DNA from: Streptomyces sp. NBC_01262
Lineage (GTDB): Bacteria; Actinomycetota; Actinomycetes; Streptomycetales; Streptomycetaceae
Direction: 5' to 3'
DNA length: 64,000 nucleotides
NCBI RefSeq assembly: GCF_036226365.1
Contig: NZ_CP108462.1
Coordinates: forward strand, 5,719,501-5,783,500
The position numbers were made by a program, and so were the translations under genes. The notes beneath the pieces are model-generated. The model searched no databases. It was given only the letters and a program-made list of their open reading frames with translations, and had not been told where the DNA came from. Positions within the stretch are counted from its first letter, which is position 1; the number at the start of each line of letters is the position of its first letter. This document shows positions 1-64,000 of this stretch, one piece after another.

Positions 1-809
1 GCGGGCTCCTCCTTCTCCATGGACTCCTTCTCCATGGACGGATGGTGTCCGGGCAGATGGTGCTCGCCCGAGGTCAGCTGGGCCCGGGCCTCGCCCTTCG
101 CCGAGTCGACCTTGTGGGGGAGCGAGAACGACAGCACCGTGCCGCCGACGAAGACCACGAAGGCCCCGTAGAGCGGCGCGCCCGGATTGATGAAGTGCAG
201 CACGCCCCCCACGGGCGCGGCGACCGCCGTCGCCAGCAGCCCGGCGAGGGTGACCCGGGAGTTGGCCTTCACCAGCGTCGTACGGGCCGGGAGCAGGCGC
301 GGCACCACCGCGCTGCGTACGACTCCGTACGCCTTCGACGCGACCAGGACGCCCAGCGCGGCCGGATACAGCTCCAGCCCGGCCGTCGAGACCACGGAGG
401 CCATCGTCCAGGCCAGGATCGCCCGGGTCAGCATCGACATGGCCATGGCGGCGCGGCGGCCGTGCGGGATACGGTCCAGCAGCGGGCCGATGACCGGCGC
501 GAGCAGGGCGAACGGGGCCATGGTGACCAGCAGGTACAGCGCCACCCGGCCGCGCGCCTCGCCGGTCGGGACCGAGAAGAAGATCGTGCTCGCCAGCGCG
601 ATCGTGATCAGCATGTCGCCGGCCGAGTTGACGGCGTGCAGTTCGATCAGCTTCGCCAGGCCCGACTCGCCAGCGCCGCCCGCGTGCGTATGGCGGCGGA
701 CGCGGCGTCGTGTCGCGCTTCCCGAGCGGTGCACGAGGCGCGCGAGGGCGTTTCCCGCCTTGCGAATCGGTCCCGGTCCGGACGTCACCGTGCGTGCCAC
801 GCTGGCCAT
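1..809 (-). CDS. MFS transporter, C-terminus beyond the window edge
   Basis: A major facilitator superfamily permease read leftwards; the frame is still open at base 1, so the 3' end is missing. The ATG at 809 gives a basic N-terminal stretch of about 55 residues, then hydrophobic segments starting near 'LIELHAVNSAGDMLITIAL'. The motif 'GPLLDRIPHGRRAAMAM' resembles the MFS loop 2-3 signature. The visible C-terminal part is a charged tail containing a duplicated SMEKE peptide. The substrate cannot be inferred. The gene is divergent from the DUF3027 gene across about 220 bp. Confidence 0.8.
   Translation of the reverse strand, partial: MASVARTVTSGPGPIRKAGNALARLVHRSGSATRRRVRRHTHAGGAGESGLAKLIELHAVNSAGDMLITIALASTIFFSVPTGEARGRVALYLLVTMAPFALLAPVIGPLLDRIPHGRRAAMAMSMLTRAILAWTMASVVSTAGLELYPAALGVLVASKAYGVVRSAVVPRLLPARTTLVKANSRVTLAGLLATAVAAPVGGVLHFINPGAPLYGAFVVFVGGTVLSFSLPHKVDSAKGEARAQLTSGEHHLPGHHPSMEKESMEKEEP
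9..38. repeat. perfect 15-bp tandem duplication inside the MFS gene
   Basis: The unit CTCCTTCTCCATGGA occurs twice head to tail (9-23 and 24-38). Read on the minus strand it encodes SMEKE twice in the cytoplasmic tail of the transporter, so the frame is kept. It looks like a recent slippage or short duplication event. Confidence 0.85.
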
Positions 810-1031
810 ACTGCCCCACCGGGCGGCATCTTTACCCGATCTGCAACCCTCCGTTTGCGGACAGAGTGCGCACCGATAGCGTGCGATCCCGCAGAATGGT
901 GTTCAACAGGTGCGCCCGAGGTTGTCCGGGAAGCTCGCGTCGACGCGGTCCGATGGTCCGCTCCGCTGCTCCCCCCGCTACCGCCTTCGACCGGCGCACA
1001 CGTGAAACGGCGTAGGAGAGAATCGATTCTT

Positions 1032-1928
1032 GTGAGTGCGACGACGATGCGAAGCCGTACCCCCGACCGCCTGTGCGCCGATGCGGTCGATGTCGCTCTT
1101 GCGGCGGCCGAGGAGGCCTTCGGGCCGGACTCGGTGGGCGACCACCTCGGCGCGGTGGCCGAGGGTGACCGGGTCGTCACGCACTTCTTCGCCTGCCATG
1201 AGCCGGCCTACCGGGGCTGGCGCTGGTCGGTGACCCTGACGCGCGCCTCGCGGGCCAAGGCCGTCACGCTGGACGAGACCGTCCTGATCCCCGGGCCCGA
1301 GGCCGTCCTCGCACCCGAATGGGTTCCCTGGAGCGAGCGACTCCGTCCGGGTGACATGGGCCCCGGCGACCTGCTCCCGACCGAGGCCGAGGATCTTCGC
1401 CTCGAAGGCGGCTGGTCCGGCGAGGACACCCCGCCCCCGAACTCCGCCGTCGCCGAGACCGCGGCCGCCGCCGGCGAGGACGATGTCGTCCTCGAACCCG
1501 CCGAGCCGCCCGCCGTCGGCTCCATCGGCTCGGTGGCCGAAGAGCTCGGCATGGGCCGCCCCCGCGTCCTTTCCCGCTACGGGCTGCACGCCGCGGCCGA
1601 CCGCTGGGAGGAGGCGTACGGCTCCAAGACCCCCATGGCCCAGGCCGCCCCCGCCCCCTGCGTCAGCTGCGGCTTCCTCGTGCCGCTGGCGGGGTCGCTG
1701 CGGCAGGCCTTCGGCGTCTGCGCGAACGAGTTCTCCCCGGCCGACGGGCGTGTCGTCTCCCTGGCGTACGGCTGCGGCGGCCACTCGGAGGCCGCCGTGA
1801 TGCCCAAGCCCCCGCAGCCCTCGGCCCCGGTGCTCGACGAGACCGCGATCGAGCCGCTCCCGCTGCACCCGGACCGCCACGGCTCGGTGGAGGACGGCGG
1901 CCCGGCGGAGGAGTTGGGGCACTCGTAG
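1032..1928 (+). CDS. DUF3027 family protein
   Basis: A 298-residue cytoplasmic protein that I match to the actinobacterial DUF3027 family; its function is not established. Start chosen: GTG 1032, with GGAGAG about 12 nt upstream. The frame is open far upstream, but that part is low-complexity and overlaps the divergent MFS gene. The N-terminal half contains 'ADAVDVALAAAEEAFG' and a conserved Trp/Arg-rich block (residues 60-80). The middle (130-165) is acidic and probably disordered. The C-terminal part carries Cys210, Cys213, Cys230, Cys248 and His251 (CxxC...C...CGGH), a plausible zinc site by inference. It precedes the GHKL ATPase by about 100 bp and may be co-transcribed with it. Confidence 0.85.
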   Translation: MSATTMRSRTPDRLCADAVDVALAAAEEAFGPDSVGDHLGAVAEGDRVVTHFFACHEPAYRGWRWSVTLTRASRAKAVTLDETVLIPGPEAVLAPEWVPWSERLRPGDMGPGDLLPTEAEDLRLEGGWSGEDTPPPNSAVAETAAAAGEDDVVLEPAEPPAVGSIGSVAEELGMGRPRVLSRYGLHAAADRWEEAYGSKTPMAQAAPAPCVSCGFLVPLAGSLRQAFGVCANEFSPADGRVVSLAYGCGGHSEAAVMPKPPQPSAPVLDETAIEPLPLHPDRHGSVEDGGPAEELGHS

Positions 1929-2031
1929 GTTCTTCAGCCCGTCCGGCCCCTGTCCGCTGTGCCGCGCCCGCGCGGTAACGTCGCCAACGCACGGCAACGC
2001 TTCGCAGAACACGGCACAGGGAGACGAAAAC

Positions 2032-5000
2032 GTGAGCGGCACGGGAGTGGTGCGGCGGGAGCCGGACGGCGGAGCCGATCCGTTCGGGACCGCGCGGCTG
2101 CGGCGCGGCGTGCTGGACGCGTGGGCGGCATCACCGGCCCGATTCCGGGAGGACGCCAACGCGGAGGAGGACCTCGCGCTGGGCGGCTACCGGGACCGGC
2201 TGGTGATCGAGCTGGCCCAGAACGCGGCGGATGCCGCCGTACGCGGGAAAACCCGGGGACGGCTGCGCCTCACGCTGCGCGAGGGCGTGCTCGCCGCCGC
2301 GAACACCGGCGCGCACCTGGACGCGGCCGGCGTCGAATCCCTCTCGACGCTGCGGGCCAGCGCCAAGCGCGAGGACGACGCGCAGGACACCGTCGGCCGC
2401 TTCGGCGTCGGCTTCTCCGCCGTGCTCGCCGTGAGCGACGAACCGGCCGTCGTCAGCCGGACCGGCGGCGTCCGCTGGTCCCTGGCGGAGGCCCGTGACC
2501 TGGTGACGGGCGTCCCGGCGCTGGCGGACGAGCTGCGCCGGCGCGACGGGCACGTCCCGACGCTGCGCCTGCCGCTGCCCGCCGAGGGCACCGCGCCGGA
2601 CGGATACGACACGGTGGTCGTGCTGCCGCTGCGCGACGGGGCGGCCGAGGACCTGGCGGAACGTCTCCTCGCCGGGATCGACGACGCGCTGCTGCTGACG
2701 CTGACCGGCCTGGACGAGGTCGTGGTCGACACGCCGGAGGGCGTACGGACCATGACGCGCCGTCAGCACGAGGACGGCACGGTCCTCATCGAGGACAGCG
2801 CCGCCGGGACGTCCCGCTGGCGCACCGCCAGCGCCGTCGGCCGGCTGGAGCCGGGGCTGCTGGCGGACCGCCCGGTCGAGGAGCGGCTGCGCCCGGTGTG
2901 GTCGCTGACCTGGGCCGTGCCCGTGGACGAGGAGGGCGCCCCGGCGCGCCCCCGCACGGCGGCGTATGTGCACGCGCCGACGCCCACCGAGGAGCCGCTG
3001 GGGCTGCCCGCGCTGCTGATCGCGTCGCTGCCGCTGGACCCGACCCGGCGGCATGCGGCGCCGGGCCCGCTGACGGAGTTCGTGATCCAGCGGGCGGCGG
3101 AGGCGTACGTCAGGCTGCTGGGCGAGTGGCGGCCGGTCGGCCCCGGGATCGTGGACCTGGTGCCGGGGCCGCTGGGCAAGGGCGAGCTGGACGGGAAGCT
3201 GCGGGAGCACGTGCTGGCGGCGCTGCCGCGCACGGCGTTCCTGCCGCGCGCCGTGGTGCCGGAGCCCGACGAGGGCGGCGACGGCGACCCGGAGGCCATG
3301 CGCCCGGTCGAGGCCGAGGTGCTGGAGGGCGCGAGCGCGGCGACGGTCGCGGTGCTGGGGGAGGTCTTCCCGAGCCTGCTGCCGTACGGGCTGGAGCGGC
3401 GCCCCGAGCTGCGCGTGCTGGGCGTGGCGCGGCTGCCGCTGGGCGAGGCGATCGACCGCCTCGGCGGGGCCGAGCGCCCGGCGGCCTGGTGGCGGCGACT
3501 CTACGACTCCCTGGCGGGCACGGACCCGGACCGCCTCAGCGGGCTGCCCGTGCCGCTGGCGGACGGCCGGACCGTGGTGGGGCCCCGGCAGGTGCTGCTG
3601 CCGCTGCCGGAGATGGACACGGTGTACGGGGACAGCGAGCCCGCCGCGCGCGACGCCCTGCCCGCAGCCGCCGAACTGGCCCGCCTCGGGCTGCGGGTGG
3701 CCGACCCCGAGGCCGCGCACCCGCTGCTGGAGAAGCTGGGGGCGACCCCGGCGACACCCCGGGCGGTGCTGACGACCCCGCAGGTGCGGGCGGCGGTGGC
3801 CGGGTCGCTGGACGCGGGCGAGTCGGCGTGGGACGACGACGGGCTGGACCCGGAAGAGCTGGCCGAGGTCGTCCTCGGGCTCGTACGGGCGGCGAACCTC
3901 GCCCCCGGCGACGAGCCCTGGCTCGGCGCGCTGGCCCTGCCGGACGACGAGGGCGAGCTGGCCCCGGCCGGTGAGCTGGTGCTGCCCGGCTCGGCCTTCG
4001 AGCAGGTCATCCGCGAGGACGAGCTCGGCGCGGTCGACGCCGACCTGGCCGCCCGCTGGGGCGAGCAGCCGCTGACCGCGGTCGGCGTCCTGGCCACCTT
4101 CGCCCTGGTCCGGGCCACCGATGTGGTCCTCGACCCGGACGAGCTGGAGCCGCGCGAGAGCGAGTGGGCCGAGCCGGACGACGCCGGGCTGCTGGACGCG
4201 GTGGACGTGTGGTGCGAGGACGTCCTCGATCAGCTCCCCGAGGCCGACGTCCCGCCCGTCGCCACCGAGCTGATCGCGGTGCGCGACCTGGATCTCGTCG
4301 ACGACGACGCCTGGCCGCAGGCCCTGGCCATGCTGTCCCGCCCCCCGCTGCGGGACGCGATCACCCAGCCCGTCCGGGTCCTGCTGCCCGACGGCACCAC
4401 CGAGTCCGTACGCCCGTACGCCGCCTGGTGGCTGCGCGACCACCCGATCCTGGACGGCCGCCGCCCCGTCGGCCTGCGCTCCGCAGGCGGTGACCCGCTG
4501 CTCGCCGGGCTCTACGAGGAGGTCGAGGCCGGCGCCGCCGACGAGCAGGTGCTGCGGGCCCTGGGGGTGCGGACCTCGGTGGCCGCCCTCCTGGACGAGC
4601 CCGGGGGCGCCGCCGAGCTGCTGGCCCGCCTCGCCGATCCCGACCGGCCGGTGTCCCCGGCGCAACTGCACCGGCTGTACACCGAGCTGTCCGGCCTCGA
4701 CCCCGAGCAGGTGACCCTGCCGGACGACCTCCGGGCAGTGGTCGATGGCCGGAATGTGGTCGTTGTGGAAGCCGCCGAGGCTCTGGTAGCCGACGCTCCC
4801 GATCTGCTGCCGCTCGCCGAGGGCCTGCCCCTGCTTCCCGTACCGCCTTTCCGTGCGGGCGAATTGGCGGAGCTTTTCCAGGTGCGCCGGCTGAGCGAGG
4901 CCTTTGCGGCACCGGTGATTTCGCAGGGCGAGCCGCACGAGGTCCCGGACGCGGTGCGGGAATTGCTGCCGGGCGCTCCGCTTTCGTATGTCGAGCACGA

Positions 5001-5214
5001 GGAATTGCTGGTCGAGGGCGCCGAGGGCGCCGATAGCGGCATCGAGCTGGACTGGCGCTGGGTGGACGGCGTGCTGCACGCGGCCACCGTGGAAGGCGTC
5101 GCGGCCGGTCTGGCCTGGGCCGCAGGGCAGTGGCAGCGGCGGTTCGAGGTCGCGGCGCTGCTGGAGGACCCGACCCGGACGGAAGAGCTGGCGCGGGACC
5201 GCTGGTTCGACTGA
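2032..5214 (+). CDS. large Hsp90/sacsin-like GHKL ATPase-domain protein
   Basis: A 1060-residue protein starting at GTG 2032 (GGGAGA 9 nt upstream). The N-terminal ~200 residues show the Bergerat ATP-binding fold of the Hsp90/sacsin type: N-box ELAQNAADAA (60-69), a lid-side ANTG (90-93), and a glycine-rich GRFGVGFSA (122-130). The remaining ~850 residues have no recognisable Hsp90 middle or client domain and are rich in Leu, Glu and Asp. Related actinobacterial proteins are usually annotated 'molecular chaperone Hsp90' or 'sacsin N-terminal ATPase-like', without a proven role. Cytoplasmic by absence of signal or TM segments. It is the longest gene in the window. Confidence 0.85.
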   Translation: MSGTGVVRREPDGGADPFGTARLRRGVLDAWAASPARFREDANAEEDLALGGYRDRLVIELAQNAADAAVRGKTRGRLRLTLREGVLAAANTGAHLDAAGVESLSTLRASAKREDDAQDTVGRFGVGFSAVLAVSDEPAVVSRTGGVRWSLAEARDLVTGVPALADELRRRDGHVPTLRLPLPAEGTAPDGYDTVVVLPLRDGAAEDLAERLLAGIDDALLLTLTGLDEVVVDTPEGVRTMTRRQHEDGTVLIEDSAAGTSRWRTASAVGRLEPGLLADRPVEERLRPVWSLTWAVPVDEEGAPARPRTAAYVHAPTPTEEPLGLPALLIASLPLDPTRRHAAPGPLTEFVIQRAAEAYVRLLGEWRPVGPGIVDLVPGPLGKGELDGKLREHVLAALPRTAFLPRAVVPEPDEGGDGDPEAMRPVEAEVLEGASAATVAVLGEVFPSLLPYGLERRPELRVLGVARLPLGEAIDRLGGAERPAAWWRRLYDSLAGTDPDRLSGLPVPLADGRTVVGPRQVLLPLPEMDTVYGDSEPAARDALPAAAELARLGLRVADPEAAHPLLEKLGATPATPRAVLTTPQVRAAVAGSLDAGESAWDDDGLDPEELAEVVLGLVRAANLAPGDEPWLGALALPDDEGELAPAGELVLPGSAFEQVIREDELGAVDADLAARWGEQPLTAVGVLATFALVRATDVVLDPDELEPRESEWAEPDDAGLLDAVDVWCEDVLDQLPEADVPPVATELIAVRDLDLVDDDAWPQALAMLSRPPLRDAITQPVRVLLPDGTTESVRPYAAWWLRDHPILDGRRPVGLRSAGGDPLLAGLYEEVEAGAADEQVLRALGVRTSVAALLDEPGGAAELLARLADPDRPVSPAQLHRLYTELSGLDPEQVTLPDDLRAVVDGRNVVVVEAAEALVADAPDLLPLAEGLPLLPVPPFRAGELAELFQVRRLSEAFAAPVISQGEPHEVPDAVRELLPGAPLSYVEHEELLVEGAEGADSGIELDWRWVDGVLHAATVEGVAAGLAWAAGQWQRRFEVAALLEDPTRTEELARDRWFD

Positions 5215-5271
5215 GCCCGCTGTCGAAAACTAAAGACTTCGTATCGGAGCGGTGTGCAGATCGTTTGCGCG

Positions 5272-5301
5272 TTGTGAAGATCTGAGGATTACACATAGAG
5301 T
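5272..5301 (+). promoter_or_regulatory. sigma70-type promoter for the secreted-protein pair
   Basis: TTGTGA (5272-5277), an 18-nt spacer and TAGAGT (5296-5301). The predicted start lies near 5308, leaving a leader of about 70 nt before the ATG at 5380. This is one of the best matches to a housekeeping HrdB-type promoter in the window. Confidence 0.6.
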
Positions 5302-5379
5302 TTCGGCCAGTTGACGTCGCCGCGTGCTGCGCCCCGTCCGTCGGGCGCCGCGGGACGTTCCTTACTCTTGTGGGGATTC

Positions 5380-6141
5380 ATGCGCATACGTACTGCCGCA
5401 GTTGCCGCTTCCGGCGCTCTGGCCCTCTCCGCCTTCGCGGTGCCCGCCGCCCACGCCGCGGAGACCCCCATCACGTACTCCAACGTGGTGGTCAACGGCG
5501 GCCAGCCGATCTACCTCGGCACCACCGCCACGAAGACGGTCACGGTGACCTTCACCGTCACGCACACCAACAAGCTGTCCTACGCGGAGGCCGACCTCTA
5601 CCGCGGCTCGTCGGTCACCCCGGCCAACGTCATGGTCGGTGACGCCGGGGCGACCTGCACCACCGTGGACGCGACCACCTCGACCTGCGTCCAGAAGATC
5701 GTCGCCGACCCGGCCTACCTCACCGACAAGTACGACGCCACCACCTGGTCCCTGATGGTCATCGGCCAGGACAGCGACGAGAACCTCATCGGCAAGGGCG
5801 GCCTGGCCCCCACCAAGGTGCAGCGCGCGTCCAAGCTGACCACCGACGCCGCCCCCGAGCCGGTGAAGAAGGGCAAGACCATCACGGTCAAGGGCACCCT
5901 GACCCGCGCCAGCTGGACCAGCGGCAAGTACGTCGCCCTGGCCAACCAGACGGTCTCCCTGCAGTTCAAGGCGGCCGGCGCCAGCTCCTACACCACGCTG
6001 AAGACGGTCACCTCTTCCTCCACGGGCGCCCTGTCCACCACGACCACGGCGACCGTGGACGGTGCCTACCGCTACAGCTACGCGGGCATCAACACCACCC
6101 ACGGCACGAGCGCGGCCGGTGACTCGGTCGACGTCCAGTAG
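5380..6141 (+). CDS. secreted two-domain protein (DUF5707-like), copy 1
   Basis: 253 residues; ATG 5380 is preceded by TGTGGGGA. A Sec signal peptide (MRIRT...VPAAHA, cleavage after about residue 26) predicts export. The mature part has an N-terminal beta-rich region with a Cys pair (TC...STC) likely to form a disulfide. A C-terminal Ig-like domain of about 90 residues begins at 'APEPVKKGKTITVKGTL' and ends at 'DSVDVQ'. I believe this is the Streptomyces DUF5707-type family; the name is from memory and its function is unknown. It is followed by a strong terminator and then a diverged copy. Confidence 0.75.
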   Translation: MRIRTAAVAASGALALSAFAVPAAHAAETPITYSNVVVNGGQPIYLGTTATKTVTVTFTVTHTNKLSYAEADLYRGSSVTPANVMVGDAGATCTTVDATTSTCVQKIVADPAYLTDKYDATTWSLMVIGQDSDENLIGKGGLAPTKVQRASKLTTDAAPEPVKKGKTITVKGTLTRASWTSGKYVALANQTVSLQFKAAGASSYTTLKTVTSSSTGALSTTTTATVDGAYRYSYAGINTTHGTSAAGDSVDVQ

Positions 6142-6161
6142 TCACGCGTCATCACGTTCGC

Positions 6162-6196
6162 GGCAGGGCCGTCGGTCTCGGACCGGCGGCCCTGCC
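6162..6196 (+). terminator. 15-bp stem-loop terminator between the two secreted paralogues
   Basis: GGCAGGGCCGTCGGT (6162-6176) pairs with ACCGGCGGCCCTGCC (6182-6196) around a 5-nt loop, with one G-U pair. A T-rich stretch (TTCTTTGATT) follows. It separates the transcripts of the two paralogous genes. Confidence 0.8.
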
Positions 6197-6285
6197 GTGC
6201 TTCTTTGATTAGCCTCCGCGGGAGGAGCAGCCGCTGACACTTTGTCAGGGCCTCCTGTTCGGCCAAACCTGTGGGGGGTTTCTTC

Positions 6286-6996
6286 ATGCGTATTCGCATA
6301 CTGGGCGCAGCCATGTCCGGCGCCCTGGCTCTTTCCGCTCTCGCTCTTCCGGCCGTCGCGCAGGCCGCCGAGGGTCAGGGCGACACCGCGATCACTAAGG
6401 TCTCCGTCAACGGCGGCCAGGACATCGTGCTCGGCACCACCGCCAAGAAGAAGATCACTGTCACGGTGACCGCGACCGACGACTCCGGCATCAGCGACGG
6501 CCTTCTCGCGCTGTGGCACGGGCCGGACATCGAGGACCTCGACGGTGGTCTCCTCCCGAACGAGGACCACGGCACCTGCACCGCCTCGGCGGCCGATCCC
6601 ACCACCTCGACCTGCAAGCTCACCATCACCATCGACCCGCGGGTCTCTCTCTACAAGAACGCCCTGGCCGGCGCCTGGAAGGTGATCGTCCAGGCGGACG
6701 ACGCCGCTCCGGAACCGGTGAAGAAGGGCAAGACGATCAGCGTCACCGGCAAGCTGAGCCGCGCGAACTGGGAGACCCACACGTACAAGGGCTACAGCAC
6801 CCAGTCGGTGAAGCTGCAGTTCCGCAAGAAGGGCAGCGACACCTACACCGACGTGAAGACGGTGAAGACCAGCAGCACCGGCACGCTGAAGACCACCACC
6901 AAGGCCACGGTCGACGGCTACTACCGCTTCGTCTTCGCAGGTACCGGCACCACCGGCACCGCGAAGGCGACCGGTGACTTCGTCGATGTCAGGTAA
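6286..6996 (+). CDS. secreted two-domain protein (DUF5707-like), copy 2, internally shortened
   Basis: 236 residues. The ATG at 6286 is preferred over GTG 6271 because the G-run at 6273-6278 is the ribosome binding site and the arrangement matches copy 1. Signal peptide MRIRILGAAMSG...AVAQA. The protein follows copy 1 along its whole length: the N-terminal 'VNGGQDIVLGTTAKK', the Cys pair, and the C-terminal Ig-like domain from 'APEPVKKGKTISV'. About 25 residues that join the two domains in copy 1 (the 'GKGGLAP...KLTTD' region) are missing. The 3' end overlaps the convergent ATPase gene by 8 nt. Confidence 0.75.
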   Translation: MRIRILGAAMSGALALSALALPAVAQAAEGQGDTAITKVSVNGGQDIVLGTTAKKKITVTVTATDDSGISDGLLALWHGPDIEDLDGGLLPNEDHGTCTASAADPTTSTCKLTITIDPRVSLYKNALAGAWKVIVQADDAAPEPVKKGKTISVTGKLSRANWETHTYKGYSTQSVKLQFRKKGSDTYTDVKTVKTSSTGTLKTTTKATVDGYYRFVFAGTGTTGTAKATGDFVDVR

Positions 6997-9403
6997 GCCC
7001 TGAGCGCTGGGCGCCGGTCCGTGGCGCCGGGTCGCCGTCTGTCACGGCGGCCCGGCGCCATGCGAACTCCAGCACCACGCCGGCCGCCGCCGCCACCGCG
7101 ACGGCCGTCCACGGCCCCTGCGTGCCGACCAGCTTGAGCGCGAAGAACTCCTGCAGCGAGGGCGTGACCAGCACGATCAGGAAGCCGGCGCCCATCGAGA
7201 GCACGAGCAGGATGCGCCACCAGGTGTAGGGGCGGGCGACGATCGCCAGCACCCACATCGAGACCAGGAAGAGGGTGAGGGTGGCGGCACTGGTCTCGGC
7301 GTCCAGCGCGCCCGGGCCCCGGTAGTGGTGGCGGGCCAGCAGATAGGTCACGAAGGTGGCGGCGCCCGCGATGAGCCCGGCCGGGAGCGAGTACCGCATC
7401 ACCCGCCGTACGAAATGCGGCTTGGCGCGCTCCTTGTTGGGGGCCAGCGCCAGGAAGAAGGCGGGGATGCCGATGCTGAGGGTGGACAGCAGGGTGAGAT
7501 GCCGGGGCAGGAAGGGATAGGGGACCTGCCAGATGGCGACCAGGACCGCGAGCAGCACCGAGTAGACGGTCTTGGTGAGGAAGAGAGTGGCCACGCGCGT
7601 GATGTTGCCGATCACGCGACGCCCCTCGGCGACGACCGAGGGCAGGGTGGCGAAGCTGTTGTTGAGCAGGACGATCTGGGCGACGGCCCGGGTCGCCTCG
7701 CTGCCGGAGCCCATGGACACCCCGATGTCGGCGTCCTTCAGGGCGAGTACGTCATTGACCCCGTCGCCGGTCATCGCGACGTTGTGGCCGCGCGACTGCA
7801 GCGCGCCGACCATGTCCCGCTTCTGCTGCGGGCTGACGCGGCCGAAGACGGCGGCGCGGTCCAGCTCGGCCCCCATGGCGTGCCGGTCGGCGGGCAGGTG
7901 GCGGGCGTCCACGGTGCGCTCGGCGCCGGGCAGGCCGAGCTTGCCGGCGACGGCGCCGACGGAGATGGCGTTGTCGCCGGAGATGACCTTGGCGTGGACG
8001 TCCTGCTCGGCGAAGTAGCGCAGTGTGTCGGCGGCGTCGGGGCGCAGCCGCTGCTCCAGGACGACGAGGGCGGCGGGGGTGACGGCACTTGCCACAGCCG
8101 GATCGTTGAGGTCCTTGCGGGCCCGGGCGAGGAGGAGGACGCGCAGGCCCTGGTCATTGAGGCCGTCGACCTCGGCGAGGGCGGGATCCGTGGCCGGGAG
8201 GAGGACATCGGGGGCGCCGAGGAGCCACGTACCGCTGTCGCCGTCGGGCTCGTTGAAGGCGGCGCCGCTGTACTTGCGGGCCGAGGAGAAGGGGAGCGAC
8301 TCGGTGCAGCGCCAGCCGGGGTCGGCGTCGTCGGCGTAGGCGTTGATGATCGCTTCCAGGCTGGCGTTGGGGCGCGGGTCGGCGGCCCCGAGGGCGCCGA
8401 GGACTTTGCGCACGTAGGCGTTGTCGTGGCCCGCGAGGGGCCTCAGCTCGGCGATGTCCATGCCGCCCTCGGTGAGGGTGCCGGTCTTGTCGAGGCAGAC
8501 GACATCGACCCGGGCGAGCCCCTCGATGGCCGGCAGCTCCTGGACCAGGCACTGCTTGCGGCCGAGCCGGATCACGCCGATCGCGAAGGCCATCGAGGTG
8601 AGCAGGACCAGCCCCTCGGGGACCATGGGGACGATGCCGCCGACCATGCGGCGGACCGCCTCGCGCCAGTCGTGGCGTTCGACGACGAGCTGGCTGATGA
8701 TCAGGCCGATCGCGGTGGGGATCATCATCCAGGTGACGTACTTCAGGATCTGGCTGATGCCGCTGCGCAGTTCGGAGTGGACGAGGGTGAAGCGGCTGGC
8801 CTCCTCGGCGAGTTGCGCGGCGTACGCCTCCCGGCCGACCTTCGTCGCGGCGAAGGTCCCGCCGCCGGCGACCACGAAGCTGCCGGACATGACGGTGTCC
8901 CCGGGGCGCTTGACGACCGGGTCGGCCTCGCCGGTGAGCAGGGACTCGTCGATCTCCAGGCTGTCGGCCTCCACGACCTCGCCGTCGACCACCACCTTGT
9001 CGCCGGGGCCCAGTTCGATGACGTCGTCGAGCACGATCTGCGAGGTGGACACCGGGACGGCGGCCCCGTCCCGCCGGACCGTGGGCCTGGCCTCGCCGAT
9101 GACGGCCAGGCTGTCCAGGGTCTTCTTGGCGCGCCACTCCTGGATGACGCCGATCGCGGTGTTCGCGACGATGACGAAGCCGAACAGGCCGTCCTGGATC
9201 GGCCCCACGACCAGGATGACCAGGAACAGCCCGCCGATGATCGCGTTGAACCGCGTGAAGACATTCGCCCGTACGATTTCGGCCATCGAGCGCGACGACC
9301 GTACGGGTACGTCGTTGACCTCCCCGCGCGCGACCCGTTCGGCGACCTGCGCTGTGGTCAGCCCGGCTTTCGGGGCCACTTCGGTGCGCACGCGATCCGT
9401 CAT
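6989..9403 (-). CDS. cation-transporting P-type ATPase (CtpE-like)
   Basis: An 804-residue membrane P-type ATPase. Visible signatures are the actuator loop LLTGEAD (155-161, in place of TGES), the M4 motif MVPEGL (260-265), the phosphorylation site DKTGTLT (Asp305) and the hinge MTGDGVNDVLALKDAD. About ten hydrophobic segments follow the usual 2+2+6 layout. There is no N-terminal metal-binding CxxC domain, which argues against a Cu/Zn pump. The PEGL-to-DKTGT region resembles mycobacterial CtpE, a Ca2+ transporter, so calcium transport is a reasonable guess but not shown. ATG 9403 has no clear Shine-Dalgarno sequence. Confidence 0.9.
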   Translation of the reverse strand: MTDRVRTEVAPKAGLTTAQVAERVARGEVNDVPVRSSRSMAEIVRANVFTRFNAIIGGLFLVILVVGPIQDGLFGFVIVANTAIGVIQEWRAKKTLDSLAVIGEARPTVRRDGAAVPVSTSQIVLDDVIELGPGDKVVVDGEVVEADSLEIDESLLTGEADPVVKRPGDTVMSGSFVVAGGGTFAATKVGREAYAAQLAEEASRFTLVHSELRSGISQILKYVTWMMIPTAIGLIISQLVVERHDWREAVRRMVGGIVPMVPEGLVLLTSMAFAIGVIRLGRKQCLVQELPAIEGLARVDVVCLDKTGTLTEGGMDIAELRPLAGHDNAYVRKVLGALGAADPRPNASLEAIINAYADDADPGWRCTESLPFSSARKYSGAAFNEPDGDSGTWLLGAPDVLLPATDPALAEVDGLNDQGLRVLLLARARKDLNDPAVASAVTPAALVVLEQRLRPDAADTLRYFAEQDVHAKVISGDNAISVGAVAGKLGLPGAERTVDARHLPADRHAMGAELDRAAVFGRVSPQQKRDMVGALQSRGHNVAMTGDGVNDVLALKDADIGVSMGSGSEATRAVAQIVLLNNSFATLPSVVAEGRRVIGNITRVATLFLTKTVYSVLLAVLVAIWQVPYPFLPRHLTLLSTLSIGIPAFFLALAPNKERAKPHFVRRVMRYSLPAGLIAGAATFVTYLLARHHYRGPGALDAETSAATLTLFLVSMWVLAIVARPYTWWRILLVLSMGAGFLIVLVTPSLQEFFALKLVGTQGPWTAVAVAAAAGVVLEFAWRRAAVTDGDPAPRTGAQRSGLT

Positions 9404-9488
9404 GAGTTCGACGGTACGTGCCGATCGGCTCCGGCACCCCTGGAGATCCGTCCCTTCCGGGACATCCAGGGGTATCTCGGGGTCGGCC

Positions 9489-9782
9489 TCATTCCTGAGG
9501 CTGACCCGTACCGCCCTCCGCTGATACCTCGGCCGCAGCCCGGCGCAGTGCGTCCCGCCGGGCCCGTACGTACCAGAGCCCGATGAGGCCGAGGCCCGTG
9601 CCGGCCAGGCAGGTCCAGATCCACCAGGTGTGGCCGTGGTCGGCGTACCAGCCGTAGAAGGGCAGCTGGACGACGAAGAGCGCGAACCACACGATCGTCC
9701 CGATCGTGACCGTCGCGACGTCGTTCGCCTCCAAGGCCTCGGGCGCCTCGCGCTCCGGCGTCGTCCACTCGCTCAGTCGCAT
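9489..9782 (-). CDS. DUF2530 small membrane protein
   Basis: 97 residues with two hydrophobic helices ('TIGTIVWFALFVVQLPF' and 'WWIWTCLAGTGLGLIGLWYV') followed by an Arg-rich cytoplasmic tail. The pattern fits the actinobacterial DUF2530 family of unknown function. The ATG at 9782 is preferred to 9812 because the product then begins with the usual short polar segment 'MRLSEWTTPEREAPEALEAN'. It lies about 85 bp upstream of the P-type ATPase on the same strand and may be its operon partner. Confidence 0.8.
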   Translation of the reverse strand: MRLSEWTTPEREAPEALEANDVATVTIGTIVWFALFVVQLPFYGWYADHGHTWWIWTCLAGTGLGLIGLWYVRARRDALRRAAAEVSAEGGTGQPQE

Positions 9783-9922
9783 GCGCACAGCGTATGCGCT
9801 CCGGGCGGACATCTACGCGCGGAGATAGCGTTCGCGGCAGCTATATGTTCATACTGAAACGGTCTGGTTCCGGCTGGATTCTTTCGTAGCATTCTCCAAA
9901 AACCCACACGCAAGGACCCCGC

Positions 9923-11380
9923 ATGTCCTCCTCGGCCCCCACCTCGGTCGAAGCAGCCCCGCTGCGCCCCGAGCCGCCGACCAGTAGCCTTGACCGCTTC
10001 TTCAGGATCTCCGAGCGGGGTTCCTCGATCCCCCGCGAGATCCGCGGCGGCCTGGCCACCTTCTTCGCGATGGCCTACATCATCGTGCTGAACCCGATCA
10101 TCCTCAGCTCGGGCACCGACAAGTTCGGTCACCACCTCAGCGGCGGCCAGCTCGTCACCGCCACTGTCGTGACCGCCGCCTTCACCACGCTGCTCATGGG
10201 CGTCGTCGGCAACGTCCCGATCGCGCTCGCCGCCGGGCTCGGCGTGAACAGCGTGGTCGCGCTGCAGCTCGCGCCGAAGATGAGCTGGCCGGACGCGATG
10301 GGCATGGTGGTGCTGGCCGGCTTCGCGATCATGATCCTGGTGGCGACCGGCCTGCGCGAGCGCGTCATGAACGCGGTCCCGCTCGGCCTGCGCAAGGCGA
10401 TCGCCATCGGCATCGGCCTGTTCATCATGCTGATCGGCCTGGTGGACGGCGGCTTCGTCACGCGCGTCCCGGACGCCGCGCACACCACCGTGCCGCTGCA
10501 GCTCGGCGCGGACGGTCACCTGACCGGGTGGCCGGTGCTGATCTTCATCCTCGGCACCCTGCTGACCCTCACCCTGATCATCCGCAGGACGCCGGGCGCG
10601 ATCCTCATCAGCATCGTCGCCATGACCGGGCTCGCGGTCATCGTCGACGCGGTCGTGGACATCAAGCCCGCCGCCTGGGGCCTCACCGTCCCGCAGTGGC
10701 CGGGCAACCCGGTCTCGTCCCCGGACTTCGGGCTCCTGGGCAAGGTCAGCCTCTTCGGCGGCTTCGGCCAGGTCGGCGTGCTGACCGGTGTGCTCTTCGT
10801 CTTCACCGTGCTGCTGAGCTGCTTCTTCGACGCGATGGGCACGATCCTCGGCGTCAGCGACAAGGCGCACCTGCTGGACGACAAGGGCGACCTGCCCGGC
10901 ATGAACAAGGTCCTCATGGTCGACGGCATCGCCACCGCCGCCGGCGGCTTCAGCTCCAGCTCCGCCAACACCTGCTTCGCGGAGTCCACCGCCGGTGCGG
11001 GCGAGGGTGCGCGCACCGGGCTGGCCTCGGTCGTCACCGGCCTGCTGTTCGTGGTCGCGCTGTTCCTCACGCCGGTCGCCACCATGGTCCCGGCCCAGGC
11101 GGCCACTCCCGCGCTGGTCGCGGTGGGCTTCCTGATCCTCGCGGGCGGCATCCGGGACATCGACTGGAGCGACTTCACGATCGCCGTCCCGGCGTTCCTG
11201 ACCATGCTGCTGATGCCGTTCACGTACTCCATCACCAATGGCATCGGCATCGGCTTCATCGTCTTCTGCGTGCTGCGGCTGGCCGTCGGGCGGGGCCGCG
11301 AGGTGCCGCCGGCGCTGTACGTGGTGGCGGGCGTCTTCGCCTTCTACTACCTGATGCCGGCGCTGGGGCTGGCCTCGTAG
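9923..11380 (+). CDS. NCS2-family purine permease (AzgA-like)
   Basis: 485 residues with 12-14 hydrophobic segments. Family features are 'GGLATFFAMAYIIVLNPIIL' near the N-terminus, 'GLGVNSVVA', and 'FFDAMGTILGVSDKA' with the following 'SSSANTCFAESTAGAGEGARTGL' block, typical of AzgA/COG2252 adenine-guanine-hypoxanthine:H+ symporters. ATG 9923 is preceded by AAGGA at 9912-9916. The roughly 140-bp leader shows no convincing purine riboswitch. The 3' end overlaps the convergent ribbon-helix-helix gene by 34 nt. Confidence 0.9.
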   Translation: MSSSAPTSVEAAPLRPEPPTSSLDRFFRISERGSSIPREIRGGLATFFAMAYIIVLNPIILSSGTDKFGHHLSGGQLVTATVVTAAFTTLLMGVVGNVPIALAAGLGVNSVVALQLAPKMSWPDAMGMVVLAGFAIMILVATGLRERVMNAVPLGLRKAIAIGIGLFIMLIGLVDGGFVTRVPDAAHTTVPLQLGADGHLTGWPVLIFILGTLLTLTLIIRRTPGAILISIVAMTGLAVIVDAVVDIKPAAWGLTVPQWPGNPVSSPDFGLLGKVSLFGGFGQVGVLTGVLFVFTVLLSCFFDAMGTILGVSDKAHLLDDKGDLPGMNKVLMVDGIATAAGGFSSSSANTCFAESTAGAGEGARTGLASVVTGLLFVVALFLTPVATMVPAQAATPALVAVGFLILAGGIRDIDWSDFTIAVPAFLTMLLMPFTYSITNGIGIGFIVFCVLRLAVGRGREVPPALYVVAGVFAFYYLMPALGLAS

Positions 11381-11568
11381 CCGGCCGCCGCCTCGTAGAA
11401 CCTCTCGGTCTCGTCGACGGAGGCCTTGAGCCGCTCGTCGAAGTCATCGCGGATGAGCGTCCGGACTATGTAGTCCTGGACGCTCATTCCGCGTTTTGCG
11501 GCGTGCGCATGAAGGCGGTCCAGCAGGTCCCCGTCTATGCGCATGCTGAGCACTCTCGTAGCGGCCAT
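11347..11568 (-). CDS. ribbon-helix-helix (CopG-type) DNA-binding protein
   Basis: 73 residues from ATG 11568 (an upstream ATG at 11640 would add an unlike, basic extension). The N-terminal 'ATRVLSMRIDGDLLDRLHAHAAKRGMSVQDYIVRTLI' has the beta-strand/helix/helix pattern of ribbon-helix-helix proteins, often antitoxins or small regulators. No toxin-like partner adjoins it: the neighbours are a permease and a divergent MarR gene. It could regulate itself or be an orphan antitoxin-like regulator. Confidence 0.7.
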   Translation of the reverse strand: MAATRVLSMRIDGDLLDRLHAHAAKRGMSVQDYIVRTLIRDDFDERLKASVDETERFYEAAAGYEASPSAGIR

Positions 11569-11679
11569 GCAGTCAGGGTCCGGTCCCCATACCTCATCGC
11601 GCGGCCCTTTCCGGGACGAACTCACTCGGACGGGTGACATCGGGCACAGATGTGTTTGCCGGGGTGCCGCGGAGTTTCC

Positions 11680-11705
11680 TTAGCGTAAGTAATGAGCTAG
11701 CCTAA
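11680..11705. promoter_or_regulatory. candidate promoter/operator of the marR-MFS operon
   Basis: The 26 bases before the GTG at 11711 contain TTAGC (11680-11684), GCTAG (11696-11700) and CCTAA (11701-11705), an AT-rich imperfect inverted repeat in otherwise GC-rich DNA. TAGCCT (11698-11703), 8 nt before the GTG, could be the -10 box of a leaderless mRNA. MarR proteins usually bind such repeats in their own promoters; this assignment is inference. Confidence 0.4.
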
Positions 11706-11710
11706 ATAGC

Positions 11711-12145
11711 GTGACCGAACTCTCCGAGGACGACCGCGCGGCGGTCAACTCGCTGCGATCCGCCGTTATGCGGCTGTCGCGGCGGCTGCGCCATCAGCGG
11801 GTGGACGAATCGCTCAGCGCGACAGAGATGTCGGTGCTCGCCACCCTCACCCGCTGCGGCACCGCCACGCCGGGGGAGCTCGCGCGCAAGGAGCACGTCC
11901 AGCCGCCCTCGATGACCCGCATCGTGGCCATGCTCGAAGCCAAGGGCCTGGTCCGCCGGGACCCCCATCCGGACGATCGCCGCCAGGTCGTCGTCAGGCA
12001 GACCGAACAGGCCGAGGCGATGCTGGTCGAGAGCCGCCGCAAGCGGAACGCCTGGCTGGCGCAGCTCACGGAGCGCCTCACCGACGAGGAGCGCGCGGTG
12101 CTGCGCGAGGCCGCGCCCGTCCTGGAGAAGCTCGCACAGCTATAA
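11711..12145 (+). CDS. MarR-family transcriptional regulator
   Basis: 144 residues. The winged helix is clear: 'LSATEMSVLATLTRCGTATPGELARKEHVQPPSMTRIVAMLEAKGLVRRDPHPDDRRQVVV', including the conserved DxRxxxV wing. The flanking helices give the dimer interface. GTG 11711 has no leader-encoded Shine-Dalgarno, so the message may be leaderless. It lies 31 bp upstream of an MFS exporter gene on the same strand, the common arrangement in which MarR represses its own efflux pump until a ligand binds. Confidence 0.9.
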   Translation: MTELSEDDRAAVNSLRSAVMRLSRRLRHQRVDESLSATEMSVLATLTRCGTATPGELARKEHVQPPSMTRIVAMLEAKGLVRRDPHPDDRRQVVVRQTEQAEAMLVESRRKRNAWLAQLTERLTDEERAVLREAAPVLEKLAQL

Positions 12146-12176
12146 GGAAGACCACTAACGAGGAGGCGAACACCGA

Positions 12177-13508
12177 TTGAGTTCGGCAGCCGCATCAGAC
12201 GCCGCACCCGAACCGAAGACCGCCACGAAGACGACCTTCAGCTCACTGAGAAACCGTAACTACCGGCTCTTCGCCGCAGGCGGCCTCGTCTCCAACACCG
12301 GCACCTGGATGTCCCGGATCGCCCAGGACTGGCTGGTCCTGAGCCTCACCGGCTCCTCGTTCGCCGTCGGCATCACGACCGCTCTGCAGTTCCTGCCCAT
12401 GCTGCTCTTCGGGCTCTACGGCGGCGTCATCGCCGACCGCTACCCCAAGCGGCAGATCCTGCTCGGCACCCAGGCCGCCATGGGCATCCTCGGCCTCACG
12501 CTGGCCGCGCTGACGCTGAGCGGTCACGTCCAGGTCTGGCACGTCTACGCGATCGCCTTCGGCCTCGGCATGGTCACCGTCGTCGACAACCCCAGCCGCC
12601 AGGCCTTCGTCGTCGAGATGGTCGGCCCTGCCGACGTCCGCAACGCCGTCTCGCTGAACTCCGCCAACTTCCAGAGCGCCCGGCTGATCGGCCCCGCCGT
12701 GGCCGGCGCCCTGATCACCGCCGTCGGCAGCGGCTGGGCCTTCCTCTTCAACGGGCTGTCCTTCCTGGCGCCCCTGACCGGCCTGCTGCTCATGCGCACC
12801 AGCGAACTGCACGTCGTCCAGCGCGCTCCGCGCGGCAAGGGCCAGCTGCGCGAAGGCCTGCGCTATGTCGCCGGGCGCCCGGAGCTGATCTGGCCGATCG
12901 TCCTGACGGGGTTCATCGGCACCTTCGCCTTCAACTTCCCCATCTGGCTCACCGCCTTCGTCCACGACGTCTACCACGGCGACGCGGGCATGTACGGCCT
13001 GTTCAACACCCTCATGGCCGTCGGGTCGGTGATCGGCGCGCTGCTGGCCGCCCGCCGCGGCAAGACGCGCATGCGGCTTCTGGTCGCCGCCGCCTTCGGC
13101 TTCGGGATGCTGGAGGCCGTGGCCGCGCTGGCGCCCGCATACTGGGTCTTCGTCCTGCTGCTGGCCCCGATCGGGATCTTTGGCCTCACCTTCAACACCA
13201 CCGCCAATGCCAGCATCCAGCTCGCCACCGACCCGGCGATGCGCGGCCGCGTCATGGCCTTGTTCATGATGGTCTTCGTCGGCGGCACCCCGATCGGCGG
13301 CCCCGTCATGGGCTGGGTCACCGAGACCTACGGCGCCCGGGTCGGCTTCCTGAGCGGCGGCCTCATCGCCGCCGCCGCTGCCGCCTGCGTCGGCCTGGTC
13401 CTTGCCCGGGTGGGCGGCCTGAAGGTGAAGATCGACCTCCACCCGGGAAAAGACCGTCAGCTGATCGCCCTGGTGCCTCGTGAGCCGGAGCTCGCCGCGG
13501 CCGTGTGA
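12177..13508 (+). CDS. MFS drug/metabolite exporter (MFS_3/EntS-like)
   Basis: 443 residues and about 12 TM helices. 'RNRNYRLFAAGGLVSNTGTWMSRIAQDWLVLSLTGSS' is typical of the MFS_3 (EntS-like) branch, and 'GVIADRYPKRQ' is the loop 2-3 motif. The TTG at 12177 is the likely start because AGGAGG (12161-12166) is spaced 10 nt before it and no better codon follows. Probably co-transcribed with and controlled by the upstream MarR protein. It ends 6 bp from the convergent aminopeptidase gene. Confidence 0.88.
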   Translation: MSSAAASDAAPEPKTATKTTFSSLRNRNYRLFAAGGLVSNTGTWMSRIAQDWLVLSLTGSSFAVGITTALQFLPMLLFGLYGGVIADRYPKRQILLGTQAAMGILGLTLAALTLSGHVQVWHVYAIAFGLGMVTVVDNPSRQAFVVEMVGPADVRNAVSLNSANFQSARLIGPAVAGALITAVGSGWAFLFNGLSFLAPLTGLLLMRTSELHVVQRAPRGKGQLREGLRYVAGRPELIWPIVLTGFIGTFAFNFPIWLTAFVHDVYHGDAGMYGLFNTLMAVGSVIGALLAARRGKTRMRLLVAAAFGFGMLEAVAALAPAYWVFVLLLAPIGIFGLTFNTTANASIQLATDPAMRGRVMALFMMVFVGGTPIGGPVMGWVTETYGARVGFLSGGLIAAAAAACVGLVLARVGGLKVKIDLHPGKDRQLIALVPREPELAAAV

Positions 13509-13514
13509 TCCGGA

Positions 13515-14918
<1,404 letters not shown>

Positions 14919-15063
14919 TCAAGCGCATACCGGGCGTACCGCCACGAAAATCGGGCGTTGTAGGGATAACCCGGTGTCGCTCCGTCCGGCGCCGGGTGGC
15001 GATGGCGGCCGTTTGCCCCGGTCTGCCACCAGGAGAAGACTGGTCGGTGTCAAAGGAGGCGCT

Positions 15064-15678
15064 ATGTTCGTACGCACGATCTACGCGACCGGCGACCCGG
15101 AGAAGATCGGTACGGCGGTCGACGGAGTGACCGGCGAGGGCCGGAAGATGCTGGCACAGCAGCCCGGATTCCGCGGTGTCGGGGTGTTCACCGACCGGGC
15201 GATCGGGAAGCTGGTGATGGGCTCCTGGTGGGACAGCGAGAAGGCCAGGCAGGACAGTGACGAGCAGCTGCGGCAGCTCCGGGCGGCGATCTTCGAGCCC
15301 TTCGCCGCGACGCTGCTGATCGCGAACTACGAGGCGGTGGCCGTGCACCGGCTGCGGCAGCCGGAGGCCGGGCGCGCCGCGCTGCGGCTGAGCAGGGTGG
15401 AGTTCGACCCGGCGGACGCGGATCTGTTCGCCGAGACGTTCACCGCGACGGTGCAGCACCGGCTGGAGCTGCTGCCGGGGCTGGTCGCGTCCTCCCTGTT
15501 CCTCGACCGTGCGCGGGGCCGGGGCATCGTGAACGCGATATTCGAGGACCGCGCGGCGCTGGCGGCGTCGCGGTCCGCGCACGCGGCCGTACGGCATGAG
15601 GGCGCCGCGAAGGCACATGTCAGCGTGTACGCGCTGGAGGAGTTCGACGTGGTCCTCGCGGAGCTGCGACTCGACTGA
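15064..15678 (+). CDS. antibiotic-biosynthesis-monooxygenase-fold protein
   Basis: 204 residues from ATG 15064, with a strong AAGGAGG at 15053-15059. Two ABM/dimeric alpha-beta-barrel repeats can be recognised: 'GFRGVGVFTDRAIGKLVMGSWWDSEKARQDSDEQLRQLR' and a second, weaker one near 'GLVASSLFLDRARGRGIVNAIFEDRAALAASR'. Such proteins act as cofactor-free monooxygenases, heme-degrading enzymes or sensors; no specific role can be assigned. The TGA stop (15676-15678) is the target duplication of the adjacent insertion sequence, so the reading frame survived the insertion but its native terminator did not. Confidence 0.75.
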   Translation: MFVRTIYATGDPEKIGTAVDGVTGEGRKMLAQQPGFRGVGVFTDRAIGKLVMGSWWDSEKARQDSDEQLRQLRAAIFEPFAATLLIANYEAVAVHRLRQPEAGRAALRLSRVEFDPADADLFAETFTATVQHRLELLPGLVASSLFLDRARGRGIVNAIFEDRAALAASRSAHAAVRHEGAAKAHVSVYALEEFDVVLAELRLD

Positions 15679-15714
15679 AAGAGCGTTTCGTCCTGTCCGT
15701 AGTGTTTGGTCGCG
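15679..15714 (+). repeat. left terminal inverted repeat of the IS
   Basis: 36 bp beginning AAGAGCGTTTCGTCCTGTCC. It matches the reverse complement of 16737-16772 except at position 21 (G here, A there). The transposase stop codon (15717-15719) lies 2 bp inside it. Confidence 0.95.
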
Positions 15715-15716
15715 GA

Positions 15717-16556
15717 TTATGTGCCTCGCCAGTTTGGGGTGGATTCTGTGGTGAGTCTGCGGCTCATGAGGTCGATCATCGCGAGGTGGATCATGGCTTC
15801 GGAGCGGTGCGGGTGGGTTTCGTAGTCACGGGCGAGACGGCGGTGGTGCATGAGCCAGCCAAAACTCCGCTCGACGGTCCAGCGTCTGGGCAGGACCTTG
15901 AACCCCTTGGTCCCCGGGGCTCGTTGGACAACATGGACGTCGATGCCCAGGCGGGCGCCGTGGTCGATGGCGGTGGTGCGGTAGCCGGAGTCGGCCCACG
16001 CCTTGGTGATGCGCGGGTGGGCGGTGGCGATCCGGGTGAGCAGGTCGATGCCGGCGGCGGTGTCGCTGACGTCGGCGGCGGTGACCATGACGGCCAGCAG
16101 CAGGCCGAGCGTGTCGATCCCGAGGTGCCGCTTGCGCCCCACGATCCTTTTGCCCGCGTCGGTGCCCTGGCCGGTGCGGTGCACGTTGGCGGAGGTCTTG
16201 ACGCTCTGGGAGTCCAGGACGCAGGCGCTCGGTTCACGGTTGCGGCCCTCGGCCTCGCGGACCTGGTGCCGCAGCAGTCCGTTGAGCTGCTCGAAGATGC
16301 CGTCCTGCTGCCAGTGGCCGAAGTAGTGGTAGACCGTGTTCCAGTGAGGGAAGTCGTGGGGCAGGTAGCGCCAGGGGATGCCGGTGCGGTCGACGTAGAG
16401 GATGGCCTCCATGATCCGGCGCAGGTCGTGCACGGGCGGGCGGCCGATGTCCAGGCCGTTGCCGCGGCGGTCGGCGCGCCAGGCGGTCAGGACGGGTTCG
16501 ATGAGGTTCCAGCGGGCGTCGGACAGATCGCTGGGGTAGCGGTGCGGCGGGCTCAT
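15717..16556 (-). CDS. IS5-family DDE transposase
   Basis: 279 residues from ATG 16556 ('MSPPHRYPSDLSDARWNLIEP'), the usual start context for this family; the frame stays open upstream to the right repeat but that part is Arg-rich and unlike transposases. The DUF4096-like N-terminal helix region is followed by the DDE catalytic core: Asp115 (VLDSQSVKTS), Asp189 (AWADSGYR) and Glu229 in 'WTVERSFGWLMHHRRLARDYE'. No frameshift or internal stop is seen, so the enzyme should be functional. Confidence 0.93.
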   Translation of the reverse strand: MSPPHRYPSDLSDARWNLIEPVLTAWRADRRGNGLDIGRPPVHDLRRIMEAILYVDRTGIPWRYLPHDFPHWNTVYHYFGHWQQDGIFEQLNGLLRHQVREAEGRNREPSACVLDSQSVKTSANVHRTGQGTDAGKRIVGRKRHLGIDTLGLLLAVMVTAADVSDTAAGIDLLTRIATAHPRITKAWADSGYRTTAIDHGARLGIDVHVVQRAPGTKGFKVLPRRWTVERSFGWLMHHRRLARDYETHPHRSEAMIHLAMIDLMSRRLTTESTPNWRGT

Positions 16557-16736
16557 GTTTCGGTAGTACGGCCCGGCCGCCCCGTCCCCCAGGGCGTAGA
16601 CCGGGGCGGGCGAGGCATCCCGGGATGACACGGGAGCACGAGGAGCGAAACGGGCGCGCGAGCGGCCCCGCCACCTGCCTTGGAACCCAACGGCGTCGAT
16701 CAGCCACTCCCGCACCACGAATCGGACAGCCCATTT

Positions 16737-16772
16737 CGCGACCAAACACTATGGACAGGACGAAACGCTCTT
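16737..16772 (-). repeat. right terminal inverted repeat of the IS
   Basis: 36 bp, the inverted partner of 15679-15714 with a single mismatch. The duplicated target TGA follows at 16773-16775. Confidence 0.95.
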
Positions 16773-16852
16773 TGAGTCGTCGTTGTGTAACGGATGTACC
16801 GGTGGTGTTCCAGGTTCGGAGGACGGCTGCGGGGCGCGCTTAGTGTTCTGCC

Positions 16853-17596
16853 ATGAAGTGCCGCCTCGCCGTCGTGCTCGCCGCCGCCGGCGCGCTGTTC
16901 GCGGGCGCCTGCGACTCGGCTTCCGAACAGGCGCCCGTCACGAACCGCACCGCCTCCGGCGAGGTCCGGACCGTGCTGCCGACCTGGATCAGTGGACTGC
17001 GGGTCATCGACGACAAGAAGGACATCGGCAGCTGCGGGGGGTCGATCAAAATCCCCCTGGTGCCCGGGGCGGAAGCGCTGACGCGGACGCTGCGGGAGCA
17101 GGTGACGACGTTCGGTTTCTGCGGGCAGGATGTCAGCTTCGACTTCCTGGTCGCGTCCGGCGACGTGGTGGGCGTGCAGACCACCAGCCAGTACCCGACG
17201 GCGGTGGGGAGCGCGCTCGCGTTCGCCACGTACTGGTACGACGGCCGCGCCCGCAAGGTCGTACCGGCGCTGGGGATGATCAAGCGCGGGTCGGTGACCC
17301 GGTATGTGAGGCTCGTGGAGAAGGCTCTCAGGGCGCGGGCGGGCGCGGACGCGGCGACGGCCAAGGCGTCACTGGAGGATCCGATCTTCCGGGAGATGAC
17401 GCTGGACAATCTGGCGTTCGCGGAGAACGGGTCCCTGGTGGCGATCTTCGACCCGGGTGAGGTGGCCGTGACGGCGGCCGGACGCCAGGAGGTGACCGTG
17501 CCGAGAGCGCAGGTGGCGCCGCTGCTGTCGGAATTCGGCCGGCGGGTGCAACGGCAGGCGATGCACCCCGGGCACAGCCTTGAGCTGGGCGGCTGA
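16853..17596 (+). CDS. secreted lipoprotein, DUF3298/RsiV-like
   Basis: 247 residues. An N-terminal lipoprotein signal MKCRLAVVLAAAGALFAGAC carries the lipobox LFAGAC, with Cys20 as the lipidated residue. The C-terminal half has the beta pattern and closing 'GEVAVTAAGRQEVTVPRAQVAPLLSEFG', which resembles the DUF3298 domain of RsiV-type proteins (assignment by pattern). Two Cys (near 'GSCGG' and 'GFCGQ') may form a disulfide. No good ribosome binding site precedes ATG 16853. The next gene, thpR, begins 1 nt after its stop, so the two are co-transcribed. Confidence 0.75.
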   Translation: MKCRLAVVLAAAGALFAGACDSASEQAPVTNRTASGEVRTVLPTWISGLRVIDDKKDIGSCGGSIKIPLVPGAEALTRTLREQVTTFGFCGQDVSFDFLVASGDVVGVQTTSQYPTAVGSALAFATYWYDGRARKVVPALGMIKRGSVTRYVRLVEKALRARAGADAATAKASLEDPIFREMTLDNLAFAENGSLVAIFDPGEVAVTAAGRQEVTVPRAQVAPLLSEFGRRVQRQAMHPGHSLELGG

Positions 17597-17597
17597 G

Positions 17598-18164
17598 ATG
17601 AGGCTGTTCGTGGCCGTGCTGCCGCCCGAAGGACCGCTGGGGGAACTGGACGACGCCGTCCGGGTGCGGCTGCGCGGACTGCCGGGCACCGACGAGCTGC
17701 GGTGGACCGAGCGCGCCGGGTGGCACCTCACCCTCGCCTTCCTCGGGGAGGTGGCCGAGGAACTGCTCCCCGAGCTGGCCGAGCGGCTGGACCGCGCCGC
17801 CCGCCGGCACGAGCCGCACGACCTCGGGCTGGCCGGCGGGGGACGGTTCGGCGACCGCGCGCTCTGGGCGGGGGTGGCCGGGGCCGACATGCGCAGGCTG
17901 GCCGAGTCCGCGCAAGCCGCCGCGCGCAGGGCGGGCGTGACCGTGGCCGCCGAGCACGGCTTCCACCCGCACCTCACACTGGCCCGGCAGCGCCACCTGG
18001 GCACAGTGCCCCTGCGGCCCTTCGCCGACGCCCTCGGCGGCTTCACGGGCACCCCATGGACGGCGGACGGGATCGCTCTCGTACGCAGCCACGCCCCGGC
18101 ACCGGGAGTGCCGGGGGCGCAGCCGCGCTACGAGACGCTGCGGACCAGCCCGCTGGGGCGGTGA
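17598..18164 (+). CDS. thpR: RNA 2',3'-cyclic phosphodiesterase
   Basis: 188 residues, the normal length of the LigT/ThpR 2H phosphoesterase family. It opens with the family start 'MRLFVAVLPP' and has the two catalytic HxTx motifs, HLTL (His43/Thr45) and HLTL (His125/Thr127). The enzyme opens 2',3'-cyclic phosphate ends of RNA to 2'-phosphates in the cytoplasm. ATG 17598 follows the lipoprotein stop by 1 nt, implying translational coupling; no functional link between the two is obvious. Confidence 0.9.
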   Translation: MRLFVAVLPPEGPLGELDDAVRVRLRGLPGTDELRWTERAGWHLTLAFLGEVAEELLPELAERLDRAARRHEPHDLGLAGGGRFGDRALWAGVAGADMRRLAESAQAAARRAGVTVAAEHGFHPHLTLARQRHLGTVPLRPFADALGGFTGTPWTADGIALVRSHAPAPGVPGAQPRYETLRTSPLGR

Positions 18165-18198
18165 CCCCGGGGATTCCCCCGGCGGTTAGTCTCGGTAC

Positions 18199-18285
18199 GT
18201 GGACCCGAAGACCCGTACCCGAGTGATGACCGCCGCGCTGGTGCTGATGCTGGCCGTGGTCGTGATCGCGGCGGCCGTCCGTTAG
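18199..18285 (+). CDS. 28-residue single-helix membrane peptide
   Basis: GTG 18199 to TAG 18285 encodes MDPKTRTRVMTAALVLMLAVVVIAAAVR: a short basic head, one hydrophobic helix of about 18 residues and an Arg end. Its codons show the local third-position G/C bias. It lies 34 bp after thpR and its stop overlaps the end of the convergent GNAT gene. From memory, similar short 'MDxKTRxRVM' peptides occur in other actinomycetes, but I cannot confirm this here. Function unknown. Confidence 0.5.
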   Translation: MDPKTRTRVMTAALVLMLAVVVIAAAVR

Positions 18286-18803
18286 GACAGGGCCTGGACC
18301 CGCTGCGCGAGCAGCTGGCCCGGCCAGTCGCCGACAGTGAAGGGCTGGACGGGCTCGAAGCCGTTGCGCCGGTAGTAGTCGACGAGCCGGCCGTCGCTCC
18401 CGGCGTAGCAGTCGACCCGCAGCAGCCCGATGCCCAGGCGGCGGGTTTCGGTGACGGCATGCGCGAGGAGCGCGGCGCCGACGCCCCGCCCGGCATGGCG
18501 GCGGTCGGTCACCAGCAGGTGGATGAAGACCTCGGGCTCGTCTGCCGGAGGCACGTAGTCCTGGCTCTGCTGCCTGAGGGTGATCGTGCCGGCCGGCGCC
18601 CCGTCGATCTCGGCGATCCATGGCGTGCCGGTCCGCGCGAGCTCACGGACCCGCTCGACCGCCTTCGGCCGGGCGGACCAGGGCTCGGTGCCCCACTGGC
18701 CCTCGCGGCCGTTGGCGACCAGCCACTCCACGGCGCCGTCGAGCAGCGCCAGGATGGCGGGGACGTCCTCCTCGCCACCCTGGCGAATGATGATGTCGCT
18801 CAC
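18282..18803 (-). CDS. GNAT-family N-acetyltransferase
   Basis: 173 residues from GTG 18803, which overlaps the aldo/keto reductase stop in a GTGA coupling. The GNAT core is clear: 'PEVFIHLLVTDRRHAGRGVGAALLAHAVTETRRLG' holds the acetyl-CoA-binding R/Q-x-x-G-x-G/A signature (RRHAGRGVGAAL), followed by 'LLRVDCYAGSDGRLVDYYRRNGFEPV'. The acceptor substrate is unknown. Second gene of a two-gene operon. Confidence 0.88.
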   Translation of the reverse strand: MSDIIIRQGGEEDVPAILALLDGAVEWLVANGREGQWGTEPWSARPKAVERVRELARTGTPWIAEIDGAPAGTITLRQQSQDYVPPADEPEVFIHLLVTDRRHAGRGVGAALLAHAVTETRRLGIGLLRVDCYAGSDGRLVDYYRRNGFEPVQPFTVGDWPGQLLAQRVQALS

Positions 18804-19795
18804 CAGGCGAATGCCTCCGGTGCGGGGCCGGTGCCCGGGAAGATCTCGTCCAGCGAGGCCAGGAACTCCTCCGGAAGCTTCAGCTCGATCGCCCGCAGCG
18901 CCGAGTCCAGCTGCTCCTGCGTACGCGGGCCGACGATCGGCCCGGTCACGCCGGGGCGGGTCAGCAGCCAGGCCAGGGCCACGTCGCCGGGCTGGTGGCC
19001 GTGCTTGTCGACCAGGTCCTCGTATGCTTGGACCTGCTCGCGCAGGGCGGTGTTCTTCAGCGCGTCGGCGCTGCGGCCGCTCGCCGAGCGGGCCGCGCCG
19101 CCCTCGCGCTCCTTGCGCAGCGCGCCGCCCAGCAGCCCGCCGTGCAGCGGGGACCAGGGGATCACACCGAGGCCGTAGACCTCGGCGGCCGGGATGACCT
19201 CCATCTCGGCGCGGCGCTCGGCGAGGTTGTAGAGGCACTGCTCGCTGACCAGGCCGTACGAACTCCGGCGCGCCGCCGCCTCGTTGGCGCGGGCGATGCC
19301 CCAGCCGCTGAAGTTGGAGGATCCGGCGTAGAGGATCTTGCCCTGCTGGACCAGGACGTCGATCGCCTGCCAGATCTCCTCCCAGGGGGTGTCCCGGTCG
19401 ATGTGGTGGAACTGGTAGAGGTCGATGTAGTCCGTGCCGAGGCGCTTCAGCGACGCGTCGCACGCCCGGCGGATGTTGAGCGCGGACAGCTTGTCCTCGT
19501 TGGGCCAGGGGCTGTCGGTCGCGGACATGTTGCCGTAGACCTTGGTCGCCAGAACCGTCTTCTCGCGGCGGCCATCGCCCTTGGCGAACCAGCTGCCGAT
19601 GATCTCCTCGGTACGGCCCTTGTTCTCACCCCAGCCGTACACATTGGCGGTGTCGAAGAAGTTCACGCCCGCGGCGAGCGCCGAGTCCATGATCGAGTGG
19701 CTGTCGGCCTCATCCGTCTGCGGGCCGAAATTCATGGTGCCGAGCACCAGTCGGCTGACCTTGAGACCGGTACGTCCAAGCTGTGTGTACTCCAT
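18800..19795 (-). CDS. aldo/keto reductase
   Basis: 331 residues of NADPH-dependent (alpha/beta)8 oxidoreductase, of the potassium-channel beta-subunit/YhdN-like branch ('LGRTGLKVSRLVLGTMNFG'). The catalytic tetrad is visible: Asp and Tyr in FDTANVYG, Lys in LATKVYG and His in LYQFHHID. The C-terminal cofactor segment 'VTGPIVGPRTQEQLDSALRA' is also present. Substrate unknown. It is the first gene of an operon with a GNAT acetyltransferase. Confidence 0.92.
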   Translation of the reverse strand: MEYTQLGRTGLKVSRLVLGTMNFGPQTDEADSHSIMDSALAAGVNFFDTANVYGWGENKGRTEEIIGSWFAKGDGRREKTVLATKVYGNMSATDSPWPNEDKLSALNIRRACDASLKRLGTDYIDLYQFHHIDRDTPWEEIWQAIDVLVQQGKILYAGSSNFSGWGIARANEAAARRSSYGLVSEQCLYNLAERRAEMEVIPAAEVYGLGVIPWSPLHGGLLGGALRKEREGGAARSASGRSADALKNTALREQVQAYEDLVDKHGHQPGDVALAWLLTRPGVTGPIVGPRTQEQLDSALRAIELKLPEEFLASLDEIFPGTGPAPEAFAW

Positions 19796-19828
19796 GGCCG
19801 CAAGCCAATCGCTTGGAGCGCACTCGAA

Positions 19829-20515
19829 TCAAGGGGCCGTTGCGTAGGGCGCGCCGATTCCCCACGCCTGGTGCATCGCGTCGGCGAAGGCGGCGGCCAG
19901 GCGGTGTTCGCCGGAGGCGTTGGGGTGGGTGCCGTCGTAGGTGTCCAGCAGGATGTCGTACGCCGCCGGGCGGGAGGCCAGGAGCAGCGGCGAGGCGGGG
20001 GTGTCGAGGTCGGCGACCGCCTTCGCCATGCGGGTGTTGAGCTCGTCGCACTGCCCCGCGAAATCCGGGTCCAGGTCGGCCCGGGTGTTGGGGATGACGG
20101 GGAGGAGGACCGCGGCGATGTCCGGGTTGGCGGTCCGGGCGTTGGCGATGAAGTCGCGCAGATTCGCCTCGGTCTGCTCGGCGTTCGTATAGAAGCCGAG
20201 GTCGATCAGGCCGAGTGAGATGAGCAGCACGTCGGGGCGGTTCTTCCTGACCTCGTCCGCGATCATGGGCGCCATGTGCAGCCAGCCCTCGCCCCAGCCG
20301 GCGAGGTGGCGCCGGGCGCGCTCCGGGAAGGACGGGTCGGCGTAGTCGTACGAGGTCGGGGTGTCCGTCGCCTTCTCATGCAGAGTGCTGCGCGGGCCGA
20401 CGATCGCGAACGGCTCGTCGAGATGGGTGCGCAGGTGCTGCCACATGCGGTAGCGCCATGTGTAGTCGCCCGCCGCGCCGATCGTCATAGAGTCCCCGAC
20501 GAACATGAAACGCAC
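19829..20515 (-). CDS. SGNH/GDSL-type hydrolase with altered block III
   Basis: 228 residues from GTG 20515, with GGAGGG 7 nt upstream (an ATG at 20563 lacks such a site). Block I is 'MFVGDSMTIG' with nucleophile Ser, and block V is 'DGTHPNASGEHRLA' with the catalytic Asp/His pair. Block III, normally GxND, reads 'LISLGLIDLG': the oxyanion-hole Asn is replaced by Ile. No signal peptide is evident, so it is probably cytoplasmic. Likely an esterase or lipase-like hydrolase; the Asn loss leaves its activity uncertain. Confidence 0.8.
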   Translation of the reverse strand: MRFMFVGDSMTIGAAGDYTWRYRMWQHLRTHLDEPFAIVGPRSTLHEKATDTPTSYDYADPSFPERARRHLAGWGEGWLHMAPMIADEVRKNRPDVLLISLGLIDLGFYTNAEQTEANLRDFIANARTANPDIAAVLLPVIPNTRADLDPDFAGQCDELNTRMAKAVADLDTPASPLLLASRPAAYDILLDTYDGTHPNASGEHRLAAAFADAMHQAWGIGAPYATAP

Positions 20516-20685
20516 GGTGTTCCCTCCGGGTCCGGCACTCTGCCGGACCGGTGCCCGGAGCACGTTGCATCATCGCGGATGTGATCGGCCCCGGGCCACG
20601 CGGGGTGGCGTGACCTCTGCCACGGCGCCGCCGGGGTGCGGCCCGTTGCCGGGGCGCCGATGGGCCGGGATGGCAGGCTTGGCGC

Positions 20686-21690
20686 ATGCGCTCCCTCGTA
20701 GTTGCCGCCGTCGGCCTGTTCATGGCATGCCTCGCCGCGGGCCCCGCCTTCGCCGACGACGGATCGCCGAGCTCTTTCACGATCACGGACTCACGGATCA
20801 CGGAGTCGAGCGGGCTGGCCGCCAGCAGCCTCCACAAGGGCATCTACTGGACGCACAACGACAGCGACGACGGACCGTACGTCTACGCGGTCGACTCCGC
20901 CACGGGCAAGACCGTGGCGACCGTCACGATGCGCGGCGTCGGCAGCCCGCGCGACGTCGAGGCGATCTCGATCGGCCCGGACGACCAGATCTACGTCGGG
21001 GACATCGGCGACAACCTGGGCGGCAGCTGGGACCACGTGTGGATCTACCGCTTTCCGGAGCCGAAGCAGCTCAAGGACATGACGGTGACGGCGACCCAGT
21101 ACGTGGTCCGCTACCAGGACGGAGCCCGCAACGCGGAGTCGCTGGTGATCCACCCGAAGACGGGGCGGGCGTACATCGTGAGCAAGAACGAGGACGGCGG
21201 CGGGCTCTATGAAGGCCCGAAGACGCTGAGCGCGTCCGGGGTCAACGTCTTCCGCCGGATCGCCGACATCCCGCTGTGGGCGACGGACGCCGCGTTCTCG
21301 CCGGACGGGACGCGGCTTGTGGTGCGGGGGTACTTCAACGCGGAGATGTACCGCTGGTCCGGGGGCGCGCCGCATGACATCGGCGATCTCGACGTGCCGT
21401 TGCAGCGGCAGGGGGAATCGGTGACGTTCACGCCGGACGGGCGGGCGCTGATGTACGGCTCGGAGGGCGAGCAGAGCGACGTGACGCGGGAGGAACTGAG
21501 CGGGAAGGACCTGCCGGAGTCGGTCGGCTCGGCGTCGGCGGGTGCGTCGGCTCCGGCGTCCTCGTCGAAGGAGCCGACGCAGGACGGTGGGAAGTCGACC
21601 GGCAACATCACGCTCGGGCTGATCACCCTCGCGGGGGCGGCGGCCGTGATCCTTGCGGGGCGGCGCGTGTTCCGGCGCCGCCCCGACTAG
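20686..21690 (+). CDS. exported membrane-anchored beta-propeller-like protein
   Basis: 334 residues. Signal peptide 1-23 (MRSLVVAAVGLFMACLAAGPAFA) is followed by repeated beta-blade-like segments such as 'GIYWTHNDSDDGPYVYAVDSATGKTVATV', 'DQIYVGDIGDNLGGSWDHVWIYRFPEP' and 'ATDAAFSPDGTRLVVRGY', suggesting a WD40/NHL-like propeller. A Ser/Ala-rich linker leads to a C-terminal TM helix and the basic tail RRVFRRRPD, so the propeller faces outside and is anchored to the membrane. There is no LPxTG motif. Function unknown. Confidence 0.75.
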   Translation: MRSLVVAAVGLFMACLAAGPAFADDGSPSSFTITDSRITESSGLAASSLHKGIYWTHNDSDDGPYVYAVDSATGKTVATVTMRGVGSPRDVEAISIGPDDQIYVGDIGDNLGGSWDHVWIYRFPEPKQLKDMTVTATQYVVRYQDGARNAESLVIHPKTGRAYIVSKNEDGGGLYEGPKTLSASGVNVFRRIADIPLWATDAAFSPDGTRLVVRGYFNAEMYRWSGGAPHDIGDLDVPLQRQGESVTFTPDGRALMYGSEGEQSDVTREELSGKDLPESVGSASAGASAPASSSKEPTQDGGKSTGNITLGLITLAGAAAVILAGRRVFRRRPD

Positions 21691-21706
21691 GCCCTGTCCG
21701 GGACCG

Positions 21707-21717
21707 TGATCACGTGA

Positions 21718-21720
<3 letters not shown>
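21707..21720. other. 14-bp perfect palindrome between convergent genes
   Basis: TGATCACGTGATCA is self-complementary and includes the serC stop codon (21718-21720). It lies in the 27-bp gap between the propeller gene and serC. It is too short for a confident terminator and could equally be a protein-binding site. Confidence 0.35.
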
Positions 21721-22845
<1,125 letters not shown>

Positions 22846-22918
22846 CTAATCCGTTACGGAGTCGTTTCGGATGCTGGTCCAGCCGATGAGACATGTTTCA
22901 GGGGGGCAGTCTGGGGTC

Positions 22919-25678
22919 ATGAGTGATCGCGAGGAGCTGGAGCGGGCGCTGCGCGCCGCCGTAAGTGGCGATGTCGCGTTCGACGCGCAGAGCCGGGCGC
23001 TGATGACGATGGACGCGTCCAACTACCGCCGCGTGCCCGACGGAATCGTCGCCCCGCGCGACGCCGACGACGTGGCGGCCGCCCTGGCGGTGTGCCGGGA
23101 GCACGGCGTGCCCGTCGTGCCGCGCGGCGGCGGGACCTCGATCGCCGGGCAGGCGACGGGGACGGGTGTCGTCCTCGACTTCACGCGGCACATGACCGGG
23201 ATCCTGGAGCTGGACGCGCAGGCCCGTACGGCCCGCGTGCAGCCCGGCGTCGTGTTGGACGATCTCCGGCGCGAGGCGGGGGCGTACGGGCTGACCTTCG
23301 GGCCGGATCCCTCGACGCACAGCAGGTGCACGCTCGGTGGGATGATCGGCAACAACGCGTGCGGCTCGCACTCCGTTGCCTGGGGGACGACCGCCGACAA
23401 TGTGGTCGCGCTCGACGCGCTCGCATACGGCGGGGAGCGGCTGCGTACCGACCAGCCGCTGCGCGCGGACCTGCGAGATCTGGCGGACGCGAATCTCGCG
23501 CTGCTGCGCACCGGCTTTCCCGAACTGCCGCGCCGGATCTCGGGATACGCGCTCGACTCGCTGCTGCCGGAGCGCGGGCGGGACCTGGCGCGGGCGCTGA
23601 CCGGCAGCGAGGGCACGCTGGCCGTGGTGACCGAGGCGGTGGTGCGGCTCGTGGAGGTACCGCGTGAGCGCGTGCTCGTGGTGCTCGGGTACGCGGACGA
23701 GACCGCCGCCGCCGACGCCGCGGCCGGGCTTCTGGCGTACCGGCCGCTGACGATGGAGGGGATGGCCTCCGACCTGGTGGGCGGGGCAGCGGCCCGGGAG
23801 CTGCTGCCGGCAGGGGGCGCCTGGCTCTTCGCGGAGATGCCGGGCGTGGGGGAGGCGGAGGCGCTGCTCCGGGCCGCCGGGGCCGACAGCGGCGCCGTGG
23901 TCACCGATGCGGCGGCCCAGCGGGCGCTGTGGCGGATCCGGGAGGACGCGGCCGGGACGGCGACCCGGACGGCCGACGGCAGCGAGGCCTGGCCGGGCTG
24001 GGAGGACTGCGCGGTGCCGCCGGCCCGGCTGGGGGCGTATCTGCGGGACTTCCGGGCGCTGCTGGGCGAGCACGGGCTCCGGGGAGCGCCGTACGGGCAC
24101 TTCGGCGACGGATGCATCCACGTACGCATCGACTTCGACCTGCTGGGGGCACGGGGGATCGCGCAATTCCGGCGGTTCTCGGAACAGGTGGCGGATCTCG
24201 TCGTGGCTCATGGCGGCTCGCTGTCGGGCGAGCACGGCGACGGGCAGGCGCGAGCCGAACTGCTGCCGCGTATGTACGGCAGCGAAATGGTCGCTCTCTT
24301 TGGACGTTTCAAGGATCTGCTGGATCCGGCCGGCGGGCTGAATCCCGGGATGCTCGTTCGACCGTACGGGCTCGACACGAACCTCCGCTTCGAGGTCCTG
24401 CCCCGCGAACCGGTCGATGTGAAGTTCACCTATCCGGATGACGGAGGCGACTTCTCGGCGGCGGTTCGGCGCTGTGTGGGCGTCGCCAAGTGCCGTGAGC
24501 CGTCGTCCGCGTCGTCCGACGCGGGCGTGATGTGCCCCTCGTTCCGGGCAACCGGCGAGGAGCGGCACTCCACACGGGGGCGGGCGCGACTGCTGCACGA
24601 GATGCTCGCCGGCGAGGTCGTGCGCGACGGCTGGCGCTCGGAGGAGGTGCGGGACGCCCTCGACCTGTGCCTGTCCTGCAAGGGCTGCCGCTCCGACTGC
24701 CCGGTCGGCGTCGACATGGCCACGTACAAGGCGGAATTCCTGCACCACCACTACGAGGGGCGGGTGCGGCCCGCCTCCCACTACGTGATGGGCCGGCTGC
24801 CGGTGTGGCTGCGGGCGGTGCCGTCCTTCGCGCGGCGTCCGCTCAACGCGCTGGCGCGCGTGCGGCTGCTGGCGGCGCCGGTGAAGCGGCTGGGCGGGAT
24901 CGCGGCCGAGCGCGCGATTCCCGGACTGGCCGAGGAGCGCTTCACGCGCTGGTGGCGGCGGCGCGGCGGTTCCGCGGCGGGCGGCGGCCGGACCGTGGTG
25001 CTGTGGCCCGACACCTTCACCGAGCACCTGTCGCCCGAGGCCGGTCGGGCGGCGGTCCGGGTCCTGGAGGCCGCCGGGCTGCGGGTCGTGCTCCCGCCCG
25101 GCGATGTGTGCTGCGGCCTGACGTGGGTGTCGACCGGCCAGCTCGACCACGCCCGCCGGGTCATGCGGCGCACGCTGGAGCGCCTGGCCCCGCTGCTGGC
25201 CGAGGGCCTGCCCGTGGTGGTGCTGGAGCCGAGCTGTGCGGCGGCCCTGCGCAGCGACCTCCGGGAACTGCTGGGCGACAACGCCCTGAGCTCCTCCGTG
25301 CGCACCTTCGCCCAGGCACTGGAGGAGTACGCCCCCGACTGGACCCCGCCCCGGCTCGACCGTCCCGTCACCGGCCAGACCCACTGCCACCAGCACGCCG
25401 TCCTCGGCGACGCGGCGGAGCGGCGGCTCCGCGACCGCGCCGGGCTCACGGGTGACCTGGTCGGCGGCTGCTGCGGGCTCGCCGGCAACTTCGGCTTCGA
25501 GCGCGGCCATTACGAGATCTCCGTGGCCTGTGCGCGGGACCGGCTGCTGCCGGCGGTGCGGGATGCCGCGCCGGGGGCGGCGGTTCTGGCGGACGGTTTC
25601 TCGTGCCGTACGCAGCTCGCGCAGTTGGCGGGGGTCAGGGCCCGGCACCTGGCGGAGCTTCTGGCGGAGGGGCTGTGA
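22919..25678 (+). CDS. D-lactate/glycolate-type FAD and Fe-S oxidoreductase
   Basis: 919 residues, a fusion of GlcD-like and GlcF-like parts. Residues ~40-230 hold the FAD_binding_4 domain with the PP-loop 'PRGGGTSIAGQATGTG' (68-83). The FAD-linked oxidase C-terminal domain follows (with 'GHFGDGCIHVRIDF' and 'GGSLSGEHGDGQ'). Next come two [4Fe-4S] motifs, the second seen as 'CLSCKGCRSDCPVG', and two CCG domains ('CCGLTWVSTG' and 'CCGLAGNFGF'). Members oxidise 2-hydroxy acids such as D-lactate, D-2-hydroxyglutarate or glycolate and pass electrons to the respiratory chain. ATG 22919 follows a G-rich stretch. Divergent from serC. Confidence 0.92.
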   Translation: MSDREELERALRAAVSGDVAFDAQSRALMTMDASNYRRVPDGIVAPRDADDVAAALAVCREHGVPVVPRGGGTSIAGQATGTGVVLDFTRHMTGILELDAQARTARVQPGVVLDDLRREAGAYGLTFGPDPSTHSRCTLGGMIGNNACGSHSVAWGTTADNVVALDALAYGGERLRTDQPLRADLRDLADANLALLRTGFPELPRRISGYALDSLLPERGRDLARALTGSEGTLAVVTEAVVRLVEVPRERVLVVLGYADETAAADAAAGLLAYRPLTMEGMASDLVGGAAARELLPAGGAWLFAEMPGVGEAEALLRAAGADSGAVVTDAAAQRALWRIREDAAGTATRTADGSEAWPGWEDCAVPPARLGAYLRDFRALLGEHGLRGAPYGHFGDGCIHVRIDFDLLGARGIAQFRRFSEQVADLVVAHGGSLSGEHGDGQARAELLPRMYGSEMVALFGRFKDLLDPAGGLNPGMLVRPYGLDTNLRFEVLPREPVDVKFTYPDDGGDFSAAVRRCVGVAKCREPSSASSDAGVMCPSFRATGEERHSTRGRARLLHEMLAGEVVRDGWRSEEVRDALDLCLSCKGCRSDCPVGVDMATYKAEFLHHHYEGRVRPASHYVMGRLPVWLRAVPSFARRPLNALARVRLLAAPVKRLGGIAAERAIPGLAEERFTRWWRRRGGSAAGGGRTVVLWPDTFTEHLSPEAGRAAVRVLEAAGLRVVLPPGDVCCGLTWVSTGQLDHARRVMRRTLERLAPLLAEGLPVVVLEPSCAAALRSDLRELLGDNALSSSVRTFAQALEEYAPDWTPPRLDRPVTGQTHCHQHAVLGDAAERRLRDRAGLTGDLVGGCCGLAGNFGFERGHYEISVACARDRLLPAVRDAAPGAAVLADGFSCRTQLAQLAGVRARHLAELLAEGL

Positions 25679-25702
25679 ACCGGCCTCAGAGGTGAACCGG
25701 CG

Positions 25703-26593
25703 TCAGATCCGGGCCGTGCCGGCGACCTCCGCGAGGAAATGTTCGAGCGCCTCGCACCACGCCTCGGGCTGGTCCCAGGGGACGAGGTGGCCGGCGTCGG
25801 GGATCTCGGCGTAGGAGCCGTGGGGGAGGACGCGGACCATCTCCTGGGCTTCGGCGCGGCCGAGCTCGCCCTCCCAGCCGCGTACGACCAGGGCCGGGCA
25901 GCGGACCTGGGCGAGCTGCTCCCAGTGGGAGTCCAGGGCCCAGGCCTCGCGGGAGCGGAGCATGTGGCGGTGGGCGAAGACGGGACGCCAGCCGTCGGGG
26001 CCCTCGGTCATGACGTCGGCGAAGAAGTCGCCCCGGGTGGGGCGGGGGCGCTCCAGCCAGGGGTCGTCCTGGGCGAACCAGCGGCGGGCGGCGGCGAGGG
26101 TGGGGAAGGGCAGCGGCCAGGCGTTGAACCAGGTCTCCCAGGTGCGCTGGCTCTGCTCCCCGAGGGCGGAAGCGCGCATGTCGCAGATGACGACGGCGCT
26201 GACCAGGTCGGGGCGGCGGGCGGCGAGCTGCCAGGCGGTGAGGGCGCCCATGGAGTGGCCGATGAGGACAGCGGGGCCGAGGCGCAGCTGTTCGATCGCC
26301 GACTCGGCATCCGAGACATAGGCCTCGCGGCTGTACGGGCCCTCGGGCTTGCCGCTGCCGCCGTGGCCGCGCTGGTCGAGGGCGACGGCGCGGTAGCGGG
26401 GGGCGAGCCGGCGGGCGGTGGCGGCCCAGTGGGAGGCGCGGCCCATTAGGCCGTGCAGCAGCAGGACCCCGGGCGGATCGGCGGGCCGGGACGGCTCGGG
26501 GGACGGCTGGGTCGGCTCGGACGGTTCGGCGGCGTACTCCCACGCGGTCAGCGGGACGGAGCCCGCTCCGGTGATGTCGAAGCGCCTGGCCAT
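25703..26593 (-). CDS. alpha/beta hydrolase, putatively SOS-controlled
   Basis: 296 residues from ATG 26593, with AAGGGGG about 9 nt upstream. Fold signatures are the oxyanion HGLMG (47-51), 'DQRGHGGS' (73-80), the nucleophile elbow GHSMG with Ser114, and the C-terminal 'DAGHLVPWDQPEAW' carrying the catalytic His. The acid residue is probably the Glu/Asp of 'LVVRGWEGELG'. The substrate is unknown. The promoter region holds a perfect actinobacterial LexA box, suggesting induction by DNA damage, which is unusual for this family. Confidence 0.9.
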   Translation of the reverse strand: MARRFDITGAGSVPLTAWEYAAEPSEPTQPSPEPSRPADPPGVLLLHGLMGRASHWAATARRLAPRYRAVALDQRGHGGSGKPEGPYSREAYVSDAESAIEQLRLGPAVLIGHSMGALTAWQLAARRPDLVSAVVICDMRASALGEQSQRTWETWFNAWPLPFPTLAAARRWFAQDDPWLERPRPTRGDFFADVMTEGPDGWRPVFAHRHMLRSREAWALDSHWEQLAQVRCPALVVRGWEGELGRAEAQEMVRVLPHGSYAEIPDAGHLVPWDQPEAWCEALEHFLAEVAGTARI

Positions 26594-26633
26594 GTGCCGC
26601 ACCCCCTTCGTGACGTTCTCAGTCACCACGCTA

Positions 26634-26649
26634 TCGAACTTGAGTTCGA
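26634..26649 (-). promoter_or_regulatory. LexA (SOS) box upstream of the alpha/beta hydrolase
   Basis: TCGAACTTGAGTTCGA: perfect 6-bp half-sites TCGAAC/GTTCGA with a 4-bp spacer, the exact form of the actinobacterial SOS box (TCGAAC-N4-GTTCGA). It is 41 bp upstream of the hydrolase ATG. A TAGCGT -10-like hexamer (26628-26633, minus strand) abuts it, so bound LexA would block the promoter. No other gene starts nearby in either direction. Confidence 0.75.
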
Positions 26650-26833
26650 AACGCGCCTTCTCGCGCCCAACACCGCTCTTTCGAGTGACAACGCTCAAGG
26701 ATTGGCGGCCCGTGCCGAGGGGAGGACTTGAGCGGGACGCGGTCCGGAGGGGAAGACGGGCAGCGGGGAGCCACCCGGAAAGCTCGGGGTTCCGGGTGAC
26801 TCCAGGGGAAGCAGGGGGAGGGAATGGGGGAGG

Positions 26834-26865
26834 AGGGGCCCCGGCGCGCACAGCGTCGGGGCCCT
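26834..26865 (-). terminator. GC-rich hairpin downstream of the DmdR gene
   Basis: GGGGCCCCGGCG pairs with CGTCGGGGCCCT (a stem of about 11-12 bp with G-U pairs) around a 7-nt loop, 40 bp after the stop at 26907. There is no T-run; GC-rich hairpins of this kind commonly end Streptomyces transcripts. The rest of the 313-bp gap (26594-26906) holds only the SOS box and promoter of the next gene. Confidence 0.6.
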
Positions 26866-26906
26866 CGAAGCGAAGCGGTAGGCCTACGGCCGGGCAGGGA
26901 ATCCGG

Positions 26907-27599
26907 TCAGCGCTTGGCCACGAAGACGTGCGAGGCGACTTCCGAGCTCAGCTCCGCCGCCTCGCCACCGCTGCCGACCAGCACGCCGCCCGCCGAAGGC
27001 GTCACGCTCACCACGGCGCCCGGCTGCACGCCGGCCCGCCGCAGCGTGTACATCAGCTGCGCGTCCGTCTGGGCCGGCTCACCGATCCGCCGTACGACCA
27101 CGCTGGCCCCGCCCGGCCCCGGATCCAGCTCGGACAGGCTGACCATGCCCTCGTCCAGGAACGGGTCGGCGCCGTCCTTCTCGCCCAGCTCCTCCAGGCC
27201 CGGGATCGGATTCCCGTACGGCGACTCGGTCGGGTGCCGCAGCAGCTCCAGAACGCGGCGCTCGACGGCCTCGCTCATCACGTGCTCCCAGCGGCACGCC
27301 TCCGCGTGCACCTGCTCCCATTCCAGGCCGATCACGTCGACCAGCAGGCATTCGGCGAGCCGGTGCTTGCGCATGACGCGTGTCGCGATCCGGCGGCCCT
27401 CGTCCGTCAGCTCCAGGTGGCGGTCCCCGGCGACGTGCACAAGCCCGTCCCGCTCCATCCGCGCCACCGTCTGGCTCACCGTGGGGCCGCTCTGGTCGAG
27501 CCGCTCCGCGATTCGGGCGCGCATGGGGACCACACCCTCCTCTTCCAGCTCCAGGATGGTGCGGAGATACATCTCCGTAGTGTCAATGAGTCCCGACAT
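26907..27599 (-). CDS. dmdR1: DtxR/IdeR-family iron-dependent repressor
   Basis: 230 residues, the normal IdeR/DmdR length, from ATG 27599. Order of domains: winged helix (1-70: 'MSGLIDTTEMYLRTILELEEEGVVPMRARIAERLDQSGPTVSQTVARMERDGLV'), metal-binding and dimerisation domain ('RHLELTDEGRRIATRVMRKHRLAECLL...CRWEHVMSEAVE', with the conserved His, Glu and Cys ligands), and a C-terminal SH3-like domain. With Fe2+ it represses siderophore and iron-uptake genes. The symbol rests on similarity to the S. coelicolor DmdR1 type and its neighbourhood; a DmdR2 paralogue is possible. No iron box is evident next to it. Confidence 0.85.
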   Translation of the reverse strand: MSGLIDTTEMYLRTILELEEEGVVPMRARIAERLDQSGPTVSQTVARMERDGLVHVAGDRHLELTDEGRRIATRVMRKHRLAECLLVDVIGLEWEQVHAEACRWEHVMSEAVERRVLELLRHPTESPYGNPIPGLEELGEKDGADPFLDEGMVSLSELDPGPGGASVVVRRIGEPAQTDAQLMYTLRRAGVQPGAVVSVTPSAGGVLVGSGGEAAELSSEVASHVFVAKR

Positions 27600-27676
27600 G
27601 CGTGCCCCTCGATGGCTCGTGCGTGGCCCTGCACCAATTCTGACGCATCCCGCCGACAACCGGCCCCGCCGCGTGG

Positions 27677-27706
27677 TTGACAGCGGCCCGCGCGGCCCTC
27701 CACGGT
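27677..27706 (+). promoter_or_regulatory. promoter of the SIS-domain gene
   Basis: A perfect -35 TTGACA (27677-27682), 18-nt spacer and CACGGT (27701-27706) as a weak -10. The predicted start would be at or next to the ATG at 27714, giving a leaderless or nearly leaderless mRNA; no Shine-Dalgarno is present. Confidence 0.5.
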
Positions 27707-27713
27707 TCTCCGC

Positions 27714-28475
27714 ATGACCGATCCGGCAGCCCAGACGGGCCAGCAGTACATCGATTCCGCCATCACGCTGCTACAGCGCGTACGGGACGAGGAGGGCGCC
27801 GCCGTCACGGCCGCGGGCGCCGCGCTCGCCGACGCCGTCGCCGACGGTGGCCGGATCTTCGCCTTCGGGGCCGGCCACTCCTCGCTCGCCGCCCAGGACC
27901 TCGTCTACCGCGCGGGCGGACTTGCCCTGGTCAACCTGCTGTCGGTGCCCGGCGCGGTCGGCGTGGACGTCATGCCGGCCACCCTGGGCAGCGCTCTGGA
28001 ACGGGTCGAGGGCCTGGCCCGCGTCGTCCTCGACACGTCACCGGCCCGGGCCGGCGACGTGCTGATCGTCATCTCGCTGTCGGGCCGCAACACCCTGCCG
28101 GTGGAGATGGCCCAGCATGCCCGGACCCTCGGGCTGAAAGTGATCGGTGTCACATCGGTCGCGTACGCGAAGGAGACGACCTCGCAGAACTCCTCCGGGA
28201 CCTTCCTGAAGGATCACTGCGACATCGTGCTGGATTCCAAGATCGCCGTCGGCGACACGGTGCTCACGGACCCGGGCATCCCGGCCCCGTTCGCACCCGC
28301 GTCGACCGTCGTGACGTGCGGGCTGCTCCAGGCGGTGGTGGCCACCGCCGCGGTCGTGCTGGCCGAGCGCGGCGTCACCCCGCCGATGCTGCGCTCCGGC
28401 AACGTGGACGGCGGCCACGCGTGGAACGCGGAGCTGATCCGGACATACGGGGACCGGATCTTCTGGCAGCAATGA
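27714..28475 (+). CDS. SIS-domain (sugar isomerase-fold) protein
   Basis: 253 residues with a single SIS domain: 'ALADAVADGGRIFAFGAGHSSLAAQDLVYRAGGL', the phosphosugar-binding 'DVLIVISLSGRNTLPVEMAQHARTLGLKVIGVTS', and the conserved 'LRSGNVDGGHAWNAEL' tail of the UPF0309-like branch. Such proteins bind or isomerise phosphosugars, or sense amino-sugar phosphates. The gene is divergent from the DmdR gene with about 114 bp between starts. No kinase or transporter adjoins it to suggest a substrate. Confidence 0.85.
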   Translation: MTDPAAQTGQQYIDSAITLLQRVRDEEGAAVTAAGAALADAVADGGRIFAFGAGHSSLAAQDLVYRAGGLALVNLLSVPGAVGVDVMPATLGSALERVEGLARVVLDTSPARAGDVLIVISLSGRNTLPVEMAQHARTLGLKVIGVTSVAYAKETTSQNSSGTFLKDHCDIVLDSKIAVGDTVLTDPGIPAPFAPASTVVTCGLLQAVVATAAVVLAERGVTPPMLRSGNVDGGHAWNAELIRTYGDRIFWQQ

Positions 28476-28515
28476 CCAGCACCTGCCGGCAGCGGTCAGG
28501 GCCGACCGGCACCGG

Positions 28516-29616
28516 TCAGTGCGCGATGTCGCCGTATCCCTGGACGTCGCGCGGGTCGCGCGGTCCCGGGCCCAGGTAGCGGGCCGAGGGGCGTACGAGT
28601 CGTCCGGTGCGCTTCTGCTCCAGGATGTGGGCGGACCAGCCGGCGGTGCGCGCACACGTGAACATGGAGGTGAACATGTGCGCGGGGACCTCGGCGAAGT
28701 CCAGCACGATGGCCGCCCAGAACTCCACGTTCGTGGCCAGCACCCGGTCCGGGCGCCGCGCGTGCAGCTCCTCCAGGGCCGCCTTCTCCAGGGCCTCGGC
28801 GACCTCGAAGCGCGGGGCGCCGAGCTCCCTGGCCGTCCTGCGCAGGACGCGCGCCCGCGGGTCCTCGGCGCGGTAGACGCGGTGGCCGAAGCCCATGAGG
28901 CGCTCGCCCTTGTCCAGGGCCTGCTTGACGTACGCGACCGCGTCGCCGGTCCGCTCGATCTCCTCGATCATGCCGAGGACGCGGGAGGGCGCGCCGCCGT
29001 GCAGCGGCCCGGACATCGCGCCGACCGCGCCGGACAGCGCGGCCGCGACATCGGCGCCGGTCGAGGCGATGACGCGGGCGGTGAAGGTCGAGGCGTTCAT
29101 GCCGTGCTCGGCGGCGGAGGTCCAGTACGCGTCCACGGCGGCGACATGCTTGGGGTCGGGCTCGCCCCGCCAGCGCACCATGAAGCGCTCGACGACCGAG
29201 TGGGCCTTGTCGATCTCGCTCTGCGGCACCATCGGCAGGCCCTGCCCGCGCGCGGACTGGGCGACGTACGACAGCGCCATGACGGCGGCCCGCGCGAGGT
29301 CCTCGCGGGCCTGCTCGGCGTCGATGTCGAGCAGCGGTTTCAGGCCCCAGACCGGGGCGAGCATGGCGAGCGCGGACTGTACGTCCACCCGGATGTCACC
29401 GGAGTGCACGGGGATCGGGAAGGGCTCGGCCGGCGGCAGACCGGGGTTGAACTTGCCGTCCACCAACAGGCCCCACACGTTCCCGAAGGAGACATGGCCC
29501 ACCAGGTCCTCGATGTCGACGCCTCGGTAGCGGAGAGAGCCGCCTTCCTTGTCGGGCTCGGCGATCTCCGTTTCGAAGGCGACGATTCCTTCGAGTCCGG
29601 GTACGAAGTCGGACAT
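28516..29616 (-). CDS. citrate synthase (type II-like, short form)
   Basis: 366 residues from ATG 29616, with AGAGGAG spaced 8 nt. Catalytic blocks of citrate synthase are visible: 'GPLHGGAPSRVL' (first His), 'MGFGHRVYR' (second His) and 'NVEFWAAIVLDFAEVPAHMFT', with Asp in the expected place. 'SLRYRGVDIEDL' at the N-terminus is the usual substrate-domain opening. It condenses acetyl-CoA and oxaloacetate; 2-methylcitrate synthase activity is a real alternative for this length class. Divergent from pdxH across a 208-bp region with a strong palindrome. Confidence 0.92.
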   Translation of the reverse strand: MSDFVPGLEGIVAFETEIAEPDKEGGSLRYRGVDIEDLVGHVSFGNVWGLLVDGKFNPGLPPAEPFPIPVHSGDIRVDVQSALAMLAPVWGLKPLLDIDAEQAREDLARAAVMALSYVAQSARGQGLPMVPQSEIDKAHSVVERFMVRWRGEPDPKHVAAVDAYWTSAAEHGMNASTFTARVIASTGADVAAALSGAVGAMSGPLHGGAPSRVLGMIEEIERTGDAVAYVKQALDKGERLMGFGHRVYRAEDPRARVLRRTARELGAPRFEVAEALEKAALEELHARRPDRVLATNVEFWAAIVLDFAEVPAHMFTSMFTCARTAGWSAHILEQKRTGRLVRPSARYLGPGPRDPRDVQGYGDIAH

Positions 29617-29691
29617 CAGGCGGCTCCTCTTGATGTGTTCGACATGGGTCCAGCAGGTTTGGCCAGGGGTGATGTGGGGGTGATGCCCCGC

Positions 29692-29710
29692 CAGGGTGAT
29701 CGTCACCCTG
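29692..29710. promoter_or_regulatory. operator-like palindrome between citrate synthase and pdxH
   Basis: CAGGGTGATCGTCACCCTG: 8-bp perfect arms around 3 bp. Two further GGGTGAT copies occur just to the left (within 29664-29685), giving three directly repeated half-sites. It lies 76 bp before the citrate synthase ATG and 115 bp before pdxH, in a good place for a regulator acting on either gene. Confidence 0.5.
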
Positions 29711-29824
29711 CTCCATTCGCGCCTGGATCCGGGGAAGAAACGATATCTCTCGATGTCAAGAGTCCACAGAGGTGGCGGCGGGGGCCGCAGGAGCCGGAGC
29801 CGGGACCTGCGGCAGGATGTGCGC

Positions 29825-30487
29825 GTGCAGCACATCCATGATCCGGCCGCCATGCGCAAGCAGTACCGCGACCAGGGACTGACCGAGGCCGACCTGGCCG
29901 GCGATCCGTACACCCAGTTCGCCCATTGGTTTGCCGACGCCGTCCACGGCGGTGTCGTCGAACCCAACGCCATGGTCGTCTCCACCGCCGGCGCCGACGG
30001 CCGACCCAGTTCCCGGACCGTGCTCCTGAAGAGCTACGACCACCGCGGCTTCGTCTTCTTCACCAACTACGAGTCCCGCAAGGGGCTGGAGCTCACCGCC
30101 AATCCGTACGCCTCCCTGCTCTTCCCCTGGCACCCCATCGCCCGCCAGGTGATCGCCGGCGGACCGGTGGAGCGCGTCTCGCGCGAGGAGACCGAGGCCT
30201 ACTTCCGCAGCCGTCCGCACGGCTCGCAGCTGGGGGCCTGGGCCAGCGCGCAGTCACGGCCGGTGTCGCGGGAGGAGTTGGAGGCGCGGTACGAGGAACT
30301 GGCGGCGCGCTATCCGGAGGGCCCCGGGGGCGAGGAGGTGCCCGTGCCGTTGCACTGGGGCGGTTTCCGGGTGCGGGCGGACCGCGTGGAGTTCTGGCAG
30401 GGGCGGGAGAACCGGCTGCACGACCGGCTGCGGTACGACAGCGGTGACGGGGACGGCATCTGGTCCGTGGCCAGGCTCGCCCCGTAA
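29825..30487 (+). CDS. pdxH: pyridoxamine/pyridoxine 5'-phosphate oxidase
   Basis: 220 residues from GTG 29825 (AGGA at 29814-29817); GTG 29819 and ATG 29852 are possible alternatives. FMN enzyme making pyridoxal 5'-phosphate from PNP/PMP. Characteristic blocks are '[30 protein letters not shown]', '[46 protein letters not shown]', '[14 protein letters not shown]' and the C-terminal '[14 protein letters not shown]'. The FMN-binding Arg/Lys and substrate-binding Arg/His are in place. Confidence 0.94.
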
Positions 30488-30499
30488 AGCCGCGAGCTC

Positions 30500-30577
30500 A
30501 AAAAAGGACAACCCGCGGGCTGCTCCCCGGAGCCTGGGCTCCGGGCACCGGCCGAACGTACCGGCGAGCCCGCGGGT
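30500..30577 (-). terminator. intrinsic terminator of the small RNA unit
   Basis: Outer 11-bp perfect stem ACCCGCGGGCT (30511-30521)/AGCCCGCGGGT (30567-30577) encloses smaller hairpins (for example CCCGGAGC/GCTCCGGG). On the minus strand it is followed by UUGUCC and a run of six U (30505-30500). U tracts are rare in this genome type, which makes this convincing. It may also serve pdxH from the other side. Confidence 0.75.
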
Positions 30578-30636
30578 CGGATGACTGCGTTGGATTTGGC
30601 CCGTCGCGCACAGCGCCACAGGCAAGGTGCGCGGCC

Positions 30637-30675
30637 TTAGCCCGCAGCCACCTCACGCGTCCGAGTGCTACTCAT
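30637..30675 (-). CDS. 12-residue micro-ORF in the small RNA
   Basis: ATG 30675 to TAA 30637 encodes MSSTRTREVAAG. An almost full-length anti-16S match (AAAGGAGG) lies 11 nt upstream. Too short for homology inference; translation is predicted only from the ribosome binding site. Confidence 0.45.
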   Translation of the reverse strand: MSSTRTREVAAG

Positions 30676-30708
30676 TCTCGGGACCACCTCCTTTCGTGTG
30701 TGCTCGAT

Positions 30709-30737
30709 ACCTTAGGAAGCGATCCCGAGCATCACAA
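30709..30737 (-). promoter_or_regulatory. promoter of the small RNA unit
   Basis: Reading the minus strand: TTGTGA (30737-30732), a 17-nt spacer and TAAGGT (30714-30709). Both hexamers and the spacing fit a strong HrdB-dependent promoter. The predicted start is near 30702. Confidence 0.7.
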
Positions 30738-30792
30738 GCGATTTATGTAAAAGGCGTGTGTCCTGGGTCACATCGGAGTTGAATGGTTCGAC

Positions 30793-32130
30793 GTGCAGTC
30801 ATTCGATGCGACGCCGCTCAGTGACGGGGACGAGCAGCTGCTCGCCGCCCTCCTCGACGGTATGGAGGCGGGTCTGTGCGCCTTCGACCGCGACGGGGTC
30901 ATCACGCACTGGAACTCCGAAGCCGCCCGCATCCTGGGCTGGTCCACGGAGGAGGCCGTCGGCCGGCACGGGTTCTCCGGCTGGGCCGCGCGGCAGGCCG
31001 ACGCGGCGGAGGTGCAGTCGCGGCTGCTGGGGGTCATGGACGGGCCCGGACGGCAGGTCCATGAGTTCGCCCTCCTGACGAAGGACGGGCGGCGGGTGCT
31101 CGTACGCACCCAGTCCTCGGCGGTGCAGGGGGCCGACGGCCGGCCGGCCGGTGTCTACTGCGCGTTCTCCGAGGTGCACGCGCAGATCGACCTCGAGCGT
31201 TCGATCGCCCTGAGCGAGGCGCTCTTCGACGACGCCTCGTCGGGCGTCATGCTGATCGACGCCGATCTGCGGCCGGCCGTCGTCAACGCGTACGCCGCGC
31301 GCGTGCTGCACAGCAGCCGCGACGCGCTGCTGGGGCGGCCGCTGGGCGACCTGCTCGACTACGGCGTGGAGGAACTGGAGAACGCGCTGCAGCACGTGCT
31401 CGCCGAGGGCGCTCCCCCCGCGCCCTCCGACCTGTGGATCAGCCTGCGCGGGGACGGCGGCAGCCGCCGCTACTGCTGGCGCAGCGGCTTCGTACGCCTC
31501 GGCTCGCCGCTGGGTGAGGAGCCGGTGCCGCTCGGGGTCGGCTGGCTGTTCCACGACATCACGGACGCCAAGCTGGCCGAGCAGGAGGGGTCGCTGCTGC
31601 GCTTCCGTACGAATCAGCTGCACCGGGCGGCGCGCGCCGCCGCCGAGTGCGAGGTGCCGCTTGAGGCGGCCACGACCCATGTGGACTTCGCCCTGGCCGG
31701 ATTCGCCGAGCACGCCCTTCTGGACGTGCTCGCCGGCTCCGGTGGCCCCGCGAAGCTCGTCCGCGTCGCCGCCACCCCCACCGGCGGCGGCGCCGGGCCG
31801 TGCCTGCCCGTGGTCGGCGCGATTCCGGTGCGGTACGGGGACGGGCACCCGGCCCTCCAGGCGGTGGAGCGCTGCGGTGCCGTCCGGGCCAGCTTCGGGG
31901 CGGAACCGGCGGGCGCGGGGCAGGTCGACGCCTGGGCGGCGGCCCGGCGGTGGCCCGAGGGGACGATGCACGGGTTGTGCGTCGTCCTGCGCAGCCGGGG
32001 GCGGACGATGGGCGCGCTCACGTTTCTGCGGGGCGTGGGGCGGCGGCCGTTCGACCGGGGGGACGCGGCGTTCGCGGAGGATGTGGCGCTGAGGGTGTCG
32101 GCGGCGCTGGACCTGGCGGAGGGTGCGTGA
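30793..32130 (+). CDS. PAS-domain signalling protein without catalytic output domain
   Basis: 445 residues from GTG 30793. PAS 1 is about residues 15-130 ('LLDGMEAGLCAFDRDGVITHWNSEAARILGWSTEEAVG'), PAS 2 about 140-260 ('LFDDASSGVMLIDADLRPAVVNAYAARVLHSSRDALLGRPL'), followed by a GAF-like C-terminal region ('CVVLRSRGRTMGALTFLRG...FDRGDAAFAEDVALRVSAALD'). That region resembles what normally precedes a SpoIIE/PP2C phosphatase or kinase, but the protein ends there. It may be a sensor acting through protein contact. Cytoplasmic. Confidence 0.75.
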   Translation: MQSFDATPLSDGDEQLLAALLDGMEAGLCAFDRDGVITHWNSEAARILGWSTEEAVGRHGFSGWAARQADAAEVQSRLLGVMDGPGRQVHEFALLTKDGRRVLVRTQSSAVQGADGRPAGVYCAFSEVHAQIDLERSIALSEALFDDASSGVMLIDADLRPAVVNAYAARVLHSSRDALLGRPLGDLLDYGVEELENALQHVLAEGAPPAPSDLWISLRGDGGSRRYCWRSGFVRLGSPLGEEPVPLGVGWLFHDITDAKLAEQEGSLLRFRTNQLHRAARAAAECEVPLEAATTHVDFALAGFAEHALLDVLAGSGGPAKLVRVAATPTGGGAGPCLPVVGAIPVRYGDGHPALQAVERCGAVRASFGAEPAGAGQVDAWAAARRWPEGTMHGLCVVLRSRGRTMGALTFLRGVGRRPFDRGDAAFAEDVALRVSAALDLAEGA

Positions 32131-32151
32131 CGGACCGCCGCCGCCCGTAAC

Positions 32152-33780
32152 TCAGCCCTTGCTGACCGCGCCCAGGATCTCCGGCAGCCGCCGCACCAGC
32201 CGCGGCGCGGCGAACCACACGCCCGCCGCCGCGAGCGCGGCACCGTAGAGCGCCCCGGCCGGAAGCACGAGCCACAGCAGGTCCTGCCGCTCGGCGACAT
32301 GCAGGGCGACGAGCAGCACGACGACGGGCAGGGCCAGCAGCAGGCCGACGACGCCGCCGCCGAAGAGGCTGAGGGTGGCGAGGCCGCCCTGGCCGGGGGC
32401 GGCGTTGCCACCGCCGAGGCGGGTCTCCTGGGGCATGGAGTAGGCGAACCGGACGCTGGCGTACGCGCCGGTGGCGACGAAGGCGCCGAGGAGGCCGAAG
32501 GACAGCCCGAGGGTCTCGGGGACGGCGTCGGCGCGACGCAGCAGCAGCGCGGCGCCGACGGTGACCAGCACCACGTACGGGACGGCGACGCAGCCGATGG
32601 CCAGGGCCCGGCCACGCAGCTCCGCGCGGGCGTCCTCGCGGGAGGCGATGGTCGCGGCCACGGTCCAGAACGCGGAGCCGTCGATGCCGAACTGGTTGTA
32701 CATCTGGAGGCCGAGCAGCCCGGCCGCCCAGCAGGAGGTGTAGACGCTGCCGTGCTGCACGGCGGAGACGACCGGCAGCAGCAGGCCGACGGCCAGCGCG
32801 GTCGCCCAGGCGGCCTTGGAGCGGGGGTCGCGCCACGCGTAGCGGAGCTGGCGCTCCATCACGGTGCCGGTGCGCCCGTCGGGCAGCAGGCGGTGCAGCC
32901 CGGTCGAGCGGCCGCCGCCCGCCGTGGCCGGGGCGGCCTGGAGGGTGGACGAGTCCGCGGTGATCATCAGCCGGCGCAGGCTGCGGTGCCACCACACCAG
33001 GATCGCGCCCAGGACGGCGGCGACATACGCGAGCTGGACGCCCGCCAGTCCGTACGAGCCCTGGGCGGCCGACCGCACCGCGTCCAGGGCCGGGGCGGGC
33101 GGGACCCAGCGGAGCACATCGGTGACGGAGGCGAGCCGGTCCAGGCCGCCGGAGGAGGTCAGCGAGGACACCCCGAGGTTGACCAGCTGGACGCCGACCG
33201 CGACGAACAGGCCGCTCAGCACGGCCAGATCACGGCCCTTGCGACTGGTGAGCAGCCGCGTGTTGGCCGCCGCCACGGCCCGCGACAGCGCGACGCACAG
33301 CACCAGGACCAGCGGCACCGCCACCACCGCGACGGCGGCCGACGCGGCGTTCCGCGCGAGGGCGGTGGCCGCGCCCGCCGACACCAGCAGGGTGAAGACC
33401 GGGCCGACTCCGAACAGGGAGGACACCAGCAGGGCCGTGACCAGCGGGCGGGGGCGCAGCGGCAGCATCGCCAGCCGGGTGGGGTCGAGGGCGTCGTCAC
33501 CGCCGAACAGGAAGAGCGGCATCACCGCCCAGCCGATGGCGAGGAAGACGGCCAGGCCGATGGCGGCGGAGGGCGCGTGCTTGTCGCCGTGCAGCGCGAT
33601 CATCCCGGCACACAGGGCGAGGGCGTAGAGCAGCGTGAAGAAGGTGCCGAGGATCCAGCCGACGGTGCGGCCGGTGGACTGGCGCAGGCCGTTGCGGATG
33701 ATCGCGAGCTTCAACCGGACGAAGGTCCAGGTCAGTCCGGTCGGCCCGGTCGGCTCGGCGAGGTCCGTCAGCGCGGTCAT
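32152..33780 (-). CDS. ABC transporter permease subunit
   Basis: 542 residues with roughly 12 hydrophobic segments and no ATPase motifs, matching the large single-chain permeases paired with CcmA-type ATPases. It begins at ATG 33780, which overlaps the stop of the ATPase gene in an ATGA, so the subunits are translationally coupled. Probably an exporter; the substrate is unknown. Confidence 0.82.
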   Translation of the reverse strand: MTALTDLAEPTGPTGLTWTFVRLKLAIIRNGLRQSTGRTVGWILGTFFTLLYALALCAGMIALHGDKHAPSAAIGLAVFLAIGWAVMPLFLFGGDDALDPTRLAMLPLRPRPLVTALLVSSLFGVGPVFTLLVSAGAATALARNAASAAVAVVAVPLVLVLCVALSRAVAAANTRLLTSRKGRDLAVLSGLFVAVGVQLVNLGVSSLTSSGGLDRLASVTDVLRWVPPAPALDAVRSAAQGSYGLAGVQLAYVAAVLGAILVWWHRSLRRLMITADSSTLQAAPATAGGGRSTGLHRLLPDGRTGTVMERQLRYAWRDPRSKAAWATALAVGLLLPVVSAVQHGSVYTSCWAAGLLGLQMYNQFGIDGSAFWTVAATIASREDARAELRGRALAIGCVAVPYVVLVTVGAALLLRRADAVPETLGLSFGLLGAFVATGAYASVRFAYSMPQETRLGGGNAAPGQGGLATLSLFGGGVVGLLLALPVVVLLVALHVAERQDLLWLVLPAGALYGAALAAAGVWFAAPRLVRRLPEILGAVSKG

Positions 33781-34544
33781 TTGCTGCCGCCCAGCCAGTC
33801 CAGGTCCTGGCCGCCGTCCCGCCCCGTCGCTCCGACCAGCGACAGGAAGGCGTCCTGCAGGCTGGCTGCCTGGCCCCGTACGTCGGCGAGCGGGCCCTGC
33901 GCGACGATCCGGCCGGCCGCCATCACCGCGACCCAGTCGCAGAGGCTCTCCACCAGCTCCATGATGTGCGAGGAGAAGACCACCGTGGCCCCGGATCCCG
34001 TGAAGCGCTCCAGGACACCTCGGATGACCTGCGCGGACACCGGATCGACGCCCTCGAACGGCTCGTCCAGGAACAGCACTTCGGGATTGTGGAGCAGGGC
34101 GGCGGCGAGGCCGATCTTCTTGCGCATGCCGGTCGAGTAGTCGACCACCAGCTTGTGCTGCGCCGCGGTCAGGTCCAGTACGTCGAGCAGCTGGGCGGCC
34201 CGGCGGTCCGTCTCCGCGCCCGGGATGCCGCGCAACCGGCCGGTGTACGCGAGCAGTTCGCGTCCCGACAGCCGCTCGAACAGCCGCAGCCCCTCGGGCA
34301 GCACGCCGATCCGCGCCTTCACCGCGACCGGGTCCTGCCAGACGTCGGCGCCGCCGATCAGTACGGTGCCGCCGTCCGGGCGGAGCAGCCCCGTGATCAT
34401 CGACAGGGTCGTGGTCTTGCCGGCCCCGTTCGGCCCGACCAGCCCGATGAAGCGGCCGGACGGCAGCGTCAGGTCGACCCCCGCCACCGCGACCTGCTGT
34501 CCGAACCGCTTCCAGAGGCCGCGCGTCACAACATCGTTAGGCAC
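33777..34544 (-). CDS. ABC transporter ATP-binding subunit (CcmA-type)
   Basis: 255 residues with complete motifs: Walker A 'GPNGAGKTTT', signature 'YSTGMRKKIGLA' (STGMR in place of LSGGQ), Walker B 'VLFLDEPFEGVD' and the switch His in 'VVFSSHIMELVE'. First gene of a two-gene exporter operon with the permease. The degenerate signature is common in this exporter subfamily. Confidence 0.92.
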   Translation of the reverse strand: MPNDVVTRGLWKRFGQQVAVAGVDLTLPSGRFIGLVGPNGAGKTTTLSMITGLLRPDGGTVLIGGADVWQDPVAVKARIGVLPEGLRLFERLSGRELLAYTGRLRGIPGAETDRRAAQLLDVLDLTAAQHKLVVDYSTGMRKKIGLAAALLHNPEVLFLDEPFEGVDPVSAQVIRGVLERFTGSGATVVFSSHIMELVESLCDWVAVMAAGRIVAQGPLADVRGQAASLQDAFLSLVGATGRDGGQDLDWLGGSK

Positions 34545-34604
34545 GGCCCCAGCGTACGGCGGTGCCCGGCGGGCCCTGCCGCCTACCTGCCGACTACTGG
34601 TCCC

Positions 34605-35261
34605 CTACCGCTCGCGGTTCGCCGCCGCCTCGCGGCCGCACGCGTACGCCAGCGGGCTGAGCAGCTCCTCGGCGTCCGGCAGCCAGCGGTTGAGCGCGGT
34701 GGGCTGGCGGGCCCACTGCACGGACGCGCCGCCCGCGAGCCGGGTCGGCGGGGCCGGTACCCAGCCGCCCTCGCCGTGCACGGTGAGGTCCAGCGACGCC
34801 GGGGGCCAGCCGAGACGGCGCAGCTGGTCGGGGACTTTGACACCCGCGCCGGGGAGGACGAAGAAGACCAGCCGGCGGGCCGGGGTGCACAGCACGGGGC
34901 CGAGCGGCAGATCCATCCGCTCCATCCGGGCCAGGGCGAGACAGCCCGCCACCTCGGGCACGTCGATCGCGTCGAAGGTGCGCCCGGTCGGCAACAGCAC
35001 CGAACAACGTGGCTGCTTGGTCCACATCCGCCGCACGGCCACCCCACTGCCGCCCGCCTGCGCCGCCCAGTCGGCACGGGCGGGGTGCGCCCCGGGCGCC
35101 GCGCAGCGCGGCTCGCCGCACGAGCAGCGCGTGCCGATGCCGCCGGGCTCGTCCTCCAGCCAGGTGCCGGGCAGCACGTCCCAGTGCCGCTCCTCGGCGT
35201 ATCGGACCGCTGCGTCGAGCAGTTGGCCGCCGGTCGTGCTGGCTTCCATGGTGTCTTCCAC
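34605..35261 (-). CDS. bifunctional primase/polymerase-like (prim-pol) N-terminal-domain protein
   Basis: 218 residues; GTG 35261 ('VEDTMEAS...') is preferred, since upstream codons sit on the ribosome binding site and actinobacterial relatives start similarly. It shows the archaeo-eukaryotic prim-pol-like pattern: 'AVRYAEERHWDVLPGTWLE', a Cys cluster 'CSCGEPRCAAPGAHPA', 'SVLLPTGRTFDAIDVPE' and 'PTALNRWLPDAEELLSPLAYACGREA'. The expected catalytic Asp-x-Asp is not obvious ('AIDVP' only), so it may be an inactive relative used as a small-molecule or nucleotide-binding protein. Divergent from the XRE-TPR regulator. Confidence 0.75.
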   Translation of the reverse strand: MEDTMEASTTGGQLLDAAVRYAEERHWDVLPGTWLEDEPGGIGTRCSCGEPRCAAPGAHPARADWAAQAGGSGVAVRRMWTKQPRCSVLLPTGRTFDAIDVPEVAGCLALARMERMDLPLGPVLCTPARRLVFFVLPGAGVKVPDQLRRLGWPPASLDLTVHGEGGWVPAPPTRLAGGASVQWARQPTALNRWLPDAEELLSPLAYACGREAAANRER

Positions 35262-35518
35262 GACCTTCACAACTCCGCCGTACCGCATGGGTTACGGGCA
35301 GTGACGAGTTGATACGTGCCGGACACGCGGCTCATGGCGGGCGCACGGGTGCACGGGTGGGGGCGCGCGTGAAGGATGCCCTCATGATCCGGGTAATCAC
35401 CCTTGGGTGTGCAGTCATGCGTCACGCCACAAATAAACGACATTGAGGCGAATTCGGATGCCCTGCGCCGGGCATGGATCTTGATATGCCGGCAGCGGCA
35501 GTGAATGAGGGGGACCCC

Positions 35519-36901
35519 ATGGCCGCACGACCACTTGTCGCGCGGCAGCCGAACGAACGGCTGCAGGCGCTCATCCAGGAAGCAGGCTGCTCCAACGCCG
35601 GGTTGGCCCGCCGGGTCAACATGTGCGGCGCGGAGCACGGCCTGGACCTCCGCTACGACAAGACCTCCGTCGCCCGCTGGCTGCGCGGCCAGCAGCCGCG
35701 CGGGCGGGCCCCGGCCATCATCGCCGAGGCGATCGGCCGCAAGCTCGGCCGCACGGTCACCATCGACGAGATCGGCATGGCCAACGGCAAGAACCTCGCC
35801 ACGGGCGTCGGCCTGCACTTCTCGCCCACCGTGCTGGGCGCGATCGAGCAGGTCTGCGAGCTGTGGCGCAGCGACGTCGGCCGCCGTGACTTCCTCACCG
35901 GCTCCACCGTCGCCTCCTCCGCGCTCGTCGAGCCCAGCCGGGACTGGCTGATCACCCGCACCGACGCGGTCGTCGCCCGGGCCGGCGGCCCCCGGGTCGG
36001 CATGTCCGACGTCGCGGCCGTACGCGCCACCACCCAGGCCCTCACCGACCTCGACCACCGCTTCGGCAGCGGGCATGTGCGCCCGGTGGTCGTGCACTAC
36101 CTCAACAGCGTCGTCTCCGGGCTGCTGGCCGGCTCCTACCGTGAGTCGACCGGCCGCCAGCTCTTCGCGGCCGTGGCCCGGCTGACCGAGCTGGCCGGCT
36201 ACATGGCCATCGACACCGGCCAGCCCGGACTCGCCCAGCGCTACTACATCCAGGCCCTGCGGCTGGCCCAGGCCTCCGGTGACCGCGGCTACGGCGGCTA
36301 TGTCCTCGCCGCCGGCATGAGCCATCTCGCCGCCCAGCTCGGCAACCCGCGCGAGATCGCCCAACTCGCCCGCGCCGCCCAGGAGGGCGCCCGGGGCCAG
36401 GTCACCCCCACCGCCCAGGCCATGTTCTACGCCGCCGAGGCACGCGGCCACGCGCTGCTGGGCGACGCCCGGGCCTGCAACGCGGTCGCCGGACAGGCCG
36501 TCGAGGCGCTGGAGCGGGCCACCCCCGACGACGACCCCGACTGGATCGCCCACTTCAACCAGGCCTACCTCGCCGACGAACTCGCCCACTGCCACCGCGA
36601 CCTCGGCCAGCCCGCCCTCGCCGTCCGCCGCGCCGAGGAGTCCCTCGCCGGGCACGGCCCCACCAAGGTCCGCCGCCGGGCCATCGGCCTCCTCGTCCTC
36701 GCCCAGGCCCAGGTGCAGCAACGCGAGATCGAGCAGGCCTGCCACTCCGGCACCGAGGCCGTCGAGCTCCTCTCCGCGCTGCGCTCCACCCGCGGCGCCG
36801 AGTATCTCGACGACCTGCGGCAGCGCCTTGAGCCGTACGCCCAGGAATCGGTCGTGCGCGAGTTCGGCGCACGCCTTGAGGAGCAGGAGGCAGCGGCGTA
36901 G
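35519..36901 (+). CDS. XRE-like/TPR developmental-type regulator (NsdA-like)
   Basis: 460 residues from ATG 35519, with GAGGGGG 7 nt upstream. The N-terminal ~80 residues contain a helix-turn-helix-like segment ('NERLQALIQEAGCSNAGLARRVN...KTSVARWLRGQQPRGRAPAIIAEAIGRKLG'). The rest is alpha-helical TPR-like repeats (about 150-440; for example 'AGYMAIDTGQPGLAQRYYIQALRLAQ'). Streptomyces have several such proteins, including negative regulators of differentiation and antibiotic production such as NsdA; the exact orthologue cannot be fixed here. A small inverted repeat (ATGCCC-N5-GGGCAT, 35458-35474) lies in its leader. Confidence 0.75.
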   Translation: MAARPLVARQPNERLQALIQEAGCSNAGLARRVNMCGAEHGLDLRYDKTSVARWLRGQQPRGRAPAIIAEAIGRKLGRTVTIDEIGMANGKNLATGVGLHFSPTVLGAIEQVCELWRSDVGRRDFLTGSTVASSALVEPSRDWLITRTDAVVARAGGPRVGMSDVAAVRATTQALTDLDHRFGSGHVRPVVVHYLNSVVSGLLAGSYRESTGRQLFAAVARLTELAGYMAIDTGQPGLAQRYYIQALRLAQASGDRGYGGYVLAAGMSHLAAQLGNPREIAQLARAAQEGARGQVTPTAQAMFYAAEARGHALLGDARACNAVAGQAVEALERATPDDDPDWIAHFNQAYLADELAHCHRDLGQPALAVRRAEESLAGHGPTKVRRRAIGLLVLAQAQVQQREIEQACHSGTEAVELLSALRSTRGAEYLDDLRQRLEPYAQESVVREFGARLEEQEAAA

Positions 36902-37150
36902 GACGGCGTAGGAGAGCCGGCCGCGGGCACCTGACAGGCCGAATCAGCCCGCTCCACCATGCCCACACGGAATTGTTACGTGATCTGCACCGCTGCTCCG
37001 ACCCCCTGCCCGCCAGGAGCAATTGGGCGGAAAAACAGCCCGATCACGTCACGGGCGCCCGCATCGCGGGCCGCGACGTGGTGACTCGCGAATACGACCG
37101 GTAGCGTGAGCCGACGATTCCGTAGTGCGGTTGAGGCAGGAGTTCCGGTG

Positions 37151-38467
37151 ATGCACAGCGGTCACAGCGGGCGCGGTGAGGACACGCCGGAGGTGCGTGA
37201 GGGCATAGTGCTGCCTCCGCAGAGCGAGCCATGGGAAGCGGCACCGGCGGGCGGTCAGCCCTGGGGCCAGCCGCAGCCCCAGCCGCAGTACTCGCCCTTC
37301 GACGGCTACGGGCAGCAGCCCGCCCAGCCGCTGCCGGACGGGGACGCCACCCAGCTCTTCCCGCCCTATCCGCAGACTCCGGCCGTCCCCGCCCAGCCGC
37401 CCGTCGCGCAGCCGCACGTCGCGGCCGACGCGACGCAGATGCTTCCGCCGTACCCGCAGGCCATGCCGGCCGTGGGGGCGGTGGGCGACGCCACGCAGGT
37501 CCTGCGCCCGGTGCCCCAGGCGCCTGCCGCCGTGCCCGCCGCGGAGCCGACCGAGCAGTTGCCGCGCTTCGACCAGTACGGCGGCGGCTACGAGGCCGCG
37601 CAGCCCGCACCGCCGCAGGACGACTTCGCGCACCTCTACCGGCAGGACGGCCCCCAGCCGCCCCAGCAGCCCCAGTTCCAGCAGCAGGCGCCTCCGTGGC
37701 AGCGGCAGCCCGCGCAGCCGCAGCAGCAGTACGGCCAGCAGCCTTACGCCCAACAGCCGTACGGGCAGCAGCAGTACGCCCAGCAGCCCCTGGCGGCACC
37801 GGCGGACGGCCCGGGCCCGGGTCGCAGGAAGCCGTCCCCGGCGGTGCTCGTCGGCATCGTGGTGGCTGTCTGCGCCGTCGCGGGCCTGGCGGCCGGTGCC
37901 GTGATGAGCGGCGGCGGGGATGACGATCAGGCGGCGGGCGGTTCGGCGTCGGCGTCGGCGAGCGCGTCCTCGTCGACCTCGGCGGGGTCGCTGTCGGACG
38001 GGGACAGCGCGGCGAAGGGGCAGGCGGAGAAGCTGGACGCGCTGCTCAAGGAGAGCGGCAGCAGCCGGGCCTCGGTGATCAGCGCGGTGTCGAGCATCCA
38101 GTCCTGCCAGAACCTCGGCCAGGCCGCGTCGGACCTGCGCGCGGCCGCGACCCAGCGCCAGGGCCTGGTCAGCCAGCTCGGCACGCTCTCGGTCGACCAG
38201 CTCCCGGACCACGAGGCGCTCACCGACGCCCTCACCAAGGCCTGGAACGCCTCGGCCTCGGCGGACACGCACTACGCCGCCTGGGCCGACCAGGCCGCGA
38301 ACCAGAAGAAGGTCTGCAAGAGCGGCCACGCCCGCAACACCGGCGAGACCTCGGCCGGCAACCGGGACAGCGGCACGGCCTCACAGGCCAAGAAGCGTGC
38401 CGTCAAGCTGTGGAACACCATCGCCGAGAAGTACGGGCTGACGCAGCGCCAGTTCACCCAGCTCTGA
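37151..38467 (+). CDS. Q/P-rich single-pass membrane protein
   Basis: 438 residues from ATG 37151 (AGGAG at 37138-37142). Residues 1-225 are a Pro/Gln-rich, disordered cytoplasmic region with three spaced DATQ motifs (65, 93, 113) and a related EPTEQLPRF (132-140), then a Q-Y repeat (191-213). A single TM helix spans about 230-252. The exterior part is a Ser/Ala linker followed by a compact helical domain (~280-438) with two Cys ('SIQSCQNLG' and 'KKVCKSGH') likely disulfide-bonded. Function unknown; the architecture fits an envelope protein with a phosphorylatable cytoplasmic tail. Confidence 0.75.
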   Translation: MHSGHSGRGEDTPEVREGIVLPPQSEPWEAAPAGGQPWGQPQPQPQYSPFDGYGQQPAQPLPDGDATQLFPPYPQTPAVPAQPPVAQPHVAADATQMLPPYPQAMPAVGAVGDATQVLRPVPQAPAAVPAAEPTEQLPRFDQYGGGYEAAQPAPPQDDFAHLYRQDGPQPPQQPQFQQQAPPWQRQPAQPQQQYGQQPYAQQPYGQQQYAQQPLAAPADGPGPGRRKPSPAVLVGIVVAVCAVAGLAAGAVMSGGGDDDQAAGGSASASASASSSTSAGSLSDGDSAAKGQAEKLDALLKESGSSRASVISAVSSIQSCQNLGQAASDLRAAATQRQGLVSQLGTLSVDQLPDHEALTDALTKAWNASASADTHYAAWADQAANQKKVCKSGHARNTGETSAGNRDSGTASQAKKRAVKLWNTIAEKYGLTQRQFTQL

Positions 38468-38472
38468 CGCCG

Positions 38473-39762
38473 TCAGCCGGCCGAGGCCTTCTCCAGCGTC
38501 CGCGTCACGTCGACGAAGCCCTTGCGCGCCGCGACGAGCCGGCCGTCGGTGACGACCTGGTACGTGACCTTGCCGTTGGCCAGGCGCGGATGGTCCGGGA
38601 CCGAGGCCAGGTCCTGGTCGCGCCAGCCGAGGGCGGGGGTCAGGCCGCCGGTCGAGATGCCGTGGGCGTTGTCGAGGGCCTGCTTGAGGGTCGTGGCGTC
38701 GATGTTCTGGCCGCCCATCGACCCGACGACCTCGGTGAGGACGGTGTAGGCGATCCAGGTGGTCTGCGCGCCGGGGTCGTCGGTGTCGATGCTGTCGTCG
38801 CCGAAGGCGTACTTGGCGACGGCCTGCTTCATCGGGTTCCAGGCGGCGTCGGACGCGGGCGGGTACCAGCCGGTGACGAGGGCGTTCTCCAGCGGGCTCC
38901 CGGAGCCTCCCGAGCTGTCGACCGTCGACTGCTGGACGCTGCCGAGGACTGACGCGATCCGGGTCCTGGGCGAGACCTGCTTGCCCGTGTCCGGGTCCGT
39001 GACGGTGATCCGCCGGAAGGAGTCGAAGAAGGTCGCGGTCTTCTCGCCGAGGACGGCCGTGACACACCGTCCGTCCCCGGTGCCGTCATCGCCGACCGAC
39101 TTCTCGGCGGTGGTGGTGTAGTCCGTGGAGTCCTCGGCCGCGCGCAGGTCGGTGGCGTCGGAGCGGCCGCCGGCGCGCAGCCCGGCGTCGAGGAATGCCG
39201 GGAACTGGTCGCCCGCGGCGGTGTCCGGCCGCACGAGGGTGACCGACTCGCACTTGGGCGCCAGTTGCTGGCCGTTGCCCGCCAGCAGCGAGCTGAGGCC
39301 GCCGTTGACCGGGTAGGACAGCGGGCTGTCGAACTCGGTCTCGGTGACCCCGAATCCGCCGAGGTACGGGATGCCCTCCGCCTCCAGCGTGGACAGGAAG
39401 CTCGGGCCGTGCTGGCTGTACGAGCCCACGACCGCGGCCACTCCCTCGTCGGCCGCGCGCTGGGCGCAGGCCGCCGCACCGGCGGTGGTGTTGTGCTCGT
39501 TGCAGGTGAGGACCTTCAGCTGGTGCCCGTTGATGCCGCCCTGGGCGTTGACGTACTTCGCGTACGCCTTCGCCATCGCGGGCATGCCGGGTTCGTTGGT
39601 CGCCTGGGTCTGTTCGGGCGCCCAGGTCATGACGACGATGGTTCCCGGGGAGTCCCCCGTGCTCCCCGGGAGCGCACCGCAGCCTGCGAGCAGCAGCGCG
39701 CAGGACGTGGCGACGGACAGCAGGGCGGCCTTGCGCGCGCGTGAGTCACGCCTGTCACTCAT
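38473..39762 (-). CDS. branched-chain amino-acid-type ABC substrate-binding lipoprotein
   Basis: 429 residues from ATG 39762. The lipoprotein signal ends in lipobox LLAGCG (Cys28). The body has the type I periplasmic-binding fold of LivJ-like proteins ('AYAKYVNAQGGINGHQLKVLTCNEHNTTAGAAACAQRAADEGVAAVVGSYSQHG', 'IPYLGGFGVTETEF', 'ALVTGWYPPASDAAWNPMKQAVAKY'). No permease or ATPase genes are adjacent, so it is an orphan receptor or binding protein. It ends 5 bp from the convergent Q/P-rich gene. Confidence 0.85.
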   Translation of the reverse strand: MSDRRDSRARKAALLSVATSCALLLAGCGALPGSTGDSPGTIVVMTWAPEQTQATNEPGMPAMAKAYAKYVNAQGGINGHQLKVLTCNEHNTTAGAAACAQRAADEGVAAVVGSYSQHGPSFLSTLEAEGIPYLGGFGVTETEFDSPLSYPVNGGLSSLLAGNGQQLAPKCESVTLVRPDTAAGDQFPAFLDAGLRAGGRSDATDLRAAEDSTDYTTTAEKSVGDDGTGDGRCVTAVLGEKTATFFDSFRRITVTDPDTGKQVSPRTRIASVLGSVQQSTVDSSGGSGSPLENALVTGWYPPASDAAWNPMKQAVAKYAFGDDSIDTDDPGAQTTWIAYTVLTEVVGSMGGQNIDATTLKQALDNAHGISTGGLTPALGWRDQDLASVPDHPRLANGKVTYQVVTDGRLVAARKGFVDVTRTLEKASAG

Positions 39763-39895
39763 GTCAACCGAAGATTCCGCTCCGGCCCCAACGCCGCAGT
39801 GACCGTAGGAGAACGGAGGGTCACTTTCAGGTGAACAGCCCGTGCTGATCCATGCATAATCGCGCCGGATCCGCGGGCACGTACGATCGTGCATC

Positions 39896-40390
39896 GTGCA
39901 GAGTCAGCAAAAGTCTTCCCGCCGAGGTACCCGCTCATCCACGATGGGGGGCATGCCGCTCAATGACATGCCCTGGTGGCGCTGGCGCAGTAACGTGCGC
40001 TCGGCACTGCACATGATCAGCGATCCGGTCTTCCAGCAGGAGTGCTGGCTCGCGGGCCTGCCCGGCTACGGAGACGTCACGGACGCCGTTTACCGCCTGG
40101 TCGAGGACACGTGGCTCGACAACTGGTCCGCCGAGAAATACGTCGGAACGATCTTCCGCGACGCGCAGGAGGCCGCGCTGGTCGATGTCGCGGTGCTGCG
40201 CGTGCTGAAGATCCTCCACCAGGTCGGCGCGGACGCCCCGATAAGCGCCTACCTGGAGAACCACGCGTGGCCGGAGGCGGTACGGGCCGCCCGCGAGGCA
40301 CATGTGCGCCTCGCGACGGCCGACGGGGAGGACCCGGACACGCCGCCGCGCTCCCTGGACGTGCTGAAGATCTATACGCGCAGCGCCTGA
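39896..40390 (+). CDS. conserved hypothetical protein, 164 residues
   Basis: Not recognised as a named family. From GTG 39896 it encodes a soluble, mostly helical protein with a Trp-rich start ('GGMPLNDMPWWRWRSNVRSALHMISDPVFQQECWLAG') and 'YRLVEDTWLDNWSAEKYVGTIFRDAQEAALVDVAVLRVLKILHQVG'. A -10-like TACGAT (39882-39887) lies 8 nt before the GTG, which suggests a leaderless message. Neighbours are purU (same strand, ~90 bp on) and the divergent binding lipoprotein. No function is proposed. Confidence 0.7.
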   Translation: MQSQQKSSRRGTRSSTMGGMPLNDMPWWRWRSNVRSALHMISDPVFQQECWLAGLPGYGDVTDAVYRLVEDTWLDNWSAEKYVGTIFRDAQEAALVDVAVLRVLKILHQVGADAPISAYLENHAWPEAVRAAREAHVRLATADGEDPDTPPRSLDVLKIYTRSA

Positions 40391-40481
40391 CCGCGTCGGC
40401 CCGACCCCCGTACGGCCTGACCGCGTACCGCCTGACGGACGGCTTTGGCCTGCCGCAAGGGCGGTGTGCGACGCTAAGCCC

Positions 40482-41360
40482 GTGAATGAGTCGCAGTCAC
40501 CGCAGCCGAAGTCCGACCAGTTTGTCCTGACCCTGTCCTGCCCGGACAAGCAGGGCATCGTGCACGCCGTGTCGAGCTTTCTCTTCATGACCGGGTGCAA
40601 CATCGAGGACAGCCAGCAGTTCGGGGACCGCGACACGGGCCTGTTCTTCATGCGCGTGCACTTCTCCGCCGAGCCCCCGGTGACGGCGGGCAAACTGCGG
40701 GCCAGCTTCGCCGCGATCGGTGACTCGTATCACATGGACTGGCAGATCCACCCGGCCGAGCAGCGGATGCGGGTCGTCCTCATGGTCAGCAAGTTCGGGC
40801 ACTGCCTGAACGATCTGCTGTTCCGGACCCGGATCGGCGCGCTGCCGGTGGAGATCGCGGCGGTGGTCTCCAACCACACGGACTTCGAGGCGCTGGTCGG
40901 CTCCTACGGTGTTCCCTTCCACCACATCCCGGTGACCAGGGAGAACAAGGCGGAGGCGGAAGCGGAGCTCATCGCACTGGTGGAGAAGGAGAACGTCGAG
41001 CTGGTCGTGCTCGCCCGCTATATGCAGGTGCTCTCGGACAACCTCTGCAAGGAGCTGTCCGGCAAGATCATCAACATTCACCACTCCTTCCTGCCGAGCT
41101 TCAAGGGCGCCAAGCCCTACCACCAGGCGCACGCGCGCGGTGTGAAGCTGATCGGTGCGACCGCGCACTACGTCACCGCCGACCTGGACGAGGGCCCGAT
41201 CATCGAGCAGGAGGTCGAGCGCGTCGGTCACGAGGTCACGCCCGAGCAGCTCGTCGCCGTCGGCCGCGATGTCGAGTGCCAGGCGCTCGCGCGTGCCGTG
41301 AAGTGGCACAGCGAGCGCCGCGTCCTGCTCAACGGCCGTCGTACGGTCGTCTTCGCCTGA
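40482..41360 (+). CDS. purU: formyltetrahydrofolate deformylase
   Basis: 292 residues from GTG 40482. An N-terminal ACT domain ('FVLTLSCPDKQGIVHAVSSFLFMTGCNIEDSQQF') precedes the formyltransferase-fold hydrolase domain. Active-site residues are visible in 'IINIHHSFLPSFKGAKPYHQAH' (catalytic His) and 'ATAHYVTADLDEGPIIEQ' (catalytic Asp). It hydrolyses 10-formyl-THF to THF and formate, balancing one-carbon pools and supplying formate. No riboswitch is seen in the 91-bp upstream region. Confidence 0.95.
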   Translation: MNESQSPQPKSDQFVLTLSCPDKQGIVHAVSSFLFMTGCNIEDSQQFGDRDTGLFFMRVHFSAEPPVTAGKLRASFAAIGDSYHMDWQIHPAEQRMRVVLMVSKFGHCLNDLLFRTRIGALPVEIAAVVSNHTDFEALVGSYGVPFHHIPVTRENKAEAEAELIALVEKENVELVVLARYMQVLSDNLCKELSGKIINIHHSFLPSFKGAKPYHQAHARGVKLIGATAHYVTADLDEGPIIEQEVERVGHEVTPEQLVAVGRDVECQALARAVKWHSERRVLLNGRRTVVFA

Positions 41361-41368
41361 CTGTCTCG

Positions 41369-42640
41369 TCAGAGGCGCGACAGGCTCGCCGCCGCGAACA
41401 GCACGTCCCGGATGGCCGCCTGGTCGCCGTACGCGCCTGTCGCGATCCGCTCGGGCGCCAGATGGCCGGCTGCGAGCTGGCAGAAGTCCAGCTGGTCGAC
41501 GGCGATCTCGGCGACGATGTTGTCCTCGGAGGCCACCGCGCCCGGGGAGTCCAGCGAGATGTTCCAGCGGCCGCCGCCGGCGCCCTCGACATGCAGATGC
41601 AGTGCGCGCCCGGGTGCGCCCGCCGCGACCAGGCGGGCGGCGGACGCGGCGAGTCCGGCTCGGCGGCGCTCGGCGATCGCGGTGGGCAGCATGCGCGCGG
41701 CGAGGTCGATCATCCGGTTGAGGTGCCGCGGGGCCGGTGGCTTGTACGGGTAGTCCAGCGCGTTGGCGATGTCCTCGGCGTGGATCCAGCACTCGAAGGC
41801 CCGGTCTATCAGGGCGTCGCGCACCGGCAGGGTGAAGTCGACGTAGTCGACGGGCAGTCCGCCGGTGCCGGAGCCGGCGAAGGACAGGGTGCGGACGATG
41901 TTGCGGCTCTGGCCACGCCACTTGTTGCGTACGAAGACCGGCGGGAGTTCCTTGCAGAGGTCGATGGCGAGATCGGTGCGGTCCATGGTGGTGCGGGGCT
42001 GCGGGCCGGTGCCGAGCGGGTCGTCCAGGCCGAGGGAGATGGCGACGATGCCGTCGACCGCGCCGAGGTGGGCGAGGACGCCGCGCAGGGTGAGCACGCG
42101 CTCGCCGCGCGCCCAGAGCAGCTTGACGGGCATGTTCCACTCGGGTTCGCCCAGATCGCCGAGGAAGGCGTCGAGGCGGGCGGCCTCGGCGTCGTAGGGC
42201 GCGGCCCACTCGGGGACCGGGATCCGGGCCGGGCGGCGGCCGAGGCAGTTCTCCAGGACCCGGGCGCGCAGCAGCGGATCGAGGTCCAGGGACTCCTCCT
42301 GGTGCAGCAGGCCGACCGCGTCGCGCAGCCGCAGCGCCTCCTCCGCGCAGGAGGCGCAGTCGGTGAGGTGCACCTCGACCGCGGCGGCCTCGTCGTGCGA
42401 GCAGGCGGTCAGCGCCCAGGCGCCGAGCAGCGAGCGCAGCGTGTTGTGGTCGTACGCGGGCAGCTCGGGCAGCTCGGGCAGCTCAGGCATGCCGGACTCC
42501 GGCGGGTGCGGCGGTCCCGGGCGCTCGGGCAGTGCCGGCAGCGTGCCCGCGTCGTCCGCGGCCTCGCGCGGCTGGGGCACCCGCGGCAGCGGGGCGCCGC
42601 CATGGGAGGGCGTGCCGCCGTTCTGGGCGGGGCCGTTCAC
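41369..42640 (-). CDS. zinc-finger anti-sigma factor fused to a mycothiol-dependent isomerase (MDMPI) domain
   Basis: 423 residues; GTG 42640 overlaps the sigma gene's stop (GTGA). After a Pro-rich head, residues 63-105 form a zf-HC2 anti-sigma domain with His91-x3-Cys95-x2-Cys98 (Cys80 may be a further ligand). Residues ~145-420 look like a DinB/maleylpyruvate isomerase fold ('PEWNMPVKLLWARGERVLTLRGVLAHLGAVDGIVAISLG', 'RAFECWIHAEDIANAL'). It should bind and inhibit the co-encoded sigma factor. The isomerase part may sense mycothiol or redox state, which is inference. Confidence 0.82.
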   Translation of the reverse strand: MNGPAQNGGTPSHGGAPLPRVPQPREAADDAGTLPALPERPGPPHPPESGMPELPELPELPAYDHNTLRSLLGAWALTACSHDEAAAVEVHLTDCASCAEEALRLRDAVGLLHQEESLDLDPLLRARVLENCLGRRPARIPVPEWAAPYDAEAARLDAFLGDLGEPEWNMPVKLLWARGERVLTLRGVLAHLGAVDGIVAISLGLDDPLGTGPQPRTTMDRTDLAIDLCKELPPVFVRNKWRGQSRNIVRTLSFAGSGTGGLPVDYVDFTLPVRDALIDRAFECWIHAEDIANALDYPYKPPAPRHLNRMIDLAARMLPTAIAERRRAGLAASAARLVAAGAPGRALHLHVEGAGGGRWNISLDSPGAVASEDNIVAEIAVDQLDFCQLAAGHLAPERIATGAYGDQAAIRDVLFAAASLSRL

Positions 42641-43212
42641 AGCAGCCGTCCGCGGTTGCGCTGCGAGGGGCCGGCGTCGAGCTGCGGCGGGTGGTCCATG
42701 GCCGTGGACAGCAGTTGCAGCCCCAGCCGCAGCCGGCGCCTGGCCTCGTCCTCGGTGACGCCCAGGTCGGCGGCGGTCTGCCGGTAGTCGAGGCGCTGGC
42801 GGTAGGCCCGGTCCAGGGCTTCGCGCAGCGGCGTGGGCATCGAGGTGACGATGTAGTCGGCGCGGGCGGCCGCCGACGCCTCCCGGACCCTGGCCTCGAC
42901 CTCCTCCGGTGTCCCCTCGCCGGTTTTCTGGGCCTGTCGCAGCCGGTGGACGGCCTGCCGCTGGGTGAGGCCGGCGATCCAGGAGCGCAGCGAACCGTGC
43001 TTGGGGTCGTAGGCGTCCGGGTTCTCCCAGATGTACCCGAACACCTCACGGGTGATCTGCGCGGCCGCGTGCTCGTCGTCCATCACGCGATGCGCCAGGT
43101 TGTGCACGAGTGAGGCGAAGCGGTCGTACAGCTCACCCAGCGCGGCTTCCTCGCCGCGTGCCAGGCGCTGCTGCATCTTCCGGTCCCAGCGGGGTGGTGC
43201 GGGTGTCACCAT
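42637..43212 (-). CDS. ECF-type RNA polymerase sigma factor
   Basis: 191 residues from ATG 43212 (GAGGGGA 8 nt upstream). Region 2 is seen as 'LGELYDRFASLVHNLAHRVMDDEHAAAQITREVFGYIWENPDAYDPKHGSLRSWIAGLTQRQAVHRLRQ' and region 4 as 'PTPLREALDRAYRQRLDYRQTAADLGVTEDEARRRLRLGLQLL'. Translationally coupled to its anti-sigma factor. A STAS anti-sigma antagonist is encoded divergently 163 bp away, a sigma/anti-sigma/antagonist module. From memory the set resembles the SCO4408-4410 region of S. coelicolor. Confidence 0.9.
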   Translation of the reverse strand: MVTPAPPRWDRKMQQRLARGEEAALGELYDRFASLVHNLAHRVMDDEHAAAQITREVFGYIWENPDAYDPKHGSLRSWIAGLTQRQAVHRLRQAQKTGEGTPEEVEARVREASAAARADYIVTSMPTPLREALDRAYRQRLDYRQTAADLGVTEDEARRRLRLGLQLLSTAMDHPPQLDAGPSQRNRGRLL

Positions 43213-43248
43213 GCGGCCGTCCCCTCGTCTGCCTCAGATCGAATGTAA

Positions 43249-43264
43249 CCGTCGGTTCCGACGG
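43249..43264. promoter_or_regulatory. 7-2-7 palindrome with an ECF-like -35 element
   Basis: CCGTCGGTTCCGACGG is a perfect inverted repeat 37 bp upstream of the sigma-factor ATG. Its minus strand contains GGAACC, the usual -35 core of ECF promoters, so it could be an autoregulated promoter or operator. A matching CGTT -10 is not evident, which limits confidence. Confidence 0.4.
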
Positions 43265-43375
43265 CGTACGCCCCTTTGCGGCAACATGCTGCCGATGAGG
43301 ACCGGTTTTGGTAATGCGTTATCCGGGTGTGACCGGAAGATTGCGAGAAGCGTCTGTGGGCAGGGCATAAGGTCG

Positions 43376-43783
43376 ATGGACCCACTGCCGGACGAAAGGC
43401 CCAAGACAGTGGCGCTGAAAGTGACGCAGGCCGAACGGGACGGCTGGGCGATCGTGTCGGTGTCGGGCGAGATGGACCTCGTGACCTCGCCCGCCGTCCG
43501 GCAACACGTGCACGACGCGGTGGCCGACGGCCGCCGTGACATCGTTCTCGACCTCGCGGACGTGCAGTTCTGCGACTCCAGCGGCGTCGGCGTGCTCATC
43601 GCCGCCCGCCGCCTCATGCGCTCGTGCGCCGGCCGGCTGCGGCTGATCCTTCCGGCGGACGGTGGTACGGACAGCTCCCACGTCAACCGGGTCCTGTCGG
43701 CCCTGGGCGTACGGCGCCTGTTCGAGGTCTTCCCCGACCTCGTGGCGGCGACGGACGACACGGCGAGCCCGCTGTCGGCCTAG
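43376..43783 (+). CDS. STAS-domain anti-sigma factor antagonist
   Basis: 135 residues from ATG 43376 (GTG 43409 is a possible shorter start). STAS fold of the SpoIIAA/RsbV type: 'WAIVSVSGEMDLVTSPAVRQHVHDAVADGRRDIVLDLADVQFCDSSGVGVLIAARRLM'. The DSSG motif (67-70) holds the serine that cognate kinases phosphorylate. Unphosphorylated, it would bind an anti-sigma factor and free the sigma factor. It is divergent from the ECF sigma operon. Confidence 0.9.
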   Translation: MDPLPDERPKTVALKVTQAERDGWAIVSVSGEMDLVTSPAVRQHVHDAVADGRRDIVLDLADVQFCDSSGVGVLIAARRLMRSCAGRLRLILPADGGTDSSHVNRVLSALGVRRLFEVFPDLVAATDDTASPLSA

Positions 43784-43796
43784 CGCCTGTCCGGCC

Positions 43797-44864
43797 CTAG
43801 GCGTCAGCGGGGGCGGGGCCCAGGGTGGTCGTGCCGACGGCGGCGCGGTGGCCGAGGCCGGTCCGGTATGCGTCAAGTGCGGCTTCGACGCGCCCTGTAC
43901 GGCGCAGCAGATCCCCGAGGAGCCTGCAGATGTCGGCCAGGTCCCCTGCGGCGCCTGCGCGTTCCAGCAGGGCCAGCGCCGATACGTAGTGTTCCTCGGC
44001 GGCCTCGTTGTCGCCGCGCTCCTCCGCCATGAGCCCGAGCAGCCGGTGCGCCCCGCCGGCATGGACGGCGCCGCGATAGGCGGTGAGCTGGTCCAGCAGG
44101 GCCAGCAGCAGGCGCTCCGCCTCGGGGCCCTTGCCCCGGCGGCGCAGTACGTCGGCGAGCTCGACCTCGGCCTGGACGGTGAACAGGACCGCGTTGCCGG
44201 CCGCGAGCATGTCGCGGGCGGTGCGCAGTTCGCGTTCGGCCTGCTCCAGGTCGCCGTCCTGGGCGTGGACGTAGCCGCGCATCCAGTGCACGTGGGCCAG
44301 GTCGGTGTGCAGGCCGAGGCGGTGGAAGATCTCCTGGGCCTTGGCGAGGGAGGCCTCGGCCTCCTCGGTGCGGCCGGCGACGATGAGGGTGCGGGCGATG
44401 CTGCGGTGCATCAGTGCGATGAGCGCCGGATCGGTGGCGCTGGGGGCGAGGTTGAGGGCCTGCTCGGCGGCGCGCGCGGCACGGGTGTAGGCGCCGAGGT
44501 CGGTGTAGGGGCCGATGGCCGCCACGTGCAGCAGGAGCAGCGCGTCGGGGTCGGGCGGGGAGTCGACCTCCAACTGGCCGATGGCCTGCTCCAGCAGGTG
44601 GGAGGCGTAGCGCACCTCCCCGGCCAGCAGGTGGGAGAGCGCCCGGCCGCGTACGGCTGCGGCGCGCTGTGCGACGGGACCGTCCGCGAGCTGTTCCTCG
44701 GCGGCGGTGAAGTGCTTACGGGCGTCGGTCAGTTCTCCGGCGTCCAGCGCCGCCTCGCCGAGCCGCAGGAGGGCGAGGCCCTGTTGAGCCGTGGCTTCCG
44801 CGCCCGCCTCCGGCCCCGCTTCGGCCCCCGCCTCCGCATTCGGATCTGCGGATATCTCCGTCAC
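43797..44864 (-). CDS. TPR-repeat protein
   Basis: 355 residues of tandem helical repeats after an Ala/Glu-rich head with repeated 'AEAGxEAG' units. TPR-like pairs are seen throughout, for example 'GELTDARKHFTAAEEQL', 'GAYTRAARAAEQALNLAP' and 'GDLEQAERELRTARDML'. No DNA-binding or catalytic domain and no signal. Probably a scaffold. It converges on the STAS gene and precedes the acyl-CoA ligase end by 99 bp. Confidence 0.8.
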   Translation of the reverse strand: MTEISADPNAEAGAEAGPEAGAEATAQQGLALLRLGEAALDAGELTDARKHFTAAEEQLADGPVAQRAAAVRGRALSHLLAGEVRYASHLLEQAIGQLEVDSPPDPDALLLLHVAAIGPYTDLGAYTRAARAAEQALNLAPSATDPALIALMHRSIARTLIVAGRTEEAEASLAKAQEIFHRLGLHTDLAHVHWMRGYVHAQDGDLEQAERELRTARDMLAAGNAVLFTVQAEVELADVLRRRGKGPEAERLLLALLDQLTAYRGAVHAGGAHRLLGLMAEERGDNEAAEEHYVSALALLERAGAAGDLADICRLLGDLLRRTGRVEAALDAYRTGLGHRAAVGTTTLGPAPADA

Positions 44865-44963
44865 GATGCTCGCCCCCTCCGGGCGGCCGGATTCGACCGC
44901 GCATGCGACAGGAGAGTACAGCCGCCATGTTGCGGGCGGGGGCCGGTCAAACCTCGCTCTCGG

Positions 44964-46499
44964 TCAGCTTTTCGCAAAGCGTTCGCGGAGCTTGTACTTC
45001 AGCACTTTGCGCAGAGTCTCGTTGCGCGGCAGCGCGTCGACGGTCTCCAGTTGCTCGGGCAGTTTCTGGGTGGCCAGTCCGGCCTCGCGCAGATACACGG
45101 TGATGTCGGCGAGGGTGAGCGGCCCGGCACCGGCGCTCTGTTCGACGACCGCGCAGACGCGCTCCCCGCGCTCGGGATCGGGCAGGCCGATGACGGCGGC
45201 GTCGGCGATGCCGGGGTGGGCGTAGAGGAGTTCCTCGATCTCCTTCGCGGAGATGTTCTCGCCCTTGCGGATGATGATGTCCTTGAGCCGGCCGGTGAGG
45301 ACGAGATAGCCGTCGTCGGTCAGCCGTCCGAGGTCGCCGGTGCGGAACCAGCCCTCGGCGTCGAAGGACTCGGCGGTCAGGAGCGGGTCGGTGTAGCCCT
45401 GGCAGACGGCCTCGCCACGCAGCCGCACCTCGCCGTCGACGATGCGTATCTCCATGGACGCGGGCGGGCGGCCCTCGGTGGTGGCGAGGCGTTCCTCGGG
45501 GTCGCGGGGTGAGCCCATGGTGATCATGGGGGCCTCGGTCATGCCGTAGCCGTGGGTGAGCCGGCAGCCGAGTTCGCGGATCACCTCCTTGTACAGCTCG
45601 GGCGGCTTGGGGGCGCCGCCGCCGGAGAGCAGCCGCAGGGTGGGGATCAGCTTCTCGCCGGGGGGCTGCTTGCGCTGCTCGGCGAGGAAGAGGGAGTAGA
45701 AGGCGGTGCTGCCGCCGGCCATGGTGACGCCGTGCCTGCGGTACGCCGCCAGGCTGCCGGGGAGCGCGAACTGCTCCAGGAGCAGCGCGGGGAAGCCGTA
45801 GAGCAGCAGCATGACGAGATAGTCGGGGCCGCCGATGTGGGCGTAGGGGAAGGCGATCGAGCCCACGTCGTCGGCGCGCATCTCCAGGGCGTGGGCGAGG
45901 CATGAGCCGCCCGCGATGAGGCTGCGGTCGGTGTGGAGCACGCCCTTGGGCTCGGAGGTGGTGCCGGAGGTCCAGTAGATCCAGCGCACGGCGGTGCCGT
46001 CGGCGGGCGGGCCGGGCAGGACGGCGGGGTCGCCGTCGGGGAGTTCGTCGTAGGCGGTGAGCAGCAGCGGGGGCTCGGCGAGGCCGGCGCAGAGCCGGCG
46101 AGCCATGGCGGTGAAGTCGAAGCCGCGCCACTCGCCCGGCACCGCGAAGAACTCCGCCCGGGTCTGGCCGATGATGTGGCCGACCTCGCGGTCCCGGTAG
46201 ATGGGGATGACGGGCGTCTGCACGGCTCCCAGGCGGGCGAGCGCGGCGGACAGCACGACCGACTCGATCCGGGTCGGCAGCTGCCAGGCGAACCTCGATC
46301 CGGGCCGCACCCCCAGCCCGTACAGCCCCGCCGCCACCCGCTCGGCGCGTCGGGCCAGCTCACCGAAGGTCAGCCGCCGGTCCTCGGCGGCGGTGCTCCC
46401 CTCCAGGAGCGCGGGTGCGTCGGGGCTTGCCGCCGCCCGGCCGGCGATGAGCGCCCAGAGTGTGGGCGAGTCGCTCAGGGCCCTGATGGTGTCGTCCAC
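44964..46499 (-). CDS. AMP-forming acyl-CoA ligase
   Basis: 511 residues of the ANL (acyl-CoA synthetase) superfamily. Motifs: P-loop 'IYWTSGTTSEPKGVLHT', A5-like 'THGYGMTEAPM', A7/A8 'GWFRTGDLGRLTDDGYLVLTGRLKDIIIRKGENISAKEIEELL' and the C-terminal catalytic Lys in 'LPRNETLRKVLKYKLRERF'. It activates a carboxylic acid to its CoA thioester, the entry step for the neighbouring acyl-CoA dehydrogenases. Its ATG lies 24 bp from a copy of the CTGAC-N5-GTCAG operator. Confidence 0.92.
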   Translation of the reverse strand: MDDTIRALSDSPTLWALIAGRAAASPDAPALLEGSTAAEDRRLTFGELARRAERVAAGLYGLGVRPGSRFAWQLPTRIESVVLSAALARLGAVQTPVIPIYRDREVGHIIGQTRAEFFAVPGEWRGFDFTAMARRLCAGLAEPPLLLTAYDELPDGDPAVLPGPPADGTAVRWIYWTSGTTSEPKGVLHTDRSLIAGGSCLAHALEMRADDVGSIAFPYAHIGGPDYLVMLLLYGFPALLLEQFALPGSLAAYRRHGVTMAGGSTAFYSLFLAEQRKQPPGEKLIPTLRLLSGGGAPKPPELYKEVIRELGCRLTHGYGMTEAPMITMGSPRDPEERLATTEGRPPASMEIRIVDGEVRLRGEAVCQGYTDPLLTAESFDAEGWFRTGDLGRLTDDGYLVLTGRLKDIIIRKGENISAKEIEELLYAHPGIADAAVIGLPDPERGERVCAVVEQSAGAGPLTLADITVYLREAGLATQKLPEQLETVDALPRNETLRKVLKYKLRERFAKS

Positions 46500-46522
46500 G
46501 GGGTGCCTCCCGGCGCATTGAG

Positions 46523-46537
46523 CTGACGGATAGTCAG
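46523..46537. promoter_or_regulatory. regulon operator copy 1 (acyl-CoA ligase promoter)
   Basis: CTGACGGATAGTCAG, palindromic arms CTGAC/GTCAG with 5-bp centre, 24 bp upstream of the ligase ATG (46499). Identical in all 15 bases to copy 2. Confidence 0.8.
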
Positions 46538-46625
46538 ATCTGCTCGAACCGGAGCGTAGGCGGCTTCGCCCCGCCGGTCCAGGGTGTGCGCATGGACGGC
46601 CGCGCGGGCGGGGCGTACGCTGAAT

Positions 46626-46640
46626 CTGACGGATAGTCAG
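46626..46640. promoter_or_regulatory. regulon operator copy 2 (amidohydrolase operon promoter)
   Basis: CTGACGGATAGTCAG, 18 bp before ATG 46658; the flanks AAT...AAA extend the symmetry to TCTGAC...GTCAGA. Copies 1 and 2 sit about 100 bp apart, one at each end of the divergent promoter region. Confidence 0.8.
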
Positions 46641-46657
46641 AAACGGTGGAGAGGCAG

Positions 46658-47863
46658 ATGGAGCCGATGGAACTGCCCCGGATCATCAGCGTCGACGATC
46701 ATGTGATCGAGCCCGCGCACCTTTTCTCGACCTGGCTGCCGGCCAAGTACCGGGAGCGGGGCCCGCAGCCCCTCACCGCAGGGATCGGCGAGCTCGCGTA
46801 CATCGGCGGGAAGTACCGGATCACGATGGACCCGGACGGGCCGCCGACCGACTGGTGGATCTACGAGGACCTGAAGTTCCCGTACAAGCGGAACATCGCG
46901 GCCGTCGGTTTCGACCGGGACGAGATGACCCTGGACGGCATCACACGTGAGCAGATGCGGCGCGGCTGCTGGGACCCCAAGGCCCGGCTGGCCGACATGG
47001 ACCTCAACCATGTCGAGGGCTCGCTCTGCTTCCCGACCTTCCCGCGCTTCTGCGGCCAGACCTTCGCCGAGGCGCACGACAAGGAGGTCGCCCTTGCCTG
47101 CGTCCGCGCCTACAACGACTGGATGGTCGAGGAGTGGTGCGGCGACAGCGGCGGCCGGCTGATCCCGCTCTGCCTGATCCCGCTGTGGGACATCGACCTC
47201 GCGGTCGCGGAGATCCGCCGCAACGCGGCGCGCGGGGTGCGCGCGGTGACCTTCAGCGAGATTCCGACCTACCTGGGCCTGCCCAGCATCCACTCCGGCT
47301 ACTGGGACCCCTTCTTCGCCGTCTGCGAGGAGACCGGCACGGTCGTCAACATGCACATCGGCTCGTCCTCGCAGATGCCCGCCGCCTCCCCGGACGCGCC
47401 GCCCGCCGTCCAGGCGTCGCTGAGCTTCAACAACGCGATGGCCTCGATGATGGACTTCCTCTTCTCCGGCGTCCTGGTGAAGTTCCCCCGCCTGAAGCTC
47501 GCCTACAGCGAGGGCCAGATGGGCTGGATCCCCTACGCCCTGGAGCGCGCCGACGACGTCTGGGAGGAGCACCGCGCCTGGGGCGGCGTACGCGACCTCA
47601 TCCCCGAGCCCCCGTCCACCTACTACTACCGGCAGATGTTCTGCTGCTTCTTCCGCGACAAGCACGGCGTCGCCTCCCTGGACGTCGTCGGCCGCGACAA
47701 CGCGGTCTTCGAGACCGACTACCCGCACGTCGACTCGACCTTCCCGCACACCAAGGAGGTCGCCCTCGACCATGTGAAGGGCCTCGACGACGAGACCGTC
47801 TACAAGCTCATGCGCGGCAACGCCATCCGGATGCTCGGGCTGGAGCCGGACCGTTGGACCTGA
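46658..47863 (+). CDS. amidohydrolase_2 (ACMSD-like) metal-dependent hydrolase
   Basis: 401 residues from ATG 46658 (GGAGAGG at 46648-46654). TIM-barrel amidohydrolase: metal-binding 'IISVDDHVIEP' at the N-terminus, 'VVNMHIGSSSQ' holding a further His, and 'AVFETDYPHVDSTFPHTKE' with the late Asp. Relatives decarboxylate or hydrolyse ring-derived acids and are frequent in actinobacterial acyl-CoA catabolic clusters; the reaction is unknown. First gene of an operon with two acyl-CoA dehydrogenases; the next gene overlaps its end by 10 nt. Confidence 0.88.
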   Translation: MEPMELPRIISVDDHVIEPAHLFSTWLPAKYRERGPQPLTAGIGELAYIGGKYRITMDPDGPPTDWWIYEDLKFPYKRNIAAVGFDRDEMTLDGITREQMRRGCWDPKARLADMDLNHVEGSLCFPTFPRFCGQTFAEAHDKEVALACVRAYNDWMVEEWCGDSGGRLIPLCLIPLWDIDLAVAEIRRNAARGVRAVTFSEIPTYLGLPSIHSGYWDPFFAVCEETGTVVNMHIGSSSQMPAASPDAPPAVQASLSFNNAMASMMDFLFSGVLVKFPRLKLAYSEGQMGWIPYALERADDVWEEHRAWGGVRDLIPEPPSTYYYRQMFCCFFRDKHGVASLDVVGRDNAVFETDYPHVDSTFPHTKEVALDHVKGLDDETVYKLMRGNAIRMLGLEPDRWT

Positions 47864-48981
47864 CCTGCACGGAAGCCGAGGAGGCCTTCCGGCACGAACT
47901 GCGCTCCTGGCTGGCCCGGGTCCTGCCCGCCCTGCCGCCCAGGCCCGACCCGGCGGACTGGCCGGCCCGGCGGGCGTACGACACCGGCTGGCAGCGCACG
48001 CTCTACGACGCCGGATACGCCGACCTGCACTGGAACGCCCCGCCGACCCGGCGCCTGATCTTCCTGGAGGAGACCGAGCGGGCCGGGGCGCCCTATGTGG
48101 GTGCGAACTTCGTCGGGCTGCTCCATGCCGGGCCGACGATCGCCGCCGAGGGGACGGACGGGCAGCGCGAGCGCTGGCTGCCGGGCATCCTGCGCGGCGA
48201 GCAGGTGTGGTGCCAGGGCTTCAGTGAGCCGGAGGCGGGCTCCGACCTGGCCGCGCTGCGCACGCGCGCGGTGCGGGACGGGGACGACTACGTGGTGAGC
48301 GGGAGCAAGATCTGGACCTCGCACGCCGAGGTCGCCGACTGGTGCGAGCTCCTGGTGCGGACCGACCCGGACGCCCCCAGGCACCGGGGCATCACCTGGC
48401 TCGCGATGCCCATGGACGCCCCCGGGATCACGGTACGGCCGGTGCGCACCCTCGCCGGGACGACGGAATTCGCCGAGGTGTTCCTGGACGAGGTGCGGGT
48501 GCCGGCCGCCAACCGGGTCGGGGCGGAGAACGACGGCTGGCGGGTCACCATGGTCACCCTCTCCTTCGAACGGGGCACGGCCTTCGTCGGTGAGGTCGTG
48601 GCCTGCCGCAGGGTGCTGGCGGAGGTCGTGGGCCACGCGAAGGAGACGGGTGCGTGGGACGACGACGCGGTGCTGCGCCGCCGACTCGCCCGGCTCGCGA
48701 TCGAGTTCGGGGTTCTGTGGCGGCTGATCCAGTGGAATGTCAGCGCGGGCGCGCCGGGAGTGGGCGGCTCGGTGTTCAAGCTGCGCTATTCGCAGGCCCG
48801 GCAGGAGCTGTACGACGCGGCGGCCCAGGTCCTCGGCCCGGGGGCGGCCGCGCTCGACGCCGGGCACCCGTGGATCGCCGACCGGCTCTCGTCCCTCTCG
48901 TACACCATCGCGGCGGGTACCTCGCAGATCCAGAAGAACATCATCGCCGAGCGGATACTCGGCCTGCCGAAGGGGGCATGA
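47854..48981 (+). CDS. acyl-CoA dehydrogenase, large subunit of a likely heteromer
   Basis: 375 residues from TTG 47854, which overlaps the amidohydrolase gene by 10 nt. ACAD motifs: 'WCQGFSEPEAGSDLAALRT' (substrate and flavin contact), 'VVSGSKIWTSHAEVADW', and C-terminal 'IAAGTSQIQKNIIAERILGLPKGA'. It lacks the 'TRxQFGxPIxxFQ' flavin segment that the next gene supplies. Together they fit the alpha2-beta2 ACADs known from actinobacterial steroid side-chain breakdown. Expected to form a 2,3-enoyl-CoA. Confidence 0.9.
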   Translation: MDLTCTEAEEAFRHELRSWLARVLPALPPRPDPADWPARRAYDTGWQRTLYDAGYADLHWNAPPTRRLIFLEETERAGAPYVGANFVGLLHAGPTIAAEGTDGQRERWLPGILRGEQVWCQGFSEPEAGSDLAALRTRAVRDGDDYVVSGSKIWTSHAEVADWCELLVRTDPDAPRHRGITWLAMPMDAPGITVRPVRTLAGTTEFAEVFLDEVRVPAANRVGAENDGWRVTMVTLSFERGTAFVGEVVACRRVLAEVVGHAKETGAWDDDAVLRRRLARLAIEFGVLWRLIQWNVSAGAPGVGGSVFKLRYSQARQELYDAAAQVLGPGAAALDAGHPWIADRLSSLSYTIAAGTSQIQKNIIAERILGLPKGA

Positions 48982-48987
48982 GCGGCC

Positions 48988-49917
48988 GTGGACTTCCGGC
49001 TCACCGAGGACCAGACGGCCCTGCGGGCGGCGACCAGGGAGCTGCTGGCGCGGCTCTATCCGCCCGAGCGGCTACGGGAGGACGCCGCCGACTGCGGGCC
49101 GCCCCGGCTGGACCGGGAGCTGTGGCGGGCGCTGGGCGACGCGGGCCTGTTCTCCCTGCGGCTGCCGGAGGCGGAGGGCGGCGTGGGACTCGGGATGCCG
49201 GAGGCCGTCCTGGTCTTCGAGGAGGCGGGCCGCGCGCTGCTGCCGGGGCCGCTGGTGGCGACGCATCTGGCCGCCGGGACCGTCCCCGGCGCGGCCGCCG
49301 GCCAGGTGGTGGTCACCGTTGTGGACGGCGGCACCGCCGAGTGGCTGGAGGAGGCGGACTGCGTCGTCGAGGGCTTCGGGGAGCCCGCTGTCCCCGGCCC
49401 GTACCCGGCACGGACCGAGCCGGTACGGTCGGTCGATCCGCTCACCCCGCTGCACCGCGTGCCCCATGACGGGGCGGGCGGCAGAGCCGCCTCCGAGGCA
49501 GAACTGCTGACCTGCGCACAGCAGATCGGCAGCGCCGCCCGGACCCTGGAACTGGCAGTGCAACACGCCCGGACCCGAGAGCAGTTCGGGCGGCCGATCG
49601 GGTCCTTCCAGGCCGTCAAGCATCTGTGCGCCGACATGCTGGTGCGCCTTGAGATGGCGCGTACGGCGGTCTACGCGGCCGCTGTCACCGGCCTGCCGGA
49701 GGAACACTTCGCGGCGATGCTGCTCGCGCGCGAGGCCGCCGGCCGCAACGCCCGTGACTGCCTTCAGGTCTTCGGCGGAATGGGCTTCACATGGGAGGCG
49801 GAAGTGCATCTGCACATCAAGCGGGGTTGGGTGCTTGGTCTGCGGGGCCGGTCCGACCGGAGCTATGAGGAGGCCGTCGCGGAGCAGTTGACGAAGGGCG
49901 CCGAATGGAGTTTTTGA
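48988..49917 (+). CDS. acyl-CoA dehydrogenase, short partner subunit
   Basis: 309 residues from GTG 48988, 6 bp after the previous stop. It has the ACAD helical N-terminus ('DFRLTEDQTALRAATRELLARLYPPERL') and the C-terminal 'HARTREQFGRPIGSFQAVKHLCADM' with 'FGGMGFTWEAEVHLHIKR'. The central beta domain is reduced and lacks the CQGxSEPxAGSD block, so it is unlikely to work alone. Last gene of this operon. Confidence 0.88.
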   Translation: MDFRLTEDQTALRAATRELLARLYPPERLREDAADCGPPRLDRELWRALGDAGLFSLRLPEAEGGVGLGMPEAVLVFEEAGRALLPGPLVATHLAAGTVPGAAAGQVVVTVVDGGTAEWLEEADCVVEGFGEPAVPGPYPARTEPVRSVDPLTPLHRVPHDGAGGRAASEAELLTCAQQIGSAARTLELAVQHARTREQFGRPIGSFQAVKHLCADMLVRLEMARTAVYAAAVTGLPEEHFAAMLLAREAAGRNARDCLQVFGGMGFTWEAEVHLHIKRGWVLGLRGRSDRSYEEAVAEQLTKGAEWSF

Positions 49918-50283
49918 CCTACTTTGAGGTATTTGCCGGAGATAAGTGGTGACCGAGTGCCGACATCGGGTTGTGTCCTAGGTGTGACTCGTCACGCGGT
50001 GGAGTCGGGGCCCGCCTCGGGTACGCTCCATCGAGTGCGAGTAGTGGCGAGGCGCGGCATTTGCGTGGCCCTCTTGAAGGAGGCGCCGCACGCGTCGCGC
50101 TGTTCGATTTCCTGTGATAAGCCCCGCACAGTATGCAGCACTCATGCCCCTTTGCGCCGGAATATGCCCGAAGCGCTTGTTGGGGTGACCGTAGGTAAAT
50201 CATGCTGTGTTGCGTCGAGGTCACGCTCGGTGATCGTGGCAAGGCGCGAGGCGATGTGTCCGCCGGTTCGGATGGTGTGAGCG
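49918..50283. other. 366-bp noncoding stretch of lower GC
   Basis: No convincing gene. One open plus-strand frame (49924-50280) is Cys/Arg-rich without a ribosome binding site or typical codon use. Local GC is clearly lower than in the flanking genes (for example around 50100-50220), consistent with the promoter region of the RsbW-like gene. I see no strong hairpin terminator and no copy of the CTGAC-N5-GTCAG operator. Confidence 0.5.
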
Positions 50284-50748
50284 GTGCAGGTCCTTCAGGT
50301 TCAGCTTGAAGTGGGTCCCGACCCGGCCGAGGTGGGGCGGGCCCGCAGGTGGGCGCGCTCGCGGCTCATGGGCTCCGGAATAGGGGCCGATGAACCGCTC
50401 GCCGAAACGCTGATCCTGCTGATCTCCGAGCTGGTCACCAACGCGGTCGTGCACACCGGCTGTCCGGCCGTGCTGCGCATGCTCTTCGGCTCGGACCAGT
50501 CCCCGGAGCGCGACACCGTACGCGTCGAGGTCGCCGACACCAGCGACTGCCCGCCCAGACCGCGGCACGCGGACAACGACGAGACCGGGGGCCGGGGCCT
50601 GGAGCTGGTGGACGGGCTCGCCGACCGCTGGGGCTGGGAGCCCGAGGGCGAGGGCAAGCAGATCTGGTGTGAGATCGACCGCGCCGCGGCACTGCCGCCG
50701 GCCACTGTGCCGAAACAGCCCGGAGGGCTGCTGTCCCGGCCTGCCTGA
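50284..50748 (+). CDS. RsbW-like anti-sigma/ATP-binding protein
   Basis: 154 residues from GTG 50284, a stand-alone HATPase_c_2 domain. N-box 'ELVTNAVVHTG', G1 'VEVADTSDCPP' and G2 'GGRGLELVDGLADRWGWE' are all present. Streptomyces carry dozens of such kinases or anti-sigma factors; the target is unknown. It sits inside the catabolic island but has no operator copy, so it is probably independent of it. Confidence 0.88.
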   Translation: MQVLQVQLEVGPDPAEVGRARRWARSRLMGSGIGADEPLAETLILLISELVTNAVVHTGCPAVLRMLFGSDQSPERDTVRVEVADTSDCPPRPRHADNDETGGRGLELVDGLADRWGWEPEGEGKQIWCEIDRAAALPPATVPKQPGGLLSRPA

Positions 50749-50785
50749 TCCCGGCCTCTGGAGGACTCCGAGAGCTCCGGGGACT

Positions 50786-51712
50786 CTAGAGAACCGCCAC
50801 CGGTGCGACCGGGCTGCCCGTGCCGCCGACGAACGGCTCCGGGGTCGCGTCCAGCAGGAATTCGTACCGCCCGGCCTCGGCGCAGGCCTCGGACAGCGCC
50901 TCCAGATTCCAGTTCTGCCCCTGGAGCATGCCCATCTCGACGAGGTCGAGCGCGTGCACCGGCAGCCACAGGTCCTCGATCTCCGGCGGGAAGATCTCGA
51001 AGGTCATGGTGTCGTTGGCGACCGCCGCCACATCGCGGGCGTGGAACCACTCCGGCGTGCGCACCGACAGTCCCGGGGACGGGTATGCGTAGGCGTGCTT
51101 GTCGCCCGCGAGGCAGATCTGCATCTGCCCGGTGCGGACCAGCACGATGTCGCCGGGCCGGACCCTGGTGCCGGCCAGTTCCTCGGCGGCGTCCAGATCC
51201 TCGGGGGTGACGGCGTGGTCACCGGGGAGGCGGCCGGCGCCCCGGGCGCGGGCCACGTCGAGCAGTACGCCGCGGGAGACCAGGGTGGTCACCTTCTCGA
51301 TACCGCAGAAGGCGGCGCCGCCGTGTGCGGTGATGGAGTCGGCGGGGCGGCCGTTGTAGATCCGCCCCGAGTGCGAGACATGGGTCAGGGCGTCCCAGTG
51401 GGTCGCCGCCTGCAGGCCCATCGTGACGGCGTCGTCGCTGGTGGCGACGGTGCCGGCGCCGAACATCTCGTAGTTGAGCATGACCATGGTGTGCATCGGA
51501 TTGACCCGCCCCGGGATCATCCCGGTCTGTACGCCGTCCTGCTGGAGCGGAAGCGCCAGCGGGATCCGGCGCCCGCTGCGGACGGTCTGTGCCGCGGCCC
51601 GGACCACGTCGTCGGTGATCAGGTTGAGGGTGCCGATCTCGTCGTCCCCGCCCCAGCGGCCCCAGTTGTTGACGCGTTTGGCGATGTCGTGGAACTCGGC
51701 GGGGAGAGCCAT
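50786..51712 (-). CDS. cyclase-family (kynurenine formamidase-like) metal hydrolase
   Basis: 308 residues from ATG 51712. PF04199-type fold: 'NNWGRWGGDDEIGTLNLIT' at the start is typical of the family, and the metal site is seen at 'QAATHWDALTHVSHSG' (His-x-Asp, then His). Such enzymes hydrolyse amide, lactone or ring bonds. It is divergent from the SDR operon and shares its operator region (copy 3 lies 54 bp upstream). Confidence 0.88.
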   Translation of the reverse strand: MALPAEFHDIAKRVNNWGRWGGDDEIGTLNLITDDVVRAAAQTVRSGRRIPLALPLQQDGVQTGMIPGRVNPMHTMVMLNYEMFGAGTVATSDDAVTMGLQAATHWDALTHVSHSGRIYNGRPADSITAHGGAAFCGIEKVTTLVSRGVLLDVARARGAGRLPGDHAVTPEDLDAAEELAGTRVRPGDIVLVRTGQMQICLAGDKHAYAYPSPGLSVRTPEWFHARDVAAVANDTMTFEIFPPEIEDLWLPVHALDLVEMGMLQGQNWNLEALSEACAEAGRYEFLLDATPEPFVGGTGSPVAPVAVL

Positions 51713-51765
51713 CGATGCCTCCTGGTCGTAGGGCTTGTGCTCGGGCGCGTACCTGCTCTTAGAAT

Positions 51766-51780
51766 CTAACGGTCCGTCAG
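51766..51780. promoter_or_regulatory. regulon operator copy 3 (cyclase/SDR divergent promoter)
   Basis: CTAACGGTCCGTCAG, one arm mismatch from CTGAC-N5-GTCAG. It lies 28 bp before the SDR GTG (51808) and 54 bp before the cyclase ATG, with the same AAT/AAA flanks as copy 2. Confidence 0.7.
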
Positions 51781-51807
51781 AAACTCTGAGAAGGGGCGGG
51801 ACCGGAC

Positions 51808-52737
51808 GTGGGCAACTTCCTTGCAGGAAAGGTCGTGGCGGTGACCGGTGCCGGGCGCGGCATCGGACGCGCGGTGGCCTTGGCGTGCGCTGCCGAGGGC
51901 GCGAAAGTCGTCGTCAACGACTACGGCGTCACCATCGACGGCAGCGAACCGACGAGCGAGGTCGCTGCCGCGGTCGTGAAGGAGATCGAGGCGGCGGGCG
52001 GCGAAGCCGTCGCCGTGGCGGACGACGTGGCCACGATGGCGGGCGGCGAGCGGATCGTCTCCACCGCAGTGGAGACCTACGGGCGGATCGACGGCGTCGT
52101 CTGCGTCGCGGGCATCCTGCGGGAACGGATGCTCTTCAACATGGCCGAGGAGGAGTGGGATCCCGTCATCGCCACCCACCTGAAGGGCACCTTCACCGTC
52201 TTCCGGGCCGCCAGCGCGGTCATGCGCAAGCAGGGCGCGGGCACCCTCATCGGCTTCACCAGCGGCAACCACCAGGGCAGCGTCTCGCAGGCCAACTACT
52301 CCGCGGCCAAGGGCGGCATCATCTCGCTCGTGCGCAGTGCCGCACTGGGCCTGCACCGGTACGGCGTGACCGCGAACTGCGTCGCTCCTGTCGCCCGGAC
52401 CCGGATGTCGGCCAATGTGCCGATGGACCTCACGGAGATCGGCGAGCCCGAGGACGTCGCCGCCATGGTCGTCTTCCTGCTCGGCGACGCGGCGGCCGCC
52501 ATCACCGGGCAGGTCTACACCGTCGCCGGACCAAAGATCGCGGTGTGGGCCCAGCCGCGCGAACTGCGGTCCGCCTACGCGGAAGGCGGCTCCTGGACGC
52601 CGCAGCGCATCGCGGAGTGCCTGCCCGGGACGGTGGGGACGGACCCCATGCCGATGCTCGCGCAGCTCGAAGCGATGCGGACGGCGGCGGCCCGTGCGTC
52701 CCGGGCCTTACGTGCCCCCGGCGCGGCGGAGGAGTGA
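51808..52737 (+). CDS. short-chain dehydrogenase/reductase
   Basis: 309 residues from GTG 51808. Rossmann motif 'VTGAGRGIGRAVA', structural 'VCVAGILRE' (NNAG equivalent) and active site Ser...'YSAAKGG' are intact. The ~60-residue C-terminal extension after 'GQVYTVAGPKIAVWAQPRE' is of the 17-beta-HSD4/MFE-2 type, suggesting a 3-hydroxyacyl-CoA or hydroxysteroid-like substrate. First gene of a four-gene operon with tight or overlapping junctions. Confidence 0.9.
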   Translation: MGNFLAGKVVAVTGAGRGIGRAVALACAAEGAKVVVNDYGVTIDGSEPTSEVAAAVVKEIEAAGGEAVAVADDVATMAGGERIVSTAVETYGRIDGVVCVAGILRERMLFNMAEEEWDPVIATHLKGTFTVFRAASAVMRKQGAGTLIGFTSGNHQGSVSQANYSAAKGGIISLVRSAALGLHRYGVTANCVAPVARTRMSANVPMDLTEIGEPEDVAAMVVFLLGDAAAAITGQVYTVAGPKIAVWAQPRELRSAYAEGGSWTPQRIAECLPGTVGTDPMPMLAQLEAMRTAAARASRALRAPGAAEE

Positions 52738-52738
52738 C

Positions 52739-53875
52739 GTGGACTTCAGCCTCGGACCGGCGGCCGAGACCTTCCGCGCGCAGGCCCGCGCATGGCTGGC
52801 CGCACACCCGGGAGGGGCCGGCGGACAGGAGTGGGAACGGACACTGGGAGCCGACGGCTGGATCGGCCTGGCCTGGAAGGGCGAGTACGGCAACCGGCAC
52901 GCCGACCTGGCCCAACAGGTCGCCTGGGGCGAGGAGTACGCCCGGGCGGGCGCCCCGGGCAGGGCGGGCCACATCGGGGAGAACCTGCTCGCGCCCACGC
53001 TGGAGGCACATGGCAGCCGCGAGCAGCGGGACCGCTTCCTGCCGGCGATCGCGCGTGGAGAGGAACTGTGGTGCCAGGGCTACAGCGAGCCGGGGGCGGG
53101 CTCGGATCTCGCCGGGATCCGGACCACCGCCGAGCGGGACGGCGACGGCGGTTACCGGGTGACGGGGCAGAAGATCTGGACGTCACTCGCGCATGAGGCG
53201 GACTGGTGCTTCGTGCTGGCCAGGACCGAGCCGGACTCCCGCCGCCATCACGGACTGAGTCTTCTCCTGGTCCCGATGCGGCAGCCCGGCCGGATCGAGG
53301 TCAGGCCGATCCGCCAGCTGACCGGCACCGCCGAATTCAACGAGGTCTGGTTCGACGGCGCGCACGCCGACGCCGGGCACATCGTCGGCGGAGCGGGCAA
53401 CGGCTGGCGGGTGGCCATGGCCCTGCTCGGATATGAGCGCGGCGTCTCCACCCTGGTCCAGCAGATCGGATTCGAGCGGGAGCTGAGCGGGGTCGTGGCG
53501 CGGGCCGCCGCCTCCGGCGCGACCGGTGACCCCGCTGTCCGCGACCGCATCGTCCGCCAGTGGGCAGAGCTGAAGACGATGCGATGGAACGCCCTGCGCA
53601 CCCTCGGCACCACCGACCCGGCCGCCCCCAGCGTGGCCAAGCTGCTGTGGGGCGGCTGGCACCAGCGCCTCGGCGAGCTGGCGGTGGCCGTACGCGGGGC
53701 GCCGGCGACCGCCGGACCGGCGGACTGGGCGCAGGAGGCGCCCTATGAACTCGACGAGGCACAGCGGCTGTTGCTCTTCAGCCGCGCCGACACGATCTAC
53801 GGCGGCTCGGACGAAATCCAGCGCACCATCATCGCCGAGCGGGTGCTCGGCCTTCCGAAGGAGCCCCGAGGATGA
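52739..53875 (+). CDS. acyl-CoA dehydrogenase
   Basis: 378 residues from GTG 52739, 1 nt after the SDR stop. Motifs: 'WCQGYSEPGAGSDLAGIRTT', 'VTGQKIWTSLAHEADWCFVLART' and 'YGGSDEIQRTIIAERVLGLPKEP'. It belongs to the same large-subunit class as the 47.9-kb gene. No short partner is encoded in this operon, so it may be homomeric or borrow the partner from the other operon. Confidence 0.92.
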   Translation: MDFSLGPAAETFRAQARAWLAAHPGGAGGQEWERTLGADGWIGLAWKGEYGNRHADLAQQVAWGEEYARAGAPGRAGHIGENLLAPTLEAHGSREQRDRFLPAIARGEELWCQGYSEPGAGSDLAGIRTTAERDGDGGYRVTGQKIWTSLAHEADWCFVLARTEPDSRRHHGLSLLLVPMRQPGRIEVRPIRQLTGTAEFNEVWFDGAHADAGHIVGGAGNGWRVAMALLGYERGVSTLVQQIGFERELSGVVARAAASGATGDPAVRDRIVRQWAELKTMRWNALRTLGTTDPAAPSVAKLLWGGWHQRLGELAVAVRGAPATAGPADWAQEAPYELDEAQRLLLFSRADTIYGGSDEIQRTIIAERVLGLPKEPRG

Positions 53876-55362
53876 CCTCGCCGGTGAAGCGTTACGGGCA
53901 TTGGATCGGCGGACAGTGGCGGCAACCCGCTGAAGCGCACTATGCAGTTGTCAATCCGGCCACGGAACAGACCGTCGGGCACGCCCCCGAAGCGGGCCCG
54001 GCGGATGTGGACGAGGCGGTGCGCGCGGCCCGGGAGGCGTACGGGCAGTGGTCCCGTACGAGCCCGGCGAAGCGTGCGGCGGTCCTGGAAAGGATCGCGG
54101 ACGTCCTCGATTCGCGGTCGGCGGATCTCGTACCGCTGCTCCAGTCGGAGACGGGTGCGACGATCCGGGTCGCGTCAAGCATGCAGATTCCTACGGCGGT
54201 CGACCGGTTCCGGCGTTATGCGCGCGGTGCGGTCGAACCCGACACCGTCCCGCTGGCGCCGCAGCCCGTGAGGGCCACGCCGCTCGCGGCGGGCGGGCTC
54301 GTCGGCGCCGCCGCCGTACGCCGTCCTGTTGGGGTCGTCGGATGCATCACCTCCTACAACTTCCCGATCGTGAATCTCGCGGGCAAGGTCGCGCCCGCGC
54401 TGGCCATGGGCAATACGGTCGTCGCCAAGCCGGCTCCGCAGGACCCGCTGACCTGCCTCCTCCTGGGTGAGGTCATGAAGGAAGCAGGCCTGCCCGATGG
54501 CGTGTTCAACGTCATCACCGGCTCGGGTGCGATCGCGGGTGAGGCGCTGGTCGCACATCCGGACATCGACATGATCAGCTTCACCGGCTCGACGGCGGTC
54601 GGGAAGGCGATCGCGCGGTCGGCCGGCGGGGCGATGAAACGGACCCTGCTGGAACTGGGCGGCAAGGGAGCGGCCATCGTCCTTCAGGACGCGGTCGCGG
54701 AAGGGGGCCGGCCGGGCCGGACCCTCAAGGCCGCGATATCTGCTGTCGGTTCGACATGGGCTTTCCATTCCGGTCAGATCTGCACGGCGCCAACACGCGT
54801 GCTGGTACACCGTGATCAGTACGAGCTGGTGATCACCACACTTGAACAATACGCTCAGTCACTGACAATCGGGGACCCTGTGGATAACTCCACCGTCGTC
54901 GGCCCCCTCATCAGCGCTGCTCAACGCGATCGGGTCGAGGCCTATGTCGCCGGAGCCCGCGACCAGGGCGCCCGTATCGTCACCGGCGGTGAACGCCCGG
55001 ACCTCAAGCCCGGCTTCTACGCCGCCCCGACCCTCATCGCCGACGTGACGCCGGACATGGCCGTCGCCCAGGAGGAGATCTTCGGCCCCGTCGTCGTGGC
55101 CATCGCCTACGACACCGAGGACGAGGCCGTCGAGATCGCCAACGGCACGGCATACGGCCTCTACGACTACGTCTTCTCGGCGGACGCCGGCCGTGCCTGG
55201 GCCGTCGCCGCCCGTCTGCGCAGCGGAAACGTCGGCATCAACACCGCCCAGCGGCACCCGGAGACGCCCTTCGGCGGCTTCAAGGAGAGCGGAATCGGCC
55301 GCGACGGCGGCTCCTTCGGCCTCAGTGCGTACAGCGAACTCCAGGCGGTGGTGTGGTCATGA
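53872..55362 (+). CDS. NAD(P)-dependent aldehyde dehydrogenase
   Basis: 496 residues; ATG 53872 overlaps the previous stop (ATGA). ALDH motifs: 'ITSYNFPIVNLAGKVAPALAMGNTVVAKPA', catalytic Glu in 'LLELGGKGAAIV', catalytic Cys in 'FHSGQICTAPTRVLV', and 'EEIFGPVVVAI'. It oxidises an aldehyde to the acid. Codon use in its first two-thirds (53.9-54.9 kb) is visibly less G/C-biased at third positions than its neighbours, a possible trace of transfer or mosaic origin. Confidence 0.93.
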   Translation: MTSPVKRYGHWIGGQWRQPAEAHYAVVNPATEQTVGHAPEAGPADVDEAVRAAREAYGQWSRTSPAKRAAVLERIADVLDSRSADLVPLLQSETGATIRVASSMQIPTAVDRFRRYARGAVEPDTVPLAPQPVRATPLAAGGLVGAAAVRRPVGVVGCITSYNFPIVNLAGKVAPALAMGNTVVAKPAPQDPLTCLLLGEVMKEAGLPDGVFNVITGSGAIAGEALVAHPDIDMISFTGSTAVGKAIARSAGGAMKRTLLELGGKGAAIVLQDAVAEGGRPGRTLKAAISAVGSTWAFHSGQICTAPTRVLVHRDQYELVITTLEQYAQSLTIGDPVDNSTVVGPLISAAQRDRVEAYVAGARDQGARIVTGGERPDLKPGFYAAPTLIADVTPDMAVAQEEIFGPVVVAIAYDTEDEAVEIANGTAYGLYDYVFSADAGRAWAVAARLRSGNVGINTAQRHPETPFGGFKESGIGRDGGSFGLSAYSELQAVVWS

Positions 55363-56408
55363 GAGGCGTGATCTTCGACGGCACGCAGGCCCAGGTCGTC
55401 GACGACCTGGAGATCCGCGCCCCCGGTCCCGGCGAGGTCCTGGTCCGCATTGTGGCCGCCGGCCTGTGCCACAGCGACCTGTCGGTCATCGACGGAACGA
55501 TTCCCTTCCCCGTCCCCGTCGTGCTCGGCCACGAGGGCGCGGGCATCGTGGAGGGGACCGGCGCCGGGGTCACCCATGTCGCCCCGGGCGACCATGTCGC
55601 GCTGTCCACCCTGGCCAACTGCGGCACCTGCGCGGACTGCGACCGCGGCCGGCCGACGATGTGCCGTAAGGCGATCGGCCGCCCCGGCAGGCCGTTCACC
55701 CGCCGGGGTGAGCCGCTGTTCAACTTCGCTTCCAACTCCGCCTTCGCCGAGCGCACCGTCGTCAAGGCCGTCCAGGCGGTCCGGATCCCCGACGACATCC
55801 CCTTCACCTCCGCCGCCCTCATCGGCTGCGGTGTGCTCACTGGCGTCGGCGCCGCCCTCAACCGGGCCAGGGTCGGCCGGGGTGACACCGTGGTCGTCAT
55901 CGGCACCGGCGGCATCGGGCTCAACGTCCTGCAGGGTGCGCGGCTGGCCGGGGCGGTCCGGATCGTCGCCGTCGAGACCAATCCCGCGAAGGAGGCGGTG
56001 GCCAGGCTCTTCGGCGCCACGGACTTCGTGGGCTCGGCCGACGACGTACGCGAGTTGCTGCCCACCGGCGCGGACCACGTCTTCGAGTGCGTGGGCCGCA
56101 CCTCGCTCATCCGGCAGGCGATCGACCTGCTCGACCGCCACGGCCAGGCCATCCTGCTGGGTGTCCCGCCCGCCGACGCGGAGGCGTCGTTCCGGGTGTC
56201 GTCCATGTACCTCGACAAGGCGATTCTCGGCTGCCGCTACGGCTCCTCGCGCCCGCAGCACGACATCGCGCTCTACGCGGAGCTCTACCGCCGCAAACAG
56301 CTCCTCCTCGACGAGCTCGTCACGGAGACGTATCCCGTCGAGGACTTCGCCAAGGCCGCGGACGACGCCCACCACGGCCGCGTCGCGCGCGGCGTCCTCA
56401 CCTTCTGA
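55359..56408 (+). CDS. zinc-dependent medium-chain alcohol dehydrogenase
   Basis: 349 residues; ATG 55359 overlaps the ALDH stop (ATGA). Catalytic zinc ligands are in 'GLCHSDLSVIDG' and 'LGHEGAGIVEGTG', the structural zinc site in 'NCGTCADCDRGRPTMC', and the nucleotide fold in 'VIGTGGIGLNVLQGARLAGA'. It likely oxidises the alcohol whose aldehyde product is used by the upstream ALDH, feeding the acid to the acyl-CoA ligase. Last gene of the SDR-ACAD-ALDH-ADH operon. Confidence 0.93.
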   Translation: MRGVIFDGTQAQVVDDLEIRAPGPGEVLVRIVAAGLCHSDLSVIDGTIPFPVPVVLGHEGAGIVEGTGAGVTHVAPGDHVALSTLANCGTCADCDRGRPTMCRKAIGRPGRPFTRRGEPLFNFASNSAFAERTVVKAVQAVRIPDDIPFTSAALIGCGVLTGVGAALNRARVGRGDTVVVIGTGGIGLNVLQGARLAGAVRIVAVETNPAKEAVARLFGATDFVGSADDVRELLPTGADHVFECVGRTSLIRQAIDLLDRHGQAILLGVPPADAEASFRVSSMYLDKAILGCRYGSSRPQHDIALYAELYRRKQLLLDELVTETYPVEDFAKAADDAHHGRVARGVLTF

Positions 56409-56430
56409 GCCTTCTGAGCCTTCTGAACGG

Positions 56431-57411
56431 TCAGCTTCGGAAGGTGCGCCGGTACGCAGTCGGTGAGACCCCGAGCGCCGACTGCAGGTGCTGCCGCATG
56501 GAGGCGGCGGTGCCGAAACCGGCCTCGCGCGCCACCTGGTCGACGGAGAGGTCGCCGGTCTCCAGCAGCCCGCGGGCCCTTTCCACGCGCTGCGCGACGA
56601 GCCATTGCCCGGGGCTGACGCCGACCTCCTCACGGAAGCGGCGGGTGAAGGTCCGTACGCTCATGGACTCGCGCTCGGCCAGCTCCCGCAGCGCCAGCGG
56701 CCGGTCGAGCCGGCCCAGGGCCCAGGCGCGCGCGGCGGCGGTGGTGGCGAGCTGCGGCTCCGGGAGGGGCCGCCGGATGTACTGGGCCTGGCCGCCCTCG
56801 CGGTGCGGCGGGACGACGGTCGCGCGGGCGCTGGCGTTGGCGACGGCGGTGCCGTGGTCGCGGCGCACGAGGTGCAGGCACAGGTCGATGCCGGAGGCGA
56901 CGCCGGCGGAGGTGAGGATGTCGCCGTTGTCGATGTAGAGGACGTCCGGTTCGACCTTGACCTGGGGGAACAGCCGCTGGAAGTGGTCGGCGTGGCCCCA
57001 GTGCGTCGTTGCGCGCATGCCGTCCAGCAGCCCGGCGGCGGCGAGGAAGTACGCGCCTGTGCAGATGGAGACCAGGCGCGCGCCTGGCCGGATCCGGCCG
57101 AGGGCGGCCGCGAGCGGCTCCGGGTTACGGCCTTCGGTATGGGCGCTGGACTGCTCGTGAGCCGCGGGTACGACGACGGTGTCGGCGTCCTCCAGCGCTT
57201 CCGGCCCATGCGCGACGCTGATTTCGAAGTCCGCGTCCGCCCGGACCTGGCCGGGGCCTTCCGGGGTACAGGTCAGGACGTCGTAGAGGGGCTCACCTTC
57301 CCCGTTCTTCGCACCGCGGAAGATCCGGAAGGGAATGCCCAGCTCGAAGGGGATGACGCCGTGCTGGACGAGGACGGCGACGCGATGGGGACGTTCCTGC
57401 GCTGCTGGCAT
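56431..57411 (-). CDS. GlxA-type AraC-family transcriptional regulator
   Basis: 326 residues from ATG 57411 (AAGGA 8 nt upstream). An N-terminal DJ-1/PfpI-like domain ('VAVLVQHGVIPFELGIPFRIF', with the nucleophile-position Cys in 'LVSICTGAYFLAAAGLLDG') precedes a C-terminal AraC helix-turn-helix pair ('LALRELAERESMSVRTFTRRFREEVGVSPGQWLVAQRVERARGLLE' and 'DQVAREAGFGTAASMRQHLQSALGVSPTAYRRTF'). It is divergent from an MFS gene with 70 bp between starts and probably regulates it. Confidence 0.92.
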   Translation of the reverse strand: MPAAQERPHRVAVLVQHGVIPFELGIPFRIFRGAKNGEGEPLYDVLTCTPEGPGQVRADADFEISVAHGPEALEDADTVVVPAAHEQSSAHTEGRNPEPLAAALGRIRPGARLVSICTGAYFLAAAGLLDGMRATTHWGHADHFQRLFPQVKVEPDVLYIDNGDILTSAGVASGIDLCLHLVRRDHGTAVANASARATVVPPHREGGQAQYIRRPLPEPQLATTAAARAWALGRLDRPLALRELAERESMSVRTFTRRFREEVGVSPGQWLVAQRVERARGLLETGDLSVDQVAREAGFGTAASMRQHLQSALGVSPTAYRRTFRS

Positions 57412-57481
57412 GGCCCGATCCTTGCACATCATGGCTATCCGGCCACTCGTTTCGTACGGTCCGGTGGCCGAAGCTGATCCG

Positions 57482-58810
57482 GTGACGCAGATACCCCAGC
57501 TCGCTGCCCCTTCCGGCACAAGACCGCCCCTGCGCAAGCCGCGCATCCACCGCGCCTGGTCGGTGGCGGCGGTCGCCTTCGTGACGCTGATCGGCGCCGC
57601 CGGCTTCGCATCCCTGCCCGCGCTGCTGATCGACCCCCTGCACAGCGAATTCGGCTGGTCGCGCGGCATGATCGGCTTCGCGGTCTCCATCAACCTCGCG
57701 CTGTACGGGCTCACGGCGCCCTTCGCCGCCGCGCTGATGGATCGTTTCGGCATCCGGCGGGTGGTGGCCTGCGCGCTGACCACCATCGCGGTCGGGGCCG
57801 GCCTCACCGTCTTCATGACCGAGCCCTGGCAGCTCGTGCTGTGCTGGGGCGTCCTCGTCGGACTCGGCAGCGGCTCCATGGCACTCGCCTTCGCCGCGAC
57901 CGTGACCAACCGCTGGTTCGTCGCCCGGCGCGGCCTGGTCACGGGCATCCTCACGGCGGCGGGCGCGACCGGCCAGCTGGTCTTCCTGCCGCTGCTGTCG
58001 GTCATCGTCGAGCACTCCGGCTGGCGTCCGGCCGCGCTGACCGTCGCATGCGCAGCGCTGGCCGTGGTGCCCTTCGTGTGGATCCTGCTGCGCGACCACC
58101 CGGCCGACGTGGGCCTCGCGGCGTACGGCGCACCTGAATTCACCCCGAAGCCGTCACCTGTGCCCGGCGCCGCCCTGCGCGCGCTCAAGGCGCTCGCTTC
58201 GGCTGCCCGGACCGGGCCCTTCTGGCTGCTCGCCGGCACCTTCGCGATCTGCGGCGCCTCTACGAACGGCCTGATCAAGACACACTTCGTGCCCGCCGCC
58301 CACGACCACGGGATGCCGGTGACGGCCGCCGCCTCGCTGCTCGCCGTGATCGGGGTCTTCGACATCGCGGGGACCATAGCCTCGGGGTGGTTCACCGACC
58401 GCTTCAGCCCGCGGCGGCTGCTGGCCGTCTACTACGGCATGCGCGGGCTGTCCCTGATGTTCCTGCCGATGCTCATGGCCGAGACCGTGCACCCGCCCAT
58501 GGTGCTGTTCATCGTCTTCTACGGCCTGGACTGGGTCGCCACCGTCCCGCCCACCATCGCCCTGTGCCGCGAGTACTACGGCGACGACAGCGCCATCGTC
58601 TTCGGCTGGGTCCTGGCCTCGCACCAGGTGGGCGCGGCGCTGGTCGCCTTCCTGGGCGGTGTTGCGCGTGACGCGTTCGGCTCGTACGACACCGTCTGGT
58701 ACAGCTCCGGCGCGCTGTGCGCGGTGGCCGCTTTGATGGCGCTCGTGATCCGGCGGCGCGTACCTCCGACTGCGACGCCTGTGAGTGCGCCCGTCAGTGC
58801 GCCTGCCTGA
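57482..58810 (+). CDS. MFS transporter, monocarboxylate-transporter-like
   Basis: 442 residues; GTG 57482 chosen, but GTG 57464 close to a TACGGT -10-like box (57455-57460) is also possible. Twelve TM segments with the MCT-like opening 'WSVAAVAFVTLIGAAGFASLPALLIDPLHSEFGWSRGMIGFAVSINLALYGLTAPFAAALMDRFGIRRV'. Ends in short SAP repeats. Proposed uptake or export of an organic acid; neither substrate nor direction is proven. No operator copy is found here. Confidence 0.85.
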   Translation: MTQIPQLAAPSGTRPPLRKPRIHRAWSVAAVAFVTLIGAAGFASLPALLIDPLHSEFGWSRGMIGFAVSINLALYGLTAPFAAALMDRFGIRRVVACALTTIAVGAGLTVFMTEPWQLVLCWGVLVGLGSGSMALAFAATVTNRWFVARRGLVTGILTAAGATGQLVFLPLLSVIVEHSGWRPAALTVACAALAVVPFVWILLRDHPADVGLAAYGAPEFTPKPSPVPGAALRALKALASAARTGPFWLLAGTFAICGASTNGLIKTHFVPAAHDHGMPVTAAASLLAVIGVFDIAGTIASGWFTDRFSPRRLLAVYYGMRGLSLMFLPMLMAETVHPPMVLFIVFYGLDWVATVPPTIALCREYYGDDSAIVFGWVLASHQVGAALVAFLGGVARDAFGSYDTVWYSSGALCAVAALMALVIRRRVPPTATPVSAPVSAPA

Positions 58811-58822
58811 TGTGATCGTCGC

Positions 58823-59452
58823 TCACCTGGGGAGGTAGCTCCCGAAGCGTCCCTGGTGGAAGAGCAGCGGGCCAGGGCTCGCGGGGGCGGAGCCCAGGTC
58901 CTCCACCCGGCCGACGACGATCAGATGGTCGCCTCCGGTGTGCACCGCGTGGATCGAGCAGTCGATCCACGCGGGCGCGCCATGAAGTTGCGGTGAGCCG
59001 GTCGAGGGCGACGGCTCCCAGGTCACCCCCGCGAACTTGTCCGCGCCGCTCACCGCGAACGCCCGGCAGAGCTCCTGCTGGTCAGCGCCCAGGATGTTGG
59101 CGCAGAAGACGCCCGCACGGGCGATCCGGGGCCAGCTCGTGGACGTACGCCCCACCATGAAGACGACGAGCGGCGGATCGAGCGACAGCGAGGCGAAGGA
59201 CTGGCATGCGAAGCCAGCGGGCCCGTCGCCGTCCGTGCCGGGCGCGGTGATCACCGCCACCCCGCTCGCGAAGTTGCCCAGCACCCGGCGGAACTCGCCC
59301 TGGTCGAGCGGCGCGCGCTCGTCCGGCCGCACCGCCCGCAGCTCGGGGCGGGGCAGCGGGTCCAGCGGCTCCGCCGCAGGAAGGGCGCCGACCGACCGGA
59401 GATAGCGCACGGCGGTGGCCGCCATGCCCGCGTGTCCCATCACACCACCCAT
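58823..59452 (-). CDS. flavin reductase (HsaB/HpaC-like) of a two-component monooxygenase
   Basis: 209 residues from ATG 59452; ATG 59440 or 59425 are alternatives because the operator ends only 6 bp before 59452. Flavin reductase-like fold: 'FRRVLGNFASGVAVITAPG', 'GFACQSFASLSLDPPLVVFMVGRTSTSWPRI' and 'GDHLIVVGRVEDLG'. It supplies reduced FMN/FAD to a partner oxygenase, which is not in the window. An N-terminal extension of ~45 residues precedes the usual domain. Confidence 0.87.
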   Translation of the reverse strand: MGGVMGHAGMAATAVRYLRSVGALPAAEPLDPLPRPELRAVRPDERAPLDQGEFRRVLGNFASGVAVITAPGTDGDGPAGFACQSFASLSLDPPLVVFMVGRTSTSWPRIARAGVFCANILGADQQELCRAFAVSGADKFAGVTWEPSPSTGSPQLHGAPAWIDCSIHAVHTGGDHLIVVGRVEDLGSAPASPGPLLFHQGRFGSYLPR

Positions 59453-59457
59453 TGAAG

Positions 59458-59472
59458 CTGACGCATCGTCAG
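59458..59472. promoter_or_regulatory. regulon operator copy 4 (flavin reductase promoter)
   Basis: CTGACGCATCGTCAG lies between the enoyl-CoA hydratase stop (59483) and the flavin reductase ATG (59452), so this gene has its own controlled promoter inside what could otherwise be an operon. Confidence 0.8.
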
Positions 59473-59482
59473 ATGGGAAGCC

Positions 59483-60319
59483 TCAGTGCCCCCGGAAGTC
59501 CGGCGGGCGGCGCTCGACGAAGCTGCGGACGCCTTCCTGGGCGTCGGCGGTGGCCATGTTGAGCTCCTGGGCGGCGGCTTCGGCGGCGAAGGCGGCCGTA
59601 CGGTCGGTGTCGAGGGCGGCGTTGACGAGCTGCTTGGTGAGCGCGAGCGCGCGCGTCGGGCCGGCGGAGAGGCGCTCGGCCCAGGCGCGGGCGGTCTTGT
59701 CGAGGTCGTCGGCGGGGACGACGCGGTTGACGAGGCCGAGGCGTTCGGCGGCGATCGCGGGGAGGTCGTCGCCGAAGAAGAGCAGTTCCTTGGCCCGCTG
59801 GGGGCCGATCAGGCGAGTGAGGAGATAGGCCCCGCCGCCGTCTGGGACGAGGCCGCGGCGCGGGAAGACCTCCACGAACTTGGCGGTGTCGGCGGCGATC
59901 ACGAGGTCGCAGGCGAAGGCGAGGTGCGCGCCGATGCCGGCGGCGGTGCCGTTGACGGCGGCGAGGACCGGCTTCTCGCAGTCGAGGACGGCGGCGATGA
60001 GGCGCTGGGCGCCGCGCCGGATGGTACGGGCCACATCGCCGGGCAGTGGCTTGCCGCCGGCGGCGGTGCCGGCCCGCAGGTCCGCGCCGGCGCAGAAGGC
60101 CGGGCCGGCCGCGGTGATGACCACGGCCCGTACGGCCGGGTCGGCGGAGGCTCCTTCGAGCAGCTGGATGACCCGCTCGCGCTGGTCCCAGGTCAAGGCG
60201 TTCATGGCCTCCGGGCGGTTGAGTGTGATCCACGACACCCCGTTGTCAGTGGTGTGCCGTACAACTGAGTCAACGGGATCGACCGGATCTACGGAGGGAT
60301 CCCGGGGGGAGGATGTCAT
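59483..60319 (-). CDS. enoyl-CoA hydratase/isomerase (PaaG-like)
   Basis: 278 residues from ATG 60319, preceded by AAAAGGAG. Crotonase fold with oxyanion-hole blocks 'GPAFCAGADLR' and 'AAVNGTAAGIGAHLAFACDLVIA'. The catalytic region reads 'FPRRGLVPDGGGAYLLTRLIG', with Asp in the PaaG-type position and no second Glu, so an isomerase reaction is as likely as hydration. It follows the acyl-CoA synthetase gene by 58 bp on the same strand. Confidence 0.9.
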   Translation of the reverse strand: MTSSPRDPSVDPVDPVDSVVRHTTDNGVSWITLNRPEAMNALTWDQRERVIQLLEGASADPAVRAVVITAAGPAFCAGADLRAGTAAGGKPLPGDVARTIRRGAQRLIAAVLDCEKPVLAAVNGTAAGIGAHLAFACDLVIAADTAKFVEVFPRRGLVPDGGGAYLLTRLIGPQRAKELLFFGDDLPAIAAERLGLVNRVVPADDLDKTARAWAERLSAGPTRALALTKQLVNAALDTDRTAAFAAEAAAQELNMATADAQEGVRSFVERRPPDFRGH

Positions 60320-60377
60320 GGGGGAGAAGCTCCTTTTCGCAGGTCCGGACGGGCCCGGGTGCGCCGGGCCGCCGGGC

Positions 60378-62564
60378 TCATCGACAGACGGCGAGCGCGT
60401 CGAGCGCCACCGCGCCCTGTCCTCGCGGCAGGACCATCAGCGGGTTGATGTCGAGCTCGGCGAGGCTGTCGCCGAGCTCCATGGCCATCCGCTGGACGCG
60501 GAGGATGACGTCGACGAGGCCGTCGACATCGGCGGGCGGTGCGCCGCGTACGCCGTCGAGCAGCCGTGCGCCGCGCAGTTCGCCGAGCATGTCCCGCGCG
60601 GTGGCGTCGCCGAAGGGGGGCACACGGACGGCGGAGTCGCGCAGGATCTCGACGAGCACGCCGCCGAGCCCGGCCGTGACGGTGGGGCCGAAGAGGGGGT
60701 CGTGGGTGACGCCGACGACCATCTCCACGCCGCGCTCGACCATCTGGCACACCAGGATGCCGTCGAGGTCGACGCTTTCGTAGCGGGCGATGTCGGTGAG
60801 TTCGCGATAGGCGTCGCGGACCTGGCTGGCCGAGGTCAGGCCGACCTTGACCAGGCCGAGTTCGGTCTTGTGGGCGATCTGCGCGCCGGAGGCCTTCATG
60901 ACGACCGGGTAGCCGACGAGGCCGGCCGCCCGCACCGCGCCGGCGGCGCTGGTGACGAGCTGCTCGCGCGGCACGCGGATGCCGTACGCCCGCAGCAGCT
61001 GCTTGGCCGCGTGCTCGCTCAGTTGCGTGCCCGGGCTGAGCAGTGCGCGGGCTTTGCGGGCCGAAGAGGACGGGGTGCGCGGGGCGTCATCGAAGGGGGA
61101 GCGGTAGCCGGCGGTGAAGCGGTGGTGGCCGAGGTAGGCACGGACGGCGGTGACGCAGTTGCCGAAGGTGCGGAAGGTGGCGAGGCGGGAGGAGCCGAGC
61201 AGGGTGTGGCGGTAGGCGTCCTCGGTGCCGATCGGGGAGCCCCACACCACGCACACCAGCTTGTCGGTCTCTTCCGCCGCGTCGGCCAGGTCCTGCGCGA
61301 GCTTGTCGCTCATCGGCGGGAAGGGGCCGGTGATCGGGCAGATGAGGACTCCGACGGCGGGGTCGGCGAGGATCGCGTCGATGATCCTTCGGCCGCGCCA
61401 GTCCCCGACGGGGTGGCCGCCGTTGTCGACCGGGTTGGCGACGTTCAGATACTCCGGAATCCATTGGTGCAGCTCCGCCTGCTTGTCGTCGGAGAGCGTG
61501 GGGAGCGGGAGGCCGGCGGCGGTGGCGAGGTCCGCGAAGTGCGCGCCGGTGCCGCCGGATATGGAGTAGACGACGACGCCTTCGGCGGCCGGGGGCTTGG
61601 CCCGGGCCAGCAGGGCCGCGGTGTCCTGCAGTTCGTCCAGGCCGTCGACGCGGATGACGCCGAACTGCCGGAAGGCGGCGTCGATCACGGCGTCGGAGCC
61701 GGTGAGCTTGCCGGTGTGGGAGGCGGCGGTGCGGGCGCCGGTCTCGGTGCGGCCGACCTTGACCATCACGACCGGCACCTTGTTGCGGGCGGCGCGGTCG
61801 GCGGCGAGAGCGAAAGAGCGGCCGTCCTTGAGCCCTTCCACATATGCGGCGATGGCGCCGGTCCCTGGCAGCTGGGCGAAGTAGGAGATGAAGTCGGCGG
61901 TCTCCAGGTCGGCCTCGTTGCCGGTGGGTGCCCAGTGGCTGAGCCGGATGCCGAGTTCCTGGAGGGTGTGGATCGGCCGGCCCTGGTGGCCTGACTGGGT
62001 GATCAGGGCGATGGCCGGTCCGGTCAGGTCCTCGCGGAAGGTCTCGAAGGCGTTGAGGTTGGTGTTGGGGCCGAGCAGTCGCAGCCCGGCCCTGGCGGCG
62101 GCCTGGGCCAGCCGGGTCTGGGCGGCGGCGCCGTCCGCGCCGGTCTCGGCGAAGCCGGAGGCGAAGGCCACGGCGAACCTCACCTTGGCCTCGCCGAGTT
62201 GCCCGATGACAGGAAGGGGGTCGGAGACCAGGAGGACGGCGAGGTCCACGCTTTCGGGCAGTTCCGCCACGGAAGGGTGGCAGGGCAGGCCGAACACCGT
62301 CTCGCGGCCGGGGTTGACCGGGTAGAGCCGGGCGCCGACCCGCTCGGACCAGGCGATGAGCTGCCGGGTGATGCCCGTGTTGGGGCGGCCCTCGGCATCC
62401 GAGGCGCCGACGACGGCGACGGACTCGGGCCGGAAGAACCGGTCGAGGTCGGGGACGGCGGCGTGCAGCGGACGGCCGCCGACGTCCTTCTCGTCCGGGC
62501 GAGGCTGGAGGCGGCCGGAGCCGGCGGGGTCGGGGTCGCGTGTGCTGTATGTCGATCCGAGCAT
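60378..62564 (-). CDS. NDP-forming acyl-CoA synthetase (ACD-like), fused alpha-beta
   Basis: 728 residues from ATG 62564. N-terminal CoA-binding Rossmann domain ('FFRPESVAVVGASDAEGRPNTGITRQL'), succinyl-CoA-ligase-like domains with the phospho-His motif 'GARTAASHTGKLTG' and 'SISGGTGAHFADLA', then an ATP-grasp domain ('YGIRVPREQLVTSAAGAVRAAGLVGYPVVMKASGAQIAHKTELGLVKVG'). It interconverts an acyl-CoA and the free acid with ADP/ATP and phosphate. Two operator copies lie 37-75 bp upstream. Confidence 0.9.
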   Translation of the reverse strand: MLGSTYSTRDPDPAGSGRLQPRPDEKDVGGRPLHAAVPDLDRFFRPESVAVVGASDAEGRPNTGITRQLIAWSERVGARLYPVNPGRETVFGLPCHPSVAELPESVDLAVLLVSDPLPVIGQLGEAKVRFAVAFASGFAETGADGAAAQTRLAQAAARAGLRLLGPNTNLNAFETFREDLTGPAIALITQSGHQGRPIHTLQELGIRLSHWAPTGNEADLETADFISYFAQLPGTGAIAAYVEGLKDGRSFALAADRAARNKVPVVMVKVGRTETGARTAASHTGKLTGSDAVIDAAFRQFGVIRVDGLDELQDTAALLARAKPPAAEGVVVYSISGGTGAHFADLATAAGLPLPTLSDDKQAELHQWIPEYLNVANPVDNGGHPVGDWRGRRIIDAILADPAVGVLICPITGPFPPMSDKLAQDLADAAEETDKLVCVVWGSPIGTEDAYRHTLLGSSRLATFRTFGNCVTAVRAYLGHHRFTAGYRSPFDDAPRTPSSSARKARALLSPGTQLSEHAAKQLLRAYGIRVPREQLVTSAAGAVRAAGLVGYPVVMKASGAQIAHKTELGLVKVGLTSASQVRDAYRELTDIARYESVDLDGILVCQMVERGVEMVVGVTHDPLFGPTVTAGLGGVLVEILRDSAVRVPPFGDATARDMLGELRGARLLDGVRGAPPADVDGLVDVILRVQRMAMELGDSLAELDINPLMVLPRGQGAVALDALAVCR

Positions 62565-62600
62565 GGGTCTCGCCCGCTCCTGCCGATAGGTCCACGAGAA

Positions 62601-62615
62601 CTGACGTGATGTCAG
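62601..62615. promoter_or_regulatory. regulon operator copy 5 (acyl-CoA synthetase promoter, proximal)
   Basis: CTGACGTGATGTCAG, perfect arms, 37 bp before ATG 62564. It is 24 bp centre-to-centre from copy 6, about two DNA turns, so two repressor dimers could bind the same face. Confidence 0.8.
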
Positions 62616-62624
62616 GTTACTGAA

Positions 62625-62639
62625 CTGACGGACCGTCAG
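62625..62639. promoter_or_regulatory. regulon operator copy 6 (acyl-CoA synthetase promoter, distal)
   Basis: CTGACGGACCGTCAG, perfect arms; here the centre is also largely symmetric (CTGACGG-A-CCGTCAG), making it the most symmetrical copy of the set. Confidence 0.8.
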
Positions 62640-62839
62640 GAATGGTCGCGGTTGGGGGAAACCTGTGGAGGATCGTACGAGAGTGAAAACCGGGGCCATT
62701 CCGGCGGATCTCCGTGGCGTCGCGTGCTTTGCCGGCGCTCGCGGCGCCGACGGCGCGGCGGGTCAGGCCTTCTCCCGCGGCGATCCATCGGAGGATCCCT
62801 TGGCCTCCGGTCCTGAAGTACACCCGGGAAGGGGTTGAT

Positions 62840-64000
62840 CTATCGACGGGCGACTGCCCTGGCGATCCGTTCGGCGTCGATGGCCATCTCGCGGAACATC
62901 CCGCTGATGGGGTTGGTGTAGCCGGTGAAGAACAGTCCGGGTGCTTCCTTGGGGGTCCGGGAGCCGTGCACGGTGGGGCGGCCGCGCTCGTTGAGGACGC
63001 CGAGGTGGCCGACCAGCGGCTCCAGGCCGTTGCGGTAGCCGGTCGCGGCGATCACCGCGTCCGGGGTGATGCGGGAGCCGTCGGCGAGCAGCACTTCGCG
63101 GCCCTCGAAGCCCTCGACGGCCGCGACGGGCTCGACCGTACGGGCCTGGACGGCGGCGATGAGGCCGACGTCCTGGACCGGGATGGAGCCTTCGCGTACC
63201 CGCGAGTACAGGCCGTTGCCCGGGCGCGGCAGCCCGTACGCAGACAGGTCGGGGACGCTGATCCGCTCCACGTACGGGGCTACGCGGTCCACCAGCCGGG
63301 TGGGGAGCCGCCGCACCAGGATGCCGGTGCGCTGGGCCGGCCAGCCGGCCGTGGACCGCCGCATGATGTGCGGGGGAGTGCGGACGGCGATCCGCACCCG
63401 GGAGGCGCCGGCCTCGGCCAGGTCCACGGCGATCTCCGCGCCGGTGTTGCCGACGCCGACGACGAGCACGTCGCGGCCCTCGTAGGGCTTGCCGTTGCGG
63501 AAGCGGGAGGCGTGCAGCAGCTCGCCGTCGAATGTGTCGAGGCCCGGCCAGTCCGGGAGGCGGGGGGTGTGGTTGGTGCCGGTGGCGATCACGATGCTGC
63601 GGGCGGTGAGGCGGCGGCCGCCGGTGGCGGGCAGCGCCCAGCCGCCGGACCCGTCCGTCGCGCGCTCGATGCGGGACACCTCTATGCCGGTGGCGATGTC
63701 GAGGCCGTGGGCCTGCGTGTACTGCTCCAGGTAGCGGACCACGTCGTCCCGGCCGACCCAGCGGCCGTAGGCCCGGGGTATCGCGAAGCCGGGCAGGGAG
63801 GACAGCCGTCTGGTGGTGTGCAGGTGCAGCCGGTCGTAGTGCTGTCTCCAGGACGCCCCGACGGCGTCCGACCGCTCCAGCACGAGCGTGCGCACGCCGC
63901 GTCTGTGCAGTGCCGCCGCGGCGGCGAGGCCGCCGGGACCGGCGCCGATGACGATCGCGTCGGGCGCGGCGTCGGGTGCGGCGGGCGTGGCGGGGGCTGC
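62840..64000 (-). CDS. FAD/NAD(P)-dependent monooxygenase-like flavoprotein, N-terminus beyond the window
   Basis: At least 386 residues; the frame is open to base 64000, so the start codon is outside. Two dinucleotide folds are visible: the FAD site 'AIVIGAGPGGLAAAAALHRRG' near the edge and the NAD(P)H site 'DVLVVGVGNTGAEIAVDLAEAG'. 'VIATGTNHTPRLPDWPG' and 'VIAATGYRNGLEPL' are typical of the CzcO/FMO/YUC-like class. It probably hydroxylates a small lipophilic compound or performs a Baeyer-Villiger step. The ~200-bp gap to the synthetase promoter shows no further gene. Confidence 0.88.
   Translation of the reverse strand, partial: AAPATPAAPDAAPDAIVIGAGPGGLAAAAALHRRGVRTLVLERSDAVGASWRQHYDRLHLHTTRRLSSLPGFAIPRAYGRWVGRDDVVRYLEQYTQAHGLDIATGIEVSRIERATDGSGGWALPATGGRRLTARSIVIATGTNHTPRLPDWPGLDTFDGELLHASRFRNGKPYEGRDVLVVGVGNTGAEIAVDLAEAGASRVRIAVRTPPHIMRRSTAGWPAQRTGILVRRLPTRLVDRVAPYVERISVPDLSAYGLPRPGNGLYSRVREGSIPVQDVGLIAAVQARTVEPVAAVEGFEGREVLLADGSRITPDAVIAATGYRNGLEPLVGHLGVLNERGRPTVHGSRTPKEAPGLFFTGYTNPISGMFREMAIDAERIARAVARR

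What the first reader, a model, noticed from the sequence alone, without database searches (positions are those of the whole stretch)
30500..30737. Unannotated small-RNA/micro-ORF unit between pdxH and a PAS gene
On the minus strand there is a textbook promoter (TTGTGA-17-TAAGGT), a near-perfect Shine-Dalgarno (AAAGGAGG), a 12-codon ORF (MSSTRTREVAAG), a 7-bp internal hairpin and a long terminator stem ending in six U. All elements of a free-standing ~200-nt transcript are present, yet no gene follows it on that strand. A strong ribosome site on so short an ORF suggests a dual-function sRNA or a ribosome-interacting RNA.
Basis: partly seen in the sequence, partly recalled or inferred. Interest (0 to 1): 0.7.

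Follow-up and report, generated by a model that had tools for sequence, protein, structure and literature searches.

The report
Translated ribosome-binding small RNA of Actinobacteria
This stretch encodes a known but uncharacterised small RNA; comparison across its phylum suggests that a ribosome must bind it and read a tiny reading frame, while the peptide made hardly matters.

Summary
The unit is real but not unknown: window 30701..30503 (-) matches Rfam RF02471 (Ms_IGR-5, actinobacterial sRNA) at 90.3 bits (cut-off 45), one copy in its 9.7-Mb genome. Relatives are transcribed in Streptomyces and M. smegmatis, with ribosome footprints in two mycobacteria. No function was found in the searches made.
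New here:
(1) The micro-ORF is conserved across the phylum: 132 of 133 members tested have it with an NTG/ATH start (one has ACG), 76 of 76 in a second sample after four false hits were dropped; loop shuffles give about 25%. Starts, length and frame vary together; the peptide is not conserved.
(2) The leader complements the mature 16S rRNA 3' tail over 16 contiguous bases in 121 of 132 members; nearly all variation keeps the pairing.
(3) A second SD-like motif, GAGGUG/A, lies 14-15 nt before the stop in 132 of 133.
(4) Covariation supports a 5' helix, a pseudoknot from the ORF to a downstream hairpin loop, and a helix from the ORF's end to the region before the terminator; the first Rfam helix shows none.
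Best reading: an RNA selected for being engaged by a ribosome, which unfolds it. Its output is inferred.

The parts
30709..30737 (-). promoter: TTGTGA (30737..30732), 17 nt, TAAGGT (30714..30709)
   Evidence: genus copies keep similar boxes, TANNNT in 58 of 130 members; start of transcription at 30701 is inferred
30500..30701 (-). the RNA: Ms_IGR-5 (RF02471) sRNA, about 200 nt
   Evidence: 30701..30503, 90.3 bits, gathering 45, whole model; ends inferred from promoter and U-run
30681..30695 (-). GAAAGGAGGTGGTCC, complementary to the mature 16S rRNA 3' tail (15 nt here, 16 nt in 121 of 132 members)
30695..30698 (-). 5' strand of helix P1 (CACG), pairs with CGTG 30657..30654 inside the ORF
   Evidence: 55 of 57 pair at each of two positions, with 5 and 4 pair types, and 52 of 57 at a third. 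In this species the register is shifted by 2 nt against the family (inferred)
30637..30675 (-). micro-ORF, ATG..TAA, MSSTRTREVAAG
30658..30663 (-). CGGACG in the ORF, 5' strand of the pseudoknot
30649..30654 (-). second SD-like motif GAGGTG, 15 nt before the stop codon
   Evidence: distance 14 or 15 in 132 of 133 members (GAGGTA in four of them)
30644..30652 (-). GGTGGCTGC, 5' strand of helix P3 (end of the ORF)
30580..30588 (-). GCAGTCATC, 3' strand of helix P3
30553..30558 (-). CGTTCG in the loop of the hairpin inside the terminator domain, 3' strand of the pseudoknot
30500..30579 (-). 3' hairpin domain and intrinsic terminator with six T
   Evidence: (9 of 10 stem pairs with changes on both sides)

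Best explanation
It is the Streptomycetaceae copy of the Ms_IGR-5 RNA, a structured RNA of Actinomycetota, nearly always one per genome, whose working state involves a ribosome. Shown by comparison: the 5' leader can pair with the whole mature 16S 3' tail; a 10-17-codon ORF follows and is under selection as an ORF, not as a peptide; the ORF contains one strand of each long-range pairing (5' helix P1, pseudoknot, P3). Inferred: mature 30S subunits are captured through the tail, the ORF is translated, the passing ribosome melts P1, the pseudoknot and P3, and at the stop codon the ribosome is held for a time by the second SD-like motif. The RNA would so alternate between a closed fold and a ribosome-held open form in step with the supply of initiation-competent 30S. 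Its output (freeing the 3' half to act, changing its own stability, or tying up 30S) is not shown; I rank a switch above a mere trap.
For: ORF: 56 of 57 first members and 76 of 76 accepted in a second sample have an NTG/ATH-started ORF ending at the fixed place; shuffled loops 14.2+-3.2 and 19.9+-3.6; stops 0 of 637 codons in frame against 29 and 76 in the other frames. In 15 members the stop is one base nearer to the motif and the start is in the matching frame. Peptides differ (MSSTRTREVAAG, LLKTSGGDCS, VSESGSTGSGGASG). 16S tail: 16-nt pairing in 121 of 132; of 132 x 16 cells only 11 fail to pair (8 at the first base, 1 at the thirteenth, 2 at the last); the window's predicted genes reach 3-8 nt (44 genes). 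Structure: (score 0.375, shuffled 0.163, slid at most 0.087), permutations with a flat control, pseudoknot key position 99 of 116 paired against 65.9, maximum 78. Ribosome footprints on MS_IGR-5 in M. abscessus and M. smegmatis (PMC4974804).
Against: No direct evidence for ribosome capture, switching or any target. The footprint paper itself warns that ncRNAs often show footprints. Members were found with models that contain the leader, GAGGTG and the stop region, so the conservation of those stretches is partly by selection of hits; the open frame and the matching start are not. Members are related, so shuffle controls overstate significance. The pseudoknot hairpin is missing from compact versions (e.g. 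L187, L193, L197, L198); 17 of 133 members could not be scored and 17 of 116 do not pair at the key position. Serine codons are enriched in the first half (108 of 407 against 36.5+-5.6), so an amino-acid-level role is not excluded. A start codon 7-13 nt after GGAGG may be reached with only part of the 16-nt duplex formed.
Confidence: 0.55

Rival explanations
1. 30S trap: an abundant RNA that titrates free 30S subunits through the full tail complement and idles them on a micro-ORF with poor start codons, an analogue for ribosomes of what 6S or Ms1 RNA does to RNA polymerase.
For: 16-nt tail complement; 27 of 133 starts are CTG, ATT, ATC, ATA or ACG; second SD-like motif 14-15 nt from the stop in 132 of 133.
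Against: Needs abundance near that of ribosomes, unknown here; does not explain why the ORF strands of P1, pseudoknot and P3 covary.
Confidence: 0.2
2. Dual-function sRNA whose micropeptide acts in trans.
For: The ORF is conserved; first half rich in serine.
Against: No residue is common to all members: the Glu-Val of most comes from the GAGGTG/A motif and is absent where the frame differs; 19 genus copies include non-synonymous changes; first-half codons end mostly in A or T (GC3 0.34), and such codons are rare in the window's genes, e.g. AGT 2.8% of Ser.
Confidence: 0.1
3. Amino-acid (serine) sensing leader: slow decoding of serine codons in the first half changes the downstream fold, as in attenuators.
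For: Serine codons 108 of 407 in frame, against 14 of 340 and 27 of 331 in the other frames; ORF overlaps pairing strands.
Against: The window copy has two serine codons, but 6 of the 8 other Streptomycetaceae copies printed have none; the nearest downstream gene is on the opposite strand here and in 67 of 115 members with a call; the AGU excess may come from a shared RNA motif.
Confidence: 0.08
4. Ordinary antisense-type sRNA pairing with mRNAs; the ORF only loads a ribosome to stabilise or clear the RNA.
For: Own promoter and terminator, single copy.
Against: Leaves the 16-nt tail complement and the near-fixed stop distance unexplained; no targets were predicted here (not tested).
Confidence: 0.15

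Closest known systems
Rfam RF02471 Ms_IGR-5 (M. smegmatis IGR-5, overlapped by ncMSMEG15794c, PMC10454040; S. lividans SLIV_16488, PMC8079986)
   Same: This locus is a member: full-length match above the curated cut-off.
   Different: The Rfam consensus structure pairs the SD region with the ORF end; that helix shows no covariation, whereas P1, P3 and the pseudoknot do. The passages seen in the papers give no ORF and no function.
Dual-function sRNAs (SgrS/SgrT, SR1/SR1P; described in passages of PMC11133741)
   Same: A regulatory-type RNA carrying an ORF.
   Different: Here the peptide is not conserved and the ORF strands are themselves part of the conserved fold.
Leader-peptide attenuators (recalled)
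   Same: A short ORF overlaps RNA pairings, so translation must change the fold.
   Different: At this locus the transcript has its own terminator and the next gene is convergent.
6S RNA / Ms1 (PMC4191392, abstract start seen)
   Same: A single RNA that may occupy a core machine.
   Different: Machine would be the 30S subunit, through its 16S tail; not shown.

Membership tests
Ms_IGR-5 (RF02471) | covariance-model score over the curated gathering cut-off, over the whole model | tested here: met
   90.3 bits, cut-off 45, positions 1-184 of 184
Ms_IGR-5 (RF02471) | expression as an independent sRNA | not testable with these tools
   Relatives are transcribed: S. lividans, S. avermitilis TU, M. 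smegmatis; not shown in this strain
Ms_IGR-5 (RF02471) | first helix of the Rfam consensus (positions 14-19 with 55-60) | tested here: inconclusive
   86.7% of cells pair, but 0 changes on both sides and no excess over shuffles
dual-function sRNA (peptide-coding) | translated ORF | tested here: inconclusive
   ORF under selection; footprints in two mycobacteria; no proof of translation in this strain
dual-function sRNA (peptide-coding) | conserved functional peptide | tested here: not met
   no conserved peptide; function of a peptide was not testable
leader-peptide attenuator | regulated gene downstream on the same strand | tested here: not met
   pdxH is convergent at this locus. In the family the nearest downstream gene is on the same strand in 48 of 115 with a call (simple ORF caller); whether those 48 are related was not tested

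The most novel reading that the evidence does not exclude
A phylum-wide RNA that reads the state of the small ribosomal subunit: it pairs with the complete mature 16S 3' tail, runs a ribosome over a peptide-indifferent micro-ORF woven into a pseudoknotted fold, and parks it at a second SD-like site by the stop codon. It would thus report, or buffer, initiation-competent 30S subunits with intact tails.
Probability: 0.25. Interest if true: 0.92.

Novelty: new variant of a known kind. Interest (0 to 1): 0.7.

Why it matters
RF02471 has been a named family without a function in any paper that I found. The comparison gives it a concrete anatomy and a prediction: what selection keeps is a ribosome reading the RNA, not a peptide. 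If so, many Actinomycetota, among them Streptomyces and mycobacteria, carry an RNA directly coupled to the mature 30S subunit, a candidate regulator of translation capacity. It also proposes a corrected structure on which further work can be built.

Tried and rejected
P2, a helix between the SD-adjacent GGUCC and GGAC in the ORF, was my first model; it does not covary (0 changes on both sides), while GGAC covaries with the downstream loop. Attenuation of a downstream gene: the next gene is convergent here. Phage origin: 4 pattern hits in viral contigs; on reading about 190-200 nt around each they look like chance matches without the family's leader; with R1 one of them, L254, scores 22.2 bits, E 1.6e-4, a score below those of the false hits named next. 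Generic promoter scan: empty. Literature on IGR-5, RF02471, scr numbers and Rv0812/Rv0813c: no function and no ORF found; the original description (Li et al. 2013, RNA 19:74) is not held and was not read. Tsai et al. 2013 (PMC3828370) I first recalled as the source; IGR-5 is not in the text searched.

Rows dropped: of 80 newly fetched R1 hits, L204-L207 (E 5.8e-4 to 9.2e-4, 24.0-25.5 bits) were dropped as false; L205-L207 lack the motif pair, L204 has it but no ORF. Counting them the second sample is 76 of 80. Eight further phylum hits were left out of the 133; all eight have the ORF. in all: ORF in 68 of 69 loci L059-L127 (many from genomes already counted; the miss, L080, is from the same genome as L022, the ACG case) and in 45 of 45 mycobacterial loci L208-L252. 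Second hits in G057 and G224 were not examined. In the pseudoknot count 17 of 133 were skipped for lack of GAY or of a hairpin with GUC. In the tail count 1 of 133 was skipped for a cut 5' end. The promoter count covers 130 of 133 with enough upstream sequence.

Full report
1. What is there. The window is part of a 9,736,065-base single-contig genome, in a genus of which 35 genomes were searched. cmscan finds Rfam RF02471, Ms_IGR-5, at 30701..30503 (-): 90.3 bits, cut-off 45, E 7e-20, whole model; it is the only Rfam match over the cut-off in the window and the only match in the genome. The unit is therefore a member of a known sRNA family. pdxH (PF01243/PF10590) lies convergent to it and a PAS-domain gene divergent.

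2. What is known of it. In the library: S. lividans SLIV_16488, marked transcribed (PMC8079986, passages); an S. avermitilis sRNA transcription unit (PMC8780764, passages); M. smegmatis IGR-5, overlapped by ncMSMEG15794c (PMC10454040, section 2.3); ribosome footprints on MS_IGR-5 in M. abscessus and in M. smegmatis (PMC4974804, section read), with the authors' warning that many ncRNAs show footprints. I found no function and no ORF described (searches). The original paper is not held.

3. How far it reaches. RF02471 finds 57 of 296 genomes drawn from the phylum at E <= 0.001, 26 of them over the curated cut-off. A model of the 5' 75 positions (R1, from 26 members) finds 145 of 396 (4 of the weakest are false), 192 of 296 in the class and 34 of 35 in the genus, 33 of 33 among the good-quality ones, nearly always as one copy. 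A mycobacterial version of the pattern is in 45 stretches, all from records titled Mycobacterium, Mycolicibacterium or Mycobacteriaceae. Four hits in viral contigs look like chance.

4. The micro-ORF is conserved, the peptide is not. In the first 57 members the ORF frame holds 0 stops in 637 codons, the other frames 29 and 76 (the frame was fixed by the stop codon near GAGGTG). 56 of 57 have a start (ATG, GTG, TTG, CTG, ATT, ATC or ATA) at 6-14 nt after GGAGG and a stop at the fixed place; with shuffled loops 14.2+-3.2, maximum 26 in 1000 runs. The 57th (L022) has ACG. With ATG, GTG and TTG alone it is 40 of 57 against 7.0+-2.4. I then fetched 80 further phylum hits: 4 are false hits (see Tried and rejected), the other 76 of 76 have the ORF, shuffled 19.9+-3.6, maximum 32; with ATG, GTG and TTG alone 66 of 76 against 10.3+-2.9 (in L203 the TTG listed is 17 nt off, and it passes that test through another start). 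After removing near-duplicates: 41 of 42 and 41 of 41 against 10.6 and 10.5. Starts in all 133: TTG 65, ATG 31, CTG 12, GTG 10, ATC 6, ATT 6, ATA 2, ACG 1; stops TAG 101, TGA 27, TAA 5; 10-17 codons. The stop is 15 nt after the start of GAGGTG (GAGGTA in four) in 117, 14 nt in 15, 17 nt in 1; in the 15, the reading frame over the conserved RNA motif differs and the start is in the matching frame. The peptides have no residue common to all; Glu-Val of the 117 is the GAGGTG/A motif itself. All 19 genus copies read (L109-L127) have the ORF, and changes among them include non-synonymous ones. The first codons are AT-rich (GC 0.37, 0.53, 0.34 at positions 1-3), unlike the window's genes, in which AGT is 2.8% of Ser and GCT 2.1% of Ala codons (40 predicted genes). 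Serine is over-represented in the first half (108 of 407 codons, shuffled 36.5+-5.6); related sequences and a shared AGU motif may explain it.

5. The leader matches the 16S tail. 16S ends were sought with a pattern that fixes GGATCACCTCCTT; 31 of 60 phylum genomes have it, the window's own does not, so the tail is taken from relatives, one of them of the same family (G023, L262). In the 18 loci read the next bases are TCT and then A in 18 of 18. Of 132 members 121 pair with GGATCACCTCCTTTCT over 16 contiguous bases (Watson-Crick or G-U), 10 over 15, 1 over 12. Variation is A/G opposite U and C/U opposite G, save 11 cells that do not pair. In the window copy it is 15. In 44 predicted genes of the window the longest pairing before the start is 3-8 (starts are crude). 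The 15-mer, with up to one mismatch, occurs once in the genome; in the window one other place reaches 15 of 16 pairs, helped by G-U. That the complement ends at the mature 3' end rests on recalled knowledge of that end.

6. Fold. On 30 members (A1) the proposed P1, pseudoknot, P3 and 3' stem give 89.4% paired cells and a covariation score 0.375 (shuffled 0.163+-0.011; slid by 1-3 columns at most 0.087): P1 3 of 4 pairs with changes on both sides, pseudoknot 2 of 5, P3 3 of 9, 3' stem 9 of 10. The structure was derived from these sequences, which favours it over the slid versions. Over 57 members P1 pairs in 55, 55 and 52 of 57 at its three variable positions, with 4-5 pair types. Over 87 less related members own strands fit better than other members' strands for P1 (9.09 against 3.48+-0.39), P3 (17.76 against 14.87+-0.33) and pseudoknot (12.01 against 10.74+-0.28), not for a control stretch (8.05 against 7.88+-0.32). 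For the pseudoknot, the base before GAY in the ORF and the base after GUC in the loop pair in 99 of 116, shuffled 65.9, maximum 78, in all four Watson-Crick ways; two neighbouring positions give 79 (58.0, maximum 71) and 67 (44.2, maximum 59) of 116. Two other helices were tested and show no covariation: the first Rfam helix and my own P2. Some lineages have a compact form in which I see no pseudoknot hairpin, and some have a separate hairpin, probably the terminator, further down.

7. Neighbourhood. By tblastn over 202 loci (133 members and L059-L127, partly the same genomes) with short flanks, pdxH is found in 36, the PAS gene in 37 and the citrate synthase gene in 40; in the 19 genus copies L109-L127 they are found in 19, 18 and 19. 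In L003, which carries the mycobacterial pattern, the gene before it is a class-IV aminotransferase; in L007 the gene after it has a THAP4-type heme-binding domain; in L175 and L190 it stands beside a GCV_T-domain gene (that these are relatives of Rv0812, Rv0813c and ygfZ is recalled). The nearest downstream gene is on the opposite strand in 67 and on the same in 48 of 115 with a call. At this locus it is a free-standing gene.

8. Reading. Most of what is conserved points at a ribosome on this RNA: the tail complement, the start in a variable AT-rich loop, the open frame, the stop, and a GAGGUG at a distance from the last codon at which it could hold the 16S tail (that distance rule is recalled). 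The ORF carries one strand of each long-range pairing, so a translating ribosome must open the fold. What follows from that is inference: I rank a ribosome-gated switch first, a 30S trap second, and a functional peptide low.

Noticed in passing
L257-L274 (16S 3' ends): Just after the mature 16S end 14 of 18 loci read AAGGAG, which could fold back on CTCCTT and mask the anti-SD in unprocessed 16S; the RNA's complement covers only the mature part.
   Followed up: partly
L179, L183, L185, L187, L193, L197, L198: Compact form of the RNA: loop of 22-26 nt, stop at +14, no pseudoknot hairpin seen, a hairpin directly after P3.
   Followed up: partly
L023, L025, L026, L028-L030: An additional strong hairpin, in part followed by T, lies after the 3' domain, so the conserved 3' domain is probably not itself the terminator in these lineages.
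   Followed up: no
family-wide, before P3's 3' strand (window 30597-30589): A conserved AAUCC-type element in what would be the internal loop of P3 (117 of 133 match a loose set of variants, no control); possible protein or RNA contact site.
   Followed up: no
window 62826-62841 (+): 15 of 16 positions could pair with the 16S tail, in part through G-U; probably chance.
   Followed up: no
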